DNA of 64,000 nt, taken from NCBI RefSeq assembly GCF_001010805.1, contig NZ_CP011477.1, positions 2,784,501 through 2,848,500 on the forward strand, in the 5' to 3' direction. This document shows positions 1-64,000 of this stretch, in pieces. The position numbers and the translations under genes were made by a program. Within the stretch, counting starts at the first letter, position 1; each line of letters opens with the position of its first letter. The stretch comes from Spongiibacter sp. IMCC21906. GTDB taxonomy: Bacteria; Pseudomonadota; Gammaproteobacteria; Pseudomonadales; Spongiibacteraceae. The notes under the pieces are model-generated. The model did no database searches and was not told the origin of the DNA. It was given only the letters and a program-made list of their open reading frames with translations.

Positions 1-135
1 AGCAGTGCGTTGTTGATAGTCAAAATTGCCTGGGTATCCGTCACCATGTTGCTTATCGCCGCTGCGGTGACGATATACATTATTCGTCAACCCGAGCCCG
101 ATGCGAAGGCAGAGCCAGACAACAACCCCCACTAA
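1..135 (+). CDS. C-terminal end of a membrane-anchored protein (partial)
   Basis: The left edge is open in frame 1 for 44 codons and ends at TAA (133-135). The visible end has one hydrophobic stretch (about WVSVTMLLIAAAVTIYII) followed by Arg and a short acidic, Pro-rich tail, as in a single-pass or tail-anchored membrane protein. The start and the family lie outside the window, so no function can be given. It is convergent with der. Confidence 0.5.
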   Translation, partial: SSALLIVKIAWVSVTMLLIAAAVTIYIIRQPEPDAKAEPDNNPH

Positions 136-147
136 CTGATATTTGTC

Positions 148-187
148 GCCATGCCGTTCGCTAATAAGCTTGGGCGCTCGGCATGGC
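148..187. terminator. Inverted repeat between convergent genes, possible terminator
   Basis: GCCATGCCG (148-156) and CGGCATGGC (179-187) are a perfect 9-bp inverted repeat around a 22-nt loop. They lie between the stop at 135 (+) and the der stop at 233 (-). There is no T-run on either side, so intrinsic termination is a guess. Confidence 0.35.
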
Positions 188-232
188 AATCCTCACCCGA
201 CAACACCCGCCCTTTAGCTAATAAACACCGCT

Positions 233-1648
233 TTATCTGCCGCGCTTTTTCTTGGAATCCTTTTTCTTCACAAAGCTCACCAACCGCCGTTTGCGATCAA
301 TCTGCCGTTTAGTCAGGGTATTTTTCTTACCCTCGTAAGGATTGTCTGATGTTTTATATTGGATACGAATCGGCGTGCCAACCATCTTCAGTTCACGGCG
401 AAACACTTTTTCAAGGTAGCGGGTATAACTGGCAGGCACCTTGTCAGTCTGATTACCGTGAATCACCACGATGGGCGGATTATTGCCACCGGGGTGCGCC
501 AAACGCAGTTTAATACGGCGGCCATTGATCATTGGTGGCGCGTGGTCGTATACCGCGCCCTCCAGAATCATGGTTAAGTTACGGGTTGCCAGCTGTCGAG
601 TGGCCGACTCATAGGCTTTCTCAATGGATTCATATAAATGCCCAACACCTGTGCCATGCAGTGCCGAGATAAAATGAATTTCTGCAAAATCAATAAATTG
701 TAAGCGTCGGTCTAGCGTGGTTTTAATATGGGCTTTTTTATCGCTATCCAAGCCATCCCACTTATTGATAGCCACCACCACGGCTCTACCTGCGTCTATC
801 ACTTGCCCCAGTAAATGAAGATCTTGATCAACAATACTTTCTTGGCCATCCATCACCAATATCACCACATTGGCGTCATCGATGGCCTTTAGGGTTTTAA
901 CTATAGAGAATTTCTCTACGGTCTCATGAATATGCCGACGCTTGCGCACCCCGGCAGTATCAATCAAGGTATAGTCTTCGCCGTCCCGCTCATAATTAAT
1001 ATAAATACTGTCGCGGGTGGTGCCGGGCTGATCAAAAACTACCACCCGATCTTCACCCAGCATGCGGTTAACCAAGGTAGATTTACCCACATTGGGGCGG
1101 CCCACCACAGCAATTTTTTTGCCGCTGGCTAACGCCGCCGCATCGGCTTCGTCCGACTCTGGGAACTGCTCCAAAACATCCTGTAATAATTTACGCACCC
1201 CTTTACCATGGGTTGCCGTAAGCGGGTAGATTTGTGCGGCACCGGTTTGATAAAACTCGGCCATTGCCACATCAGGGTCGGTGCCATCCACCTTATTGGC
1301 AACAAAAAACACCGGCTTGGAACAGCTGCGTAAATGCTGAATCAGGCCTTGGTCTGCAGGCATTAGCCCGGCACGGGAATCCAGCATTAACAAAACCGCA
1401 TCGGCTTCATCAATCGCCTGCAAAGACTGCTGGGCCATGGCTGAATCGATGCCTTCTTCGTCGCCGGTAATCCCCCCCGTATCAATAACCATAAAACGAC
1501 GATCACCAAACAGCGCCTCGCCATATTTGCGATCTCGGGTCAGCCCCGGAAAGTTAGCCACCAAGGCATCCCGGCTTTTGGTAAGCCGGTTAAACAGCGT
1601 TGATTTACCCACATTGGGTCGGCCAACTAGGGCGATAACAGGAATCAT
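233..1648 (-). CDS. der: GTPase Der (EngA), ribosome assembly
   Basis: Der is a double GTPase needed for maturation of the 50S subunit in the cytoplasm. Two complete G domains are visible: GRPNVGKST at residues 9-17 with DTGG 56-59 and NKVD 118-121, and GRPNVGKS at 183-190 with DTAG 231-234 and NKWD 296-299. A KH-like C-terminal domain follows, ending in a Lys/Arg-rich tail. The reading frame is open further up to a TTG at 1690, but family members begin at [12 protein letters not shown], so the ATG at 1648 is chosen, giving 471 residues. It is the last gene of a minus-strand run, 51 nt after bamB. Confidence 0.97.
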
Positions 1649-1699
1649 GATTTTACCGTAAGAGGAAGGGGACCCGCGCCGCGGGCCCAAAATAGCAGA

Positions 1700-2851
1700 T
1701 CAGCGATCTTGCAGTTTTAAGGCAACAAGCTCGCCGCTGTTTCCGTAAACATAAAGCAATTTGTCATCGACCAGCATGGGCGCCCGAAGACCGTCGCTAT
1801 CAACTCTGGTACGCGCCACAAGTCGGCCATCAAGCTGAGACAAAAAGTGTAAATAGCCATCAAAATCACCCACGGCTACCGTGCCTTTAAACGCCGCAGG
1901 TTCGGTCAATTCTCGACGAGCGAGTACGGTTTGACTCCAACGTACGCCTTGGCCGTCATCTTCAAACGCCGTCACACTACCATCGGCCAATGCGACAAAA
2001 ACGTAGCCTAGCGCAGTGCTGGGGCCAACATAGCTAGACGCTTCTTTGGACCACAGTGGACGTCCATTGGCGATATTCACTGCCATGACATTGCCTTGGT
2101 AACCCGTGGCAATCACAGAACGTCTATCACTTGAAATCAACAGACGACCATCCACATCAGCTAACCGCTCAATTTCGGTGGAGCCTTGGGGGGCAGAAAT
2201 CCGTTGTTCCCAAAGCAAGGCGCCTGTATCGACATTAAACGCGGCCAAACGACCGCTGGCCAAGCCGACCATGGCGGTATCACGAATAATGACCGGAGAG
2301 CTGGTGCCTCGCAACGTCAACCGAGGCGGCTGAGTATTATAGACCCAAAGCTGCTCACCATTTTCAATGTTCAACCCCATGATATCGCCAGCATAAGTCT
2401 GCACGACCACCACGCGGCCGTCTGAAGCAGGGGCACCTAACACTTCACTGTTAACAGCTTTGCGCCATACAATATCGCCAGTGATCCGGTCCAGAGCAAC
2501 CACTTCACCATCTGCCGTGCCGACAAAGATCATGGCTGAGGCAACCCCGACACCACCTGAAATGCGCAGGTCGTAGGATTCTTTCCAAACCCGCTTGCCG
2601 CTGGTTTTATTCAATACCGCGACTTTTCCGTCGGTAGACGCAATAATAATTTCTTCACCATCAATCGCCGGCGTGATGCGGTAGTAGGCATTACCCTGAC
2701 CGTCACCGATGGAATAAGACCACGCTTCCTTCACGCGTTTTTCTGCATCAAAACTGGTCAGTTCAGCAGGCTCTTTATCTGTAGGTGTTGAGCTACAGGC
2801 TGCCAACAGCGCCACTGCCAACAGTGCAGAAGCTAAGCGCATCAACTTCAT
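1700..2851 (-). CDS. bamB: Outer-membrane assembly lipoprotein BamB
   Basis: BamB is a lipoprotein of the BAM complex and helps BamA insert beta-barrel proteins in the outer membrane. The 383-residue product has a lipoprotein signal peptide with lipobox LLAAC (Cys19). Repeated PQQ-type beta-propeller blades follow, with motifs such as VAVLNKTSGKRVWK, VVALDRITGDIVW and LAAFNVDTGALLW. AGGGAGC precedes the ATG. The start overlaps the yfgM stop by 4 nt (ATGA), implying translational coupling. BamA (28823-31399) and BamC (60131-61150) are encoded elsewhere in this window. Confidence 0.95.
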   Translation of the reverse strand: MKLMRLASALLAVALLAACSSTPTDKEPAELTSFDAEKRVKEAWSYSIGDGQGNAYYRITPAIDGEEIIIASTDGKVAVLNKTSGKRVWKESYDLRISGGVGVASAMIFVGTADGEVVALDRITGDIVWRKAVNSEVLGAPASDGRVVVVQTYAGDIMGLNIENGEQLWVYNTQPPRLTLRGTSSPVIIRDTAMVGLASGRLAAFNVDTGALLWEQRISAPQGSTEIERLADVDGRLLISSDRRSVIATGYQGNVMAVNIANGRPLWSKEASSYVGPSTALGYVFVALADGSVTAFEDDGQGVRWSQTVLARRELTEPAAFKGTVAVGDFDGYLHFLSQLDGRLVARTRVDSDGLRAPMLVDDKLLYVYGNSGELVALKLQDR

Positions 2852-3519
2852 GATTGGGCTCCCTGTATTGTCGTGGACAGATCGTTAATTTTCATCTCTA
2901 ACATAGGGTGCTGACTTGGATTCTGCTGAGCTGCAAGGGTTTTTCTAGCTTGTCGATATGCTGCCAGAGCCGCATCGGAATCGCCCTGCTTCAGTAAAAT
3001 GTCACCTTTCAGCTCCAGGGCATCTGGTCCAAAACCGGTACTTTCCAAACCTTTAATTAAGTCTAGAGCCTGGTCATATTCGGTCTGGGCAAAATACACT
3101 TGCGCCAAACGCATTTCGGCTTGGGACTTCACCGCGGCCTCTGGACCTTGGTCTATCACCCATTTTAATTCTTCAGCAGCGGCAGCATTATCGCCCTTTA
3201 AAACAGCGTATTTTGCCTTGTACAGTGCCGCAAACTGGCCATAACTCAAGGAGCCGTAAGCAGACTTAATCGTTTCTGCCAGGGTTTCTGCCGTAACCGT
3301 CACTTGACCATTTTTTTGTACTGCGGCATCGGCAGCCAAAAGCTGATCAAACATAGCCGACGCGTCCCCCGCTTGACTCTGTTGATGATCTTGCCAACCT
3401 CGCCAGCCAAACACCGCGGCCAAGGTTACAACAATAATTAACACCGTCGACTTACCGTTTTCCTGCCACCAGGTTTTCAGCGCGTCAATTTGTTCTTCTT
3501 CTGTACGATAGCTTTCCAC
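2848..3519 (-). CDS. yfgM: YfgM-type inner-membrane TPR protein
   Basis: YfgM-family proteins are anchored in the inner membrane and act as periplasmic chaperone partners near SecYEG and PpiD in E. coli. The product has an N-terminal ESYRTEEEQIDALKTWWQENGK segment, one membrane helix at about residues 24-40, then TPR-like helical pairs (for example AEMRLAQVYFAQTEYDQALDL). I place the start at the GTG at 3519, not the codon at 3540: AGAGGA lies 7 nt upstream, and E. coli YfgM aligns from here. This gives 223 residues. It lies between hisS and bamB, the usual gammaproteobacterial order. Confidence 0.88.
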   Translation of the reverse strand: MESYRTEEEQIDALKTWWQENGKSTVLIIVVTLAAVFGWRGWQDHQQSQAGDASAMFDQLLAADAAVQKNGQVTVTAETLAETIKSAYGSLSYGQFAALYKAKYAVLKGDNAAAAEELKWVIDQGPEAAVKSQAEMRLAQVYFAQTEYDQALDLIKGLESTGFGPDALELKGDILLKQGDSDAALAAYRQARKTLAAQQNPSQHPMLEMKINDLSTTIQGAQS

Positions 3520-3557
3520 AAAACATCCTCTACAGCGCAACAGGCGCCGCTTATTCG

Positions 3558-4829
3558 TTAATCATTTTTTAACAGATTGACCACATCACTTAGTGCAACC
3601 ATCTGCTGTTGCGCTTGGGCATCCCGCAGCGGTTTGACCGCCACTTCGCCTTTGGCGATTTCATCTTCACCGATCACAATCGCCAAGCGGGCACCGCTTT
3701 TATCGGCCTTTTTGAACTGGCTTTTAAAGCTGCCGCCGCCGCAATGGCTCTGCACCCGCAAGTGCGGCACCGCTTCACGAATGTCCTCAGCCAGTTTCAG
3801 TCCAGCTAGTTCAGCCGCCTCGCCCATTGCGACAATATAAATGTCTGCCTGGCCAATTGCTGCCGGTAAGGCATTTAAGGTATCAAGCAGCAGTACCAAA
3901 CGCTCAATACCCATCGCAAAACCGACTGCTGGCGTAGCTTTGCCACCCAGTTGTTCCACTAAGCCGTCATAACGGCCACCAGCACACACCGTACCCTGGG
4001 CACCCAGTTTTTCGGTGGTCCATTCAAACACTGTCAGCCCATAATAATCCAGTCCACGGACTAAGCGGGTGTTGATTTTATAGCTGATACCCACCGTATC
4101 TAAACGCGCGCAAAGACCGTCAAAATGTTGCCGAGAGACCTCGTCAAGGTAGTCACTTAGTACCGGTGCCTGCACCAGGAGTTCCTGAGTACGGGGGTTT
4201 TTACTGTCCAGAATTCGCAACGGGTTAGTGTCTAAGCGACGCAGGCTGTCTTCATCCAGCTCGTCTTTAAAGCCAGACAGATACTCAAGCAATGCCGCCT
4301 TGTAACGGCGCCGGGATTCACTACTGCCAATACTGTTTAACTCAAGGGTCAATGCATCCGCGATACCCAATTCTTTCCAGAGTCGCGCGGTTAAGGCAAT
4401 CAGTTCCGCATCAATGTCCGGCCCGGTCATACCAAAGGTTTCAACGCCTATCTGGTGAAACTGACGCAGGCGCCCCTTTTGCGGACGCTCATGTCTAAAC
4501 ATCGGCCCGGCATACCACAGCCGTTGTTGTTGATTGTGGAGCAAGCCGTTTTGCTCACAGGCCCGCACGCAACTGGCAGTACCTTCTGGACGCAGGGTCA
4601 GACTATCGCCATTGCGATCGTCAAAGGTGTACATCTCTTTTTCAACAATATCGGTGACTTCACCAATAGAGCGTTTAAAAAGCTCGGTCTGCTCCAAAAT
4701 AGGAAAGCGGATTTCCTGATAGCCATATCGGCCGAGAAGCCGGCGAACGACGTCCTCAAGATATTGCCACTGCTTGCTGTCTTCGGGCAGGATGTCGTTC
4801 ATACCCCGCACTGACTGAATTCGCGCCAC
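3558..4829 (-). CDS. hisS: Histidine-tRNA ligase
   Basis: HisS charges tRNA-His with histidine in the cytoplasm. Class II synthetase features are visible: [14 protein letters not shown] at the N-terminus, the motif 2 region [16 protein letters not shown], histidine-binding segments [15 protein letters not shown] and AGGRYDGL, and motif 3 GFAMGIERL, followed by an anticodon-binding domain. The frame is open to a TTG at 4850, but AGGAAG lies 9 nt before the GTG at 4829, and the 423-residue product from that GTG matches the usual length. It is 32 nt after ispG. Confidence 0.96.
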
Positions 4830-4861
4830 TACTGCTTTCTTCCTGTTCAAGCCACCCAGAA

Positions 4862-5974
4862 TTAATTCCGGGCGATAAGATCTTTATCCTGCTCTTCTTT
4901 AAGAGCAATCTTTTCTCTGATGAGTGCTTCCAAATGGTCCAGCAGCTCGGGATTTTTTACTTTGTGGTCAGGCTTCCCGCCCACGTATATCAAATTATTG
5001 GGCGTACCGCCGGTTAAACCGATATCCGCCACTTTGGCCTCACCCGGACCATTAACGATACAGCCAATAACCGCCACATCGAGTGCTGTGGTGACATCTT
5101 CTAAACGGCTTTCCAGCTCGTTCATGGTGCCAATCACATCAAAGTTCTGCCTGGAGCAGCTGGGACAGGCGATAAAATTAATGCCCTTGCTGCGCAGCTT
5201 GAGACTCTTAAGAATCTCATATCCTACCTTTACTTCTTCTACAGGGTCGGCCGCCAACGAAATGCGGATGGTATCACCGATACCGTCCATCAACAGCATG
5301 CCTAGACCCACTGAAGATTTAACCGTGCCGCCCCGCAGCCCGCCCGCTTCGGTAATCCCCAAATGCAAAGGTTGCTCAATTTGCGTGGCGATTTGTCGAT
5401 AAGCCGCAACGGCCATAAACACATCGGAGGCTTTAACACTGAGCTTAAAATCCTGGAAATCTAAGCGGTCCAAAATATCAACATGGCGCATGGCCGACTC
5501 CACAAGTGCTTCTGGTGTGGGTTCGCCATATTTTCGCTGCAGTTCTTTTTCTAATGACCCGCCGTTAACGCCAATACGCAATGGGATATTGTGATGTTTA
5601 GCTGCATCAATTACCGCTCGCACCTTGTCTTCACGACCGATATTGCCGGGGTTAATACGCAGGCAATCGACGCCATATTCAGCGACTTTTAACGCAATTT
5701 TATGATCGAAATGAATATCCGCGACCAGCGGTACAGAAACCTGCTTGCGGATTTCACGAAATGCTTCGGCGGCATCCATGCTAGGCACTGAAACGCGAAC
5801 AATATCAGCACAGGCTTCTTCTAAGCGACGAATCTGGGCAACCGTTGCCTCAACATCACAAGTTTCTGTGTTGGTCATGCTCTGCACACTAATAGGCGCA
5901 TCGCCACCAACGGCTACATTACCGATATGAATTTGTCGTGACTTACGACGCTTAATCGGCGACTCCATATTCAT
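4862..5974 (-). CDS. ispG: 4-hydroxy-3-methylbut-2-enyl diphosphate synthase (IspG/GcpE)
   Basis: IspG catalyses the penultimate step of the MEP isoprenoid pathway, converting MEcPP to HMBPP. It is a 4Fe-4S enzyme, so it is a client of the Fe-S locus in this window. The 370-residue product has the TIM-barrel region ([23 protein letters not shown]) and the cluster ligands in [11 protein letters not shown] and [12 protein letters not shown], including the conserved Glu of NGPGE. Its ATG overlaps the rodZ stop (ATGA, 5971-5974). Dxr, an earlier pathway enzyme, is at 32857-34035. Confidence 0.97.
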
Positions 5975-6756
5975 ATTTCACCCACCTGCAGGCGCACTGC
6001 TTTGCTCTTGGCAATATCATCTAATTGAACCGACTTACCATTGTATTCCAGCACCACCGCTGGCCAGTACGCTACACTAAAAAAAATAGGTCCTTCTACT
6101 GCCAGGCTAAGTTGCTTGCCTTTAGGCTGCTGACCTGAAAGCACCACAGCACCGCGAGCATCTCGAATTTCCAGCCATACCGATTCTTTGACATGTAAGG
6201 AAATCGTTGCCGAATGGGTACTGATATCACCCTCCGAGTCAACTGGGATACTGGTTTCTAAATTCTCGCCTTTAAGCAAGCTTGCACCTAAAGGCGCGGT
6301 TTTTTTAAGTTCGGGCAGTCCCGCGTGGCGCTCAGGCAGCAGCTCCACCGATAGTGTCGTTTCTGGCTGAGCACCCAAAAGCCACACACTCAAACTCCAC
6401 ACAATCAGCGCCATAATCAGGGCGACAAAGACTCCACCGCGTGCAGGTGCCTTGGCCCCGGCCGTGCGCTGCCGTACTTGGTTGCTGCTTTCATCTTTGC
6501 GACGACAAATGCGGTCACAATCATTGAGCAACGGCACTTCATCAAGCCCCATATACCGGGCATAACTTTTTATGTAGCCCCGGGCAAACAACGGCGAATT
6601 AAATCGCGAGTAGTCATTTTCCTCCAAGGCCTCAACATAGGTCTTGAGCAAATTGAGTGCTTCGGCGACTTCTACAACCGACTTCCCTGCATTAAGACGT
6701 GCATCCTGCAAGACAGAACCGGGTGGACCCGGAATTGACTCTTTTATTTCAGGCAT
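5971..6756 (-). CDS. rodZ: RodZ-like cytoskeletal membrane protein
   Basis: RodZ links MreB to the elongation machinery in rod-shaped cells. The N-terminal cytoplasmic domain is a HTH_25 ([20 protein letters not shown] ... [23 protein letters not shown]). One membrane helix lies at about residues 109-128, and a periplasmic DUF4115-like domain follows ([13 protein letters not shown] ... [15 protein letters not shown]). The ATG at 6756 is used because GAGG lies 6 nt upstream; the frame above it opens only at a TTG. The product is 261 residues, shorter than E. coli RodZ (337), mainly in the linker between membrane and C-terminal domain. It sits between pilF and ispG. Confidence 0.9.
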
Positions 6757-6764
6757 GTTTTTCC

Positions 6765-7571
6765 TCAACGGCTATTGCCGCTATCCTGTTCGATGTAGGC
6801 TTTATACAGTAAATACTCTTCCGATTTTGGGAACAGGTTCTTCAATGCCAGCGCATAACTAGCGCGGGCATTTTTATCATCAAATGTATCCGCTAAGCGA
6901 ATACCCAACCAAAGTGCCGAGGCACTGGGCTTTGTTTCGATACTTTCGTAGGCTTGAAAATAACGCTGGGACTCAGCAAATTCGTCTAACTGAAAATAGA
7001 TATTAGCCAGCGCCAGCACCACACCCGGATTAGTGCGGTCCATTAAAAAGGCTCGCCGGAATGTGGCCTCAGCCTCGGCATACTTGTCTAATTTTACGTA
7101 ACAACGGCCCAAGTTCAAAAAAGCCTCGACCCTGCGTTCATACAAGAGATCTTGAGCAACAATCTCGAGTTGTGCGGCAGCTTCTTCGTAGCGCCCCAAA
7201 TCGTAGAGAAACACTGCATAATTATTGCGGGTGCGCATTACGTTTGGCGCCGCCTGGATAGAGCGTTTGTAATACTCTTCGGCAGTCTCTAGCTCACCGG
7301 TGTTTTGAAAAACCACCGCTAAGGTCTCCAAGGTTTCGGGATTGTTTTTATTCACCGACTCAACGTATTGCAAATGCCGCTTGGCCTGATCCCAATTCCC
7401 CAAGGAGATGTAATTTCGAGCCAATTGCAAAGAAGTTTCCAAGGCTTTGCTTTGGTCGGCCTTCTCTCCCACTCCGCCAGATTTAGTGGTAACACAGGCG
7501 GTTAAAAGCAAGACGGCGCTAATCAATAGCGCCGTAACAATATGCCGAGGCATGATATTGACCTTGCTCAT
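6765..7571 (-). CDS. pilF: Type IV pilus biogenesis lipoprotein PilF/PilW
   Basis: PilF is an outer-membrane lipoprotein pilotin for the PilQ secretin in type IV pilus assembly. The product has a lipoprotein signal (LLLTAC, Cys26 from the chosen start) and about six TPR repeats, for example LARNYISLGNWDQAKRHLQY and RNNYAVFLYDLGRYEEAAAQ. The ATG at 7571 has GAGGA upstream. The ATG at 7553 with AAGG upstream is also possible and gives a 20-residue signal peptide. The frame also opens at a TTG overlapping the rlmN stop. Pilus genes are not otherwise present here; pilF next to rlmN is a conserved order. Confidence 0.9.
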   Translation of the reverse strand: MSKVNIMPRHIVTALLISAVLLLTACVTTKSGGVGEKADQSKALETSLQLARNYISLGNWDQAKRHLQYVESVNKNNPETLETLAVVFQNTGELETAEEYYKRSIQAAPNVMRTRNNYAVFLYDLGRYEEAAAQLEIVAQDLLYERRVEAFLNLGRCYVKLDKYAEAEATFRRAFLMDRTNPGVVLALANIYFQLDEFAESQRYFQAYESIETKPSASALWLGIRLADTFDDKNARASYALALKNLFPKSEEYLLYKAYIEQDSGNSR

Positions 7572-7582
7572 CAGGTATATCC

Positions 7583-8737
7583 TCAAACCAACCGCACAGG
7601 CTGGGCAATGGTTTCGGCTCGGCGGCGATGCCGTTCACTGCGCCGGGTCCGATCTTGAAATTCACCCGCTAGCTGCCCACAGGCAGCGTCGATGTCATCA
7701 CCCCGGGGCGTGCGCACCGTGGTAACGTATCCCGCTTCAGTCAGCACCTGCCAAAAACGATTAATCGCATTGTTGCTGGGACGCTTATAATCCGACAATG
7801 AAAAAGGATTAAACGGAATCAAATTAATTTTACAGGGCAGATTTTTTAACACGACCGCCAATTCACGCGCATTGTCTTGGCTATCATTTACCCCGGCAAT
7901 CAAGGTGTACTCAATGGTAATCACTCGATGAGTATCAGCCTGCTTATCTAAATACCGCTGGCAGGCAGCCAACAATTCGGCAATAGGATAGCGACGATTA
8001 ATGGGGACTAATTGGTTGCGCAGCGCATCGTTGGGAGCATGCAAAGACACCGCAAGGGAAACCTGCGAAACATCACCCAACTTATCCAACATGGGTACCA
8101 CGCCTGACGTACTCAGCGTAACCCGGCGCTTTGACAAGCCATAACCGAAGTCATCCATCATCAAGGCAGTGGCATCAACAACATTGTCAAAATTCAGCAG
8201 TGGCTCGCCCATGCCCATCATCACGACATTGGTGACGATTCGGCCACTACCCTGCTTAAACGCATCAAAGGATTTTATGGCAAGCCACACTTGGCCAATA
8301 ATTTCGGCGGCCGTCAGGTCGCGCATAAAACCCTGTTTGCCCGTAGCGCAAAAACTACAATCCAGACTGCAGCCTACCTGGGACGAGACACAAAGCGTGC
8401 CGCGCTGGCCATCGGGAATAAAAACCGTTTCTACAAGATTGTTGCCGCCAACTTCAACAGCCCATTTACGGGTACCGTCTTTTGAGTCCAGCTGGCGGAC
8501 AACATTGGGAGGGCGAATCTCGGCCATATCGCTCAGCTTAGCCCGAAGCGATTTACCAAGATTGGTCATTTCATCGAAGTCATCGATGCCCGCGTGGTAA
8601 ATCCATTTAAGGATTTGCTGGGCGCGAAAGGGCTTCTCGCCAATGGAGCTGAGAAACGCCTCCAGTTTTGGTCGAGTCATGCCTAGCAGATTGGTCCGCT
8701 GGACAGCTACCTCTTCTATTATCGCGCCATTATCCAC
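7583..8737 (-). CDS. rlmN: Dual-specificity 23S rRNA/tRNA adenine-C2 methyltransferase RlmN
   Basis: RlmN methylates C2 of A2503 in 23S rRNA and A37 of several tRNAs by a radical-SAM mechanism. The 4Fe-4S ligands are Cys123, Cys127 and Cys130 in [10 protein letters not shown]. The methyl-carrier cysteine is near the C-terminus ([13 protein letters not shown]). Other family motifs are [16 protein letters not shown] and [12 protein letters not shown]. The start is a GTG at 8737 with GGGAGG 7 nt upstream, giving 384 residues. It is 24 nt downstream of ndk. Confidence 0.97.
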
Positions 8738-8761
8738 GACCTTACCTCCCGGAGTGAGCGC

Positions 8762-9190
8762 TTAACCGCGCTCGCAGATTTCGCTTGTCGCGAAGAAAAA
8801 CGCAATTTCACGCTGAGCAGATGCTTCAGAGTCAGAGCCGTGAACGGCGTTGGCATCAATGGACTCAGCAAAGTCTGCGCGAATAGTACCGGCTTCAGCT
8901 TCTTTTGGGTTGGTTGCGCCCATCAGCTCACGGTTTTTTAACACCGCACCTTCGCCTTCCAAGACTTGAACCGTTACCGGGCCAGACGTCATGAAATCTA
9001 CCAGCGCAGGGAAAAAAGGACGTCCTTTATGCTCAGCATAAAAACCTTCTGCCTGCTCGCGGCTCAGACGCAACATTTTAGCTGCAACAATGCTCAGACC
9101 CGCTTTTTCGAAGCGGCTATAAATCTCACCCACCACGTTTTTGGCGACAGCATCGGGTTTGACAATAGAAAGGGTGCGTTCAACGCCCAT
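8762..9190 (-). CDS. ndk: Nucleoside diphosphate kinase
   Basis: Ndk transfers the gamma phosphate between nucleoside triphosphates and diphosphates through a phospho-histidine. The ATG at 9190, with GGAG 9 nt upstream, gives [18 protein letters not shown] and 142 residues, the family length. The catalytic His117 lies in NAVHGSDS, and the C-terminus has [10 protein letters not shown]. In Pseudomonas ndk follows the isc operon; here it follows iscS directly. Confidence 0.97.
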
Positions 9191-9254
9191 CGTAATATTC
9201 TCCAATAAAATCAATATGTTCTAAAAAGCCTGTTAAACAACAGACCCAAATTGC

Positions 9255-9285
9255 AAAAGCCGCTGATTATAAGCGCATCAGCGGC
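9255..9285 (-). terminator. Rho-independent terminator after iscS
   Basis: On the minus strand GCCGCTGAT (9285-9277), a 9-nt loop and ATCAGCGGC (9267-9259) form a perfect 9-bp stem followed by TTTT (9258-9255). It lies between iscS and ndk and should end the iscR-iscS message. The loop and the second arm contain TATAAT on the same strand (9271-9266), which could serve as the ndk -10 box. The -35 hexamer 17 nt upstream of it (TATTCA) is weak. Confidence 0.75.
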
Positions 9286-9319
9286 AAATGAATACGTTAC
9301 AGCGCCCTTATTTCTGGCC

Positions 9320-10483
9320 TCAACCCGCCTCTCGCCGGGCCGCACGCAAGCGTTGCACCGCCGCGCAGACCTGCTCGGCGGCGCTGCTCAAATCTTCCGC
9401 GCGGGTATAGCGGCCAAAACTAAAGCGTAAGGAGCTCAAGGCCAAAGACTCACTCCGGCCAATAGCACGCAACACATAAGAAGGCTCAAGGCTTGCCGAG
9501 GCACAGGCCGAGCCGGTAGACACCGCCAAATCTTTAATCGCCATCAGCAATGTTTCGCCATCGACGCCATCAAAACTCAGATTGACAATTCCCGGCCAGC
9601 CCTTGTCTGCACCATTGAGGTAAACCCCATCTAGGGCCAAAACCGACGTCAGAAACCCATCCCGCAACACCGTTAACCGCTCAAGCTCATCCCTTAATGA
9701 ATCCTGAGCTAAGGCGCAGGCCTCACCAAAACCGACAATTTGATGGGTTGCCAGGGTGCCAGAACGCATCCCCCGCTCGTGACCGCCGCCATGAATCTGC
9801 GCCGCCAGCTGACAGCGGCTTCGCCGCCGCACATACAAGGCACCAACCCCTTTTGGGCCATAGCACTTGTGGGCAGACAAGGACATTAAGTCGATGCCAA
9901 GAACGGCCATATCCAAGGGTAATTTCCCTAAGCTTTGGGCCGCATCAACATGGAAGAAAGCCTGATGTGACTGCAGCAGCTCAGCAATAGCCGCCAGATC
10001 GATGACGCTGCCCAACTCATTATTGACGTGCATCAAGCTGACCAAAATGGTGTCATCCCGCAAAGCCTCAGCGACGCGCTCAGCATGGATCACACCGATG
10101 CTATCAGGCGCAAGATATGTCACTTCAAAGCCTTTAGACTCTAAGTAAGCACAGCTATCCAGTACGGCTTTGTGCTCTATTTGCGAGGTAATAATATGCC
10201 GACCACGCTCGGAGTAGGCTTCTGCCACCCCTTTAATCGCGAGGTTATCCGCTTCAGTGGCACCCGAGGTCCAAACGATCTCGCGAGCATCCGCCCCAAT
10301 CAGGTCGGCCACTTGCCGACGGGCGCTCTCAACAGCCGCCTCGGCCTTCCAGCCGGGTAAGTGGGAGCGAGACGCAGGGTTTGCAAAATTACCCTCTTGG
10401 GTCAAACACGCCACCATTTTCTCGGCCACGCGAGGATCAACCGGCGTAGTGGCCGCGTAATCTAAATAGATGGGTGACTGCAT
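9320..10483 (-). CDS. iscS: Cysteine desulfurase, IscS/NifS type
   Basis: This PLP enzyme releases sulfur from cysteine as an enzyme persulfide for Fe-S clusters, tRNA thiolation and other acceptors. The PLP lysine is Lys206 ([10 protein letters not shown]) and the catalytic cysteine is Cys327 ([20 protein letters not shown]), the group I loop. At 387 residues it is shorter than E. coli IscS (404) and its end, LRAARREAG, lacks the conserved C-terminal IscU-docking tail. No iscU is next to it. It starts immediately after the iscR stop (TAA then ATG). It may supply sulfur mainly for tRNA or biosynthetic thiolation; that is inference. Confidence 0.9.
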
Positions 10484-10954
10484 TTATTCCACCATGGTCA
10501 TAACAATCTGATTGCGTTCACGGAGATTCTGCCGGGAGGCGATTTGTTGAATTTCACGGCGCTCAACAAGACTAGCCAAGCTGATCCCACTTAAAAAACT
10601 GTGGATTTGATCACTGAGATCAGTCCACAAATGATGGGTCAAGCACACCTCGCCCTCTTGGCAATTTGCTTCGCCAGAGCAATTGGTGGCGTCCACATTC
10701 TCGTCCACCGCGTCGATAATATCGGCAACATAGGTATCTTGAGTGGACATAACCAAGCAATAACCGCCACCGGGGCCGCGAATACTTTTTACCAGGCCCC
10801 GTCGCCGCAATTTGGCAAACAACTGTTCAAGATAAGACAGCGAGATATGTTGGCGATCAGAAATAGCCGACAAGCTTACCGGGCCTTGGTCACTGTGCAG
10901 CACCAGATCCAGCATGGCGGTTACGGCATAACGGCCTTTGGTGGTTAATCGCAT
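10484..10954 (-). CDS. iscR: Fe-S sensing transcription regulator IscR
   Basis: IscR is an Rrf2-family regulator that binds a 2Fe-2S cluster and controls Fe-S assembly genes. The 156-residue product begins [17 protein letters not shown], with a winged helix ([27 protein letters not shown]). The cluster ligands Cys92, Cys98, Cys104 and His107 are at exactly the E. coli positions, so it should be a true IscR rather than a cluster-free paralogue. It lies directly before iscS. An IscR-type site is found before sufB (18183-18207), so it probably controls both. Confidence 0.95.
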
Positions 10955-11030
10955 AGTAGTAAGTACCTCGTTGCCGCTAGCAGACGGCCAGTCGATCGTA
11001 TGACGGTGTGCAACCCTGTCATAAGCCTAT

Positions 11031-11801
11031 TCAAGCCTCGGGTTCTTTCGTTGCTGCTGTTTTTGCTGCTTGTTCGCGGATCTGATATTGGGTAGACGTT
11101 AAAATGCCCCGTAAAATATTCACTTCCATCTCATCTGGACGCGCCCGAGTGTAAAGGCGCCGTAAACGGGTCATTAATTGTTTGGGAGCCTTGGGGTTCA
11201 AAAAACCCATTTCTAACAAAGTTTCTTCAAGGTGATCAAAATAACGCGCCAAGGCCTCCGGTGTTGCCGGAGGAAGATCCCACTCTGCCAGCGGGTCTGC
11301 ACTTAAGTCACCGCTTAAATGAGCCATCCGCAATTCATAGCAAAGCACCTGTACGGCCATGCCTAAATTTAGCGAGCTGTATTCTTCATTGGCGGGAATA
11401 TTCACGTGAAGATTACACTGCTGCAGTTCCTCGTTGGTTAAACCCCGGTCTTCGCGACCAAAGACCAACGCCACCTTGTGGCGACGGGTTTCAGCATAGG
11501 CTTGCTCAGCGCAGTGGCGAGGATCAAGCAATGGCCATGGAATAGTACGACCACGGGCGCTGGTCCCCACCACCAAGCCGCAATCGGCAATGGCTTCTTC
11601 CAGGGTGGCAAAAATCTGGGCAGCTTCCAAAATATCGTTGGCGCTAGCCGCTCGCCATGTGGCTTCGTCGTGGGGAAATTTACGCGGTTCAACCAAGGCC
11701 AAATCACTGATCCCCATGTTTTTCATGGCGCGCGCAACAGCGCCAATATTACCGGGATGAGAGGTATTAACCAGAACGATGCGAATACTGTCTAAAGACA
11801 T
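11031..11801 (-). CDS. trmJ: tRNA (cytidine/uridine-32-2'-O)-methyltransferase TrmJ
   Basis: TrmJ is a SPOUT-class methyltransferase that modifies position 32 of tRNAs. Family motifs are visible: IVLVNTSHPGNIGAVARAMKNMG at the N-terminus, ALVFGREDRGLTNEEL, and the knot segment NLGMAVQVLCYEL. The ATG at 11801 has GGAG 7 nt upstream; the frame above it has no better start. The product has 256 residues. Its RBS lies in the end of sufE, and iscR follows 76 nt later. trmJ next to iscR is also the order in Pseudomonas. Confidence 0.93.
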   Translation of the reverse strand: MSLDSIRIVLVNTSHPGNIGAVARAMKNMGISDLALVEPRKFPHDEATWRAASANDILEAAQIFATLEEAIADCGLVVGTSARGRTIPWPLLDPRHCAEQAYAETRRHKVALVFGREDRGLTNEELQQCNLHVNIPANEEYSSLNLGMAVQVLCYELRMAHLSGDLSADPLAEWDLPPATPEALARYFDHLEETLLEMGFLNPKAPKQLMTRLRRLYTRARPDEMEVNILRGILTSTQYQIREQAAKTAATKEPEA

Positions 11802-11805
11802 CTGT

Positions 11806-12240
11806 TTACTCCGAGGCGATATCGCGAATACGCTGAACCATCGCTCGCAGACCATTGCCCCGAGTTGGACTCAGGTGGCGCATCAAGTCTAGCTGTTCAA
11901 AATATTGTTCAATATCAAAGGCCAAAATATCGGCTGCGTTTTTATTGTTGTAGGCACTGAGAATCACTCCCAGCAAACCTTTAACGATAAAAGCATCACT
12001 GTCTGCCTGAAACTGAAAATGCTCCCCCGCCTGCGCGTGTTCCAACCACACTTGGCTTTGGCAACCCCGAATTAAGCGATCTTCGGTTTTAAGCTCATCA
12101 GACATAGCAGGCAGCTCTTTACCCAAGTCGATAATGTACTTGTAGCGATCTTCCCAGCTATCAAAAAAGCTTAGCGTATCGACGATATCAGTGGGGCCAA
12201 TACTGCGGCCAAAGGGGTTTTCACTCACAGAGGTATTCAT
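11806..12240 (-). CDS. sufE: SufE sulfur-transfer protein
   Basis: SufE accepts persulfide sulfur from SufS and passes it to SufBCD. The 144-residue product has the SufE/CsdE fold signatures YKYIIDLGKELP and the acceptor cysteine Cys60 in RGCQSQVWL. It lies downstream of sufS, sufA and sufT in the same run, which supports SufE rather than CsdE. The gap to trmJ is 4 nt. Confidence 0.93.
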   Translation of the reverse strand: MNTSVSENPFGRSIGPTDIVDTLSFFDSWEDRYKYIIDLGKELPAMSDELKTEDRLIRGCQSQVWLEHAQAGEHFQFQADSDAFIVKGLLGVILSAYNNKNAADILAFDIEQYFEQLDLMRHLSPTRGNGLRAMVQRIRDIASE

Positions 12241-12273
12241 AAATCTCGGTCTAAGCAGTTTAAAAAAGTGCGG

Positions 12274-12807
12274 TTAATAAAACATGCCGGTTTCAAGCTG
12301 GGCTTCTTCCGACATCATTTCTCGGCTCCAGGCCGGATCAAACACAAGCTCGACATCAACTCGATCAACATTGGGCACTTGGGCAACGCGGTATTCCACA
12401 TCTCCTACCAATACCGGTCCCATGCCGCAAGCCGGTGCCGTCAGGGTCATCTCAATGTCGACCCGTTTGTTGTCTTGATGAATTTCAACCTTATAAATCA
12501 GCCCCAAATTCACCAAATCCACCGGAATCTCAGGATCAAATACTGTCCTCAGCGCATCCCACACTTGCGATTCCAAAATGTCATCGCCGCCGGGATCATC
12601 AAATTCTAATAACTGCGGCTCAAAACCCAGCGCCGCCGCATCGGTTCCATCTACCCGGACCATATTACCGTTAAAGGTCACGGTGTAATTGCCGCCCAAT
12701 GCCTGAGTGATGGTGACAAAATTATCTTTCGGAATTGTGATCGGCGTGCCTACCGGAACAATACGGCCAGGACAATCGCTGACCGTAACCACCATTTTTT
12801 TTTCCAT
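12274..12807 (-). CDS. sufT: Fe-S cluster maturation protein SufT (MIP18/DUF59 family)
   Basis: SufT proteins carry a MIP18-type DUF59 domain and help Fe-S maturation, mostly as non-core factors for cluster transfer. The DUF59 domain is in the C-terminal half: VWDALRTVFDPEIPVDLVNL, then VTLTAPACGMGP with its conserved cysteine. The N-terminal half (about residues 1-80) is the extension typical of the longer SufT type. The product is 177 residues. It lies 33 nt before sufE and 16 nt after sufA in the suf run. Confidence 0.9.
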   Translation of the reverse strand: MEKKMVVTVSDCPGRIVPVGTPITIPKDNFVTITQALGGNYTVTFNGNMVRVDGTDAAALGFEPQLLEFDDPGGDDILESQVWDALRTVFDPEIPVDLVNLGLIYKVEIHQDNKRVDIEMTLTAPACGMGPVLVGDVEYRVAQVPNVDRVDVELVFDPAWSREMMSEEAQLETGMFY

Positions 12808-12823
12808 TTCTGCTCGCCCTGAC

Positions 12824-13177
12824 TCAGTTCACGCTGAAGCTTTCGCCGCAGCCGCATTCATCCGACACATTCGGATTGATAAATTTGAGTGTGCGGTTAA
12901 GACCTTCACTGGTGTAGTCAATTTGAGTGCCGCGCATCATTGTCAGTGCATTGGCGGCCACCAACAACTTAACTCCGTTATCCAAGGTTAAGACGACATC
13001 ACTGGCCTCACCCTGCTCAACAATATCGATAACGTATTTGTAGCCCGTACAACCACTCTCTTTTACTGACAAGCGTATAGACGCGTCTTCTGCTTTGCTT
13101 AGTTGTTTACGGAAATGCTCTTGGGCAGCCGCAGTAACAGTCAGTGCCTGCTCGGGTGTAAACGTTTCAACACTCAT
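12824..13177 (-). CDS. sufA: A-type Fe-S carrier protein SufA/IscA/ErpA
   Basis: A-type carriers bind iron or Fe-S clusters and deliver them to apoproteins. Three conserved cysteines are present: Cys43 (KESGCTGYKY) and Cys108/Cys110 (ECGCGESF). The length is 117 residues, and GGAG lies 7 nt before the ATG. Sequence alone does not separate SufA, IscA and ErpA; the symbol rests on the position between sufS and sufT. Confidence 0.85.
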   Translation of the reverse strand: MSVETFTPEQALTVTAAAQEHFRKQLSKAEDASIRLSVKESGCTGYKYVIDIVEQGEASDVVLTLDNGVKLLVAANALTMMRGTQIDYTSEGLNRTLKFINPNVSDECGCGESFSVN

Positions 13178-13275
13178 TTGCGTACTCCAATTTTCAACAA
13201 AACCTCGGGTTACATTGTGTGAATGTGAGAACCCGAACTTTCCAAAAATGCTTTATCCTCTTAGCTTAGAGGGCA

Positions 13276-14523
13276 TTACAACAAAAAGGTTTTGGCCTTT
13301 TCCAAACCGGCGAACAAGCGATCAACATCGTCAACATTGTTGTACAAGGCAAACGACGCCCGCGCCGTACCGGGAATGCCAAACTGCTTCATAATCGGTT
13401 GAGCACAGTGGTCGCCGGTACGAACAGCAATACCCTGCTGGTCCAGCAACATACCGATATCTGCCGGATGAGCACCCTCCAATAAAAAGGAAAATGCCCC
13501 AGCAATGTTTTGCGCACGGCCTACTCGTTGCATCCCTTCAAAATTTGCAGCTTTGTCGTGGGCGTAATGCATTAACGCGGCCTCGTGGGCAGCTAATGCC
13601 GAACGATCTATCGATTGTAAAAAATCCACTGCCGCACCCAAGCCGATCACACCGCCGATGTTGGGGGTACCTGCTTCAAACTTAAAGGGCAGCTCATTAA
13701 ACGTGGTGCCATCAAAGCTGACGGTTTTAATCATTTCACCGCCACCATGATATGGCGGCATTGTCTCCAGCAGAGACGCTTTACCGTAGAGCGCACCCGT
13801 TCCGGTGGGGCCATACATTTTGTGGCCGGAAAATGCATAAAAATCGCAATCCAATGCCTGCACGTCCACAGCAAAATGCGGTACACCCTGGGCGCCATCA
13901 ATCAATATTTTGGCACCCGCCTGATGGGCTAAAGCAATTATCTCTGCGATGGGATTGACTGTACCCAGCGCATTAGAAACATGACCGACTGCTACAATTT
14001 TTACTCGCTCGTCCAGCAATTGTTGGTAAGCAGACATATCCAGCTCACCGTCACTGGAAACCGGAATCGGCACAACCTCAGCACCGCAGCTTTGCGCAAC
14101 CAACTGCCAAGGTACAATATTAGAATGGTGCTCCATTGCCGACACCAACACCCGATCACCGGCTTTAAGCACGCTTTTGCCATAACTATTGGCAACCAAG
14201 TTAATAGCTTCGGTAGTGCCTCGAGTCCAGATGATTTCGGTAGTAGAAGCAGCATTTATCAGCCCCACCACTTTTTTCCGGGCCTCTTCAAAAGCCACTG
14301 TCGCTCTATCACTTAAAGCATGGGCGCCGCGATGCACATTTGAATTATCCCGCTGGTAAAAGTGGGATACCGCATCGATTACCGACTGGGGCTTATGGGT
14401 TGTAGCCGCGTTATCCAAATACACCAACGGCTGGCCATTGACCTTTTGCGCCAATGCGGGAAACGCAGCCCGCAACGCTTCGACATCAAAAGTTTGCGCG
14501 TTCGTCGCCGCTGACAAGGTCAT
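13276..14523 (-). CDS. sufS: Cysteine desulfurase SufS
   Basis: SufS is the group II cysteine desulfurase that works with SufE to feed sulfur to SufBCD. The PLP lysine is Lys235 (FSGHKMYGPTG) and the catalytic cysteine is Cys373 in AVRTGDHCAQP, the short-loop motif of group II enzymes. The length is 415 residues. The ATG overlaps the sufD stop by 4 nt (ATGA). A 98-nt gap separates it from sufA and holds only a weak 5-bp hairpin (cctct/agagg). Confidence 0.97.
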   Translation of the reverse strand: MTLSAATNAQTFDVEALRAAFPALAQKVNGQPLVYLDNAATTHKPQSVIDAVSHFYQRDNSNVHRGAHALSDRATVAFEEARKKVVGLINAASTTEIIWTRGTTEAINLVANSYGKSVLKAGDRVLVSAMEHHSNIVPWQLVAQSCGAEVVPIPVSSDGELDMSAYQQLLDERVKIVAVGHVSNALGTVNPIAEIIALAHQAGAKILIDGAQGVPHFAVDVQALDCDFYAFSGHKMYGPTGTGALYGKASLLETMPPYHGGGEMIKTVSFDGTTFNELPFKFEAGTPNIGGVIGLGAAVDFLQSIDRSALAAHEAALMHYAHDKAANFEGMQRVGRAQNIAGAFSFLLEGAHPADIGMLLDQQGIAVRTGDHCAQPIMKQFGIPGTARASFALYNNVDDVDRLFAGLEKAKTFLL

Positions 14524-15827
14524 GCCGCACTCCGCTGACGAGAAAATTTACGCACAAACAACTCAGACACCAATGGGGTCAAGTAATCCCGCACAGGCAC
14601 ATGGGGTAATTGCTCTAATAGCTCATTGATAAAACCAAAGCTCAACATCATTTCTGCTTGAGCTTTGTCCATACCCCTGCTCTGCAAATAATAGAGTGCC
14701 TTCTCTTCTAACTGAGCCACCGTAGCACCGTGGCTGCACTTAACATCGTCAGCATAAATCTCTAACTCGGGCTTGGTATCAACTTCGGCATTAAGGCTAG
14801 TCAGCAAGTTTTTGTTGCTTAAATCAGCCTGGGTTTTTTGGGCATCCGGATGAATATGGATACGACCATTAAAAACCGCCTTGCCATGATCACTAATAAT
14901 GCCGCGAAACACCTCACTCGTTGTGCAATGTGGTGCAATATGCTCAATGCAGGTGTGGTAATCCACCACGTGTTTGTGGCTGGGCAAATAAATACCGTTC
15001 AGGCCACAATGCGCGCCTTCGCCGCGGTGGTTTACCACCACATCGGTACGCTGCAAGATGGCACCCAAACTGGCCATAAAGCTGTTTAATACGGCATCGC
15101 GCTCTAAATTAACATGCACACCACCAATATGAAGCGTGTTCTCTTCTTCAAGATGCAGGTGATAATGGGTGAGCTTTGAATTGGCATCTAGCTGCAATTC
15201 TGTCACCGCATTGCTAAAGCAGTTTTGGGCCTCATCAGTGCTGCTAAAATGCTCAACCACCGTCGCCTCGGCACCGGTTTCTACGTGCACCAGCAGCCGT
15301 TGATTAACCACAAAATTTTCCGCCTCTGTCGCGGTAATATGGTGAACATAAATAGGCGTTTTAACTTGCGTGTTTTTAGCGACCCGCAGGTAAACTCCTT
15401 CATTCAGCCAGCTGTCATTCAGCGCCGCAAATAAGTGCTTTTCACTGTCTGCAATATTGCCTAAATGCGTCTGAATTGCTTGCTGCTGAGCGTCGTTGGC
15501 TTCCGAAAATCGCACGCATTCCACGCCATCAGGCAATTTCTCACAGGATAAAGACGAAGAGAAAACGCCGTTTACAAACACGATACCGCAGGCTTCAAGC
15601 CCTTTAATGGCATCCACTTGTTCAGACAGCTCTGCCCCTTGGCTTTGGGGCCACCGCAAATAACTACCGTCTGCCAAGGATTGCAGGCTGGTGTATTTCC
15701 AACTTTCGGTCTTGCGGGTCGGGAAGTTTGTCACTTTCCAACGCTCGCGGCCGCGCTGATTAAACTCAGACAACCACGGCAAAGCGGTGGATTGTAATTC
15801 AGCGGCTTGTTGAGTAAACGCTGCCAT
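14520..15827 (-). CDS. sufD: Fe-S scaffold complex protein SufD
   Basis: SufD is part of the SufBC2D scaffold that builds Fe-S clusters. The 435-residue product starts with a helical N-terminal region (NFPTRKTESWKYTSLQSL) and continues in the right-handed beta-helix core shared with SufB (for example NGIYLPSHKHVVDYHT, KAVFNGRIHIHPDAQKTQAD, EIYADDVKCSHGATVAQLEE). The start overlaps the sufC stop by 1 nt (TAATG) and the stop overlaps sufS, so the genes are translationally coupled. Confidence 0.96.
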   Translation of the reverse strand: MAAFTQQAAELQSTALPWLSEFNQRGRERWKVTNFPTRKTESWKYTSLQSLADGSYLRWPQSQGAELSEQVDAIKGLEACGIVFVNGVFSSSLSCEKLPDGVECVRFSEANDAQQQAIQTHLGNIADSEKHLFAALNDSWLNEGVYLRVAKNTQVKTPIYVHHITATEAENFVVNQRLLVHVETGAEATVVEHFSSTDEAQNCFSNAVTELQLDANSKLTHYHLHLEEENTLHIGGVHVNLERDAVLNSFMASLGAILQRTDVVVNHRGEGAHCGLNGIYLPSHKHVVDYHTCIEHIAPHCTTSEVFRGIISDHGKAVFNGRIHIHPDAQKTQADLSNKNLLTSLNAEVDTKPELEIYADDVKCSHGATVAQLEEKALYYLQSRGMDKAQAEMMLSFGFINELLEQLPHVPVRDYLTPLVSELFVRKFSRQRSAA

Positions 15828-16576
15828 TAGGCCACCTCTTTGGTAATCCAGCCGTAGCCTTTTTCTTCCAGCTCCAGCGCCAGAGAACTATCACCAGATT
15901 TAATAATGCGGCCACCCGATAAAACATGAACAAAATCGGGCTTGATATAACTGAGCAGCCGCTGGTAATGCGTTACCATAATGAAAGAGCGATCTGCAGC
16001 ACGCATAGCATTAACACCATCGGCTACAACTTGCAGGGCGTCGATATCCAAGCCAGAGTCAGTCTCATCAAGAATGCAGAGCTTGGGCTCAAGCAACATC
16101 ATTTGCATTAACTCGTTGCGCTTCTTCTCGCCACCAGAAAAGCCTTCGTTAACACCGCGCTTAAGAAACTGGTCGTCCAGGTTAACGGCTTTGCATTTTT
16201 CTCGAGCCAACTTCATAAACTGGATTGCGTCCATTGCCTCTTGTCCACGATGCTCACGCACCGAGTCCACCGCCGTTTTCAAAAACTCCATATTGCTCAC
16301 GCCAGGAATTTCCAGCGGATACTGAAAGGCGAGAAACAAGCCTTCACGGGCCCGAATTTCAGTGTCCATTTCCAGCAAATCTTTGCCGTCAAAAGTGACG
16401 CTACCGCTGGTAGCCTGGTAGTTTTCCCGGCCAGCTAGCACATGACCCAAAGTACTCTTACCAGAACCATTCGGTCCCATAATGGCGTGAATTTCCCCTG
16501 GCTTAACATCCAGACTGAGGCCCTTCAGAATTTCTTTCTCGCCCACGTTTGCACGCAGATCTTTAATAGACAACAT
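15827..16576 (-). CDS. sufC: Fe-S assembly ATPase SufC
   Basis: SufC is the soluble ABC-type ATPase of the SufBC2D complex. Walker A (GPNGSGKST), the ABC signature region (GFSGGEKKRNE) and Walker B (LCILDETDSGLD) are intact, with the D-loop following and a H-loop His in VTHYQRLL. The length is 249 residues, and GGAGAG lies 7 nt before the ATG. It is 35 nt after sufB. Confidence 0.97.
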   Translation of the reverse strand: MLSIKDLRANVGEKEILKGLSLDVKPGEIHAIMGPNGSGKSTLGHVLAGRENYQATSGSVTFDGKDLLEMDTEIRAREGLFLAFQYPLEIPGVSNMEFLKTAVDSVREHRGQEAMDAIQFMKLAREKCKAVNLDDQFLKRGVNEGFSGGEKKRNELMQMMLLEPKLCILDETDSGLDIDALQVVADGVNAMRAADRSFIMVTHYQRLLSYIKPDFVHVLSGGRIIKSGDSSLALELEEKGYGWITKEVA

Positions 16577-16611
16577 GAAACTTCTCTCCGAAATGAGGTA
16601 GCGTGTGGCGT

Positions 16612-18060
16612 TTAGCCCACCGCCCCTTCTAAACTGACTTCAAGCAATTTGCCGGCTTCTACCGCAAACTCCATGGGAAGCTCTTTAAAGACTTCTTTGC
16701 AGAACCCGTTGACGATAAGCGACACCGCTTTTTCTGGGTCGAGGCCACGCTGACGGCAAAGATAGAGCTGGTCATCACTGACCTTTGAGGTGGTCGCCTC
16801 ATGCTCAATTACCGCACTGGGGTTGCGACTTTCTATATACGGGAAAGTGTGTGCCCCACAGCGGTCACCAATCAGCAGTGAATCGCACTGGGTATAGTTG
16901 CGCGCCCCCTCGGCACGCTGGCTCATACGCACCAGTCCCCGGTAGGCATTTTCACTGCGACCCGCCGATATCCCCTTGGAGATAATAGTCGAGCGCGTGT
17001 TTTTGCCCATGTGAATCATTTTGGTACCGGTATCGGCTTGCTGGAAATTATTGGTCAGCGCCACCGAGTAAAACTCGCCGACACTGTTATCGCCCCGCAG
17101 CACAACACTGGGGTATTTCCACGTTACCGCAGAGCCTGTTTCAACCTGGGTCCAGGAGATTTTGGCATTGTCGTGGCAAACACCACGCTTGGTAACAAAG
17201 TTGTAAATGCCGCCCTTGCCTTCTTTGTCGCCGGGGTACCAGTTTTGCACCGTGGCGTACTTAATTTGAGCATCACCAAGGGCAACCAATTCCACCACCG
17301 CAGCATGGAGCTGGTTTTCATCCCGCATCGGTGCCGTACAACCTTCCAGATAGCTCACATAGCTGCCCTCATCGGCAACAATCAGCGTGCGCTCAAACTG
17401 ACCGGTTTTGGCTTCGTTAATACGGAAATACGTCGACAGCTCCATGGGACAACGCACACCCTTAGGGATATACACGAAGGAACCATCGCTAAACACGGCG
17501 CTGTTCAGGGCCGCAAAGTAGTTATCTTTGCGGGGCACAACGCTTCCCAAATACTTTTTTATCAATTCGGGATAGTCGTGGACAGCTTCAGAAATGGAGC
17601 AAAAGATGACCCCAGCCTCTTTCAGTTTTGCACGATACGTCGTGCCCACCGATACCGAGTCAAATACCGCATCAACCGCTACCCCCGCCAGCATTTCCTG
17701 CTCATGCAGGGGAATACCCAGTTTCTCGTAGGTGCGTAACAGCTCTGGGTCAACCTCATCCAAGCTCTTGGGCTTGTCAGCCATACTTTTAGGTGCTGAA
17801 AAGTACGACAGCGCCTGCAAATCTATCGGCGGATACTTAACATGGGCCCAGCCAGGTTCTTGCATGTTCTGCCAACCCCGATAGGCATCTAAGCGCCATT
17901 CCAGCATCCATTCGGGCTCACCTTTTTTGGCAGAAATGAAGCGAATAACATCTTCATTCAGCCCAGGCGGCAGAGTATCCGACTCAATATCGGTATAAAA
18001 ACCGGCTTCATAGTCGTTTTTCAGCAGCGTATCAATTTGCGCCTGTTCACTTTGTGACAT
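16612..18060 (-). CDS. sufB: Fe-S scaffold protein SufB
   Basis: SufB is the core scaffold on which Suf clusters are built. The 482-residue product has the SufB N-terminal region ([36 protein letters not shown]) and beta-helix repeats through [13 protein letters not shown], and the C-terminal [20 protein letters not shown]. It is the first gene of the suf run. A 268-nt upstream region holds an IscR-like operator and candidate promoters. The Shine-Dalgarno is weak (GAG). Confidence 0.97.
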
Positions 18061-18141
18061 GGTTATGGACTCAAAAATCTATGAATTTCAATCTGCTAGC
18101 AATATGTCGACCATCACTAGCGCGGCGATTGTCACCAGACA

Positions 18142-18160
18142 GGGCCGAGTGTCGCGGCCC
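18142..18160 (-). promoter_or_regulatory. Hairpin in the sufB 5' leader
   Basis: GGGCCG (18142-18147) and CGGCCC (18155-18160) form a 6-bp GC stem with a 7-nt loop. If transcription starts from the CACAAT -10 box at 18180-18175, the hairpin falls about 8-26 nt into the message, where it could protect the 5' end or affect translation. No U-run follows. The function is inferred. Confidence 0.35.
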
Positions 18161-18174
18161 AAACATGAGCTTAC

Positions 18175-18203
18175 ATTGTGACAAACCTTAGTAAATTACT
18201 CAA
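18175..18203 (-). promoter_or_regulatory. Candidate suf promoter
   Basis: On the minus strand, -35 TTGAGT (18203-18198) and -10 CACAAT (18180-18175) are separated by exactly 17 nt. The -35 lies inside the IscR-like site at 18183-18207, so IscR bound there would compete with RNA polymerase. The expected start site is near 18168, giving a leader of about 108 nt before sufB. Confidence 0.5.
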
Positions 18204-18207
18204 CTAT
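18183..18207 (-). promoter_or_regulatory. IscR type-1-like operator before sufB
   Basis: The 25-bp minus-strand site starts ATAGTTGAGTAATTTACT and ends AAGGTTT. It resembles type-1 IscR sites, for which I recall the consensus ATASYYGACTRWWWYAGTCRRSTAT, in about 21 of 25 positions. The core AGTAA-T-TTACT is a perfect inverted repeat, and two of the mismatches (C to G, G to C) are symmetric, keeping the dyad. The cluster-binding IscR is encoded in the same run, so feedback control of suf by IscR is the likely meaning. Confidence 0.6.
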
Positions 18208-18226
18208 TACTCCAATCTCGGGCTGC

Positions 18227-18232
18227 ATTATA
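18227..18232 (-). promoter_or_regulatory. Second -10-like box upstream of suf
   Basis: A perfect TATAAT (minus strand, 18232-18227) sits inside the palindrome GCTGC-TATAAT-GCAGC (18222-18237). No good -35 is found at 16-18 nt. Transcripts from here would run through the IscR-like site. Confidence 0.4.
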
Positions 18233-18328
18233 GCAGCTGACCCGCCGCAAGGCTCCCAGAAGCCGCCATCAACGGACTCTACAGGCATTTAAAACAAAAA
18301 TTGGAGCAGTGTTAGTCCCACAATTGTA

Positions 18329-19642
18329 TTAATGACGATGCCAAACGACGGTCAAACCCTGCTTCGGGTCTGCCACATAAAACGGCTGACAAACGGCCAA
18401 ATCAGCCACTGCCGCCAGCTCGCCATCACAGTAGATAAGCGGCACATTTTCTCGCAGCCACGGGGGGACCCCCCAATCTTGCAGTAATTTTTTAAGCTTG
18501 TGGCGCCCATTACGACCCGGAAGCTGACAACGTTCACCACCTTGCCGGAAACTTACTTCAAGCTGACCCTGGGGACGAAAATGCCCTTCACGCCTAAGCA
18601 GCAAACTTCCCCCAGCTGGCAAGCTAAGCTTGTCATTCAGGGACCATGGCAGCAATTGTGGCTCCACAACACCAGCGGTCATCGGCAAGCAAAACAAGCA
18701 CTGCTGAAACCGTAAAAACCGATGCCCGGCTATTTGCATCTCCGGCTGGGCATCAGGCTCTGAGGCCAGCATTTGCTGACAGAGCTGTTCCAGCTGCGCC
18801 ACTTGCAAATTGACACCGGCAAATTGCAAAGCAAATTGCCGCAACAGCGCCCGCTGACGTTGTGACGAATAGCCCGCCAAACCGCGCAAATCCAGCCCCC
18901 CTTCGCGGTTCAACAAAGCTGCCAGGTCTTCGCTCAGGTATTCACTTAATAGCTGGGCCGCATCGCGCTGCAAACCCATTACTCTTGATAATCGCCCAGC
19001 GTAATCCGGCCAATATTCGGCCAGCACAGGCATCAGCTTATGGCGAAGAAAATTACGAGTGAAGCGAACATCATCGTTGCTCGGGTCTTCCTGCCACTCT
19101 AATCCCGCGTGATGTGCGTAGTCTTTGAGTTGCTGACGGCGCTGAGTTAACAAAGGCCGCAGCAACTGCCCCCGACCTAAATCTCGAAATGGCGGCATGC
19201 CCGACAAGCCCATAGGACCGCTGCCACGAAGAAGTCGAATAAAAAAAGTCTCTACTTGATCGTCTTGATGGTGGCCTAGCAACAACAGCTCATTGCTCTC
19301 GACTAAGGCTTCAAAAGCCTGATAGCGGGCTTCTCTGGCCATCTTTTCAAGACCTTGCCGGCTACCGCTGATGGATACCGATACCGTGTCGCAGGGAATA
19401 TTAAGCGTCTGACAAAAATCCACACAAGCTTGCTGCCAACTATCTGCTTGAGACTGCAAGCCATGATTAATATGCACTGCCCGTAACTCCGGGCGCTGAG
19501 TTTGGGGCCACAGGGCAAGACATGCGGCTGTGGCATGAAGCAAAACCGTCGAATCCACCCCACCACTGAAGGCCACCCAGAAACGCGAACGGCCCATAAA
19601 GGGCCGCAGCTGTCGGTCAAGCTCTGATTGCAACTGGTCCAT
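18329..19642 (-). CDS. tilS: tRNA(Ile)-lysidine synthase TilS
   Basis: TilS converts C34 of tRNA-Ile(CAU) to lysidine so that it reads AUA codons. The N-type ATP pyrophosphatase PP-loop SGGVDS is at residues 26-31, followed by HINHGLQ, GHHQDDQVETFFIRLLRGSG and FTRNFLRH. The C-terminal substrate-binding domains include RQGGERCQLPGRNGRHKLKKL. The length is 437 residues. It is 31 nt after accA, the Pseudomonas order. Confidence 0.96.
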   Translation of the reverse strand: MDQLQSELDRQLRPFMGRSRFWVAFSGGVDSTVLLHATAACLALWPQTQRPELRAVHINHGLQSQADSWQQACVDFCQTLNIPCDTVSVSISGSRQGLEKMAREARYQAFEALVESNELLLLGHHQDDQVETFFIRLLRGSGPMGLSGMPPFRDLGRGQLLRPLLTQRRQQLKDYAHHAGLEWQEDPSNDDVRFTRNFLRHKLMPVLAEYWPDYAGRLSRVMGLQRDAAQLLSEYLSEDLAALLNREGGLDLRGLAGYSSQRQRALLRQFALQFAGVNLQVAQLEQLCQQMLASEPDAQPEMQIAGHRFLRFQQCLFCLPMTAGVVEPQLLPWSLNDKLSLPAGGSLLLRREGHFRPQGQLEVSFRQGGERCQLPGRNGRHKLKKLLQDWGVPPWLRENVPLIYCDGELAAVADLAVCQPFYVADPKQGLTVVWHRH

Positions 19643-19673
19643 TACCGGTTCCAGAGTGCGCTGTCGCGCTTAA

Positions 19674-20624
19674 TCAACTTTTACCGTAAGACATCAAGCG
19701 ATCGTAGCGAGTCGCCAAAAGATCGTTTTCTGGCAAGCTTTGCAAGCGCGCCAATTCACTGAGCAAATGCGCTTTTACCCGCTCGGCCATTTTATCGATA
19801 TCTCGATGGGCTCCGCCCTCTGGCTCAGCAATAGTGGCATCAACAATACCCAGCTCTTCCAAAATCGTTGAGGTTAAGCCCATGGCCTCTGCGGCATCCG
19901 GGGCAAACTCAGAGCTTTTCCAAATAATATTGGCACAGCCTTCTGGAGAAATCACAAAGTAGGTTGAGTACTGGAGCATGGCAATATGATCACCCACACC
20001 AATACCTAAGGCACCGCCCGAACTGCCCTCACCGATGACCACGCAGATAATAGGCGTTTTTAATCGGGACATGACCGCCAGGTTTTGGGCAATAGCTTCA
20101 CTAATGCCCCGCTCTTCACTGTCGATGCCCGGATACGCTCCCGGCGTGTCGATCAGTGTCACAATCGGCATATTAAAGCGTTCGGCCATTTCCATCAGAC
20201 GCAGTGCTTTACGATAGCCTTCGGGCTTAGGCATACCAAAGTTGCGCTTCACTTTTTCTTGTACGCCACGACCTTTTTCTTGGCCGATAACCATCACTGG
20301 CATACCGTCTAAGCGGCCAATACCTGCAACAATGGCGCTATCGTCGCCAAAGTGGCGATCGCCATGCAGCTCGTCAAAATCCGTGAAAATCCGACGAATA
20401 TAATCAAGGCAATAAGGGCGCATGGGGTGACGGGCAATTTTAACCACATCCCAGGCCGTCAGATTAGAAAAGATTTTTTCGGTCAGCTTGCTGCTTTTTT
20501 CCCGAAGCTTGGCAATCTCTTCCGTAATATTAATGTCGTTATCATTGCCCACCAGCTGCAGTTCTTCGATCTTGGCTTCAAGCTCGGCGATGGGTTGTTC
20601 GAAATCGAGATAATTAGGATTCAT
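19674..20624 (-). CDS. accA: Acetyl-CoA carboxylase carboxyltransferase subunit alpha
   Basis: AccA and AccD form the carboxyltransferase that makes malonyl-CoA for fatty acid synthesis. The 316-residue product begins [19 protein letters not shown] and has the family blocks [45 protein letters not shown] and [15 protein letters not shown], which include oxyanion-hole glycines. AAGAGAAGAA precedes the ATG. accD is not in the window. Confidence 0.97.
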
Positions 20625-20705
20625 TTCTTCTCTTGTTTCGCTGTTTGCACCGTCTGTGGCCTAAGTACTACAAATCCCTGCAATACCTGGCAGTGTGAGG
20701 TGGTG

Positions 20706-20711
20706 ATTATA
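20706..20711 (-). promoter_or_regulatory. Possible accA -10 box
   Basis: TATAAT (minus strand 20711-20706) lies immediately after the dnaE stop and about 82 nt before the accA ATG. The hexamer 17 nt upstream (GTGGTC) is a poor -35, so activity is uncertain. Confidence 0.3.
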
Positions 20712-20713
20712 CG

Positions 20714-23700
20714 TTATTCGTAATTGATGACCACGTTATTAGTGCCATAGTCATCTCTTAATCGTTGTAATAATTCATCTTTGGGAAGAATTTTCCACTC
20801 TTCACCAAAGCGTAACCGGGCATAGCCTTCGGGCCGTTGATACTGCACAACCACCGGGCAGCGACCCCCTTTAGCTACCGTCAATGCCCCTTTAAGCTGT
20901 TCAACATTGCTTGCCAGCAATCTGTCAGAAGAAAGGCTCAGTACCAGTTCCTTGGCATTTTGCTCTCGCGCTTCAGCCAAGCTGCGCACCGATTTAACCC
21001 GCATTTTTTTGCCACCGCTATACTCGTCGAAACTGCAAATACCTTCAACAACTAACACGGTGTCCTTGAGTAGCTTGTCACGGTTTGATTCATAACTATC
21101 GCTAAATAGTGCCACCTCTATGCGTGCCGTACGATCATCAAGCTGGACAAAGGCCATGGTATCGCCGCGTTTGTTTTTCATGGTACGCATATTCACCACC
21201 AAACCGGCGATGGTCTGTGCTTGCTTATCTGGATTTAAATCGACGATTTTTCGCGGCACAAATCGTCTTAGCTCATCCTCGTAATCATCAATGGGGTGAC
21301 CGGTAACATAGAGTCCCAGCGTGTCTTTCTCGCCTTGTAAGCGCTCTTTGGTGTTCCAGCGCCGGACACTGCGAAAACTCTGATAGACATCGCGATTATC
21401 CACTGCCAAGGTGTCGCCAAATAAATCAACCATGCCACTTTCTGCATTTTTGGCAGACTGCTCAGCGCCTTGCACGGCCTCGCCCATCGCGGCCATTAGC
21501 ACCGCTCGATCTTCACCCAAATCGTCAAAGGCGCCGGCACGAATCAGGGCCTCGATAGCGCGCTTATTCACCTTGCGAGGGTCTGTACGCTCGCAAAAAT
21601 CAAATAGATTCTTGAAATCACCACCGGCGTTGCGGGCGGCAATAATATTCTCCACAGGGCCTTCGCCCAGGCCTTTGATCGCCCCCAGACCGTAAACGAT
21701 TTGTCCCCGATCGTTGACGGTAAACATATACTCACCCTCGTTCACCGAAGGAAGCTTGTATTCCAGCTTCATGTCCCGACATTCTTCGATAAAGATCACA
21801 ATCTTATCGGTGTTATCGAGTTCTGAGCTCATTACTGCTGCCATAAACGGCGCGGGATAGTGGGTTTTTAACCATGCGGTTTGATAGGAAACCAGTGCAT
21901 AGGCTGCCGAATGAGATTTGTTAAAACCGTAGCCGGCAAACTTTTCCATCAAGTCGAAGATGTTAGACGCGAGGTTTTTGTCAAAACCCTTATTCACCGC
22001 GCCTTCCATAAAAAGGACCCGCTGTTTTTCCATCTCTTCGGGTTTTTTCTTACCCATCGCCCGACGCAGCAAATCGGCGCCGCCTAGCGTGTAACCGCCC
22101 ATCTCCTGAGCAATCTGCATAACCTGTTCTTGATACAGAATAATGCCGTAAGTCGGCCCAAGAATCGGCTTTAGACAGTCGTGCTGGTACTGAGGATGGG
22201 GGTAGGCCAGCTCGGCGCGACCGTGCTTACGATTAATAAAGTCGTCGACCATCCCTGACTGCAGCGGGCCGGGACGAAACAAAGCAACCAATGCAATAAT
22301 GTCTTCAAAACAGTCAGGTAGCAGCCGCTTGATAAGATCTTTCATACCCCGGGATTCCAACTGGAATACCGCCGTGGTTTCTGCTTTCTTCAGCAAATCA
22401 AAGCTGGCCACATCTTCCAATGGGATAGCCATAATATCTAAGGGCTGTTCATTGACCTTGCTTCGTTGAGCATTAATTATTTTAAGCGCCCAGTCGATAA
22501 TAGTGAGGGTACGCAGCCCCAAAAAGTCAAACTTAACCAGCCCGGCGTCTTCGACATCGTTTTTATCAAACTGGGTTACCAGGCCCGCTCCCGATTCATC
22601 ACAGTACAGCGGTGCAAAATCGGTGAGTTTGGAGGGCGCGATAACAACCCCCCCCGCATGCTTACCAACACCACGTACTACACCTTCCAGCTGCTGGGCC
22701 ATATCCCAAATTTCTTGGGCCTGTTCATCCGCCGCAAGAAAGTCCCGCAGCTCACCCTCTTGCTCAAAGGCTTTTTCAAGGGTGATCCCCACTTCAAAAG
22801 GAATCAATTTGGAAAGCTTATCGGCTAAGCCATAAGATTTGCCCTGTACCCTAGCAACGTCCCGCACCACCGCCTTGGCCGCCATGGTGCCAAAAGTAAT
22901 AATCTGGCTCACCGCATCACGACCATAATTATCGGCTACATAGCTGATAACCCGATCTCGACCTTCCATGCAAAAATCGACATCGAAATCGGGCATAGAA
23001 ACCCGCTCAGGATTCAGAAAGCGCTCAAACAGCAGATCGTATTCAATAGGGTCAAGGTCGGTAATTTTTAGCGCATACGCCACTAAGGACCCCGCACCAG
23101 ACCCCCGCCCCGGTCCCACCGGAATCGCGTTATCTTTGGCCCACTGAATAAAGTCCATTACGATGAGGAAGTAACCGGGAAACCCCATTTGCAGAATAAT
23201 ATTGAGCTCAAAATCCAGCCGCTCCCGATACTCTTTTTCCGTTTCGGGATAAGTGGGGGCATTGGGATCAAAGAGAAACTCTAAACGCTCGGTCAAACCG
23301 TCGTGACAAAGCTTGCGGAAGAAAACCTCCTGGGTCATTCCCTCAGGAATGGGGTACTCGGGTAGATAGTAGGTACCCAGCTCAATTTCCAAGTTGCAGC
23401 GCTTGGCAATCTCGACACTGTTTTGCAAGGCTTCTGGGATGTCAGCAAAAAGCGCCAACATTTCGTCGGGGCTGCGCAGGTATTGCTGATCACTGTAACT
23501 GCGGGGGCGACGAGGATCATCCAAGGCTCGACCATCGCGGATACACACCCGTGCCTCATGGGCCTCAAACTCATCACTTTCTAAAAACCGTACATCGTTG
23601 GTGGCAACCACGGGGCAGTCACTTTGCGCCGCAAGGCTCGCCGCCGCGTGGATATAGTCTTCTTCATACTGGCGGCCGGTGCGCTGTAGTTCTAAATAGT

Positions 23701-24193
23701 AGCGATCACCAAATACCCCTTGCCAACGTGCCAGCGCCGCACTGGCCAAATCCTGCTTGCCACCAACAAGAAGCTGACCTACATCGCCGTCTCGGGCACC
23801 CGACAGTACGATGAGCCCCTCATTCAACTCTTCTACCCAGCTTCGAAAAATATAGGCCTTTCCTAGATGCTGGCCCTGAAGGTAGGCACGAGAAATCAGC
23901 TCGGTAAGGTTTTTATAGCCTTTTACATTTTGCGCAAGCAAACACAGGCTCGATACTTGATCGGAATCCTCGTCCTCTTTTAAAAAGAAATCGGCTCCAA
24001 AAATAGGTTTTAAGCCTGCGCTTTGCGCGGCCTTCTGGAATTTAATCAGCGCGTAAAAATTGCAAAGATCCGTTAAGGCTACCGCTGGCATTCCCATTGC
24101 TGCCACCGACTTACACAACGATTTAACCCGGACAACACCGTCGACTAAGGAATATTCGGAATGCACCCGCAGGTGAACAAATTCACTTGTCAT
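20714..24193 (-). CDS. dnaE: DNA polymerase III subunit alpha
   Basis: DnaE is the replicative polymerase. The product has the N-terminal PHP domain ([15 protein letters not shown]), the polymerase palm with catalytic aspartates in MPDFDVDF (about residue 400), [29 protein letters not shown] and a HhH/OB-fold region toward the C-terminus. A likely beta-clamp peptide is GMVDLF near residue 910. The ATG at 24193 has GGAGGA upstream and gives 1159 residues (E. coli 1160); the frame above it is not conserved. The start overlaps the rnhB end by 11 nt. Confidence 0.98.
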
Positions 24194-24800
24194 TTGCGTC
24201 CTCCAATAAAGCTTTGACGGGGCCGTAGCTACGCCGATGAATGGCTGTAACACCCAATTGTTTTAGCGCCGCAAGATGTATTTTGGTGGGATAGCCTTTG
24301 TGGCCAGCCAAACCATAGCCAGGGTATTGCTCATCCAGGACCTGCATTTCGCGATCCCTGGTGACTTTGGCCAGAATTGAAGCGGCAGCAATAGCCTGCA
24401 CTCGACTATCGCCTTTAACAACCGCTTCTGAGCGATAAGGCCACTTAGGCAAACGATTGCCATCCACCAAGACCATCTCGGGTTGTGGGCTCAGGCCTTG
24501 AACCGCCCGGTGCATCGCCAAAAGACTGGCGTGTAAAATATTTAACTGATCAATTTCTTCTACACTGGCCCGAGCAATACTGAAACACAACGCTTTCTCC
24601 TGTATTTCGATAAACAGCGCTTCACGCCGTTTTGCCGTTAAGGTTTTAGAATCATTTAAGCCCAAAATGGGCTTGTGAGGATCCAAAATCACCGCTGCGG
24701 TAACCACATCACCACACAGTGGGCCGCGCCCAACCTCGTCAACACCCGCCGTCAGTAGCGGGTAATCCTGAACGGAAAATAAATCATCCATTTCAGGCAT
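24183..24800 (-). CDS. rnhB: Ribonuclease HII
   Basis: RNase HII removes ribonucleotides and RNA from RNA/DNA hybrids. The active-site signature [10 protein letters not shown] (Asp21, Glu22), VLVDGNRLP and [19 protein letters not shown] are visible. The product is 205 residues. The ATG at 24800 overlaps the lpxB stop by 8 nt and has GAGG 6 nt upstream, within the lpxB end. The end overlaps dnaE. Confidence 0.96.
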
Positions 24801-25953
24801 CCGTGACCTCGGCCACCCCAGCCAACCTTAAAACAACCTCCGCCGCTCTATCACTGGCCTTGCGGGCAAGGCCTTGGTGAATTGCCCTAAACTCAACAAG
24901 CAATGCCTCTCGATGATTGGCATTATCCAGCTGCTCCAATATCAAAGGGCCAATGACTTCCGGGCAGACTTCATCTTGTCGTAGCTCAGGCACCAACGCT
25001 CGCTGGGCCAGTAAATTTGGCAGTGAAAAATGTGGCGTTTTTATCATTCGGGAAATAATTTTGTAAGACCACTTACCAAAGCGATACGCCACCACCATCG
25101 GCCGCTGCAGCAGCAGTGCTTCCAGGCTAGTCGTACCCGACGCCATTAATACCGCGTCGGCCGCAGCCATCACCGTCCGAGAGCGGCCGAGTATCACTCT
25201 GACAGGCAAATCTTTTGACTGGCTTGCCACAATCTCTAAAATTTGAGCTTTTCGCTCAGGGTTAGCGGCGGGAATCAAAAACTCAATGCCGGGGTGAGAT
25301 CGCCGCAACCATTCAGCAGCGCCTAAAAACGGCACCATCAATTGTGCCACTTCACCACTGCGACTGCCGGGAAGAATAGCAACCACCTGCTGCGCTGCAG
25401 ACAAATCCAGTTCAGCTCTGGCGGCGACCTGCTGATCTTCCATTGGAATCTGGTCGGCAAGAGGATGGCCAACACAACTCACTGGCACACCGTGCTCTTG
25501 ATAAAAGGCTTCCTCAAAGGGGAATAGCGTCAACATATGATCCACCGCTTGAGCGATGGTTTTTATTCTACCTTGACGCCATGCCCACACCGACGGACTC
25601 ACATAATGAATCGTCTTTATGCCCCGCTGGCGAAGGAATTTTTCGATATTAAGATTAAAGTCAGGAGAGTCTATGCCAATAACCACATCGGGCTGCCAAT
25701 TTAGCAGATGTGATTTAACCAAGCGCCGAAGGCGCAATAATTCAGGCAACCGTTTTAAGGGTTCAACTAGCCCCATTACCGCCAAACGGTCCATCTCGCA
25801 AAGGCTGTGAAACCCCTGCTCGATCATCAGTGGACCACCCACCCCTTCAAACTGAGCATCGGGTATTCTGGCGCGGATCGACTTAACTAAGTCGGCACCC
25901 AGAATATCTCCCGATGCCTCTCCGGCGATAATGCCGATACGCAGTGCAGCCAT
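24793..25953 (-). CDS. lpxB: Lipid-A-disaccharide synthase
   Basis: LpxB condenses UDP-2,3-diacylglucosamine with lipid X to make the lipid A disaccharide at the inner membrane. GT19-family motifs are visible: [17 protein letters not shown] at the N-terminus, [29 protein letters not shown]-like [20 protein letters not shown] and [11 protein letters not shown]. The length is 386 residues. The Shine-Dalgarno is weak. It lies 46 nt after lpxA. Confidence 0.96.
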
Positions 25954-25999
25954 AATAGTATTAAGTACCTGGAGGTTGTGGTGCTACGGGGCAAAAAAA

Positions 26000-26797
26000 C
26001 TATCGCGTAATACCGCGGGTAGACTCTGTTAGCGATTTTAACAATAAATCTACTTCAGAAAACTCATCCACAAGAGGCTTCAATTTTTCCACCGCCTCGG
26101 CCACAGTAAGACCTTGACGGTAAATAATTTTATAGGCCTTGCGAATGGCAGTAATAGCTTCCGACGAGAAACCTCGACGCCGAAGACCTTCAGCATTAAT
26201 GGTTTTCGCTTCGGCTGGGGAGCCGCTCACCGTCACGTAAGCAGGCACATCTTTACTAATACCTGAGCCATAACCTGTAAAGCTATGGGCTCCCACTTGG
26301 CAGAACTGATGCACCAAGGTATAGCCGCTCAGAATTGCCCAGTCCCCCACCACGACATGACCTGCCAAAGCCGTATTATTCACTAGAATGCAATGGTCAC
26401 CCACTATTGAATCATGGCCAATATGCACATAGGCCATAATCAAATTATGACTGCCAACAATGGTTTTACCCTGATCCTGAATCGTGCCGCGATGAATCGT
26501 GACGCATTCGCGAATGATATTGTTATCACCAACGATTAGCTCAGTGGGCTCGCCGTTGTATTTTAAGTCTGGTGTATCTTCACCGACACTGGAAAATTGA
26601 TAAATGGTATTGTTTGTGCCTATCCGGCTAGGGCCTTTAAGCACAACGTGAGAACGGATATCGCAGCCCTCACCAAGCTCAACCTGAGGACCAACAATCG
26701 TCCAAGGACCTATTTTGCAATTGGCACCAATAATTGCTTCCGGGTCAATAATCGACCGGGGGTCAATTTCTGCACTGGGGTGAATACTTCCCGCCAC
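26000..26797 (-). CDS. lpxA: UDP-N-acetylglucosamine acyltransferase
   Basis: LpxA performs the first step of lipid A synthesis, O-acylation of UDP-GlcNAc. The 265-residue product is a left-handed beta-helix of hexapeptide repeats (IHPSAEIDPRSIIDPEAIIG), with the catalytic His region VTIHRGT ... LIMAYVHIGHDSIVGDHC. A helical C-terminus follows. The start is a GTG at 26797, 2 nt after the fabZ stop, with GGAAG upstream. Confidence 0.96.
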   Translation of the reverse strand: MAGSIHPSAEIDPRSIIDPEAIIGANCKIGPWTIVGPQVELGEGCDIRSHVVLKGPSRIGTNNTIYQFSSVGEDTPDLKYNGEPTELIVGDNNIIRECVTIHRGTIQDQGKTIVGSHNLIMAYVHIGHDSIVGDHCILVNNTALAGHVVVGDWAILSGYTLVHQFCQVGAHSFTGYGSGISKDVPAYVTVSGSPAEAKTINAEGLRRRGFSSEAITAIRKAYKIIYRQGLTVAEAVEKLKPLVDEFSEVDLLLKSLTESTRGITR

Positions 26798-26799
26798 GA

Positions 26800-27240
26800 T
26801 TAGCGCTTCCGATCAATACAAAGAATAGTCGCAGAACAGGCCAGCTGGTCTTCTACATAGGCCTGACATTCAAACTTCCATAAGCCCCGCTTATCGGAGA
26901 CATACTGCGCTTTTAATATTAACTGATCACCCGGCACAACTTGGCGTTTGAAGCGCGCATTATCGACGCCTGCAAACATATAAATAGAACCGTCAGAAGG
27001 TTTTTTGTCTAGCGTTTTAAAGCCCAAAATACCCGCAGCCTGAGCCATGGCTTCGATAATCAACACCCCTGGCATAATCGGTAGGCTGGGGAAGTGGCCA
27101 TTAAAATGTGGTTCGTTTCCCGTCACATTTTTTACCGCGACAACAGATTCCCCCAAATTCAATTCGATGACTTTATCTACCAGCAAAAAAGGATAACGCT
27201 GGGGCAAATATTCTTTAACTTCATTGACATCCATCACCAT
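26800..27240 (-). CDS. fabZ: 3-hydroxyacyl-ACP dehydratase FabZ
   Basis: FabZ dehydrates 3-hydroxyacyl-ACP in fatty acid elongation and competes with LpxA and LpxD for hydroxyacyl chains. The hot-dog fold has the catalytic His49 in [16 protein letters not shown] and Glu63 in [10 protein letters not shown]. The length is 146 residues; an ATG two codons in (27234) is an alternative start. It lies between lpxD and lpxA, the conserved order. Confidence 0.96.
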
Positions 27241-27243
27241 GGC

Positions 27244-28281
27244 TCAATTTTTTCCTTCTTTGTTTTTTAATTGCTTTTCTAAACCCACGACCCGGCGATG
27301 CAGCTCGTCCAGCTTGCTAAAGCGAGCAAAATTTTTCCGCCACAAATTTGATGCCATAGCAATGACGCCACCGGAATAAGAGCCCGGTTTATCAATCGAT
27401 TTGGAGACCAAGCTGCGAGCAGTAATCTGTACATTATCCGCTATTTCTACGTGACCAATCACCCCAACATTCCCTGCAAAAGTGCAATTTTTACCAATCT
27501 TGGTACTGCCAGCCACTTGGCAACATCCGGCCATTGCAGTGTTATCACCAATTTCAACGTTGTGAGCAATCATTGTCTGATCATCTAGAATCACGCCATT
27601 GCCAATGATGGTATCGCTTAGCGCTCCTCTATCAATGGTGGAGTTCGCCCCTATCTCTACCCGTTTTCCAATTTTAACGCTGCCAAGCTGGTGAATTTTT
27701 ATCCAGCCTTCATCACTGGGAGCAAAACCAAATCCATCAGCACCAATAACGGTGCCAGAATGGATGACACAGTCATCGCCCATGCTGACGCTGTGATACA
27801 CAGTAACATTGGCATGTAGCAAGCAATTGCGACCTAACCGTACATTCTCCCCAATAACCGTGCCCGGACCAATAACGCAACCTTCCGCGATTTCAGCGCC
27901 GGCCTCTATCACACAGTTCGCCCCAACCGACGCCGATGGATGTACCTGATCAGAGGCCACTACCGCACTAGGATGAATACCTAATCGAGGTCGCTGCCAA
28001 GCATCAAACAACGCACTAACGCGGGCGTAACTGAGATAAGGATTAGTAGACAGCAGCACATTTGTGGGACACAAATCTGCCATATCAGGATGCACAATCA
28101 CTGCAGAGGCAGCACTCTGCTCTAAACTGGATTTAAACTTAACACTGGAAAGAAAACTAAGCTCCCCTTTACCGGCTGACGCCAAGGGCGCCAAACCGGT
28201 GAGAAGCTCATCGCCTTGCCCACGAAAAGGAAGATCAAGAGTGGCAGCAAGTTCTGCCACGCTATAAGTGGGCCCGGGCAT
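27244..28281 (-). CDS. lpxD: UDP-3-O-acylglucosamine N-acyltransferase
   Basis: LpxD adds the N-linked acyl chain to UDP-3-O-acyl-glucosamine in lipid A synthesis. The 345-residue product has an N-terminal uridine-binding domain (about residues 1-100) followed by hexapeptide repeats (VIGPGTVIGENVRLG, NSTIDRGALSDTIIGNGVIL) with the catalytic His in MIAHNVEIGDN. The C-terminus is a helix ending VGLEKQLKNKEGKN. The ATG overlaps the skp stop by 1 nt (TAATG). Confidence 0.96.
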   Translation of the reverse strand: MPGPTYSVAELAATLDLPFRGQGDELLTGLAPLASAGKGELSFLSSVKFKSSLEQSAASAVIVHPDMADLCPTNVLLSTNPYLSYARVSALFDAWQRPRLGIHPSAVVASDQVHPSASVGANCVIEAGAEIAEGCVIGPGTVIGENVRLGRNCLLHANVTVYHSVSMGDDCVIHSGTVIGADGFGFAPSDEGWIKIHQLGSVKIGKRVEIGANSTIDRGALSDTIIGNGVILDDQTMIAHNVEIGDNTAMAGCCQVAGSTKIGKNCTFAGNVGVIGHVEIADNVQITARSLVSKSIDKPGSYSGGVIAMASNLWRKNFARFSKLDELHRRVVGLEKQLKNKEGKN

Positions 28282-28790
28282 TATTTGGACTGATTAAGCT
28301 TATCTGCCACTTTCGCCGTGATGTCAAAATCGCTCTCGACATGCATTACAGACTGACGTGGTAACAACAAGCCAATATTTTCGTCTTTGATGATCTGCGG
28401 CAAAATTTTCTGCAGAGTAGGACCAACTTCCTGCATGATTGACTGCATTTCTTGCTTCTGAGCTGCCTCTAGCTTCTTAGCAATATGCTCAGCATCACCA
28501 CGCTTGGCATCAATTTTGTTCTTCCGGGTAATTTTTTGCTCGTTGCTCAAAATATCCATGTCTTTTTGAAACTGTTGAACCAACTTTTCAAACTCTTTTT
28601 TAATGCCTTCTAGTTCTTTCACATTATTTTGAAAGTCTGACTGGTTCCGCAATGCATTAATTCGGCCTTTCGCCAAATCGGTATTCATCACTGCGGCTTC
28701 CAAATCCAATACCGCAATGCGGCCTTCGGCCATCACATTAGCAGCAAACGTGGCCATCAACATGACTACTGCAACTCTAAGAAACTTCAT
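28281..28790 (-). CDS. skp: Periplasmic chaperone Skp (OmpH)
   Basis: Skp carries unfolded outer-membrane proteins through the periplasm to BamA. The 169-residue product has a Sec signal peptide ending ANVMA, the N-terminal strand GRIAVLDLEAAVMNT, then two long charged helices (about residues 50-125) that form the tentacles. It is 32 nt after bamA. Confidence 0.93.
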   Translation of the reverse strand: MKFLRVAVVMLMATFAANVMAEGRIAVLDLEAAVMNTDLAKGRINALRNQSDFQNNVKELEGIKKEFEKLVQQFQKDMDILSNEQKITRKNKIDAKRGDAEHIAKKLEAAQKQEMQSIMQEVGPTLQKILPQIIKDENIGLLLPRQSVMHVESDFDITAKVADKLNQSK

Positions 28791-28822
28791 TGTAAACTCC
28801 TGCTTTTATATAGTGTTGAGAA

Positions 28823-31399
28823 TTAAAAAGTACGTCCAAGAGAGAACTGGAAGATTTCAGTTTCATCCTCTTTCTCGTCATTAAGTGCCCGGCCCAAACT
28901 AAAGGTAAGAGGGCCAAAGCCTGACAACCATGTCACCCCTATCCCTGCTGAATAACGCAACTGCCCCAAATCAGGTTCTGAGCAATTAATCTGAGCTATA
29001 CCACAACTAGTGCTAAACACATTACCCGCGTCAAAAAACAAGCCGCTTCGTACTGAACGCTGATCTTTGACAAAGGGTAAGGGAAACAGCAACTCAATCG
29101 AGCCTTCCACCAAAACGTTACCACCAAACGGATCCGTATCCCGGCGAGTACCTACAACCACTAGTTTATTGGTGGTCGGGTCTAACACATAGCCAGCATC
29201 ATCAGAGAAGGTAGCCGCATTGTTTGAGGCATCCAAGGCGACAACCGCACGCCTAAAGTTATAAATATCTGCCGGGCTACTGCGTGGTCCTAAGGTGTTA
29301 CTGCGATAACCGCGGACCGAGCCAAAACCACCGGCATAGAAATTTTCAAAGAAAGGCAGTTGATCCAGCTCCCCATAACCATCGCCATAACCTAACTGGG
29401 TTTTAAACCGCAAGGTCCAACTATTGGTAATGGGAAAATAAATCTGCCCTTCATAATTCAGCTTGAAAAACTCCAGGTCCGAACCGGGTACAGCCACCGA
29501 CAAACCGACGGTTTGCGAAGAACCCCGGGTCGCAAAAATACCTCTATTCAAGGTCGAGCGACGATAGGAAACACCCGTTGTAAAGTTATCGAACTCACTG
29601 CCGAACTTATCCAGAAAGCCTTCTTCTTCAGGTGGACTAAGGGCGTTTGGATCAAGGTTCTCTATCGGCGTCAGGGTTTCCGGACCACTGTAGGTACCAT
29701 CGTCATTCTGGGCAGACTCAATGTAGAAATTAATATCGTCCAATAACCGCGGGCTGGTAATAATTTCTTTTACCGCGGTCGCGCCTGCATCGATCTCAGT
29801 ACGACTGACACCAAGGTCAAAATTAATCCGCTCAATTTCAGACAAGGGGTAGCCAAAGTTAACGGTGGCACCGTAAGTGTCACTGGTGTAACTGGCAACG
29901 TTAATTTCTTCCAGGTCCGTTGATCGGAAGTACATGGTAAAACCACGTGAAACACCATCTTCTGTGTAATACGGGTTTAAATAATTAAAGCTGGCACTTT
30001 TTTGATATGCACTTTGTGAAACACCAAAGCCAACCTGTTTACCGCTACCAAAGAAGTTGTTCTGCTGAATATTAGCGCTCAACAACAAGCCGCTATCCTG
30101 AGAGAAGCCCACACTGGCACCGAGGCTACCAGAGCTTTGCTCTTCAACCTCATACACCAAGTCGATCATGTCGTCGGTGCCGGCAACCTCATTCGTTTTC
30201 ACCTCTGCACCTTTGAAAAAGCCTAGCCGCTCCAGGCGAATACGAGAGCGCTCAATTTTATCGGAAGACGCTGGCGCAGCCTCCATTTGGCGCATTTCCC
30301 GTCGCAATACTTGATCAGATGTTTTGGAGTTGCCTTTAAATTGAATGCGGCGAACATAGGTGCGCTTACCCGGATCAATAAAAAACTTTATTAATACCGA
30401 GTTATCTTCTTCATTCACTTCTGGAATGCCGCGAACCTTGGCAAAATTATACCCTTCGTTACCTAATCGCTTGGTAAGGAATTCTTCTGTGCTGGTGACC
30501 AATGCCTGGGAAAATACCTGGCCTTTTTTCACTAAAACAAAGCGCTCAAGATCATCTTCAGGCAATACCAAATCACCAGAGAGCTCTGTACCACTGATTT
30601 CGTACTTCTCACCTTCAATGACATTAACCGTAATATAAACGCTCTTTCGATTAGGGCTAATCGCCACCTGCACGGAGTCAGCGTTAAACTTCAGGTAACC
30701 CCGGTCCAAGTAGTAAGAGTCCAGTTTTTCCAGGTCGCCTCTTAACTTCTCTCTGGAATATTTATCCGCACTGCTAAACCAGCTAAACAAACCGCCGTAT
30801 TTCAACTCAAACTCGTCTAAAAGTGTATCGTCGTCATAGACAGTGTTACCGACAATATTGATATGTTTGATTTTGGCATTGTTGCCTTCATCAATATTGA
30901 TAGACAAGGACACTCGGTTACGAGGCTGAGCCACAACATCAGTCTCAATACTCGCATCGTAGCGGCCCTGAGACACATATTGCCGCGTTAACTCTAAACG
31001 CATATTGTCCAGTGTCGCGCGCTTAAAGACCTGCCCTTCCGACAAGCCCGCCCCTTTCAGGCCGTCTAACAATGCCTCAGTTTCTAGTGCCTTGTTGCCT
31101 TCAATCGTAATTTCGCTAATGGCTGGCCGTTCTTCAACACCGACCACCAAAACGTCGCCATCGATACCAATACGAATGTCATCGAAATTGCCCGTGCGAA
31201 ATAGTGCCCGGGTGGCATTGGCCATCGATGCCGATGACGCCGAATCGCCGACACTGATCGGCATTGCCGAGAACACGGTATCAGCAGAGATTCGTTGCAA
31301 GCCTTCTACACGAATGTCCGAAATCACCACGGAGTTTTGGGCCATAGCGCCAAAACTTAGCGACAGCAAAAGAGAACTAAGAGCAACAATGCGTTTCAT
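28823..31399 (-). CDS. bamA: Outer-membrane assembly factor BamA
   Basis: BamA is the central beta-barrel of the BAM complex. The 858-residue product has a signal peptide (cleaved near GAMA-QN), five POTRA domains (about residues 22-420) and a C-terminal barrel that ends in Phe (FQFSLGRTF). The conserved barrel motif VRGYRSNTLGPRS is present. The ATG at 31399 is chosen over a TTG at 31408; neither has a clear Shine-Dalgarno. It follows rseP by 88 nt. Confidence 0.97.
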   Translation of the reverse strand: MKRIVALSSLLLSLSFGAMAQNSVVISDIRVEGLQRISADTVFSAMPISVGDSASSASMANATRALFRTGNFDDIRIGIDGDVLVVGVEERPAISEITIEGNKALETEALLDGLKGAGLSEGQVFKRATLDNMRLELTRQYVSQGRYDASIETDVVAQPRNRVSLSINIDEGNNAKIKHINIVGNTVYDDDTLLDEFELKYGGLFSWFSSADKYSREKLRGDLEKLDSYYLDRGYLKFNADSVQVAISPNRKSVYITVNVIEGEKYEISGTELSGDLVLPEDDLERFVLVKKGQVFSQALVTSTEEFLTKRLGNEGYNFAKVRGIPEVNEEDNSVLIKFFIDPGKRTYVRRIQFKGNSKTSDQVLRREMRQMEAAPASSDKIERSRIRLERLGFFKGAEVKTNEVAGTDDMIDLVYEVEEQSSGSLGASVGFSQDSGLLLSANIQQNNFFGSGKQVGFGVSQSAYQKSASFNYLNPYYTEDGVSRGFTMYFRSTDLEEINVASYTSDTYGATVNFGYPLSEIERINFDLGVSRTEIDAGATAVKEIITSPRLLDDINFYIESAQNDDGTYSGPETLTPIENLDPNALSPPEEEGFLDKFGSEFDNFTTGVSYRRSTLNRGIFATRGSSQTVGLSVAVPGSDLEFFKLNYEGQIYFPITNSWTLRFKTQLGYGDGYGELDQLPFFENFYAGGFGSVRGYRSNTLGPRSSPADIYNFRRAVVALDASNNAATFSDDAGYVLDPTTNKLVVVGTRRDTDPFGGNVLVEGSIELLFPLPFVKDQRSVRSGLFFDAGNVFSTSCGIAQINCSEPDLGQLRYSAGIGVTWLSGFGPLTFSLGRALNDEKEDETEIFQFSLGRTF

Positions 31400-31487
31400 C
31401 AAAAACAAAAAACCAAGGCTTAGGGCCCCAAGAAAACATCATCCCGGGTGCCACTTATTCAAATTCGAATACGCTGTGCGCCAAAAA

Positions 31488-32846
31488 TCAAAGGCGCAAT
31501 ACGTCGTTATATAAAGCAAATACCATCAAGCAAACCACTAACAGCAAACCTACTTGATTGGCTAGGGCCTGCACTTTCTCAGTCACGGGCTTACCACTGC
31601 CCCACTCAATCAGCGCATAAACGATGTGACCACCATCGAGAACCGGCACTGGTAACAGGTTTAAAACCGCTAAGCTAACACTCAATAAAGCCAAAAAGCT
31701 CAACCACGCGAAAACCCCGTACTGGGCCGAAGAGCTGGCCACTTTAGCAATGGTTATCGGGCCACTCAAGTTTTTCGGAGAAAGAAGCCCAGTGATCATT
31801 TTTTTTATGGACTCTAAAGTGAAGGCACTCATCTTGTAGGTTTTAGCTACCGCAGCTGAAAATCCGCTAAAAATGCCATAATCCACCGTTCTGCGCATGG
31901 ATTCAGGCCACTCTGGCATGACTGCGCTCACTCCAGCAAAACCAAAAGCCTTGCCCTCTTCATCTAACTTTCTATCTGGTGTAAAGCGCAGAGAGACAAG
32001 CGCATCTCCCCGCTCTACAAGTAAAATCATCTCGACTCCGGGGCTACTTCTAACTAAGTCTACCCACTCAGCCCAATCTGCCATCGGCTGGCCATCGACA
32101 CTGACAACCAAATCACCGCTTTGCATTCCCGCCCGCTCAGCTGCGCCGCCAGCAACCACCTCATCCACTTGCGCTTCGACCTTGGGCACATACAGCTGCA
32201 CCCCAAGCTCTTTCAGCGGGTTAGGCTCATCGACATCACTCATCCAGCGCTCAAGCTGAACCTCGGTGTGCTGCACATTGTCACTGCCTTTCGGCTTAAC
32301 AGCGAATGCCAGCTTACCTTGTTCACCGATACGCTCGAGCAACTGCATTTGCAGCGCTTCCCAGGTTGGGGTTTCTTCGCCATCAACGGCAACAATTTCT
32401 TGTCCGGTCTGCAAACCCGCTTGCTCAGCCAACGAGCCGGGAACGACCGTATCAATAATGGGGGCAACGCCATTCACACCATTAAGAAACACCGCCCAAT
32501 ATACCAACACCGCGAGAATAAGGTTTGCCACAGGCCCCGCTGCGGCAATAGCAATACGCTTAGCAGGTGACGCTCGGCTAAAAGCCTGGTCTAGCTCATG
32601 ATCAGCTACCGGACCTTCGCGTTCGTCCAGCATTTTGACGTAACCACCCAAGGGGATACCGGCGAGCACATATTCAGTACCACTGCGATCAGTCCATTTT
32701 AATAACGGCTTGCCAAAGCCCACAGAAAAACGCAGCACCTTAATGCCGCAACGCCGAGCCACCCAAAAATGTCCAAACTCGTGAATAGCAACCAAAATCG
32801 CCAAGGTCGCCACAGTAACAAGTATTGTTTGTAAGACTTCTAGCAT
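31488..32846 (-). CDS. rseP: RIP metalloprotease RseP
   Basis: RseP is the inner-membrane site-2 protease that cuts RseA and releases sigma E. The zinc motif HEFGH is at residues 22-26 and the C-terminal partner motif LLPVPVLDGGHIVYAL is present. Two PDZ domains lie between (around residues 115-195 and 205-290). The frame is open above, but the ATG at 32846 has GAGG 8 nt upstream and gives 452 residues (E. coli 450). The gap to dxr is 10 nt. Confidence 0.97.
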   Translation of the reverse strand: MLEVLQTILVTVATLAILVAIHEFGHFWVARRCGIKVLRFSVGFGKPLLKWTDRSGTEYVLAGIPLGGYVKMLDEREGPVADHELDQAFSRASPAKRIAIAAAGPVANLILAVLVYWAVFLNGVNGVAPIIDTVVPGSLAEQAGLQTGQEIVAVDGEETPTWEALQMQLLERIGEQGKLAFAVKPKGSDNVQHTEVQLERWMSDVDEPNPLKELGVQLYVPKVEAQVDEVVAGGAAERAGMQSGDLVVSVDGQPMADWAEWVDLVRSSPGVEMILLVERGDALVSLRFTPDRKLDEEGKAFGFAGVSAVMPEWPESMRRTVDYGIFSGFSAAVAKTYKMSAFTLESIKKMITGLLSPKNLSGPITIAKVASSSAQYGVFAWLSFLALLSVSLAVLNLLPVPVLDGGHIVYALIEWGSGKPVTEKVQALANQVGLLLVVCLMVFALYNDVLRL

Positions 32847-32856
32847 CTTCTCGCCC

Positions 32857-34035
32857 TCACGCCGTCGAACGACGGGCAACCACTTCCTCTGCAAGACGAC
32901 GCGCCTGCGCATCGGCGTCTTGGACATCCTCCAGGGACAGCGGTTCAATAATGGATACGCGGTTCATTATGGCATCGATAACCTTTGGAATATCGACATA
33001 AGACAGGCGTTTTTCTAAAAATGCTGCAACGGCCACTTCATTGGCTGCATTTAGTACCGCACTGGCACTGCCCCCGGTTTCCGCTGCTTCCCTAGCCAAA
33101 CGCAAACACGGGAAACGCGTCTCGTCGGGCGCCTCAAAATCCAAACGGCCCTGGGCAATAATATCTAACGGTGCCACGCCTGAGACAATACGCTCAGGCC
33201 ACGCTAAGGCATGGGCGATAGGGGTTCGCATATCAGGGTTACCCAGCTGCGCCAACACTGAGCCATCGACATACTCCACCATAGAGTGGATCACGCTCTG
33301 GGGGTGAACAACCACCTCTATGCTCTCGGGTGGCGTGTGGAAAAGCCAACAAGCCTCTATCAGCTCCAAGCCCTTATTCATCATGGTGGCCGAATCTACC
33401 GATATCTTTCGACCCATCGACCAATTGGGATGGGCACAAGCCTCATCAGGAGTAACGCTATTTAATTCATCTAAAGCACGGGTGCGAAACGGCCCCCCGG
33501 ACCCCGTTAACAACACCCGGCGCACGCCTAATGGCACCAGGCCGTCGCGACCCACTGCTGGCAAACACTGAAAAATGGCGTTGTGTTCACTGTCTATCGG
33601 CAATAATTGAGCGCCACTGCGGGCCACCGCCTCCATAAACAGGCCACCCGCCATCACCAGCGACTCTTTATTGGCGAGCAAGACTTTGCGTCCCGCTTCC
33701 ACCGCCGCCAAGGTTGGCATCAGCCCGGCAGAACCCACAATGGCCGCCATGACAACATCCGCACTGGCGGCCACCTCAAGTAACCCAGCTTCGCCAGCCA
33801 GCACCTCAGTAGGCAAGCCTTCTTGCTTTAAACGCTTCGCAAAAGCCGGTACCAGACTCTCATCTCGGAGCACAGCGTAACGAGGACGATGGGTTTTCAC
33901 CTGTTCAAACAGTTGTTTATCGCTACGATTAGCCGTCAGCGCAAACACCTCAAAGGTCTCTGGGTGACGCGATAAAACATCCAGGGTGCTATGGCCTATT
34001 GAGCCGGTTGAACCCAGTACCGTTACACGCTGCAC
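32857..34035 (-). CDS. dxr: 1-deoxy-D-xylulose 5-phosphate reductoisomerase
   Basis: Dxr converts DXP to MEP in the isoprenoid pathway. The NADPH-binding GSTGSIG is at residues 8-14. The substrate and metal region [15 protein letters not shown] and [20 protein letters not shown] are clear. The length is 392 residues. The start is a GTG that overlaps the cdsA stop by 1 nt (TAGTG). Confidence 0.97.
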
Positions 34036-34871
34036 TAAGCTGCCCCCACCGACAACAGGCCCAACGTAAAGACGGGAATAGCTGCAGTCAAACTATCGAT
34101 TCGGTCCATCAGGCCGCCATGTCCCGGCAACAACTGGCCACTGTCTTTAATTCCCCGGTGACGCTTAACCATACTTTCTAACAAGTCACCTAAAACAGAC
34201 GCGAGCGCAGTAAAACCTGCCAACACCAACATCGACAAGAAACCCGCAGGCATCGCTTCGCCAAAAATCACAAACAACACGGTCATCAACAACATTGCCG
34301 AACCTAGCCCGCCCCAAAACCCAGCCCAGGACTTGCCGGGGCTGACGGAAGGCGCAAGCTTGGCTTTACCCCAAGCCCGACCGACAAAATACGCGCCAAT
34401 ATCTGCTGCCGCCACCAGGGCAATGACCAGTAATATTAACCACACTCCGCCTTCGAGAAACCGCAGATAACTAACCGACAACCAACCTGGTGCCAATACC
34501 AACAGGCCAATAAATGCCCGCATGGTTTTAGAACCCCAAAGCCCGGCGCTTGCGGGGTAAGCTTTAACCCAAAGCAACGCAATAGCCCACCAAGCACATG
34601 CAGCGACCATCACATCACGAACCTTTAGCGGGTTCACATCGGAAAACAGCGCCACATTTAAGGCCAGCGCCAGCATGACCGTAAAACACCCAGCAACAAA
34701 AAGACCACGGCCCAGGCGACTTTCAAAGCCACTCATGTCAGACCATTCCCATGCCGCCATTAAAATCAGTACCGCAAACACCGCCGCCAGCCAACTCGCC
34801 GATAAAAATGCCAACGCAGCAAACAACGCAACAACAATCAATACGGCGGTTATCACTCTTTGTTTAAGCAT
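34035..34871 (-). CDS. cdsA: Phosphatidate cytidylyltransferase CdsA
   Basis: CdsA makes CDP-diacylglycerol, precursor of the phospholipids, in the inner membrane. The 278-residue product is a polytopic membrane protein of about 7-8 helices. It has the C-terminal CDP-DAG synthase signature [20 protein letters not shown] followed by [14 protein letters not shown]. It is 8 nt after uppS. Confidence 0.96.
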
Positions 34872-34879
34872 GTTCGGCC

Positions 34880-35626
34880 CTAATGTTGATGGGAGGCATC
34901 TTCGTCTCCATCTCTACCACCGTAGCGACGATCTCTTGCCGCAAAGGCCTCTATAGCCCTGTCCATTTCGGCCTCATCAAAATCGGGCCACAGACATTCA
35001 GCAAAATACAGCTCACTATACGCAAGCTGCCACAATAGAAAATTACTAATACGTTGCTCGCCAGCAGTACGGATACACAAATCGGGACGGGGTAGCTCCG
35101 TTAGCGCGACAAACCGGTCAAATAATTCAACATCAATATCGTCAACCGACAGCGCACCCTGCTCAACTTGCGTAGCCAGCCCTTTCGCAGCCTGAACGAT
35201 ATCCCATTGGCCGCCGTAATCGACCGCAATCACCAGCGTTGTTTCTTTATTAAAGCGGGTAAGCTGCTCGCTATAATCCATTTGCTTGCGCAAACCTGCA
35301 GAAAACTGCTCGCGGTTGCCAATAAACCGAACCCGCACACCATCCGCATGGAGTTGCTTGGTCTCACTATCCAGATAGCTGGAAAACAAGCGCATAAGTG
35401 CTTGTACTTCCAAAGTGGGGCGTTGCCAATTCTCACTTGAAAAGGCGAATAAGGTGACGACCTCGATGCCCCGACTTTTGGTGTGTTTCAGCAGGCTACG
35501 AATCACCTCAACTCCGGCACGATGGCCTGCGGCGGCGTTCAAACCTCGTTTTTTCGCCCAGCGATTGTTGCCATCCATAATGATAGCAACATGCCTAGGC
35601 ACCAGCGGGCTAGCGGGATTCCGCAT
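34880..35626 (-). CDS. uppS: Undecaprenyl diphosphate synthase UppS
   Basis: UppS extends farnesyl diphosphate with eight isoprene units in cis to make the lipid carrier for peptidoglycan and O-antigen. The 248-residue product has HVAIIMDGNNRWAKKRG at the N-terminus, FAFSSENWQRP and the C-terminal region IRTAGEQRISNFLLWQLAYS with ELYF. It lies between frr and cdsA. Confidence 0.96.
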   Translation of the reverse strand: MRNPASPLVPRHVAIIMDGNNRWAKKRGLNAAAGHRAGVEVIRSLLKHTKSRGIEVVTLFAFSSENWQRPTLEVQALMRLFSSYLDSETKQLHADGVRVRFIGNREQFSAGLRKQMDYSEQLTRFNKETTLVIAVDYGGQWDIVQAAKGLATQVEQGALSVDDIDVELFDRFVALTELPRPDLCIRTAGEQRISNFLLWQLAYSELYFAECLWPDFDEAEMDRAIEAFAARDRRYGGRDGDEDASHQH

Positions 35627-35666
35627 GCGTAATACAGCCTTTTAGTCAGTCGCAGCTAAAGCCGAC

Positions 35667-36224
35667 TTAAATTTCCATCAAATCGGCTTCTTTTGCCGTC
35701 AACGCCTTATCAACTTCACCAATATATTTATCGGTAATTTTTTGAATATCATCCTGGGCGCGACGCTCTTCATCTTCGCTAATTTCTTTTTCTTTTAGCA
35801 AATCTTTAATGTCGGCAAGCACATCTCTACGGGCACTACGAATTGAGACCCTTGCACTTTCCGCCTCTTGCTTAGCTTGCTTGATATAACCTTTGCGCGT
35901 CTCTTCCGTCAGTGCAGGCATAGGGATACGAATTACCGTACCCGCCGACGATGGGTTTAAACCCAAATCTGACTTCATAATGGCTTTTTCCACATCGGGA
36001 ACAATATTTTTTTCCCACGGTGTTACCGTCAATGTTCGCGCATCTTCAACACCAATGTTAGCCAGCTGGCCCAGTGGCGTTTCAGAGCCGTAGTAATTCA
36101 CACGAATACCATCGAGCAAGCTGGGGTGCGCACGACCCGTACGGATTTTGTTGAAATTGCTGCCCAGCGCGTCAATTGCTTTTTCCATGCGCTCTTTCGC
36201 ATCTTGCTTAAATTCGTCAATCAC
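35667..36224 (-). CDS. frr: Ribosome recycling factor
   Basis: Frr splits post-termination ribosomes with EF-G. The 185-residue product has the family blocks [52 protein letters not shown] and [14 protein letters not shown]. The start is a GTG at 36224 with GGAG 7 nt upstream; it lies 1 nt after the pyrH stop. Confidence 0.97.
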
Positions 36225-36225
36225 C

Positions 36226-36972
36226 TTATTTCTCCTCGTAGTCGGTGGTGGCCACTAGCGTGCCTTCGCTGCCACCAACAACTATATTCAAAAGTGCACC
36301 CTGCTGCTCCATTGCAAACACTCGCAACGGCATACTGTGGTCCCGGCACAGACAAATAGCGGTCAGGTCCATCACTTCAAGCTTTTTATCCAACACTTCG
36401 TCGTAGGTCAAAAACGCGTATTTTTCAGCACTGGCATCTACCATAGGGTCAGCGCTGTACACGCCATCAACCTTGGTAGCCTTAAGCACCAGATCAGCCT
36501 CAACCTCAATACCCCGGAGGCAAGCCGCTGAATCGGTGGTAAAGAAAGGGTTGCCGGTACCGGCAGCAAAAATCACCACTTCACCCCGAGACAACGCGCG
36601 AATCGCCTTTCGACGATCATAATGATCAACCACGCCGCTCATCGGTATCGCCGACATGACAGAAGATTTAATATTGCTGCGTTCAAGCGCGTCACGTAAA
36701 GCCAGCGCATTCATTACCGTCGCCAGCATCCCCATATGGTCACCGGTTACCCGGTCAAGCCCAGCTGTCTGCAGTGCTGCGCCACGAAAGAGATTGCCAC
36801 CGCCAACAACCAAGCCGACCTGAACACCAATCCCGACTAGCTGCCCCACTTCCAGCGCCATGCGGTCAAGGACTTTAGGGTCAATACCAAACCCCTGCTT
36901 TCCCATCAGTGCTTCGCCGCTTAACTTCAGCAAAATTCGTTTGTATTTTTTGTCGCGACTTTGGCTAGACAT
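36226..36972 (-). CDS. pyrH: UMP kinase
   Basis: PyrH phosphorylates UMP to UDP for nucleotide supply and peptidoglycan precursors. The amino-acid-kinase fold is shown by [46 protein letters not shown] and [16 protein letters not shown]. The ATG at 36972 gives 248 residues; the frame above opens only at a TTG and is longer than the family. An extended -10 box lies at 37092-37084. Confidence 0.96.
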
Positions 36973-37083
36973 GCCTTGCAGAACCCCACGTGAACCAACA
37001 TCCAATACAACGCCAGCCCAAATATTTCAGCAGCGCCCCAGCATTACCGGCACCCAAAAAGTGCTATCGGCAAAAAACGCCGT

Positions 37084-37092
37084 ATTCTAACA
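37084..37092 (-). promoter_or_regulatory. Extended -10 promoter for pyrH-frr
   Basis: TGTTAGAAT (minus strand 37092-37084) is an extended -10 element about 110 nt before the pyrH ATG and after the tsf terminator. TTGACG upstream is 21 nt away, too far for a normal -35, so the extended -10 may carry the activity. Confidence 0.45.
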
Positions 37093-37167
37093 GGAATTTC
37101 ATCGAAATCGCGTCAAATCTAAACGGCGATAATGCCAAGGATTCCACTGCGTTTTTGCCGCACATAC

Positions 37168-37188
37168 AAAAAGGGGCCCGAAGGCCCC
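37168..37188 (-). terminator. Strong rho-independent terminator after tsf
   Basis: On the minus strand GGGGCC (37188-37183), a TTCG loop and GGCCCC (37178-37173) are followed by TTTTT (37172-37168). It ends the rpsB-tsf message 15 nt after the tsf stop. Confidence 0.9.
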
Positions 37189-37203
37189 AGTTTTTCAAGT
37201 GGC

Positions 37204-38067
37204 TTAGCCCTTTAGCTGGGCCGCTACCTCGGCAGCAAAATCCACTTCTTCTTTTTCAATACCTTCACCAACTTCAAAGCGCAGGAAGGATTGAATGTCG
37301 GCGCTGTTGTTTTTCAGCAATTTACCGACCGTCACTTCAGGGTCTTTCACAAAAGCTTGATCAACCAGTGCATTCTCAGAAAGGAACTTGCGAATACGAC
37401 CATCAATCATTTTTTCGATGATTTCAGCAGGCTTACCACTCTCTTGAGCTTGAACCGTAAAAATCTCACGCTCCTTCTCAATCAGCTCAGCGGGCATATC
37501 GTCAGGCTTGGCAACCTGAGGGTTGACCGCTGCAACGTGCATGGACACATCGCGAGCCAACTCAGCGTCACCGCCTTTCAAGGCCACCAACACAGCAATG
37601 CGATTATTGGAATGAACATAGCTATCAACTACGCCACCCTCAACAGCCAGCACTTGCGAACGACGTACAGAGATATTTTCGCCAATTTTTTGAACCAGTG
37701 CTTCACGAGCCTGCTCCAATTCGCCATCCATCAGCGCAGCAACATCTTCTTGCTTTGAAGCAAATGCTTTTTCCAGCACCAAGTTAACAAACGCCAAAAA
37801 GCCTTCATCCCGAGCAACAAAGTCAGTTTCGCTGTTCACTTCAACAATAACGCCGAAGCTACCATCTTCAGCTACTTTAGCGGCAACCACGCCATCCGCC
37901 GCAGTACGACCTGCTTTTTTAGCCGCTTTCATGCCGCTAGATTTGCGCATCTCTTCGATTGCCAGCTCGATATCGCCACCAGCATCGTTCAGTGCTTTTT
38001 TACACTCCATCATGCCCAGACCTGTGCGGTCGCGCAGTTCTTTAACCATCGCTGCTGATACAGCCAT
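37204..38067 (-). CDS. tsf: Translation elongation factor Ts
   Basis: EF-Ts recycles EF-Tu-GDP. The ATG at 38067 with GAGG 8 nt upstream begins [20 protein letters not shown], a UBA-like N-domain, and gives 287 residues. The core contains [16 protein letters not shown]. The C-terminal region ends [18 protein letters not shown]. It follows rpsB across a 114-nt gap with a terminator-like hairpin. Confidence 0.97.
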
Positions 38068-38133
38068 CTCTAAATCCTCTATATATTGGGCTTTAACCTG
38101 ACCCAAACCACTGGGCCTGCTCAATAGGTATCT

Positions 38134-38154
38134 AAAAAAGGGGGCCTGGCCCCC
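38134..38154 (-). terminator. Terminator or attenuator between rpsB and tsf
   Basis: On the minus strand GGGGG (38154-38150), a 5-nt loop and CCCCC (38144-38140) are followed by six T (38139-38134). It lies between rpsB and tsf, so it could lower tsf expression relative to rpsB by partial termination. Confidence 0.75.
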
Positions 38155-38181
38155 TTTCGCAGACTACCTGTTAAAAATACC

Positions 38182-38928
38182 TTACTCGGCGGCGTTTTCT
38201 TCGCCTTCGGCAGCCACTTCTACAAACTCATCTTTAACGGGCACTTCGTTTTCAACCGCACCCACCAACGTGTCGGCAATCGCAGTGACGTAAAGCTTAA
38301 TAGCACGAATTGCATCGTCGTTACCGGGAATAACATAGTCAACGCCATCGGGGTTGCTGTTGGTATCAACAATGCCAAATACTGGAATGCCCAGCTTATT
38401 CGCTTCTTGAATCGCAATGCGCTCGTGGTCTACGTCAATAACAAACAACGCATCTGGCAAGCCAGCCATATCCTTAATACCGCCAATGGAACGCTCAAGC
38501 TTTTCCATGTCACGACGGCGCATCAGCGCTTCTTTCTTAGTCAATTTGTCAAAGGTACCATCTTGGCTTTGAGCTTCTAACTCACGCAGACGACGCACAG
38601 ATTGACGAATCGTTTTGTAGTTGGTCAGCATACCGCCCAACCAACGATGGCTAACAAACGGCATACCGGCACGTGCGGCTTGCTCGCCAATAATTTTACC
38701 GGCGGCGCGCTTGGTACCAACAAACAGAATCTTGTTCTTGTTTGCGGCCATTTTAGCCATAGCATCGAGGGCACGGTTCATTGCAGGAACGCTGTGCTCA
38801 AGATTAATGATATGAATTTTGTTACGAGCACCGAAGATGTACGGTGCCATTTTAGGATTCCAATAACGGGTCTGGTGACCAAAGTGAACACCAGCCTGCA
38901 ACATTTCGCGCATGCTTACTTGTGACAT
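38182..38928 (-). CDS. rpsB: 30S ribosomal protein S2
   Basis: S2 is a late-assembling protein of the small ribosomal subunit. The 248-residue product begins [20 protein letters not shown] and has [33 protein letters not shown] and [24 protein letters not shown] lies before the ATG. It is the promoter-proximal gene of rpsB-tsf, divergent from map. Confidence 0.98.
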
Positions 38929-39067
38929 GATTTTTCCTTAATAAACATCGGGTTATTAACTTGCAGCTACCCCGCAACCCAACCCCAGCCATTGCTGAAG
39001 CACCCGGGATTACGTGTCGGTAACGGCGCGTCGTTTATGCTGTTGTCAACTGAGGCCGACAAACAGG
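38929..39067 (-). promoter_or_regulatory. Long rpsB leader, likely S2 autoregulatory region
   Basis: From the predicted start near 39067 to the rpsB ATG the leader is about 139 nt without a convincing gene. In gammaproteobacteria the rpsB leader is known to bind S2 for autorepression. The GC-rich, partly self-complementary sequence here fits that role, but I did not fold it. Confidence 0.35.
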
Positions 39068-39073
39068 CGCGTC

Positions 39074-39102
39074 TTTATACCACAACTGCCCAACAGCTTA
39101 AA
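39074..39102 (-). promoter_or_regulatory. rpsB promoter with GC-rich discriminator
   Basis: TATAAA (minus strand 39079-39074) is preceded at exactly 17 nt by TTTAAG (39102-39097) and followed by GACGCGCC. The GC-rich discriminator is typical of stringently controlled ribosomal promoters. Confidence 0.55.
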
Positions 39103-39152
39103 GAAAAACCGCTGTTAAAAAGCAGAGCCCTTCGCCTGTCCAGAAGCAATGG

Positions 39153-39179
39153 TTTACAATATCGACCTTTGGCTAAAAT
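39153..39179 (+). promoter_or_regulatory. Possible map promoter
   Basis: TTTACA (39153-39158) and TAAAAT (39174-39179) are 15 nt apart, slightly short for sigma-70. The -10 lies 30 nt before the map ATG. Confidence 0.35.
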
Positions 39180-39209
39180 TGCCCCACCGACGCTGGTGCC
39201 CTCACGTTT

Positions 39210-40001
39210 ATGAATGTTACAAAGAAGACCCCCGAAGAAATTGCCGCTATGCGCGTTGCTGGACGCTTGGCCGCCGACGTATTAGAAATGATCACCCCTT
39301 ACGTTCAGCCCGGTGTCAGCACTGAAGAACTGGACCGTATCTGCCACCAATATATTGTTGAGGTTCAAGACGCGATTCCCGCACCACTCAACTATAATGG
39401 CTTTCCCAAATCGATCTGCACCTCCGTCAATGAGGTGATATGCCACGGCATCCCATCAGATAAAAAGATTTTGAAAGAAGGCGATCTGCTTAATATCGAT
39501 GTCACCGTTATTAAAGATGGCTGGCATGGCGACACCAATCGCATGTATTACGTGGGCGAGGTACAAGATCACGCCAAGCGCCTTTGCCGCGTCACCCAGG
39601 AATGCCTATATAAAGCCATTGAATTGGTTCGGCCGGGCTGTATGCTAAGCGACATCGGTACTATTATTGCCAAGCACGCCCGGGCCAACCATTATAGCGT
39701 CGTTGAAGAGTACTGCGGTCACGGCATTGGCCGAGGCTTTCACGAAGACCCTCAAGTTTTACATTATGGCGAAGGCTATAACCGCCGCAATGACCTGAAA
39801 CTAGAAGAAGGCATGACTTTCACCATCGAACCGATGATCAATGCCGGTAAAAAACATACCAAACTCAATATGAAAGATGGCTGGACGGTCACCACCAAGG
39901 ACCGCCGCCTGTCTGCCCAATGGGAACACACCATGGCAGTCACCGCTGATGGCGTTGAAGTTTTAACCGCCAGACCCGACGAACCCTTTTATCAAGGCTA
40001 A
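39210..40001 (+). CDS. map: Type I methionine aminopeptidase
   Basis: Map removes the initiator methionine from new proteins. The 263-residue product has the metal ligands in LLNIDVTVIKDGWHGDTNRM (two Asp), CGHGIGRGFHE (His), TFTIEPM (Glu) and QWEHTMAV (Glu). The Shine-Dalgarno is weak. It is divergent from rpsB and is followed 3 nt later by glnD. Confidence 0.97.
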   Translation: MNVTKKTPEEIAAMRVAGRLAADVLEMITPYVQPGVSTEELDRICHQYIVEVQDAIPAPLNYNGFPKSICTSVNEVICHGIPSDKKILKEGDLLNIDVTVIKDGWHGDTNRMYYVGEVQDHAKRLCRVTQECLYKAIELVRPGCMLSDIGTIIAKHARANHYSVVEEYCGHGIGRGFHEDPQVLHYGEGYNRRNDLKLEEGMTFTIEPMINAGKKHTKLNMKDGWTVTTKDRRLSAQWEHTMAVTADGVEVLTARPDEPFYQG

Positions 40002-40004
40002 TAA

Positions 40005-42689
40005 ATGCCCCAGCTAGACCGCGAGAAACTCGATCAAAATGCGAGCAGCACTTTGTCGCACTATAAAAACTTTCTCCACGCCCTGCAGAAGGAGCTCGAA
40101 GAAGGCTTTCATGATGGCGTGCCGGTGCGAGACCTGGTCGCGCTGCGCTCCAATAAGATTGACGAGTTACTACAAGACCTCTGGAGCCGTTTTGAATGGG
40201 ATAACGACATAGCACTCATCGCCGTTGGCGGCTATGGTCGAGGTGAACTGCACCCCTACTCCGACATCGATATTTTGATACTGACCCAAGGTGATACTGA
40301 CAAGTACCGCGACAATATCGAGCGGCTTATCACCCAATTATGGGACTTAAACCTGAATATCGGCCACAGCGCCCGCAGCATTGCCCAATGTCAGCAAGCC
40401 GCCATTGACGACATCACCATCGCCACCAACTTAATGGAGTCCCGCACCCTCAGCGGAAACAGCGCCCTTCACGAAGAATTAATGGGGTTGGCAGGCCCCG
40501 AGACTATCTGGCCCAGCGCTGATTTTTTCCGGGCGAAATGGGACGAGCAAATTCAACGCCACCGCAAATACGCTAACACCGAATACAACCTTGAACCCAA
40601 TATAAAAAGCTCTCCCGGCGGTCTTAGGGACATACAGATGATTGGCTGGGTGGTAAAACGTCACTTCGGCGCCCAGTCAATTGGCGAACTTTACGAGCGT
40701 CAGTTCCTCAGTTTGGAAGAGCTCTCACTAATCAAAGATGGGCAGGACTTTCTCTGGCGTCTGCGCTTTGCCCTGCACTTAGTCGCCGGTCGGGAAGAAG
40801 ATCGCCTCCTGTTTGATCACCAGCGCACGCTGGCCACCATGTTCGGTTTTGAAGACAGCGATGGCAAACTCGCTGTTGAGCGGTTTATGCAGGAGTATTA
40901 TCGCTGGGCGATGAATCTTGGTGTCATCAACGATGTACTGATGCAACACTTTGATGAAACCATACTAAGAGCCTGTGAAGCTGAAACCCTGATCGAACTC
41001 AACACCCGGTTTCGAGTGAGAAACGGTCATATCGAAGTCGCCAACGACAAAGTGTTTGCCAAAAGCCCTTCCGCATTAATGGAAATTTTTGTGCTGATGG
41101 CCAGCAACCCTTCCATTGACGGCGCCCGGGCCAGCACCATCCGGCTCATTCTGAAATCTCAATATTTAATCAATGACCGGTTTCGTGCCGACCCCCGCAC
41201 CAAGCGTTTATTTATGGAGTTGCTACGGTCACCGCAACGGGTTGCACTGCAATTACGGCGAATGCGCCGCTGGGGTGTGTTGGGCGAATTCATTCCAGAA
41301 TTTGGTCAAATTATGGGGCAGATGCAGCACGACCTGTTTCATATTTACTCCGTCGACGCCCACACCATGGTGCTGATCAAAAATATCAGCCGCTTCCGCT
41401 ACCCGGATATGGTCGAAACCTTTCCGATGGCGCACCGCATTATGCAGCGTCTGGCAAAGCCGGAATTACTATTTCTGGCCGGCCTGTTTCACGATATCGC
41501 CAAAGGCCGAGGGGGTGATCACTCCACCCTCGGCGCCGTCGATGCACGGCACTTCTGCGAAAACCTGGGGCTCAATAAGCGCGACAGTAACCTGGTTGCG
41601 TGGCTGGTGGAAAAACACCTGGAAATGTCCTCTGTTTCTCAGCGCAAGGATATTCAAGACCCCGAAGTTATCCGCGATTTTGCCCTAATGGTAGGCGAGC
41701 AGTCCCGGCTGGACTACCTGTTTTGCCTGACCGTGGCCGATATCAACGCGACCAACCCCACGCTGTGGACCTCTTGGCGAGCATCATTAATGCGCCAGCT
41801 TTACGCCGAGACCCGCCGGGCGCTGCGCCGGGGCCTTGAAAACCCCATCGACAAACAAGAGTGGATTGCCGAAACCCAGCTTGGCGCCATCGAAAAACTG
41901 GAAGATTACGGATTTACCGACACCGAGACTAAACAACTCTGGGCAAATACCGGCGAAGACTATTTTATCCGCGAACAGATCGACGATATTGTCTGGCACA
42001 CTCGGGCTATTGCCGAGCGGACTCGGGCAGACGCCTCCTTGGTACTGGTAAAAGAAGGGGGCCTGCAAGACCACGAAGGCGCGACCCAGATCTTTGTTCA
42101 CACCAAGGGTCGCCCCGGCCTCTTTGCTCAGCTTGCAGCGGCTATGGAGCAGCTCGACCTGAGTATTCAAGATGCCCGTATATACAACAGCGGTTCTGGT
42201 TACACCTTAGATACATTTTACGTACTCGATGCCAATGGCGAGTCTCTGGGCGACAACAACGACCGCATTGAACAGATCATTCAGTTCCTGCAGGAGCGCC
42301 TCGAACACCCAGAACGCTTCCCGGAAGCCAATAGCCGCCGAACTCCTCGGCAAATGCGCCTGTTTAGCACTCCAACTCGCACCAGCATGGCGACGGATCT
42401 GAACAAAGGCCATACCGTTCTGGAAGTCATCACCCCGGACCGCCCCGGACTGTTGGCTAAAATTGCCCGAATTTTCAACCAATACGATTTGCGTCTACAA
42501 AACGCCAAAATTGCCACCTTGGGCGAGCGAGTAGAAGACGTTTTCTTTATTACCAACAGCGAGCAGAAGCCCGTGGAAGACCCAGTGTTATGCCGGGAAA
42601 TTCAAGACAGCATCTGCAAGGAGCTGGACCAGCAAGTGAGTAAACAGAATGAATCCACGGCTCCAGGCCCTTCAGGCCTATCCATTTGA
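40005..42689 (+). CDS. glnD: [Protein-PII] uridylyltransferase/uridylyl-removing enzyme GlnD
   Basis: GlnD senses glutamine and uridylylates or de-uridylylates PII proteins to set nitrogen metabolism. The nucleotidyltransferase motif GGYGRGELHPYSDID is at residues 75-89 (Asp87, Asp89). The HD hydrolase motif LFHDIAKGRGGDHS includes His496-Asp497. Two ACT domains close the protein (RPGLFAQLAAAMEQLDL near 710 and RPGLLAKIARIFNQYDL near 810). The length is 894 residues (E. coli 890). The end overlaps dapC by 41 nt. Confidence 0.97.
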   Translation: MPQLDREKLDQNASSTLSHYKNFLHALQKELEEGFHDGVPVRDLVALRSNKIDELLQDLWSRFEWDNDIALIAVGGYGRGELHPYSDIDILILTQGDTDKYRDNIERLITQLWDLNLNIGHSARSIAQCQQAAIDDITIATNLMESRTLSGNSALHEELMGLAGPETIWPSADFFRAKWDEQIQRHRKYANTEYNLEPNIKSSPGGLRDIQMIGWVVKRHFGAQSIGELYERQFLSLEELSLIKDGQDFLWRLRFALHLVAGREEDRLLFDHQRTLATMFGFEDSDGKLAVERFMQEYYRWAMNLGVINDVLMQHFDETILRACEAETLIELNTRFRVRNGHIEVANDKVFAKSPSALMEIFVLMASNPSIDGARASTIRLILKSQYLINDRFRADPRTKRLFMELLRSPQRVALQLRRMRRWGVLGEFIPEFGQIMGQMQHDLFHIYSVDAHTMVLIKNISRFRYPDMVETFPMAHRIMQRLAKPELLFLAGLFHDIAKGRGGDHSTLGAVDARHFCENLGLNKRDSNLVAWLVEKHLEMSSVSQRKDIQDPEVIRDFALMVGEQSRLDYLFCLTVADINATNPTLWTSWRASLMRQLYAETRRALRRGLENPIDKQEWIAETQLGAIEKLEDYGFTDTETKQLWANTGEDYFIREQIDDIVWHTRAIAERTRADASLVLVKEGGLQDHEGATQIFVHTKGRPGLFAQLAAAMEQLDLSIQDARIYNSGSGYTLDTFYVLDANGESLGDNNDRIEQIIQFLQERLEHPERFPEANSRRTPRQMRLFSTPTRTSMATDLNKGHTVLEVITPDRPGLLAKIARIFNQYDLRLQNAKIATLGERVEDVFFITNSEQKPVEDPVLCREIQDSICKELDQQVSKQNESTAPGPSGLSI

Positions 42690-43842
42690 AAAACTAAAGG
42701 CCTTACTGGCAGACACGAATCCACCAGACTGCAAACCTATTCCGCTCTCCATAGGCGAGCCCCGCCACCCCGCGCCAAGTTTTGTGCTTGACGCGTTGGC
42801 GGGTAACTTAGACAAACTTAGCAATTACCCCACTACCAAGGGCATTGCCGAGCTTCGAGAAGCTATTTCGGCCTGGGCTTGTCAGCGCTTTGCCCTGCCT
42901 GCGTTATCTGTCGAGACCCAGTTACTGCCCGTTAATGGCACCCGAGAGGCACTCTTCGCCTTTGCCCAAACAGTAGTAGCGGCAAGCCCCGACGCACTGG
43001 TTTGCACGCCCAACCCCTTTTACCAAATTTATGAAGGTGCAGCGCTGTTGGCTGGCGCCCAGCCGCACTTTTTAGCCTGCGATGTCCGCAATGGTTTTAT
43101 TCCCGATTTTGACGCGGTGCCTGCTGACATTTGGCAGCGTTGCCAGCTGCTGTTCATCTGCACGCCGGGCAACCCTAGCGGCGCCGTAATGGACATTGCC
43201 AGTCTGCAAAAGCTAATTGCATTAGCAGACCAGTACGATTTTGTTATTGCCAGTGACGAGTGCTATTCCGAGCTGTATTTTAACGAAGACGCACCACCAC
43301 CGGGACTACTTCAAGCCTGCGCGGATATGGGCCGCAATGATTATCGCCGCTGCGTGGTATTTCACAGCCTGTCAAAACGCTCCAATCTACCCGGCTTGCG
43401 CTCTGGCTTTGTCGCCGGTGACGCCAACATTCTCAAAGACTTTTTGCTTTACCGGACCTATCACGGCTGTGCCATGCCGGTTCAACACCAACTTGCCAGT
43501 GCGGCGGCCTGGTCTGACGAGCATCACGTCAAAGCCAACCGCGACCTCTACCGAGAGAAGTTCGCCAAGGTTCTGGCAACATTAGACGGCTGCCTGGAAG
43601 TAAGCCAACCCGACGCGTCCTTTTATTTATGGGCAAAAACGCCCATTGCCGACACCGACTTTGCCCGCCAGCTTTTTGATCAACAACATGTCACCGTATT
43701 AGCGGGCAGCTACCTCTCAAGAGAAGTTGATGGTATTAACCCCGGCGCTAACTATGTGCGTATGGCCTTGGTGGCAGAGCTGGATGACTGCCTAGAAGCC
43801 GCCCGTCGCATTAAGGCCTTCTGCCAGTCGCTGGAGGCTTAA
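42649..43842 (+). CDS. dapC: Succinyldiaminopimelate transaminase DapC
   Basis: DapC transaminates N-succinyl-2-amino-6-ketopimelate in the succinylase branch of lysine/diaminopimelate synthesis. It is a fold-type I PLP enzyme: IPLSIGEPRHPAP, NYPTTKGIAELREAI, the AMP-like CTPGNPSGAVM, SDECYSELYF and the PLP lysine Lys243 in HSLSKRSNLPGLRSGF. The length is 397 residues. DapD is just downstream, and DapE and DapA are also in this window, which supports the DapC assignment over other class I transaminases. Confidence 0.93.
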   Translation: MNPRLQALQAYPFEKLKALLADTNPPDCKPIPLSIGEPRHPAPSFVLDALAGNLDKLSNYPTTKGIAELREAISAWACQRFALPALSVETQLLPVNGTREALFAFAQTVVAASPDALVCTPNPFYQIYEGAALLAGAQPHFLACDVRNGFIPDFDAVPADIWQRCQLLFICTPGNPSGAVMDIASLQKLIALADQYDFVIASDECYSELYFNEDAPPPGLLQACADMGRNDYRRCVVFHSLSKRSNLPGLRSGFVAGDANILKDFLLYRTYHGCAMPVQHQLASAAAWSDEHHVKANRDLYREKFAKVLATLDGCLEVSQPDASFYLWAKTPIADTDFARQLFDQQHVTVLAGSYLSREVDGINPGANYVRMALVAELDDCLEAARRIKAFCQSLEA

Positions 43843-43845
43843 GGT

Positions 43846-44499
43846 ATGTTGAAAGCCGAGCGGGTGGCGTTTATTCAACGCCGCCTGGATGAACTCTATC
43901 CTGAGCAGCCCATACCGCTGGATCACAAAGACCCTTACACCTTGCTGGTTGCCGTGTTGCTCTCCGCCCAGTGTACGGATGTCCGAGTGAACCAAGTCAC
44001 GCCTGCGTTGTTTGCCCTGGCCGATAACCCAGCCGATATGGCCCGGCAAAGCGTGGAAAAAATCCGCGAGATTATTCGCCCTTGCGGCCTATCGCCACAA
44101 AAATCAAAAGCCATAAAGCGTTTATCCGAGATGCTTATGGAAGACCACGGCGGCGAAGTTCCCCAAGACTGGGAGGCCTTGGAGCGTCTCCCCGGTGTCG
44201 GTCATAAAACTGCCAGCGTCGTCATGTCCCAGGCCTTTGGGGTACCCGCTTTTCCTGTCGACACCCATATCCACCGTTTGGCCCAACGCTGGGGCTTGAG
44301 CAACGGCAAAAATGTCGCCCAGACTGAAAAAGATCTGAAACGTCTGTTTGCCAAAGAAAACTGGAACAGTTTGCATCTGCAAATTATTTACTACGGCCGC
44401 GAATACTGCAGCGCCAGAGGCTGCGATGGCACAGTGTGCGAAATTTGCACCACCTGCTACCCCGAGCGTAAAACGGCCAAGAAACTCCGAAAAGCCTGA
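43846..44499 (+). CDS. nth: Endonuclease III
   Basis: Nth is a DNA glycosylase/AP lyase that removes oxidised pyrimidines. The HhH motif LPGVGHKTASVVM has the catalytic Lys121, and Asp139 lies in FPVDTHIHR. The C-terminal cysteines are Cys188, Cys193, Cys198, Cys201 and Cys204. This does not fit the usual C-x6-C-x2-C-x5-C spacing of the 4Fe-4S cluster. GGAGG lies 10 nt before the ATG, and the product has 217 residues. It lies 3 nt after dapC. Confidence 0.94.
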   Translation: MLKAERVAFIQRRLDELYPEQPIPLDHKDPYTLLVAVLLSAQCTDVRVNQVTPALFALADNPADMARQSVEKIREIIRPCGLSPQKSKAIKRLSEMLMEDHGGEVPQDWEALERLPGVGHKTASVVMSQAFGVPAFPVDTHIHRLAQRWGLSNGKNVAQTEKDLKRLFAKENWNSLHLQIIYYGREYCSARGCDGTVCEICTTCYPERKTAKKLRKA

Positions 44500-44558
44500 A
44501 GATACAAGCACTTTTTGCTAAGCTTAGCGACCCAAAACTGGAGGCCACCACACGCACT

Positions 44559-44912
44559 ATGACTGTGATTTTATACGGCATAAAAAACTGCGATACCGTT
44601 CGCGCTGCCAGAAAATGGCTGGATGCGGAAAACATTGAACACCAATTCCACGATGTTCGGGAGCAAGCCCTCAGTGAAGACCAGCTTAATCAATGGTTGG
44701 ACAAACTGGGGGACAAACTGATTAATAAACGCAGCACCACCTGGAAACAGCTGGACGAAGCCGACCGAGAGCAACTTAGCGACCGCGCGGCCAAGCTCTT
44801 ACTTGCCCACCCGACACTAATGAAACGGCCGCTGCTGGATACAGGAAAAGAACTGCATCTGGGCTTTAAAGACACTGATTATCAGCGCATTTTCACCCAT
44901 CACACATTGTGA
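44559..44912 (+). CDS. ArsC/Spx-family protein (YffB-like)
   Basis: This is a small thioredoxin-fold protein of the ArsC/Spx superfamily, 117 residues. It has a single N-terminal redox-type cysteine, Cys11 in YGIKNCDTVRAARKWL. The later family signature is LINKRSTTWKQL, and the C-terminus carries HPTLMKRPLLDTG, the substrate-side motif. It lies between nth and dapD; YffB homologues sit next to dapD or dapE in many gammaproteobacteria, and their substrate is unknown. It is not enough to call arsenate reductase. Confidence 0.85.
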   Translation: MTVILYGIKNCDTVRAARKWLDAENIEHQFHDVREQALSEDQLNQWLDKLGDKLINKRSTTWKQLDEADREQLSDRAAKLLLAHPTLMKRPLLDTGKELHLGFKDTDYQRIFTHHTL

Positions 44913-44976
44913 AGCCGGCAGCGATTTTAAACATCAATATGACACTCACCCCAACAACACAGGATGCCATCTCAGC

Positions 44977-46014
44977 ATGACCGACTCTATTTTTAGCCTG
45001 GGCATAGGCCTCGGCAGCCAAAACAACAAAGGCGAATGGCTAGACAGCTTTTATCCCAAACCCCTGCTTTCGCCCTCTGCTGAGCTTATCGCGGCGGTTA
45101 CACCCGTCGTAAATTACACCGGCGGCAACACCGCCATTGCAGTCAATGCCGACACAATGGCAGCACTGGCCGATGCGATTAAAGGTTGCGGCGAAGATGC
45201 CTTGGCCGAAATTGCCGTGCAGTTAGCCAGCAGCAACCAAGCACTGGTGGTCACGATACTGGCCAGCGATGAAGCGCCAAGCTCGGTTCCCGAGTCTTAC
45301 CTCAAACTTCACCTGCTCTCTCATCGTCTGGCCAAGCCACATCAGCTGGATCTAAACGGGATGTTTGGCGTGCTACCCAATGTCGCCTGGACCAACCAAG
45401 GTGCAGTTGATTTGGCAGAACTACCTCAAAAACAGCTACAAGCTCGCATGAAAGGCGAACTGCTAGAAGTGATGTCGGTAGACAAATTCCCCAAAATGAC
45501 CAATTACGTCGTCCCCACTGGTGTTCGCATCGCCCATACTGCCCGCGTGCGCCTTGGTGCTTACTTGGGTGAAGGCACCACCATCATGCACGAGGGTTTT
45601 GTGAACTTTAATGCGGGCACCGAAGGCCCAGGCATGATCGAAGGCCGGATTTCTGCCGGCGTTATGATTGGTGCCGGTTCAGATCTTGGCGGCGGTGGCT
45701 CAACTATGGGCACCTTATCGGGTGGCAACAATGTGATCATCTCCGTTGGTAAAGAATGCCTCATTGGCGCCAACGCCGGTGTCGGCATTCCCCTTGGTGA
45801 TCGCTGTACCATTGAAGCTGGCCTTTATATTACTGCTGGCTCTGTCGTCACCATGGTCGACGACAAAGGCGAAGCTGCGGCCACCACTAAAGCCAGAGAT
45901 TTGGCTGGCAAGTCGGACCTGTTATTCCGCCGCAACTCCAAAAACGGCGCCATTGAGGTGCTGACAAACAAATCAGCCATCGCCTTGAACGAGATGTTGC
46001 ACGCCCACAATTAA
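44977..46014 (+). CDS. dapD: 2,3,4,5-tetrahydropyridine-2,6-dicarboxylate N-succinyltransferase DapD
   Basis: DapD succinylates tetrahydrodipicolinate in lysine/diaminopimelate synthesis. At 345 residues it is the long form found in Pseudomonas, not the 274-residue E. coli form. A left-handed beta-helix of hexapeptide repeats runs from about residue 180 (VRIAHTARVRLGAYLGEGTT, HEGFVNFNAG, DLGGGGSTMGTLSGG). The gene is followed by a strong terminator. Confidence 0.95.
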   Translation: MTDSIFSLGIGLGSQNNKGEWLDSFYPKPLLSPSAELIAAVTPVVNYTGGNTAIAVNADTMAALADAIKGCGEDALAEIAVQLASSNQALVVTILASDEAPSSVPESYLKLHLLSHRLAKPHQLDLNGMFGVLPNVAWTNQGAVDLAELPQKQLQARMKGELLEVMSVDKFPKMTNYVVPTGVRIAHTARVRLGAYLGEGTTIMHEGFVNFNAGTEGPGMIEGRISAGVMIGAGSDLGGGGSTMGTLSGGNNVIISVGKECLIGANAGVGIPLGDRCTIEAGLYITAGSVVTMVDDKGEAAATTKARDLAGKSDLLFRRNSKNGAIEVLTNKSAIALNEMLHAHN

Positions 46015-46037
46015 GTGTGATTCAACACCTTCCTACT

Positions 46038-46072
46038 CGACATTGCGGTAACCCGCCGCAATGTCGCTTTTT
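46038..46072 (+). terminator. Strong rho-independent terminator after dapD
   Basis: CGACATTGCGG (46038-46048) pairs perfectly with CCGCAATGTCG (46056-46066) around a 7-nt loop and is followed by CTTTTT (46067-46072). It closes the map-dapD direction and separates it from the membrane/amidoligase run. Confidence 0.93.
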
Positions 46073-46187
46073 GCAAACACTGGTGAACTCCTTGCCAAGC
46101 GGCTACTCTATAAAGGCAACTTGTCTATAAAACAGCGACTTAGACAAGCCGGCTTATTTCTGCCTCAGCGGCGACAAGGAGATAGAG

Positions 46188-46370
46188 ATGGATCTGCAAA
46201 TTACCGGTATTCTTGGCTTTATTATTTTTATTGCCGATATTTGGGCAATCCTCAATGTTATTCAGAGCCGAGAAAGCTCAGGCACAAAATTACTGTGGAT
46301 TGTACTCATTCTAGTTCTGCCACTATTGGGCCTGCTCATCTGGTGGTTTGCTGGACCACGAGAGCCATAG
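46188..46370 (+). CDS. Small two-helix membrane protein, PLDc_N type
   Basis: This 60-residue protein has two hydrophobic segments (about residues 6-22 and 34-54) joined by a polar loop (NVIQSRESSGTKLLW), and ends WWFAGPREP. This resembles the N-terminal membrane domain of cardiolipin synthases and Phospholipase D family proteins (PLDc_N), here without a catalytic domain. AAGGAGATAGAG precedes the ATG, a strong RBS. It is the first gene of the run that leads to the amidoligase. Its function is unknown. Confidence 0.8.
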   Translation: MDLQITGILGFIIFIADIWAILNVIQSRESSGTKLLWIVLILVLPLLGLLIWWFAGPREP

Positions 46371-46830
46371 CTACGCCGTGTATCTTGTTTCTGAGATCGA
46401 CTGGCCACTGATCGTCCACCACCTCACTCAGCTCGCAATTGCCTATGTTTTGGCACTGCCGATAGGTTTTAACCGCGAAGCGGAATCCAGAGGCGTTGGT
46501 TTACGTACATTTCCCTTAGTTGCTATTGCCTGTTGCGCTTATTTGCTTATTGGCCGGGACGTGCTTAGCGGTGACGAATCCCACGCCAGGTTAATGTATG
46601 GCTTGATGAGCGGTATTGGTTTTATTGGCGGTGGCGCCATATTAAAACAGGGCGATTCTGTCTCAGGCACCGCCACGGCATCGGCTATCTGGTCCACTGG
46701 TGCAATCGGTACAGCCGTTGCCTGGCAGCGATATGAAATAGCCATTGTCGTCAGCCTGATGACCTTTCTGACCCTTCGATTACTGGTACCCGTAAAACGC
46801 TGGGCCAAGACTAAGAGACATAACGACTAA
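46348..46830 (+). CDS. MgtC/SapB-family membrane protein
   Basis: The 160-residue product has about four to five membrane helices and MgtC-type motifs: LALPIGFNREAESRGVGLRT and SGIGFIGGGAIL, then ATASAIWSTGAIGTAVAW. It lacks the soluble C-terminal domain of Salmonella MgtC, like many short family members. MgtC proteins affect Mg stress and the F1Fo ATPase; many short ones are uncharacterised. The start is uncertain: the frame opens with TTG at 46348, overlapping the previous gene by 23 nt, and a GTG at 46378 is possible. Confidence 0.85.
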   Translation: MLDHESHSYAVYLVSEIDWPLIVHHLTQLAIAYVLALPIGFNREAESRGVGLRTFPLVAIACCAYLLIGRDVLSGDESHARLMYGLMSGIGFIGGGAILKQGDSVSGTATASAIWSTGAIGTAVAWQRYEIAIVVSLMTFLTLRLLVPVKRWAKTKRHND

Positions 46831-46832
46831 AT

Positions 46833-47903
46833 ATGGACGTTTCCAAAACACCCAAATCGGCTGACTGGGCGATAAAAATTCTCGCCGTGCTGGCAGTGCT
46901 CTACACCTTACAAGTTGCTAGAGACGTGATGCTACCCATCACCTTAGCCATTATTTTTGCCTTGTTGCTGGGTCCTGCCGTGACTCGCTTACAAGACTAC
47001 CGCATTCCCAGAAGCTTAGGTGCTCTCGCGCTACTCACCCTGAGCCTGGGCGCTTTTGCTGGTGGTTTGTATATGCTGACCACCCCCGCGCTAGACTGGT
47101 TAGGGAAGGCCCCCGAAGCAATCAACATCATCCAAGATGAGTTACTCAGCGTCGACAGTGGCAGCAACGAAGTCGATGCGGCAAGCCGCAGCATCGACTC
47201 GTTGGCCAAAACCCTGAGTAGCGAACCCAGCAACCCGCAAATTACCCAAGTAGTGATTACTGAGCCTGGCTGGCGAGCAGAAGTCTGGGAGATAGGCAAA
47301 AATTTTGGCGTCTACGGCACCTTGAGCATCATCATGCTGTTCTTTCTGCTCACCTCCGGCGAAGCACTGCTCAAGCGCTTTATTCACATATTACCCAGCC
47401 AGCGCGACAAGGCCACGGTAATTGACGTGGCAAAACACGCCCAAGAGCAAATGTCCCGGTATTTGGTAACCATTACCGCCGTCAATATTGGCCTGGGAAC
47501 TGTTACCGGATTGGCATTATGGGCGCTGGGGTTTCCCGATCCGGCTTTATGGGGAGTCGTTGCTGCTGTTCTGCGTTATATACCCTATCTGGGCGTCAGC
47601 ATTACAATCATGCTGCTAGCCATCATCAGTGCCGTGAGCTTTGATTCAACGGAAATGATTCTGGCCGCGCCACTTGGCTTTGCTTTACTCACATCCTTTA
47701 CCGGACAATTTGTCGACCCCTTTGTCCACGGCTACCGCTTTAGCCTTAACGCCATTGTCGTCTTTTTATGGATATTCTTTTGGGGCTGGATGTGGGGGGC
47801 ACCGGGCGTTCTGCTTGCCGTGCCACTACTCACCTTATTCCAAGTAATTTGCCAACACGTAGATCGACTCACGCCGATTGCACACATGATAGGAAACGAA
47901 TGA
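46833..47903 (+). CDS. AI-2E family membrane permease
   Basis: The 356-residue product is a polytopic membrane protein of the AI-2E (PerM/YdiK/TqsA) family. It has an N-terminal pair of helices (VMLPITLAIIFALLLGPAVT), a soluble loop about residues 90-145, and the C-terminal helices with VLRYIPYLGVSITIMLL and the conserved VDPFVHGYRFSLNAIVVFLW. Members export quorum signals, sodium or other solutes, and the substrate here is not known. The gap to the amidoligase is 1 nt, so its substrate could be related to that enzyme; that is inference. Confidence 0.9.
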   Translation: MDVSKTPKSADWAIKILAVLAVLYTLQVARDVMLPITLAIIFALLLGPAVTRLQDYRIPRSLGALALLTLSLGAFAGGLYMLTTPALDWLGKAPEAINIIQDELLSVDSGSNEVDAASRSIDSLAKTLSSEPSNPQITQVVITEPGWRAEVWEIGKNFGVYGTLSIIMLFFLLTSGEALLKRFIHILPSQRDKATVIDVAKHAQEQMSRYLVTITAVNIGLGTVTGLALWALGFPDPALWGVVAAVLRYIPYLGVSITIMLLAIISAVSFDSTEMILAAPLGFALLTSFTGQFVDPFVHGYRFSLNAIVVFLWIFFWGWMWGAPGVLLAVPLLTLFQVICQHVDRLTPIAHMIGNE

Positions 47904-47904
47904 C

Positions 47905-48918
47905 ATGACGGATCTGGATACCTACCGCAAAGCGTTATGGCCGCTGCCCATTCAGGCAAAAACAGCCAACAAAAAATACCGGCGCGTAGGCGTAGAAATA
48001 GAGTTTACTGGCCTGCAAATCGACGCCATTGTCGAGATCATCAAAGCAGAACTTGGCGGCAAGGCCGCGCCGGTCTCTGACTATGAGGTTAATGTTGAAG
48101 ACACCTCATTAGGCAGCTTTGGAGTCGAACTGGATTTTGCCTATATCAAAAAGCTTGGTCGGGAACGCAGTGAAAACGGCAAAGGCAATGATTTTGATGA
48201 ACTCGCCGAAAACCTTGTCGGCACCATTGCCAAGCAACTAGTGCCCTTTGAGGTTGTCGGGCCACCGGTAGCAATGCCAGAGTTGTGGAAGCTGGAAAGT
48301 CTGTTTAAAGCCCTGCGACTAGCGGGTGCCGAAGGGACAGGCAGCTCCGCCACCAACGCTTTTGGTTTGCAGCTCAACCCGGAAATGCCTGATTGCGAAG
48401 CGGCCACTATCGTCAATTATTTGCGGGCATTCTTTTGCTTGTTTGATTGGCTCAAAGAACGCAGCAAGGTTGATCTGACTCGCCGCCTGACCTCCTATGT
48501 TGATCCGTTCAGCAAAGAGTATATCCGCCTGGTGCTTAACCCAGACTATGCCCCGGACATGGACACACTGATCGACGACTACTTAAAACATAATCCCACC
48601 CGTAACCGGGCACTGGATATGCTGCCCTTGTTCACTCATATTGATGAGGCTAGAGTCCGGGCCAAAGTCGACGATGACCGAGTGAAGCCCCGGCCAACAC
48701 TGCACTACCGTCTGCCCAACAGCTTAATTGATGATCCTCAATGGGGCTTAATTACCCCATGGCGAGACTGGCTGCAGGTGGATAACCTGGCCAACCAACC
48801 CGAATTATTGGCCGAAGTGTGCGAAGCTTATCTGAAGCACCTGGACAGCTTTACCGATAGCCTGTTTGGCGACTGGGGACACGCGGTTTATCGCTGGCTG
48901 TTTCCGGAGCTGCTATGA
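47905..48918 (+). CDS. Putative amidoligase, glutamine-synthetase fold (Amidoligase_2)
   Basis: The 337-residue product belongs to the predicted amidoligases with a COOH-NH2 ligase fold related to glutamine synthetase. The nucleotide/metal motif GVEIEF (Glu31, Glu33) is followed by FGVELDF (72-78), and then GLQLNPEMP (154-162), KHNPTRNRALDMLPLF (218-233) and RPTLHYRLPN (263-272). Family members are predicted to form amide or peptide-like bonds from ATP, a carboxylate and an amine; the substrate is unknown. AGGAAA precedes the ATG. The stop overlaps the amidotransferase gene by 4 nt, and such a pairing is recurrent in this family. Confidence 0.88.
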   Translation: MTDLDTYRKALWPLPIQAKTANKKYRRVGVEIEFTGLQIDAIVEIIKAELGGKAAPVSDYEVNVEDTSLGSFGVELDFAYIKKLGRERSENGKGNDFDELAENLVGTIAKQLVPFEVVGPPVAMPELWKLESLFKALRLAGAEGTGSSATNAFGLQLNPEMPDCEAATIVNYLRAFFCLFDWLKERSKVDLTRRLTSYVDPFSKEYIRLVLNPDYAPDMDTLIDDYLKHNPTRNRALDMLPLFTHIDEARVRAKVDDDRVKPRPTLHYRLPNSLIDDPQWGLITPWRDWLQVDNLANQPELLAEVCEAYLKHLDSFTDSLFGDWGHAVYRWLFPELL

Positions 48919-49577
48919 CTCGTCCGTTGATTGGCGTCACTGGCGACGATCAAACCCTACGATTTTCTTGGTGGTTTATCCGCTGGGCACTATGGCGCTG
49001 TGGCGCTAAAGCCTGGCGGCTGACGCCCGATCGCAGTACGCTCCCCGACAATCTCGATGGCATCATCATTAGCGGTGGCGACGATATCGACCCGCAACTC
49101 TATTTACCAGACGCCCCCGACGTTGCCCCCATCAATGCTAGACGGGATCGTTTTGAAATCGCTATTTTAGAAAGTGTATTGGGCAAAAGCATGCCTATCC
49201 TTGGGATTTGTCGGGGCGCGCAGCTGATGAATGTAGTGCTTGGCGGCACCTTATTTAGCGATCTTAGGGAAGTGCGCATCAAAACCTCTAATCGACGAAT
49301 GTTGCTACCCCGCAAAACCCTCAACGTGTTAGATAACAGCCAATTGCAAGGAGTACTCGGCACTGCGCGCTGCAAAATAAATAGCCTGCACCACCAAGCT
49401 GTCCGCGACTTGGGAGAAGGCTTAGTGGTTAGCGGCAGAGATCTGGATGAAATTATTCAAGGGGTAGAGAGCCCTGAACACCGCTTTAGAATGGGGGTAC
49501 AGTGGCACCCTGAATACCTTCCCCAAAAGACCGAGCAACTCAGGCTGTTCCAGCATTTAGTTCAGGCGGTTAACTAA
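48915..49577 (+). CDS. Class-I glutamine amidotransferase / gamma-glutamyl hydrolase-like (peptidase C26)
   Basis: The 220-residue protein has the class I triad: Cys99 in ILGICRGAQL (nucleophile elbow), His198 and Glu200 in VQWHPE. The PuuD-like features IISGGDDIDP and SLHHQAV are present. PuuD hydrolyses gamma-glutamyl-GABA, and class I domains can also release ammonia from glutamine. Translational overlap with the amidoligase (ATGA) suggests it hydrolyses or supplies that enzyme's substrate. GGAG lies 5 nt before the ATG. Confidence 0.92.
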   Translation: MTRPLIGVTGDDQTLRFSWWFIRWALWRCGAKAWRLTPDRSTLPDNLDGIIISGGDDIDPQLYLPDAPDVAPINARRDRFEIAILESVLGKSMPILGICRGAQLMNVVLGGTLFSDLREVRIKTSNRRMLLPRKTLNVLDNSQLQGVLGTARCKINSLHHQAVRDLGEGLVVSGRDLDEIIQGVESPEHRFRMGVQWHPEYLPQKTEQLRLFQHLVQAVN

Positions 49578-50002
49578 TGCTGTTTCAGTATTTTCTGCTT
49601 TTTGCTGCCTCTTTTGGTGCCGCAACTATTCTGCCATTTTATTCAGAGATCTTGCTTGTTTCACAGCTTCGGTCTGGTTTAGATCCTTTCTGGCTGTGGT
49701 TTTTTGCCAGCCTTGGTAACACGCTAGGCGCCGGCGTGAACTGGTGGCTAGGGGAGCGTCTGGTGCAGTACTCTGATCGACGCTGGTTTCCTGCCCGCCA
49801 AAGCGATTTACTCCGGGCCCAAAACTGGTTTAATCGCTACGGCCAATGGACCTTATTAATGACATGGTTGCCAGTGGGGGGCGATGCATTGACCGTTATC
49901 GGCGGCATGATGCGAGTGCCAGCACTGCAGTTTTTTTTACTGGTTGGCATCGGTAAAAGTGCCCGCTACGCTCTACTTATTCTTGGTTACAACGCCTTCT
50001 AG
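49577..50002 (+). CDS. YqaA-family membrane protein (SNARE-associated/DedA-like)
   Basis: The 141-residue protein has an N-terminal helix (FQYFLLFAASFGAATILPFYSE), a conserved LGNTLGAGVNWWLGE segment and further hydrophobic helices (LMTWLPVGGDALTVIGGMMR, FFLLVGIGKSARYALLILG). These are the marks of the YqaA group in the DedA/VTT family, which in other bacteria includes lipid flippases; the function of YqaA is not settled. The ATG overlaps the amidotransferase stop (TAATG), placing it in the same operon. Confidence 0.88.
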   Translation: MLFQYFLLFAASFGAATILPFYSEILLVSQLRSGLDPFWLWFFASLGNTLGAGVNWWLGERLVQYSDRRWFPARQSDLLRAQNWFNRYGQWTLLMTWLPVGGDALTVIGGMMRVPALQFFLLVGIGKSARYALLILGYNAF

Positions 50003-50038
50003 CCGCGTACAATAGCGCTATTTCAAGAGTGTTCTGAA

Positions 50039-50590
50039 ATGGCCTTAACTGCAACTGTCTTTAAAGCTTCGCTGGATATCAGCGACCTCCGCCGCCATCA
50101 CTATCAGCACTACGCCTTCACTATTGCACGCCATCCCTCAGAAACTGACGAGCGCATGATGCTTAGGTTGCTCGCCTTCGCCCTTTTCGCCCATCAAGAT
50201 TTAGAATTTACTCGGGGCATTAGCGATACTGACGAGCCAGACCTATGGTTAAAAGCGCCTAGTGGCGAAATTGAACTCTGGGTAGAGCTTGGTAATCCCA
50301 GTAGTAAGCGGCTGCGTCGTGCCCGCAGTTTGGCTTCAAAGATTATGGTTGTCAGCTACGGAGGCCGCACCGCTGAACAATGGTGGCTAGAAAATGAACG
50401 TGAATTACGGGGTTTTAAATCCCTTAGCCTCATTGAGATTGCCCAAACCGAATCTCAGGCACTGGCCGAAATGGCCCAACGGAATATGCGTCTGCAATTT
50501 ACTTTAGACGAGGACTCGATTTGGGTATCAGATCAAAACACTAGCCTAGAAATTCAAGCACAGCTGCGGCTAGGTGACTGGGCCATATAA
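50039..50590 (+). CDS. yaeQ: YaeQ family protein
   Basis: YaeQ is a small cytoplasmic protein with a PD-(D/E)XK-like fold, of uncertain function. The 183-residue product begins MALTATVFKASLDISDLRRHHY and has DEPDLWLKAPSGEIELWVELG, the putative active-site acidic residues, then YGGRTAEQWW. The gap to the upstream gene is 36 nt, and a VOC gene follows 15 nt later. Confidence 0.92.
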   Translation: MALTATVFKASLDISDLRRHHYQHYAFTIARHPSETDERMMLRLLAFALFAHQDLEFTRGISDTDEPDLWLKAPSGEIELWVELGNPSSKRLRRARSLASKIMVVSYGGRTAEQWWLENERELRGFKSLSLIEIAQTESQALAEMAQRNMRLQFTLDEDSIWVSDQNTSLEIQAQLRLGDWAI

Positions 50591-50605
50591 GCCAAGGAGG
50601 ATTGA

Positions 50606-51016
50606 GTGAGCGTTATCAACATTCATACCATCGATCACGTCGTGCTGCGCACCGACAAATTGTCAGCAATGCTCGATTTTTACCAACACATTCTGGGGTG
50701 TAAATCAGAGCGGTGCGAAGAAAGCATCGGCCTGTATCAACTGAGAGCCGGGGATGCGCTTATTGATATTGTTCCTGTAAACAGTCCGTTAGGCAAAGAA
50801 GGTGGCCCTCCGCCCGGAGAGCAAGGCCACAATATGGACCATGTCTGCTTACAGCTCAGCCCTTTTAACGGTCCTGAGATTTTACAATTTTTAGATGCGC
50901 AAGGTGTTAGCCGCAGCGATATTGAACGTCGTTATGGCGCCAAGGGTTTTGGTCCGTCTATCTACATCTATGACCCAGAAGGTAACAGAGTCGAACTGAA
51001 AGGCCCGCCTGAATAG
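50606..51016 (+). CDS. VOC-family (glyoxalase/bleomycin-resistance fold) protein
   Basis: The 136-residue protein has the paired beta-alpha-beta-beta-beta modules of the VOC superfamily. Metal-ligand-like positions are His in IDHVVLRT, Glu in YIYDPEGNRVELKGP and His in HNMDHVCLQL. The start is a GTG with AAGGAGG upstream. The substrate cannot be read from sequence. It closes the run that starts at 46188. Confidence 0.88.
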   Translation: MSVINIHTIDHVVLRTDKLSAMLDFYQHILGCKSERCEESIGLYQLRAGDALIDIVPVNSPLGKEGGPPPGEQGHNMDHVCLQLSPFNGPEILQFLDAQGVSRSDIERRYGAKGFGPSIYIYDPEGNRVELKGPPE

Positions 51017-51071
51017 TTTCTGTGATTCCCTTTCAGCCGAACAGCAGCCATTAGCTGATATTACTCAGCGG

Positions 51072-51368
51072 CTAATTAAGAATATTGATGATCTCAAGGG
51101 TGGCTGCAATCAAACGAAGGCGGCGATCTTCAATTTGCACCGTCACATAACCGTGCTTATCCACCGGCGAAATAATACGACCATGCCGGTAAATATCCCG
51201 GTCCAAACGATGCCCTACCGCAAGTTTTTTCTGCCAACCTGGAGGTAAATTGCCCTGGGCCGCTTTTTTCTGAAGACCGGGAGGCAAGCCGCCAGGGGGC
51301 TTTGCCATTAGCGGTGCTGACACTGAGCACGCCATGACGACGGCAAGTGCAATGCCTATCTTTTTCAT
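51072..51368 (-). CDS. Periplasmic RcnB/CigR-like protein
   Basis: The 98-residue protein has a Sec signal peptide (cleaved near PLMA-KP). It then has an imperfect repeat, GLPPGLQKKAAQG and NLPPGWQKKLAVG, and a C-terminal strand region VTVQIEDRRLRLIAATLEIINIL. This layout is that of RcnB- and CigR-like periplasmic proteins, linked to metal homeostasis or virulence repression; the role here is unknown. AAGGAGAG lies before the ATG. A 16-bp tandem repeat lies 90-138 nt upstream. Confidence 0.75.
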   Translation of the reverse strand: MKKIGIALAVVMACSVSAPLMAKPPGGLPPGLQKKAAQGNLPPGWQKKLAVGHRLDRDIYRHGRIISPVDKHGYVTVQIEDRRLRLIAATLEIINILN

Positions 51369-51458
51369 TTCAACTCTCCTTCATGACCCATACGTCTAAC
51401 TAAGACGTTAGCTTAGAGCGAGGGTTCTGACGTTGAGCTGAACAAATAACGGTACTAT

Positions 51459-51506
51459 TTTGTATAAGCACTGGTTTGTATAAGCAGTGATTTGTATAAG
51501 CACGGG
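51459..51506. repeat. Three tandem 16-bp repeats, iteron-like
   Basis: TTTGTATAAGCACTGG (51459-51474), TTTGTATAAGCAGTGA (51475-51490) and TTTGTATAAGCACGGG (51491-51506) are directly adjacent and share TTTGTATAAGCA. They lie upstream of the RcnB/CigR-like gene (minus strand), a place suited to a repeated operator. Beyond this I see no coding region between 51369 and 51650. Confidence 0.85.
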
Positions 51507-51615
51507 CAGCGTCATGCAAACACCGGCAGCATGTCGTACAAAAATCGTCCAGAAAGTCTTATATAAACCGTGTGGGGACAGCCACTGCTGAAGCGCGGAC
51601 GCATCCCCTCAAAGC

Positions 51616-51637
51616 GCGCCACCTCAACAGGTGACGC
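51616..51637 (-). terminator. Hairpin after the 61-residue gene
   Basis: GCGCCACCT (51616-51624) and AGGTGACGC (51629-51637) form a 9-bp stem with one wobble and a 4-nt loop, 14 nt after the stop of the gene at 51651. On the minus strand only GCTTT follows, so it is a weak terminator candidate. Confidence 0.35.
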
Positions 51638-51650
51638 CAAACAGCCGGGG

Positions 51651-51836
51651 CTAAATGCTGTCTTTCATCGCGGCATTGATTCTGACCTCGCGATGGGGCT
51701 GAAAACTAGGTCCTGCCAATTGCTCAATACGGCCACCACGCTCGAGAAACTCATCTATCTGACGAGAAATTTCGGCGCGCAACGTTTGCTGATGGCCAGG
51801 GGAATGGCTACCGTGGATTTTCTGGAATCGGTTCAT
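51651..51836 (-). CDS. Small 61-residue protein of unknown function
   Basis: The product is 61 residues, basic and hydrophilic at the N-terminus (MNRFQKIHGSHSPGHQQTL), with a predicted helix RAEISRQIDEFLERGGRIEQL. The motif IDEFLERGGRIE also occurs in other small gammaproteobacterial proteins I cannot name. There is no signal peptide or membrane helix. The call rests on GAGGTG 5 nt before the ATG and on a PHO-box-like element 68-100 nt upstream. The overlapping plus-strand frame has no comparable start. Confidence 0.65.
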   Translation of the reverse strand: MNRFQKIHGSHSPGHQQTLRAEISRQIDEFLERGGRIEQLAGPSFQPHREVRINAAMKDSI

Positions 51837-51903
51837 GTTTTCACCTCATCGTTCAATCATCTAATGTAAAGCCGCTGCTGCGACCCCAATCAGACTAGTG
51901 CCC

Positions 51904-53235
<1,332 letters not shown>

Positions 53236-53283
53236 AAGCCTATACGCCTATTGATGCTGAACCATTTTTGAAGCGGTCTAGTA

Positions 53284-54060
53284 CTAGGATTTATTAAAGG
53301 CTTTTAAAGGATACACATCGAAGCGCACCGCCTTGCCTGTCACCGCAAACTGAGGCGGCCTTCCCCCAAGAGGAGGCGCGTGAGGGGGGCGCTTAACCAC
53401 GACCCGGTGCTTAGCCGCCTGCAGGGCCAAATCCAGCAACGCATCTGCATCGTTGTCCATACCCACAAGGCTGTGGAAGAGACGCATCTCTTTTTTGACC
53501 AAAGCAGATTTACCGGACTCGGGAAACATCGGGTCTAAATACACCACATCGGGCTGCTGAGTTTCTGACATAGCAGCCAAAATACTGTGGGCTCCCGTCG
53601 TCTGTAACTCCATCCTCGATACCATCTCGCAGATGTCAGGGTCATACTGCCCCCTGCTAATACCATCCGCCAGCATGGCAGCAACAATGGGGTTGCGCTC
53701 ACACAGGGTAACTGTCGCGCCATAACTGGCCAGCAAAAAGCTGTCCCGCCCCAGACCTGCCGTGGCATCTAATATCCGCAACTCAGCTCGTCGACCACCA
53801 ATCGCCTTTAACAGCAATTCTTTACCCCGGTGTCGATCGCGAAACTGCTTAGCAAAATCAATGGCAAACGGCTTTTCACGCAATCGGGGGTTACGTCCGA
53901 CTACCAGTTGTTGGTCTTGAAAGAAAAGGTAAAGCTGCTCAGAACCGCCATCCCGGTCTGCAACTTCAGGCAGGTTCAGATGCGCCGCCAGCGCCGAGCT
54001 TCGGGGCTCGCCATCGGGGTTCCACACCAAAACAGATTGAACAGCGGCGGCATCAGACAT
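53284..54060 (-). CDS. rsmJ: 16S rRNA (guanine-1516-N2)-methyltransferase RsmJ
   Basis: RsmJ methylates G1516 of 16S rRNA. The 258-residue product has a Rossmann SAM site, DATAGLGRDSFLLASYG and LCERNP, and the N6/N2-methyltransferase catalytic motif LDPMFPESGKSAL. The C-terminal part carries KRPPHAPPLGG, as in other RsmJ. It is convergent with dapE. Confidence 0.95.
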   Translation of the reverse strand: MSDAAAVQSVLVWNPDGEPRSSALAAHLNLPEVADRDGGSEQLYLFFQDQQLVVGRNPRLREKPFAIDFAKQFRDRHRGKELLLKAIGGRRAELRILDATAGLGRDSFLLASYGATVTLCERNPIVAAMLADGISRGQYDPDICEMVSRMELQTTGAHSILAAMSETQQPDVVYLDPMFPESGKSALVKKEMRLFHSLVGMDNDADALLDLALQAAKHRVVVKRPPHAPPLGGRPPQFAVTGKAVRFDVYPLKAFNKS

Positions 54061-54154
54061 AGTCGTTAGATTTCAAGCTCAGTCGTTAAAAAGTAAAGCT
54101 CGCAATCATAGGCGAAAGTGCCGCCGCTGCCCATGCTTTCAATTGGCGATGCGG

Positions 54155-54180
54155 AGGGCCTGTTAACATTAACTGGCCCT
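54155..54180. repeat. 26-bp imperfect palindrome
   Basis: AGGGCC (54155-54160) and GGCCCT (54175-54180) flank GTTAA and TTAAC arms with a single T-T mismatch on the axis side. It lies between rsmJ and the CBS gene. No T-run follows, so it is more likely a protein-binding site or a structural dyad than a terminator. Confidence 0.45.
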
Positions 54181-54207
54181 AACGAAACGCCAAATAAAAC
54201 TTAGAAA

Positions 54208-54639
54208 TTAAGAATAATGACGACAGCAATTTACAATGCGGCCCGCCCACTCTGGCTCATTACAAGCTTCGGCAATATCTGCCAACGAGACCACACCAAT
54301 AAAATCTTTATTTCGAGAGTTATTCATGACCAACAGGCGCTGCACGCCTTGATCCTGCATATTTTGCAGTACGTCTTTAATATCGTCGTCCTCATAACAG
54401 TAACGCGGCTGACGGCTCATCACCGAACTGATAGGATCATCGGCCGTTTTGCCCTTGGCAAGGCCACGCAACGCAATATCTCTATCTGTCACCACGCCAA
54501 CCAATTTCTCTCTATCTGCAATGGGAGTAAAACCACGATTTTGATCGCCCATTCGCGCCACGGCTTCACCAATGGTGGCTGAGGCTTCTAGGTATTCAGG
54601 TTTGCGGCTCATTAGCTGCTGCACTTTCATATCAACCAT
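54208..54639 (-). CDS. CBS-pair domain protein
   Basis: The 143-residue protein consists of two CBS motifs: MKVQQLMSRKPEYLEASATI ... VGVVTDRDIALRGLAKG (about residues 4-62) and VMSRQPRYCYEDDDIKDVL ... FIGVVSLADIAEAC (about 73-128). CBS pairs bind adenosyl ligands as regulatory modules. GGAG lies 7 nt before the ATG. The ending VNCCRHYS is cysteine-rich. It is upstream of rsmJ; the partner is not evident. Confidence 0.85.
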   Translation of the reverse strand: MVDMKVQQLMSRKPEYLEASATIGEAVARMGDQNRGFTPIADREKLVGVVTDRDIALRGLAKGKTADDPISSVMSRQPRYCYEDDDIKDVLQNMQDQGVQRLLVMNNSRNKDFIGVVSLADIAEACNEPEWAGRIVNCCRHYS

Positions 54640-54762
54640 ATCGGCTCTCCACTTCTACGGCCCGTTACCGAGCCTGACGTTTCCGCCATCACCAAGAAAG
54701 CATTGCCTTTGCGGTAAAACACTTTGGTAATGACGTATAAACTGACACTCAATTAACACACT

Positions 54763-55770
54763 CTAAATTTCATCAAGCCAGCGGCGCTTACGCACCTGCA
54801 CTTTAATAACTTCGATAATCTCAACCATAACGTCGCCCACCTCATGACTGGACTGTGGGGGTTTATCAGCAACATCGCCCAGCAAGCTTCCCAGCACATC
54901 ATCAATCACCTTTTCAAACTCCGGTGAATCAAGGCTATTAATCATCTCTTCCATCAAACCCAAACTGCTGCCAGACAGGCTGCGGGCAATGCCATCCACG
55001 ATGGCATCACCGATTCCTGGTACCCGTTCCAGCTGTTTTACAGCGGCGTTTTGCTGCACGGACTTGGCAACTAATTGCGTGAGATATTTTTCTAAATCGT
55101 CTTTATTATCCTGGTAGACGTTTTGATAGGTTCCGCCCATGCTCCTGGCAATACTGCGGCTTAGCGCCTCCCGCCTTGGCAAAATAACGTCATCCACAAT
55201 TTTTGCCGGCAGAGTGGATCCCCCGCCACGCACTTCGTTTTGTATCCCGGTTAACACATTTTCCACGACCCGATCTGAGACTTCTTCCAGAACAATATCG
55301 TAGTAGCGTTTGAGTAGCGCAAATACCCGCCAATTGCGCATATTTATCAAACCCATACGCTGCAGTCGTAGCAGTATCGCCAAGACTCTCAGCACTCTGA
55401 GCAAGCGAAATCCCGACAGAGGAATGCACCCCAGCACGTCGTACCAGCGGGCAAAAGGATAAAACCACCAACGTTGATAACTGCGATGAACTATCGCGTA
55501 AACCCAGCCAGAAGCGACATCCAAAAGAAAAACTGCGACAAAATATAAATCGATTTGCTGAAAGTTTTTATGAATATTGTCGTCGTACCATTGATGGAAA
55601 TCAGGCCATTGGCCCTGAACGACATTATTGATTGGACCGATAACAAATACGCTGTCAACCAAGATCAACGATAGGTTAAGCCCCACCAAAAAAATGATCG
55701 CCAAGTCCCAAATCAGCAAGCCCCAGTCCTGGGCGCGTCTTTTTTCTCGCACCTGCTCAGGCTGCTCCAT
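54763..55770 (-). CDS. Voltage-sensor-like membrane protein without visible pore
   Basis: The 335-residue protein has S1-like (17-38), S2-like (73-94, with Asp84), S3-like (101-118, with Asp111) and S4-like (119-139) helices. S4 has Arg at 122, 125 and 128, then 135 and 138. This is an array of positive charges every third residue, as in voltage-sensor domains of ion channels. No P-loop or selectivity-filter motif follows. The C-terminal half (140-335) is soluble, with a HhH-like segment LERVPGIGDAIVDGIARSL (228-246). The function is unknown. GAGG lies before the ATG. Confidence 0.75.
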   Translation of the reverse strand: MEQPEQVREKRRAQDWGLLIWDLAIIFLVGLNLSLILVDSVFVIGPINNVVQGQWPDFHQWYDDNIHKNFQQIDLYFVAVFLLDVASGWVYAIVHRSYQRWWFYPFARWYDVLGCIPLSGFRLLRVLRVLAILLRLQRMGLINMRNWRVFALLKRYYDIVLEEVSDRVVENVLTGIQNEVRGGGSTLPAKIVDDVILPRREALSRSIARSMGGTYQNVYQDNKDDLEKYLTQLVAKSVQQNAAVKQLERVPGIGDAIVDGIARSLSGSSLGLMEEMINSLDSPEFEKVIDDVLGSLLGDVADKPPQSSHEVGDVMVEIIEVIKVQVRKRRWLDEI

Positions 55771-55867
55771 TGATCACCTCAGCCTTGCAACACGATATTG
55801 TTTCTATGTATTCGCGATTAGTGAGTAACATTCCGCTGTTGTTTTGCTGCATATTTCTGTGACCGGT

Positions 55868-55887
55868 AGTGAATAACAAAATTCACT
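55868..55887. promoter_or_regulatory. Inverted repeat upstream of the voltage-sensor-like gene
   Basis: AGTGAAT (55868-55874) and ATTCACT (55881-55887) form a perfect 7-bp inverted repeat around 6 nt. It lies about 100 nt before the minus-strand ATG at 55770, consistent with an operator. No regulator is identified. Confidence 0.45.
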
Positions 55888-55970
55888 TATCCTGACCTAT
55901 TTTGCGCTTTGATCACAGTCCACCCCTTCGCAGTACCATCACCGCCTTGTTTACGCAGCTCATAAAAACA

Positions 55971-55993
55971 AAAAAGCGAGGACTCTGCCTCGC
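55971..55993 (-). terminator. Terminator after the TonB receptor gene
   Basis: On the minus strand GCGAGG (55993-55988), a 6-nt loop and CCTCGC (55981-55976) are followed by TTTTT (55975-55971), 41 nt after the receptor stop. The plus strand has TTTT after the stem as well, so it may work both ways. Confidence 0.85.
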
Positions 55994-56033
55994 TTTTCTA
56001 ATTCAGTTACAGGGCGTCAAACCACATTATGGC

Positions 56034-58169
56034 TTAGTCACCAAAATCCACTCTCAACGCCAGCACCACGCTTCTGCCCGCCTCAGGCGCATAGTCTCGG
56101 ATAAACGAACTACTGCTGCGAATCAATTCGTCATTCAAGTTTCTGCCCCGCACACTCCACGTGTAGGTGGCGGCGACCGTTTCATAGCGCCACGCCACGC
56201 TAGCATCCATGCGGTGATAACCCGCTGTTGACGCTTCACTCAAGCCCGCCCGACGTTGTGCTGCCGCTCGTTGCCAATCCAGCCCGGCGGTTAGGGCACC
56301 GTGGCGCCACTCTAGCCGTAAACCATCGCGCTGGGGGGGCAGCCGCGGAATATCACCACCCCTGTCTAACTCGGCACTGACCCGGTCACCATAGAGCGAC
56401 ACGCTGACTTCACCGGCTCCCTGCCACAACAGGTAACTCAGTTCATATTCCAGGCCACGAAAGTCGGCATCTTCCTGCCGGTAGCTTAGTACCTCAATAT
56501 CATCAACTTGCTGCCCGGTATTTTGCAGATAAATAAAATCCTCAAAGGCTTTGTAGAATAATGTTAGCGACCCTTGCAGACGCTGATAATGTAATTTCAC
56601 ACTGACATCCGCACTGTCGGCTTTTTCCCGGCCTAAGTTCTCATCCCCTACTTCAATCAAGCCCGTCGCGCCATGAACAACATAGCTGTCAACATCATTA
56701 ACCCCGTTGGAATATCGCTCTTCTGCAGTGGGTGCGCGTCGAGACTGGGCCAATGACACACCCAAAGTAAGAAAATCATTCACGTCATATAACGCCCCCA
56801 ACGATCCGCTTACACTGTAAATATCGGCATCAGCAAATGCTCCAGCATCCGGGCTAAGACGATCTAACTCGCCTCTGAGTCCCATCTCTAATTGCCAATG
56901 CTTGCTATGGTAATCTTCAAGCCAAAACAGGCCGAGGTTTTGACGATCGGTCGCAGGCACAAACGCTTCTTCTCCCTCCGCAGAAAACTCATTATCTAAC
57001 CACTGCATGCCCACTACGCCATGCCAGTCTCCTATCGCCTGATGGCTAAGTTCGAGCCGCGCGGCCAGGGCATCACGCTGAAAGCGGGTACCGGTCTCAC
57101 CGCTGGGCTCAACCTCGACATGTTCATATTCGCTGTAAGCCATTCTCCAGCGCATCAGTTCCCAGAAATTCGACAGATGTAGATCCCCTGCCACATCCCA
57201 GCGTTTTTGCTGAATATTGAGCCGAATTCCCTCGGCGGACTCCTCATGATCATCATGATCGCCCCCCTCCTCATCGTGGTCCTCTTCGTGATCCTCTTCG
57301 TGTTCGTGCTCATGCTCGTGGTCTTCGTCATGGTGGTGAACACCGGCCGGAATACCATAATCATTACTGAGTTCTGAGTAACTAAGCCCCCAATACCCCG
57401 TGTCAAAGTGATGCGCAGCACCAATGCTAAAGCGCCGGGTGCGGCCATCGGCATTGGCGACAAAACCATCACTGTTTTCTTCAATATCGGCAACATTCCT
57501 TGGGTTTATCGCTAACCCGGGAATATCCGGATCACTCCAATCACGGTAGAGCCCATCGACATGCACAGCCCAATCACCATTCCCGCCGTCGACCCGAAAA
57601 ACACCGGTGCGGCCATCATCAACGCTGCTGTGGCGAAATTCTGTACTGCCTTTTACGCCATTAATGGCCCTGCTGGGAATTCTGCCATCCAACACATTCA
57701 CAATGCCGCCAATCGCGCCACCGCCATACAACAGCGTCGACGGGCCCTTTAGTATTTCAATGCTGTCTGCCAAAACCGGTTCAACCGAGACCGCATGATC
57801 TGCACTGTTAGTAGACACATCCAGGCTTGGCAAACTGTTTTGCAAGATCTGCACCCGAGGTCCTTGTTGACCCCGAATAACCGGCTGCCCCACCGCCGGA
57901 CCAAAACTAGCGCTGGCCATTCCCGGTGTTTGGCGTAGCGTGTCGCCTAGCGTCGCTGCCGCCCGCTGATTAAGCTCATCACCCTCAAGTACGGTGATCG
58001 GCATAGCGGTGCGGGCATCTTTTTGATGGGCGGGAATAGAGACAATGACATGCTCCATTGGCGGTCGTTCTTTTGCACCAAGTTTCTCAACATCCTGAGA
58101 AACTTGGCTAAACACAGGGGCACTGACTGCTGCGCAGACAGACACCAGCAACGTAACTTTGTTGTTCAT
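56034..58169 (-). CDS. TonB-dependent outer-membrane receptor, ZnuD-like (zinc)
   Basis: The 711-residue protein has a signal peptide (cleaved near VFS), a TonB-box-like EHVIVSIPA (39-47), a plug domain (GDTLRQTPGMAS, ILKGPSTLLYGGGAIGGIVNV) and a beta-barrel to the end (VVLALRVDFGD). A run of His, Asp and Glu at about residues 277-309 holds 11 His and is built of DHEH-like units. This matches the metal-capturing loop of ZnuD-type zinc receptors. The exact metal is not proven. The upstream gene encodes a small His/Cys protein. Confidence 0.9.
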   Translation of the reverse strand: MNNKVTLLVSVCAAVSAPVFSQVSQDVEKLGAKERPPMEHVIVSIPAHQKDARTAMPITVLEGDELNQRAAATLGDTLRQTPGMASASFGPAVGQPVIRGQQGPRVQILQNSLPSLDVSTNSADHAVSVEPVLADSIEILKGPSTLLYGGGAIGGIVNVLDGRIPSRAINGVKGSTEFRHSSVDDGRTGVFRVDGGNGDWAVHVDGLYRDWSDPDIPGLAINPRNVADIEENSDGFVANADGRTRRFSIGAAHHFDTGYWGLSYSELSNDYGIPAGVHHHDEDHEHEHEHEEDHEEDHDEEGGDHDDHEESAEGIRLNIQQKRWDVAGDLHLSNFWELMRWRMAYSEYEHVEVEPSGETGTRFQRDALAARLELSHQAIGDWHGVVGMQWLDNEFSAEGEEAFVPATDRQNLGLFWLEDYHSKHWQLEMGLRGELDRLSPDAGAFADADIYSVSGSLGALYDVNDFLTLGVSLAQSRRAPTAEERYSNGVNDVDSYVVHGATGLIEVGDENLGREKADSADVSVKLHYQRLQGSLTLFYKAFEDFIYLQNTGQQVDDIEVLSYRQEDADFRGLEYELSYLLWQGAGEVSVSLYGDRVSAELDRGGDIPRLPPQRDGLRLEWRHGALTAGLDWQRAAAQRRAGLSEASTAGYHRMDASVAWRYETVAATYTWSVRGRNLNDELIRSSSSFIRDYAPEAGRSVVLALRVDFGD

Positions 58170-58288
58170 AATTTGTTCCGTTTATTCCTGCAAACCCCAT
58201 GACGGTGTCACGGTTCACACACGGCAACCGTAAAAACCAAGCGGTTTACGAAGTTAATTTAAAAACGTATTGGAAGTGGCCTAAGCCA

Positions 58289-58576
58289 TTAAACGGAATA
58301 AAACGGAGGGGCTCTTGCGGGAGGATGATATCGAGCACCGTCAATAATAGCCGACATAACCGGCAGCGTGACGGAGTGCAACGTCGGCGCGTCCATCGCC
58401 CCGACATAAAGCTGGCCGACAGCGGCGGCAGAACCATGGTGGCACACCGCGCAATCATGAACAGGACCGTGGTCCTGAAGATGGATATGTTCGCCTTGCA
58501 GCCACAACGAGCCACTCAAGCAAAATAGCAAGAGGGCGAGTACAGTCGCTTTACGGTGCAAATTGCGTAACATCAT
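58289..58576 (-). CDS. Small His/Cys-rich exported protein upstream of the receptor
   Basis: The 95-residue protein has a signal-anchor or signal peptide (LHRKATVLALLLFCLSGSLW) followed by a metal-ligand-rich segment GEHIHLQDHGPVHDCAVCHH, with His and a C-x2-C. Such small proteins often stand before ZnuD-like receptors and are thought to handle metal; the function is unknown. The start is one of two successive ATGs at 58576/58573, and no Shine-Dalgarno is visible. A 29-nt gap separates it from purC. Confidence 0.7.
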   Translation of the reverse strand: MMLRNLHRKATVLALLLFCLSGSLWLQGEHIHLQDHGPVHDCAVCHHGSAAAVGQLYVGAMDAPTLHSVTLPVMSAIIDGARYHPPARAPPFYSV

Positions 58577-58605
58577 GTGGTTTTGGAGGAGCCTACGCGC
58601 GTCAC

Positions 58606-59325
58606 TTAAGCATCAAAGTCGATGCCCAAGCGACGACCTACTAATTCATATGATTCCACTACATTGCCTAAACCTTGGCGGAAGCGGTCTTTATCCAGTT
58701 TTTCACGTGTGTCTTTATCCCATAGTCGACAGCCATCGGGGGAGAACTCGTCGCCCAAGTAAATTTCACCATCGTTAAATACGCCAAATTCCAGCTTGTA
58801 GTCCACCAGCAGCATGCCCGCATCTAAAAACAGCTGTTTAAGCACATCGTTGACTTGATAGGTCAGGGTTTTCATTTTGGCCAGCTGCTCAGGCTTGGCC
58901 CAAGCAAAGGATTCAGCCAGCGACTCATTAATCATCGGATCGTGAAGCGCATCGTTCTTCAAAAACAATTCATAGGTAGGGGGCGTAAGATTACTACCCT
59001 CTTCAACACCCAGACGCTTTACTAGCGAACCCGCGGCGATATTACGTACCACACACTCTACTGGCAGCATATCTAAACGCTTTACCAAAGCCTCATTGTC
59101 ACTGAGCAGTTTTTCAAAATGGGTGGGGATACCCGCCGCTTGCAGCGTTTGCATAATAAACGCATTAAACTTGTTATTGACCATGCCCTTACGAGCCAGC
59201 TGCTCAACTTTGAGACCGTCAAATGCCGATGTATCATCTCTAAAGCTAAGTACAAAGCGATCCGGATCATCGGTTTTAAATACCGACTTGGCCTTTCCGG
59301 CATATAACTCTTCGCGTTTTTCCAT
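58606..59325 (-). CDS. purC: Phosphoribosylaminoimidazole-succinocarboxamide synthase
   Basis: PurC makes SAICAR in purine synthesis. The ATG at 59325 with GAGG 6 nt upstream begins [20 protein letters not shown] and gives 239 residues. Family motifs are [27 protein letters not shown] and [20 protein letters not shown]. The order dapA-bamC-MBL-purC matches Pseudomonas. Confidence 0.97.
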
Positions 59326-59364
59326 GATCTGCCTCGTCAACACTCGCTTAAAAATTAATATTAA

Positions 59365-60123
59365 CTACGAAATTTCCAGCCATTCAAAGCCAGCTTCCTG
59401 ATCTGCCGATAATAATGCCTGACTGCCGTTTAAATACGGTGCCACCGCTTGCTCGGCAAGGGCCGTGGTATTGTTTTGCTCACTAAGATGGGCCATCACC
59501 AGGTGCTGCAATCGCTCTACGCATACAGTCTGTAAAAGACTTGCTGCTTGCTGGTTATTCAAATGTCCCCAATCGCCGCCTACCCGACGTTTTAGCATTG
59601 CCGGGTAAGGCCCCATCCTCAGCATTTCCACGTCGTGATTGCACTCTAGCAGCAGTGCATCGCAATTTTGATAGTGCTCCCGAACGAAGGGCGTAATACT
59701 ACCCAAATCCGTGAGCAGGCCAAATGTTTTTTTGTGATGACGAAACACAAATTGGCAGGGCTCCCGAGCATCGTGGGGCACTGCCACAGGTGTTACGGTG
59801 ACATCACCAAGCTCAAAAACCTGCCCTAATGATAAACCCTGCCACAGTGGTGAGGTGGACAGCTGGCCGTACTGGGCGGTACCCACACTTGAGTAGACCG
59901 GAATTTGGTACTTACGGGCTAAGGGCAGCACCCCTTTGATATGGTCGCTGTGCTCATGAGTAACAAGAATGGCGGTCAACTCGGACGGTGAACGACCCAA
60001 GCGAGCCATCCGCCGCTCGGTTTCTTTGATGGTAAAACCGCAGTCTACAAGCAGGCAATGGGACGCTGTTTCCAACAACGTCCCATTGCCTTTGCTGCCA
60101 CTACCTAAAGATGCGAATCGCAC
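59365..60123 (-). CDS. MBL-fold metallo-hydrolase (YycJ/WalJ-like)
   Basis: The 252-residue protein has the metallo-beta-lactamase motif HEHSDHIKG, the leading MRFASLGSGSKGNGTLLE, and later LLLECNHDVEML and HLNNQQAASLLQ with further metal His. The YycJ group are nucleases or hydrolases of unknown in-cell substrate. The start is a GTG. It lies between bamC and purC. Confidence 0.88.
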   Translation of the reverse strand: MRFASLGSGSKGNGTLLETASHCLLVDCGFTIKETERRMARLGRSPSELTAILVTHEHSDHIKGVLPLARKYQIPVYSSVGTAQYGQLSTSPLWQGLSLGQVFELGDVTVTPVAVPHDAREPCQFVFRHHKKTFGLLTDLGSITPFVREHYQNCDALLLECNHDVEMLRMGPYPAMLKRRVGGDWGHLNNQQAASLLQTVCVERLQHLVMAHLSEQNNTTALAEQAVAPYLNGSQALLSADQEAGFEWLEIS

Positions 60124-60130
60124 GGCTCAA

Positions 60131-61150
60131 TTAATACAGATAGCCCATAATGCGGCTTAAAACTTGTTGCCGCTCTGCTTCACGCAAACGGCGGCCTTTC
60201 TGATAATTGAGGTAAACCAGCGACTCTTCTTCAGCAATCGGTTTCATCTCAATCACGTAACGAGCAACAGGGGGTTTTGTTGCCCCGGTAAAGAACCGGA
60301 CAAACCAACCGGGCTTTTCAGTTTGAGGAGGAACATAACTGGCCCAGAATTTATTGACATTTTGCGAGGAATCCTCAATCTCAAAACCGGCCTTTTCCAA
60401 TGCCAGCCCCAATGCCCCCCAAGCACGGTCATAGGGAAGTTGCACCCGCAGATGGGAGTACTCGCCTTCACCTTCCAAGAAGATTTTGCCCTTGGTACCA
60501 CCTTTTTTGGCCAACACTGACACAGCACTGTTTTTGCCCTCGCTATTCGCCATATACTGGGCCAATAACTTAATCAACTCTTGGGTCCGCGCCGGATCAG
60601 GTGACTTTTCAGGCCAACTGTCTGTGCCGTCTTGCTTAGACTGGGTGACATGAACTTCAGCAGTGCTAGCCTGTACACCCTCTTCAATCCGAAATCGATA
60701 GCGCTCTGGTACATTACCTGAGCGTGGGTTTAGCCATTCTGTTTCCAAAATGCCTTGGTCCACATCTGAGCGCGCCACGTTCATCTTGGCCTCATTCAGA
60801 AAACCACGAACCTGCGGCCAAACCTGCCCAGGAGAACCATCCATCAAAATCCAAGATTTATCATCTAAACTTTGAATACGAATTTCTGCACGGCCTACAT
60901 TTCGAGAGATAGGCTCTGGCGGCGGCACTTCAAATTGACCCGGCAAACCTTTATGTTTCTCAATACCCGGTACGCCGTATTTATCACCTAAAGTTTCACT
61001 ACTCACACCCGGCGGTAATTTAAGGGGCTGACTCAATTCAGCCTGACGATAGTCTTCCCCGCGATCATAAAATAAACCACAGGCTCCTAGAGAAAAACAC
61101 AAACCGATGGTGACAAGACGGAAACCGGAACGGCGCATAGACATGCTCAT
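60131..61150 (-). CDS. bamC: Outer-membrane assembly lipoprotein BamC
   Basis: BamC (NlpB) is a lipoprotein of the BAM complex. The 339-residue protein has lipobox LGAC (Cys24), the N-terminal unstructured BamD-contact region (YDRGEDYRQAELSQPLKLPPG), then two helix-grip domains, about 95-215 and 225-335. The ATG follows the dapA stop directly; Mets at 3 and 5 are alternative starts. Confidence 0.92.
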   Translation of the reverse strand: MSMSMRRSGFRLVTIGLCFSLGACGLFYDRGEDYRQAELSQPLKLPPGVSSETLGDKYGVPGIEKHKGLPGQFEVPPPEPISRNVGRAEIRIQSLDDKSWILMDGSPGQVWPQVRGFLNEAKMNVARSDVDQGILETEWLNPRSGNVPERYRFRIEEGVQASTAEVHVTQSKQDGTDSWPEKSPDPARTQELIKLLAQYMANSEGKNSAVSVLAKKGGTKGKIFLEGEGEYSHLRVQLPYDRAWGALGLALEKAGFEIEDSSQNVNKFWASYVPPQTEKPGWFVRFFTGATKPPVARYVIEMKPIAEEESLVYLNYQKGRRLREAERQQVLSRIMGYLY

Positions 61151-62029
61151 TTAATTTATTAATCCTGCTTCTTTAAGTGCAGCTCGAACCTCAGCGTAAT
61201 GCTGTTCACTGAGGGGTGTTAAGGGCAGGCGAATCCCCTCTTCCATCATACCCATTTCAAGTAGAGCCCACTTGACTGGAATCGGGTTGGATTCAAGAAA
61301 GAGTTTTTTGTTCAATGCTTGCAATGGCCTGTTAGCCGCTTCAGCGGCTGCCCGGTCACCGGTCATAGCGGCAACACAAAGTGCTTTCATTCCTGCCGGG
61401 GCGACGTTGGCCGTAACGGAGATATTACCCTTACCGCCCACCAACATTAACTCCATGGCCGTCGCATCGTCACCCGACAGCACATCGAGCTTGCTGCCAA
61501 CCGCGTCTATAAGCTCTTTGCCCCGCGCCACGTCCCCAGTCGCGTCTTTAATCGCGATGATATTGTCGTGCTCTGCCAAGCGGATCGTGGTGGCATTGCT
61601 CATATCGCAGGCTGTTCGGCCCGGTACATTATAAAGTATCTGCGGGATGTCTACCGCATCAGCAATGGCCATGTAATGCCGATACAAACCCTCTTGGGTA
61701 GGCTTGTTATAATAAGGCGTTACCAGCAAACAGGCATCTGCGCAGACTTCTTTAGCCACTTCGGTCAGCTCAATGGCCTCACTAGTGGAGTTCGCACCGG
61801 TACCCGCAATCACCTTTAGGCGACCTGCAGCCTGATCAACACAGGCCTTAATGAACATTTTGTGCTCATCCATACCCAACGTTGCTGACTCACCTGTGGT
61901 GCCCACTGCCACTAGCCCATCGGTTCCCTGCTCGACATGCCAGTCGATCAGGCGCGACAATGCAGCCCAATCAATACTGCCATCAGGGTGCATCGGACTA
62001 ACTAAGGCAACTATACTGCCCCTAACCAT
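61151..62029 (-). CDS. dapA: 4-hydroxy-tetrahydrodipicolinate synthase DapA
   Basis: DapA condenses pyruvate with aspartate semialdehyde, the first committed step to lysine. The Schiff-base Lys161 (IIAIKDATGD), Tyr133 (ILYNVPGR), Thr44-Thr45 (VGTTGES) and the VTPYYNKPTQEG region are at E. coli positions. The length is 292 residues. GGAG lies 8 nt before the ATG. It leads the dapA-bamC-MBL-purC run. Confidence 0.97.
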   Translation of the reverse strand: MVRGSIVALVSPMHPDGSIDWAALSRLIDWHVEQGTDGLVAVGTTGESATLGMDEHKMFIKACVDQAAGRLKVIAGTGANSTSEAIELTEVAKEVCADACLLVTPYYNKPTQEGLYRHYMAIADAVDIPQILYNVPGRTACDMSNATTIRLAEHDNIIAIKDATGDVARGKELIDAVGSKLDVLSGDDATAMELMLVGGKGNISVTANVAPAGMKALCVAAMTGDRAAAEAANRPLQALNKKLFLESNPIPVKWALLEMGMMEEGIRLPLTPLSEQHYAEVRAALKEAGLIN

Positions 62030-62140
62030 GCCTGTATCTCCAGAATTAATGCAAGCCGCTAATGGTACTGGCCAGTGCAGCCCAGCTCAAGGGACAAATC
62101 AACACTATCCGAGGGATTCATGCGTCTTGAAACCATTCGC

Positions 62141-62172
62141 TTGATCCCCCATCTAACACTTATGGCTATAAT
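62141..62172 (+). promoter_or_regulatory. Possible promoter for the 62233 gene
   Basis: TATAAT (62167-62172) and TTGATC (62141-62146) are 20 nt apart, longer than ideal. The -10 lies 60 nt before the ATG. The rest of 62030-62232 is the divergent promoter region for dapA and shows nothing else clear. Confidence 0.35.
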
Positions 62173-62232
62173 TGCCGCCATATGATCAAAAGCTTCGCCA
62201 CCGAAAGCTGAGTTTAACCGGAGAATAAAATA

Positions 62233-62721
62233 ATGCGTCTACTGTATTTGAGCCTGATTTTACTATTGACTCCTTTGGCCCAGGCCGCAGAGCCGTTACG
62301 GGTCGACCCAATAACGCCCTTAGACCAACGATTTATGGACAATGCCACCGCCGAACTGAACAGCTTAGCTCAAATTAAGACAGGGCGTAGCTTCAGTGGT
62401 GAGCGGGAGCGAGACCTGGAGCTATTGCAACTGATGTTAGACCGCAACCTGGTAGATGGCGACGACACCAAGCTCATGCAGGCGATGGGCATCGTGATGG
62501 CCCAACATTTACAAAAAGCCCACAATCTTAAGTGGGTTATCTACGTCGACAATGTCGGGCGTAGCCGGGCATTGGAAGTGCCGTTTAAAGAAGATTTTAT
62601 TTTCCCAGTGACGCAAATCTCCAGTCGTGCTGCCGTCGGCGCCGACATTAATGTGCAAGCCATCTACGATAAGCTAGAAAAGGAAGTCGCCCAAATTCGT
62701 AAAAAAATTATTGTTCATTAA
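62233..62721 (+). CDS. Secreted protein, DUF3806-like
   Basis: The 162-residue protein has a signal peptide (MRLLYLSLILLLTPLAQA, cleaved near AQA-AE). A small globular domain follows: MDNATAELNSLAQIKTGRSF, LLQLMLDRNLV, QAMGIVMAQHL, then WVIYVDNVGRSRALEVPF and the closing VFPVTQIS-like segment FPVTQISSRAAVGADINV. This resembles DUF3806 proteins, whose function is unknown. GGAG lies before the ATG. Confidence 0.7.
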   Translation: MRLLYLSLILLLTPLAQAAEPLRVDPITPLDQRFMDNATAELNSLAQIKTGRSFSGERERDLELLQLMLDRNLVDGDDTKLMQAMGIVMAQHLQKAHNLKWVIYVDNVGRSRALEVPFKEDFIFPVTQISSRAAVGADINVQAIYDKLEKEVAQIRKKIIVH

Positions 62722-62758
62722 ACCTTATTCAGGCGCTGCTGAATAAAAGGTCACAAAA

Positions 62759-63646
62759 TCAAAGGCCAATGAAATACAACAATAAGGGAATGGTAAAAAA
62801 GCTCAGTAGCGTTGACCACAATACCATTCCCGCCACCGCATCGGGCTGACGCCGGTACTGCAACGCCAGCAAGTAATTAAACACTGCTGCGGGTGTTGCC
62901 GATTGCAGCAAAATCACTTTTCTCATCAAGCCCTGCAAATCCAGCAAATGTACGGTCAACAACCCTGCTCCCAGTCCTACTGCCAGCCGCAAACAGGCTA
63001 AAAGAAGAGCCTTAGCCACACCACCCGGACGCAAACTACTCAGCGACACACCCAGCGTAATTAGCATTAACGGCACTGTCACCCCGCCCAGAATATCCAA
63101 GGTGTTTATCGCCGCCTTGGGCAACTGCCAGGCGCATATCACCATCAATCCCGCAAACACACCAGCATAGACAATCGGTGAGCGGGTCACTGCACCGATT
63201 GCTCCAGGCCCATTCAGTATTGCCACACCAATGGAAAAATGCGCCAGCGTAGTAACAACAAAAATCCCCAGTCCAATAGCCAAACCCGGCTCACCAAAAG
63301 CAAATAAGCACAGTGGTAAGCCCATATTGCCGTAGTTGCCAAATACCAGCGGCACCAAAAAATCCCGCGCAGGAAAACGAAACACCAGGCAAATAACCGC
63401 CGCAATCAACAGTGATAAAAACAGCAGTAGTAGGGTTGCCTGAGCCGAAATACGCAACTGCTCCAGTGAAACATCCACCGTGGCGAAGGTACCCACAATC
63501 AATGCAGGCGCACCCACCCACATGACCAAGCGACGTACAAACTCTTGATCGAAGGGTTGATTTGTCCGCGCCCAAACGATCCCCAGGCCGGCACACAGCA
63601 TCACAGGTAAAATAACCGGCAGTAAAGGGGTTACAATGGAGAACAC
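62759..63646 (-). CDS. AEC-family permease (auxin efflux carrier fold)
   Basis: The 295-residue membrane protein has about ten hydrophobic helices in two halves. Family features include FGNYGNMGLPLCLFAFGEPGLAI with the broken-helix NMG motif, and PLMLITLGVSL. AEC members export organic acids or act in unknown transport; the substrate is open. The start is a GTG at 63646. It is convergent with the gene at 62233. Confidence 0.88.
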   Translation of the reverse strand: MFSIVTPLLPVILPVMLCAGLGIVWARTNQPFDQEFVRRLVMWVGAPALIVGTFATVDVSLEQLRISAQATLLLLFLSLLIAAVICLVFRFPARDFLVPLVFGNYGNMGLPLCLFAFGEPGLAIGLGIFVVTTLAHFSIGVAILNGPGAIGAVTRSPIVYAGVFAGLMVICAWQLPKAAINTLDILGGVTVPLMLITLGVSLSSLRPGGVAKALLLACLRLAVGLGAGLLTVHLLDLQGLMRKVILLQSATPAAVFNYLLALQYRRQPDAVAGMVLWSTLLSFFTIPLLLYFIGL

Positions 63647-63741
63647 ATTGATATCCGATTAATTAGTGGTCACCACCCCAATAGCGGAGATGGCGGCGAG
63701 AAAGCAGAAGACGGCTTTCTCTACCCAAAGAGACTGACTGA

Positions 63742-64000
63742 CTAACTGAGCCGAAGCATTTTTAAGGTATTGGTGTGGCCATCGACTCCTACCGTGTCGC
63801 CCATGGTCACCAGAATCAAATCACCACAACTTACTTCACTGCGGGCCTTCAAGGCCGTTACGCAATCATCGATAGACGCATCGGCGCTATCTGTTGGCAA
63901 CGCATATACTCCGCGATACAAACTGACTCGCGTGCAGGTTTCCCGGTTGCGACTAAAGGCATAGATAGGAATACCCGAGGTTAAGCGCGACATCAATAAC
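63742..64000 (-). CDS. pyk: Pyruvate kinase, C-terminal end (partial)
   Basis: The frame runs off the right edge. The visible C-terminal domain has RLTSGIPIYAFSRNRETCTR and VSLYRGVYALP, then GDLILVTMGDTVGVDGHTNTL, the allosteric-domain end of pyruvate kinase. The catalytic part is outside the window, so pykA versus pykF cannot be decided. Confidence 0.85.
   Translation of the reverse strand, partial: LLMSRLTSGIPIYAFSRNRETCTRVSLYRGVYALPTDSADASIDDCVTALKARSEVSCGDLILVTMGDTVGVDGHTNTLKMLRLS

Follow-up and report, generated by a model that had tools for sequence, protein, structure and literature searches.

The canonical glutamine-synthetase family, PF00120, includes PuuA, and PuuD is a class I glutamine amidotransferase (GATase)-fold hydrolase that cleaves a gamma-glutamyl amide. 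In the part of the Escherichia coli putrescine utilization literature consulted, PuuA is presented as a glutamine-synthetase-type ligase that catalyzes the ATP-dependent gamma-glutamylation of an amine (PMC5403932). For aniline (AtdA1/AtdA2) and 1-naphthylamine (NpaA1/NpaA2), the excerpted source describes a synthetase that adjoins a GAT-like hydrolase in one cluster, and it credits the AtdA2/NpaA2-type hydrolase with holding a toxic gamma-glutamyl amide to an appropriate level (PMC11335346). Amidoligases of the family PF12224 also occur in phages. The passages cited place PF12224 in a gene block with a glutamine amidotransferase and an AIG2/GGCT gene in the LUZ24-like phage UFV-P2 (PMC3890496), and PF12224 and a GATase within the same genomes in OM43 phages (PMC10580990). 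We recognized no characterized PF12224 member in the literature searched, which on amidoligases includes PMC10945688, seen as an excerpt.

Here, we analyzed a PF12224 gene and its surroundings in a window, the whole stretch of 64,000 nucleotides under study, from Spongiibacter sp. IMCC21906 (NZ_CP011477.1, positions 2,784,501 to 2,848,500). Pairing of such a ligase with a GATase is already known. Iyer et al. 2009 reportedly described the ligase-GATase pair as a gene neighborhood, so that the family PF12224 and the GATase pairing are said to be common to those neighborhoods and to our window; the Pfam text on PF12224 presumably names, as partners of the family, a GATase-like thiol peptidase in proteobacteria and Aig2 in fungi. 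The first-pass annotation of this DNA had rated the pair its strongest candidate for an undescribed pathway. Since the pair's neighborhood has reportedly been described, that rating goes too far. What appears to be new is context that narrows the chemistry, namely a linkage to transpeptidases, apparently anchored bacterial forms of the gamma-glutamyl cyclotransferase (GGACT), and a YqaA partner.

Results

A five-gene run around the amidoligase-GATase pair

The genes and sites considered below are as follows (window coordinates).

46348..46830, + strand: MgtC-family protein, packed upstream of the AI-2E gene (PF02308, E=9.6e-27)
46833..47903, + strand: AI-2E family transporter, directly upstream of the amidoligase (PF01594, E=4.2e-41)
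47905..48918, + strand: amidoligase ORF, 337 aa, Amidoligase_2 (PF12224, E=9.6e-63), predicted ATP-dependent gamma-glutamyl-amide synthetase
47989..48006, + strand: GVEIEF motif, ligase residues 29-34; E31 and E33 invariant, putative metal ligands
48915..49577, + strand: class I GATase/Peptidase_C26, 220 aa (PF07722, E=1.6e-46), predicted PuuD-like gamma-glutamyl-amide hydrolase
49209..49211, + strand: GATase Cys99 codon, catalytic nucleophile (invariant in 63/63 aligned)
49506..49514, + strand: GATase His198-Pro199-Glu200 codons, catalytic triad (invariant in 63/63 aligned)
49577..50002, + strand: VTT-domain membrane protein, YqaA homolog, 141 aa, third gene of the module (PF09335, E=1.5e-12)
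50039-50590: YaeQ, downstream of the VTT gene
50606-51016: glyoxalase-family protein, after YaeQ

Both genes of the pair were confirmed as ORFs where the first-pass annotation had put them, as was the 4-nt overlap that it had noted: the junction reads ATGA, with the ATG at 48915 and the TGA at 48916-48918. The packed run, which that annotation had overlooked, is longer than the pair and comprises the MgtC, AI-2E, amidoligase, GATase, and VTT genes. MgtC and the AI-2E ATG lie 2 nt apart, the AI-2E stop is 1 nt from the amidoligase ATG, and the GATase stop shares 1 nt with the VTT ATG. Membership of the same gene run hints weakly at a functional link between MgtC and the ligase. A 116-aa ORF (46061-46411) that overlaps the MgtC gene start may be spurious.

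The ligase is a PF12224 protein with ten invariant residues

The window ligase matched PF12224 at 212.8 bits (Pfam curated cut-off, 22), and the GVEIEF motif picked out in the first-pass annotation was found in it. We aligned the window protein with the ligases of 66 of 80 named loci, which are 42-69% identical to it. All 67 matched PF12224 (limit E<=10; best, 4.9e-74), and ten residues (E31, E33, E75, D77, E116, N158, R233, R263, H267, and R269) were invariant in 67/67. Nor did these ten vary in a broader set of 15, among them the plasmid ligases L037-L041. We suggest that the ten residues make up a putative active site, in which E31 and E33, by analogy with the family, might bind metal.

Unlike PuuA, the window ligase has no Pfam match to PF00120; the 15 families that the 67 ligases, taken together, matched at E<=10 do not include Gln-synt_C (PF00120), in a search in which HMMER's filters drop most very weak matches. 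The window ligase also differs in family from AtdA1 and NpaA1. The glutamine-synthetase fold named in the first-pass annotation is predicted from family membership. A PDB profile search with the ligase found no structural relative. By hhalign, comparisons with GCS2 and GshA fell below significance, as did the positive control of GCS2 against GshA, and a profile comparison with YbdK likewise gave no clear result. Redundancy with glutathione synthesis was considered and rejected, as the genome has a GshA match of its own.

We found the ligase in 23 of 57 near relatives, 109 of 391 sampled genomes of the order, 21 of 370 of the class, and 26 of 397 of the phylum. A scan of named-genome contigs yielded at least 582 ligase relatives among 592 candidate stretches, from which the best 80 were kept. 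These best 80 include Salinisphaera, Halopseudomonas, Salinivibrio, Marinobacterium, Thiohalocapsa, and a planctomycete, and many of the carriers among them are marine or halophilic by name; the nearest named relatives among the matches listed are Zhongshania and Spongiibacter. In the sample of the order, one ligase match (G888:C4:254066-255011) is split over two adjoining open frames and is apparently a broken copy. The ligase also occurs on 11 plasmid records, of which 8 were inspected. The alphaproteobacterial plasmid amidoligases L037, L038, L039, L040, and L041 have no GATase within 6 kb. Close phage relatives were looked for and rejected, with none in 50,697 phage records or in the viral contigs searched; a PHROG amidoligase matched the window ligase at E=0.076. 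The GATases of the phage modules are of the PF13522 type, and UFV-P2 adds ATP-grasp and COOH-NH2 ligase genes, unlike the window.

Three families that cleave gamma-glutamyl bonds recur beside the ligase

The first-pass annotation had proposed a comparison of gene neighborhoods across genomes. We pooled 218 loci (the best 80 named, 20 earlier ones, and 118 from genome samples), reduced them to 202 by removing ligases >=95% identical, and counted gene neighbors by profile searches in place of automatic gene calls. In 180 of the 202 dereplicated loci, far beyond chance, and in 73 of the 80 named loci (the best 80 of at least 582), the gene that immediately follows the ligase is the GATase. A VTT gene follows the ligase in 59/202 loci, and a gamma-glutamyltranspeptidase gene directly precedes it in 9/202. 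Ten of the 202 have a GGACT/AIG2 gene beside the ligase (8 on the same strand and 2 on the opposite one), five of them without a GATase. In 14/202 loci, neither GATase, GGACT, transpeptidase, nor VTT stands beside the ligase. The loci are not independent, and hence we also counted minimum changes on a ligase tree (a quick tree of 154 rows): GATase required 9, GGACT 7, transpeptidase 3, and VTT 21. In a Kineobactrum locus (L110:9108-9932), the amidoligase-GATase pair is immediately preceded by a class II GATase (PF13230).

We then tallied Pfam families among the flanking genes. In 150 loci, 105 upstream neighbors were found, of which 95 were scanned after 10 short or doubtful ones had been dropped by hand; they comprised 8 AI-2E, 7 transpeptidase, 7 GGACT, and 4 MFS proteins. 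Downstream, 75 of 93 neighbors were scanned (18 short or doubtful ones dropped by hand), and at least 29 of the 75 were VTT proteins, a lower bound because the dropped rows include L031, which had earlier been counted as VTT. As a distal control, we scanned 95 ORFs more than 3 kb away (8 of 103 left out), among which no family rose above 3. The 25 families listed for this control include none of transpeptidase, GGACT, and VTT, which puts each of the three at one copy at most. In the rest of the 202 loci, profiles for GGACT and transpeptidase gave 1 and 0 matches, respectively, a near absence that is biased because the profiles were built from the linked copies; the Pfam tallies of neighbors and control are independent of those profiles.

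Cleavage of gamma-glutamyl bonds is common to three unrelated families: the Peptidase_C26/PuuD hydrolases, the gamma-glutamyltranspeptidases, and the gamma-glutamyl cyclotransferases. The best explanation for the recurrence of all three next to a single ligase is that this enzyme forms a bond of that kind. We infer function throughout from sequence and neighborhood, and on that footing we consider it probable that the pair is a make-and-break gamma-glutamylation module, in which the ligase would form a gamma-glutamyl amide and the GATase would hydrolyze it. The first-pass annotation had offered two options for the pair, to make and remove gamma-glutamyl links or to amidate; the recurrence of two further cleaving families supports the former.

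The GATase resembles gamma-glutamyl hydrolases more than synthetase subunits

The window GATase matched Peptidase_C26 (PF07722) at 159.3 bits (cut-off, 20.5) and Pfam GATase at E=2.1e-16. In an alignment of the window protein with 62 of the 73 GATases found in the best 80 named loci, C99, H198, and E200 never vary, so the triad, reported as intact in the first-pass annotation, is indeed so. In the PDB, the protein matched Lin1909 (2.8e-29), 7d4r (2.4e-19), PuuD (6vtv, 4.4e-16), and TrpG (1.6e-4), as well as 7d53 and 7d50 of the 7d4r group. We take the 7d4r group to be a Pseudomonas gamma-glutamyl-polyamine enzyme, and Lin1909 to be of the gamma-glutamyl hydrolase type. Among NCBIfam models, PuuD ranked first, at 68.7 bits against an equivalog cut-off of 266; as the cut-off was missed, the GATase may work like PuuD but is not claimed as its orthologue. 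By eye, it has no export or lipobox-like signal.

MurT-GatD, in which a glutaminase subunit hands ammonia to an amidating ligase, offers a different model. The GATase would then be a glutaminase subunit that feeds ammonia to the ligase for amidation of a carboxylate. The intact class I triad and the 4-nt gene overlap would fit such a complex. So would the correlation between ligase and GATase distances (r=0.83 over 175 loci, with a maximum of 0.05 in 500 permutations, uncorrected for species descent) and the lack of a close GATase in amidoligase-negative genomes of the order: none of 38, hand-picked from the listed negatives, has a GATase above 145 bits, where positive controls scored 320 and 323 bits. 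However, the GATase is closer to PuuD/C26 hydrolases than to any synthetase subunit, 22 of the 202 ligase loci have no linked GATase (5 of these have a gamma-glutamyl cyclotransferase instead), and amidation gives the linked transpeptidase and cyclotransferase no role. We therefore regard amidation, the second option of the first-pass annotation, as disfavored and quite unlikely, and we read the GATase as a putative PuuD-like gamma-glutamyl-amide hydrolase, not an ammonia donor.

Neighbors give little sign of a catabolic pathway or of protein tagging

The ligase and GATase-fold hydrolase proposed here recall the PuuA/PuuD scheme, and we considered a variant of the Puu pathway that scavenges nitrogen from polyamines or other amines, with the gamma-glutamyl amide as an obligate catabolic intermediate. 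The PuuD-like GATase would suit it, as would two features of single lineages: a PuuR-like regulator, found in two operons from a single genus code, and a plasmid locus (L034) in which genes for an aldehyde dehydrogenase and an amino-acid ABC binding protein lie shortly before the ligase. Yet, unlike in the Puu system, no oxidase or aldehyde dehydrogenase is present among the window neighbors scanned, and in the neighbor tallies neither these nor other families of amine catabolism recur; one class-III aminotransferase is listed there, and unlisted families have at most one member. Nor does any family specific to one substrate recur widely in those tallies. In the AtdA and NpaA systems, a dioxygenase consumes the amide, whereas no Rieske-type oxygenase was found among the window neighbors scanned. 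The minimal unit is a ligase plus a cleaving enzyme, not a pathway, and we think a scavenging role unlikely.

A very improbable alternative is peptide or protein tagging, in which the ligase would join the carboxyls of glutamate or a peptide to protein lysines and the peptidase would remove them, as in pupylation by PafA and Dop. It draws on the place of PF12224 in what we take to be a glutamine-synthetase-like superfamily that includes PafA. Against it, C26 relatives act on small gamma-glutamyl compounds, and the scanned neighbors, which hold single peptidases, show no recurrent proteasome or protease family; tags shorter than ~70 aa would fall below the ORF limits of that scan. The make-and-break reading thus remains the one we prefer and follow below.

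Joint presence and possible exchange of the GATase

In a few loci, GGACT may stand in for the GATase. It is present in 5 of 22 loci that lack a GATase and in 5 of 180 that have one (Fisher p=0.0017; p=0.006 and 0.010 when dereplicated at 80% and 70%, respectively). A phylogeny-aware exchange test gave p=1 but has no power, and the five GGACT-only loci amount to about 3 genera; the exchange is suggestive only. We searched the whole genomes of 11 GATase-less loci. Five (G272, G351, G874, G830, and G1035) have a GATase of at least 190 bits elsewhere, which in G272 is paired with a second copy of the ligase; four (G026, G798, G811, and G499) have one of 103-148 bits; and G913 and G556 have only weak matches, of the CTP/GMP-synthase kind by frame length. 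Among the GGACT types, G913 is without a GATase, G811 has a distant one, and G874 has a close one elsewhere. Hence, true replacement is clean only in G913.

The absence of a close GATase from the 38 amidoligase-negative genomes and the ligase-GATase distance correlation, both given above, also speak for a module. Joint absence was seen close to home. Of 21 genomes of the window's own genus and family, the two without the ligase (G010 and G018) also lack a YqaA-type VTT protein and a close GATase, and their AI-2E proteins are only 22-23% identical, with no close homolog. Distances of ligase and VTT proteins correlate at r=0.54 (55 loci, uncorrected for species descent).

Predicted anchoring of cleaving enzymes and a YqaA-type partner

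All 10 linked GGACT proteins have an N-terminal hydrophobic stretch in alignment, and their GTL and YER motifs are invariant. In the nine that were scored (L148, with a doubtful start, was left out), the charge is +2 to +5 before the helix, with the amino terminus counted, and -1 to -5 after it, from which the catalytic side is predicted to lie outside the cytoplasm. In L156 (5360-7455) and L174 (5429-7501), a PuuR-like regulator (153 bits, below the cut-off of 211) heads an operon with a membrane-anchored GGACT and an amidoligase, with no linked GATase. These are two genomes of one genus code and so probably represent one event.

Gamma-glutamyltranspeptidase is usually soluble and periplasmic. 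The linked transpeptidases are those of L062, L066, L074, L075, L077, L111, L112, L165, and L064, of which L075 (doubtful start) and L064 (incomplete) were left out. A permissive lipobox pattern was found at the N terminus of six of the seven examined, and the seventh has MAAC, which the pattern misses. For two of the linked sequences, L077 and L085, start codons were picked inside the longest frame. Together, the putatively anchored GGACT and the lipobox-like transpeptidases suggest that the product, or the substrate, may reach the periplasm or envelope.

The VTT protein of the window matched PF09335 at 48.5 bits (cut-off, 33.9) and is 39% identical over 132 positions to E. coli YqaA, of the COG1238 DedA subfamily; UptA models gave 31.8 bits, far below their cut-off of 300. 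In the portion of Todor et al. that we draw on, little is said to be known of the function of the YqaA/COG1238 subfamily, which is judged unlikely to be an undecaprenyl phosphate flippase, with uncharged or positively charged lipids suggested instead (PMC10127716). In E. coli K-12, yqaA lies directly upstream of gshA, which encodes another gamma-glutamyl ligase (L242:6884-8941). We rejected a general yqaA-gshA linkage, as the two adjoin in 1 of 30 YqaA-type loci (L296:1-1932) and in 0 of the 30 best gshA loci. A literature search for both names as whole words found no paper. The amidoligase-GATase pair is present in 4 of the same 30 YqaA-type loci, the window's own included.

Discussion

We propose that, at the expense of ATP, the amidoligase would activate the gamma-carboxyl group of glutamate, the putative acyl donor, or of a glutamyl compound, and join it to an amine, for which a polyamine-type compound is a weak guess. 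The GATase-fold partner would return the predicted gamma-glutamyl amide to glutamate and amine, and so set the level of the amide, in a role comparable to that of AtdA2, which follows AtdA1. Other lineages may have added a membrane-anchored cyclotransferase or a transpeptidase, predicted to be periplasmic, to the GATase or put one in its place. Transport of the amine, or of its gamma-glutamyl derivative, across the inner membrane is the probable role of the YqaA-type protein. A fuller version, which we offer tentatively as possible though doubtful, is an envelope-directed cycle in which a gamma-glutamyl amide of an amine or amino-lipid would be made in the cytoplasm, taken across the inner membrane, as such or in a lipid form, by the YqaA-type carrier, and cleaved either inside by the GATase or outside by an anchored GGACT or a lipoprotein transpeptidase. 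If true, YqaA/COG1238 proteins would be carriers for gamma-glutamyl compounds, and the position of yqaA beside gshA would fit.

The meeting of three gamma-glutamyl-cleaving families on one ligase makes for a concrete and cheap assay, with glutamate, ATP, and a panel of amines. Since the alternative cleaving enzymes are predicted to be anchored on the outside, they also indicate where the product may be sought, and the module ties a little-known membrane protein, YqaA, to gamma-glutamyl chemistry.
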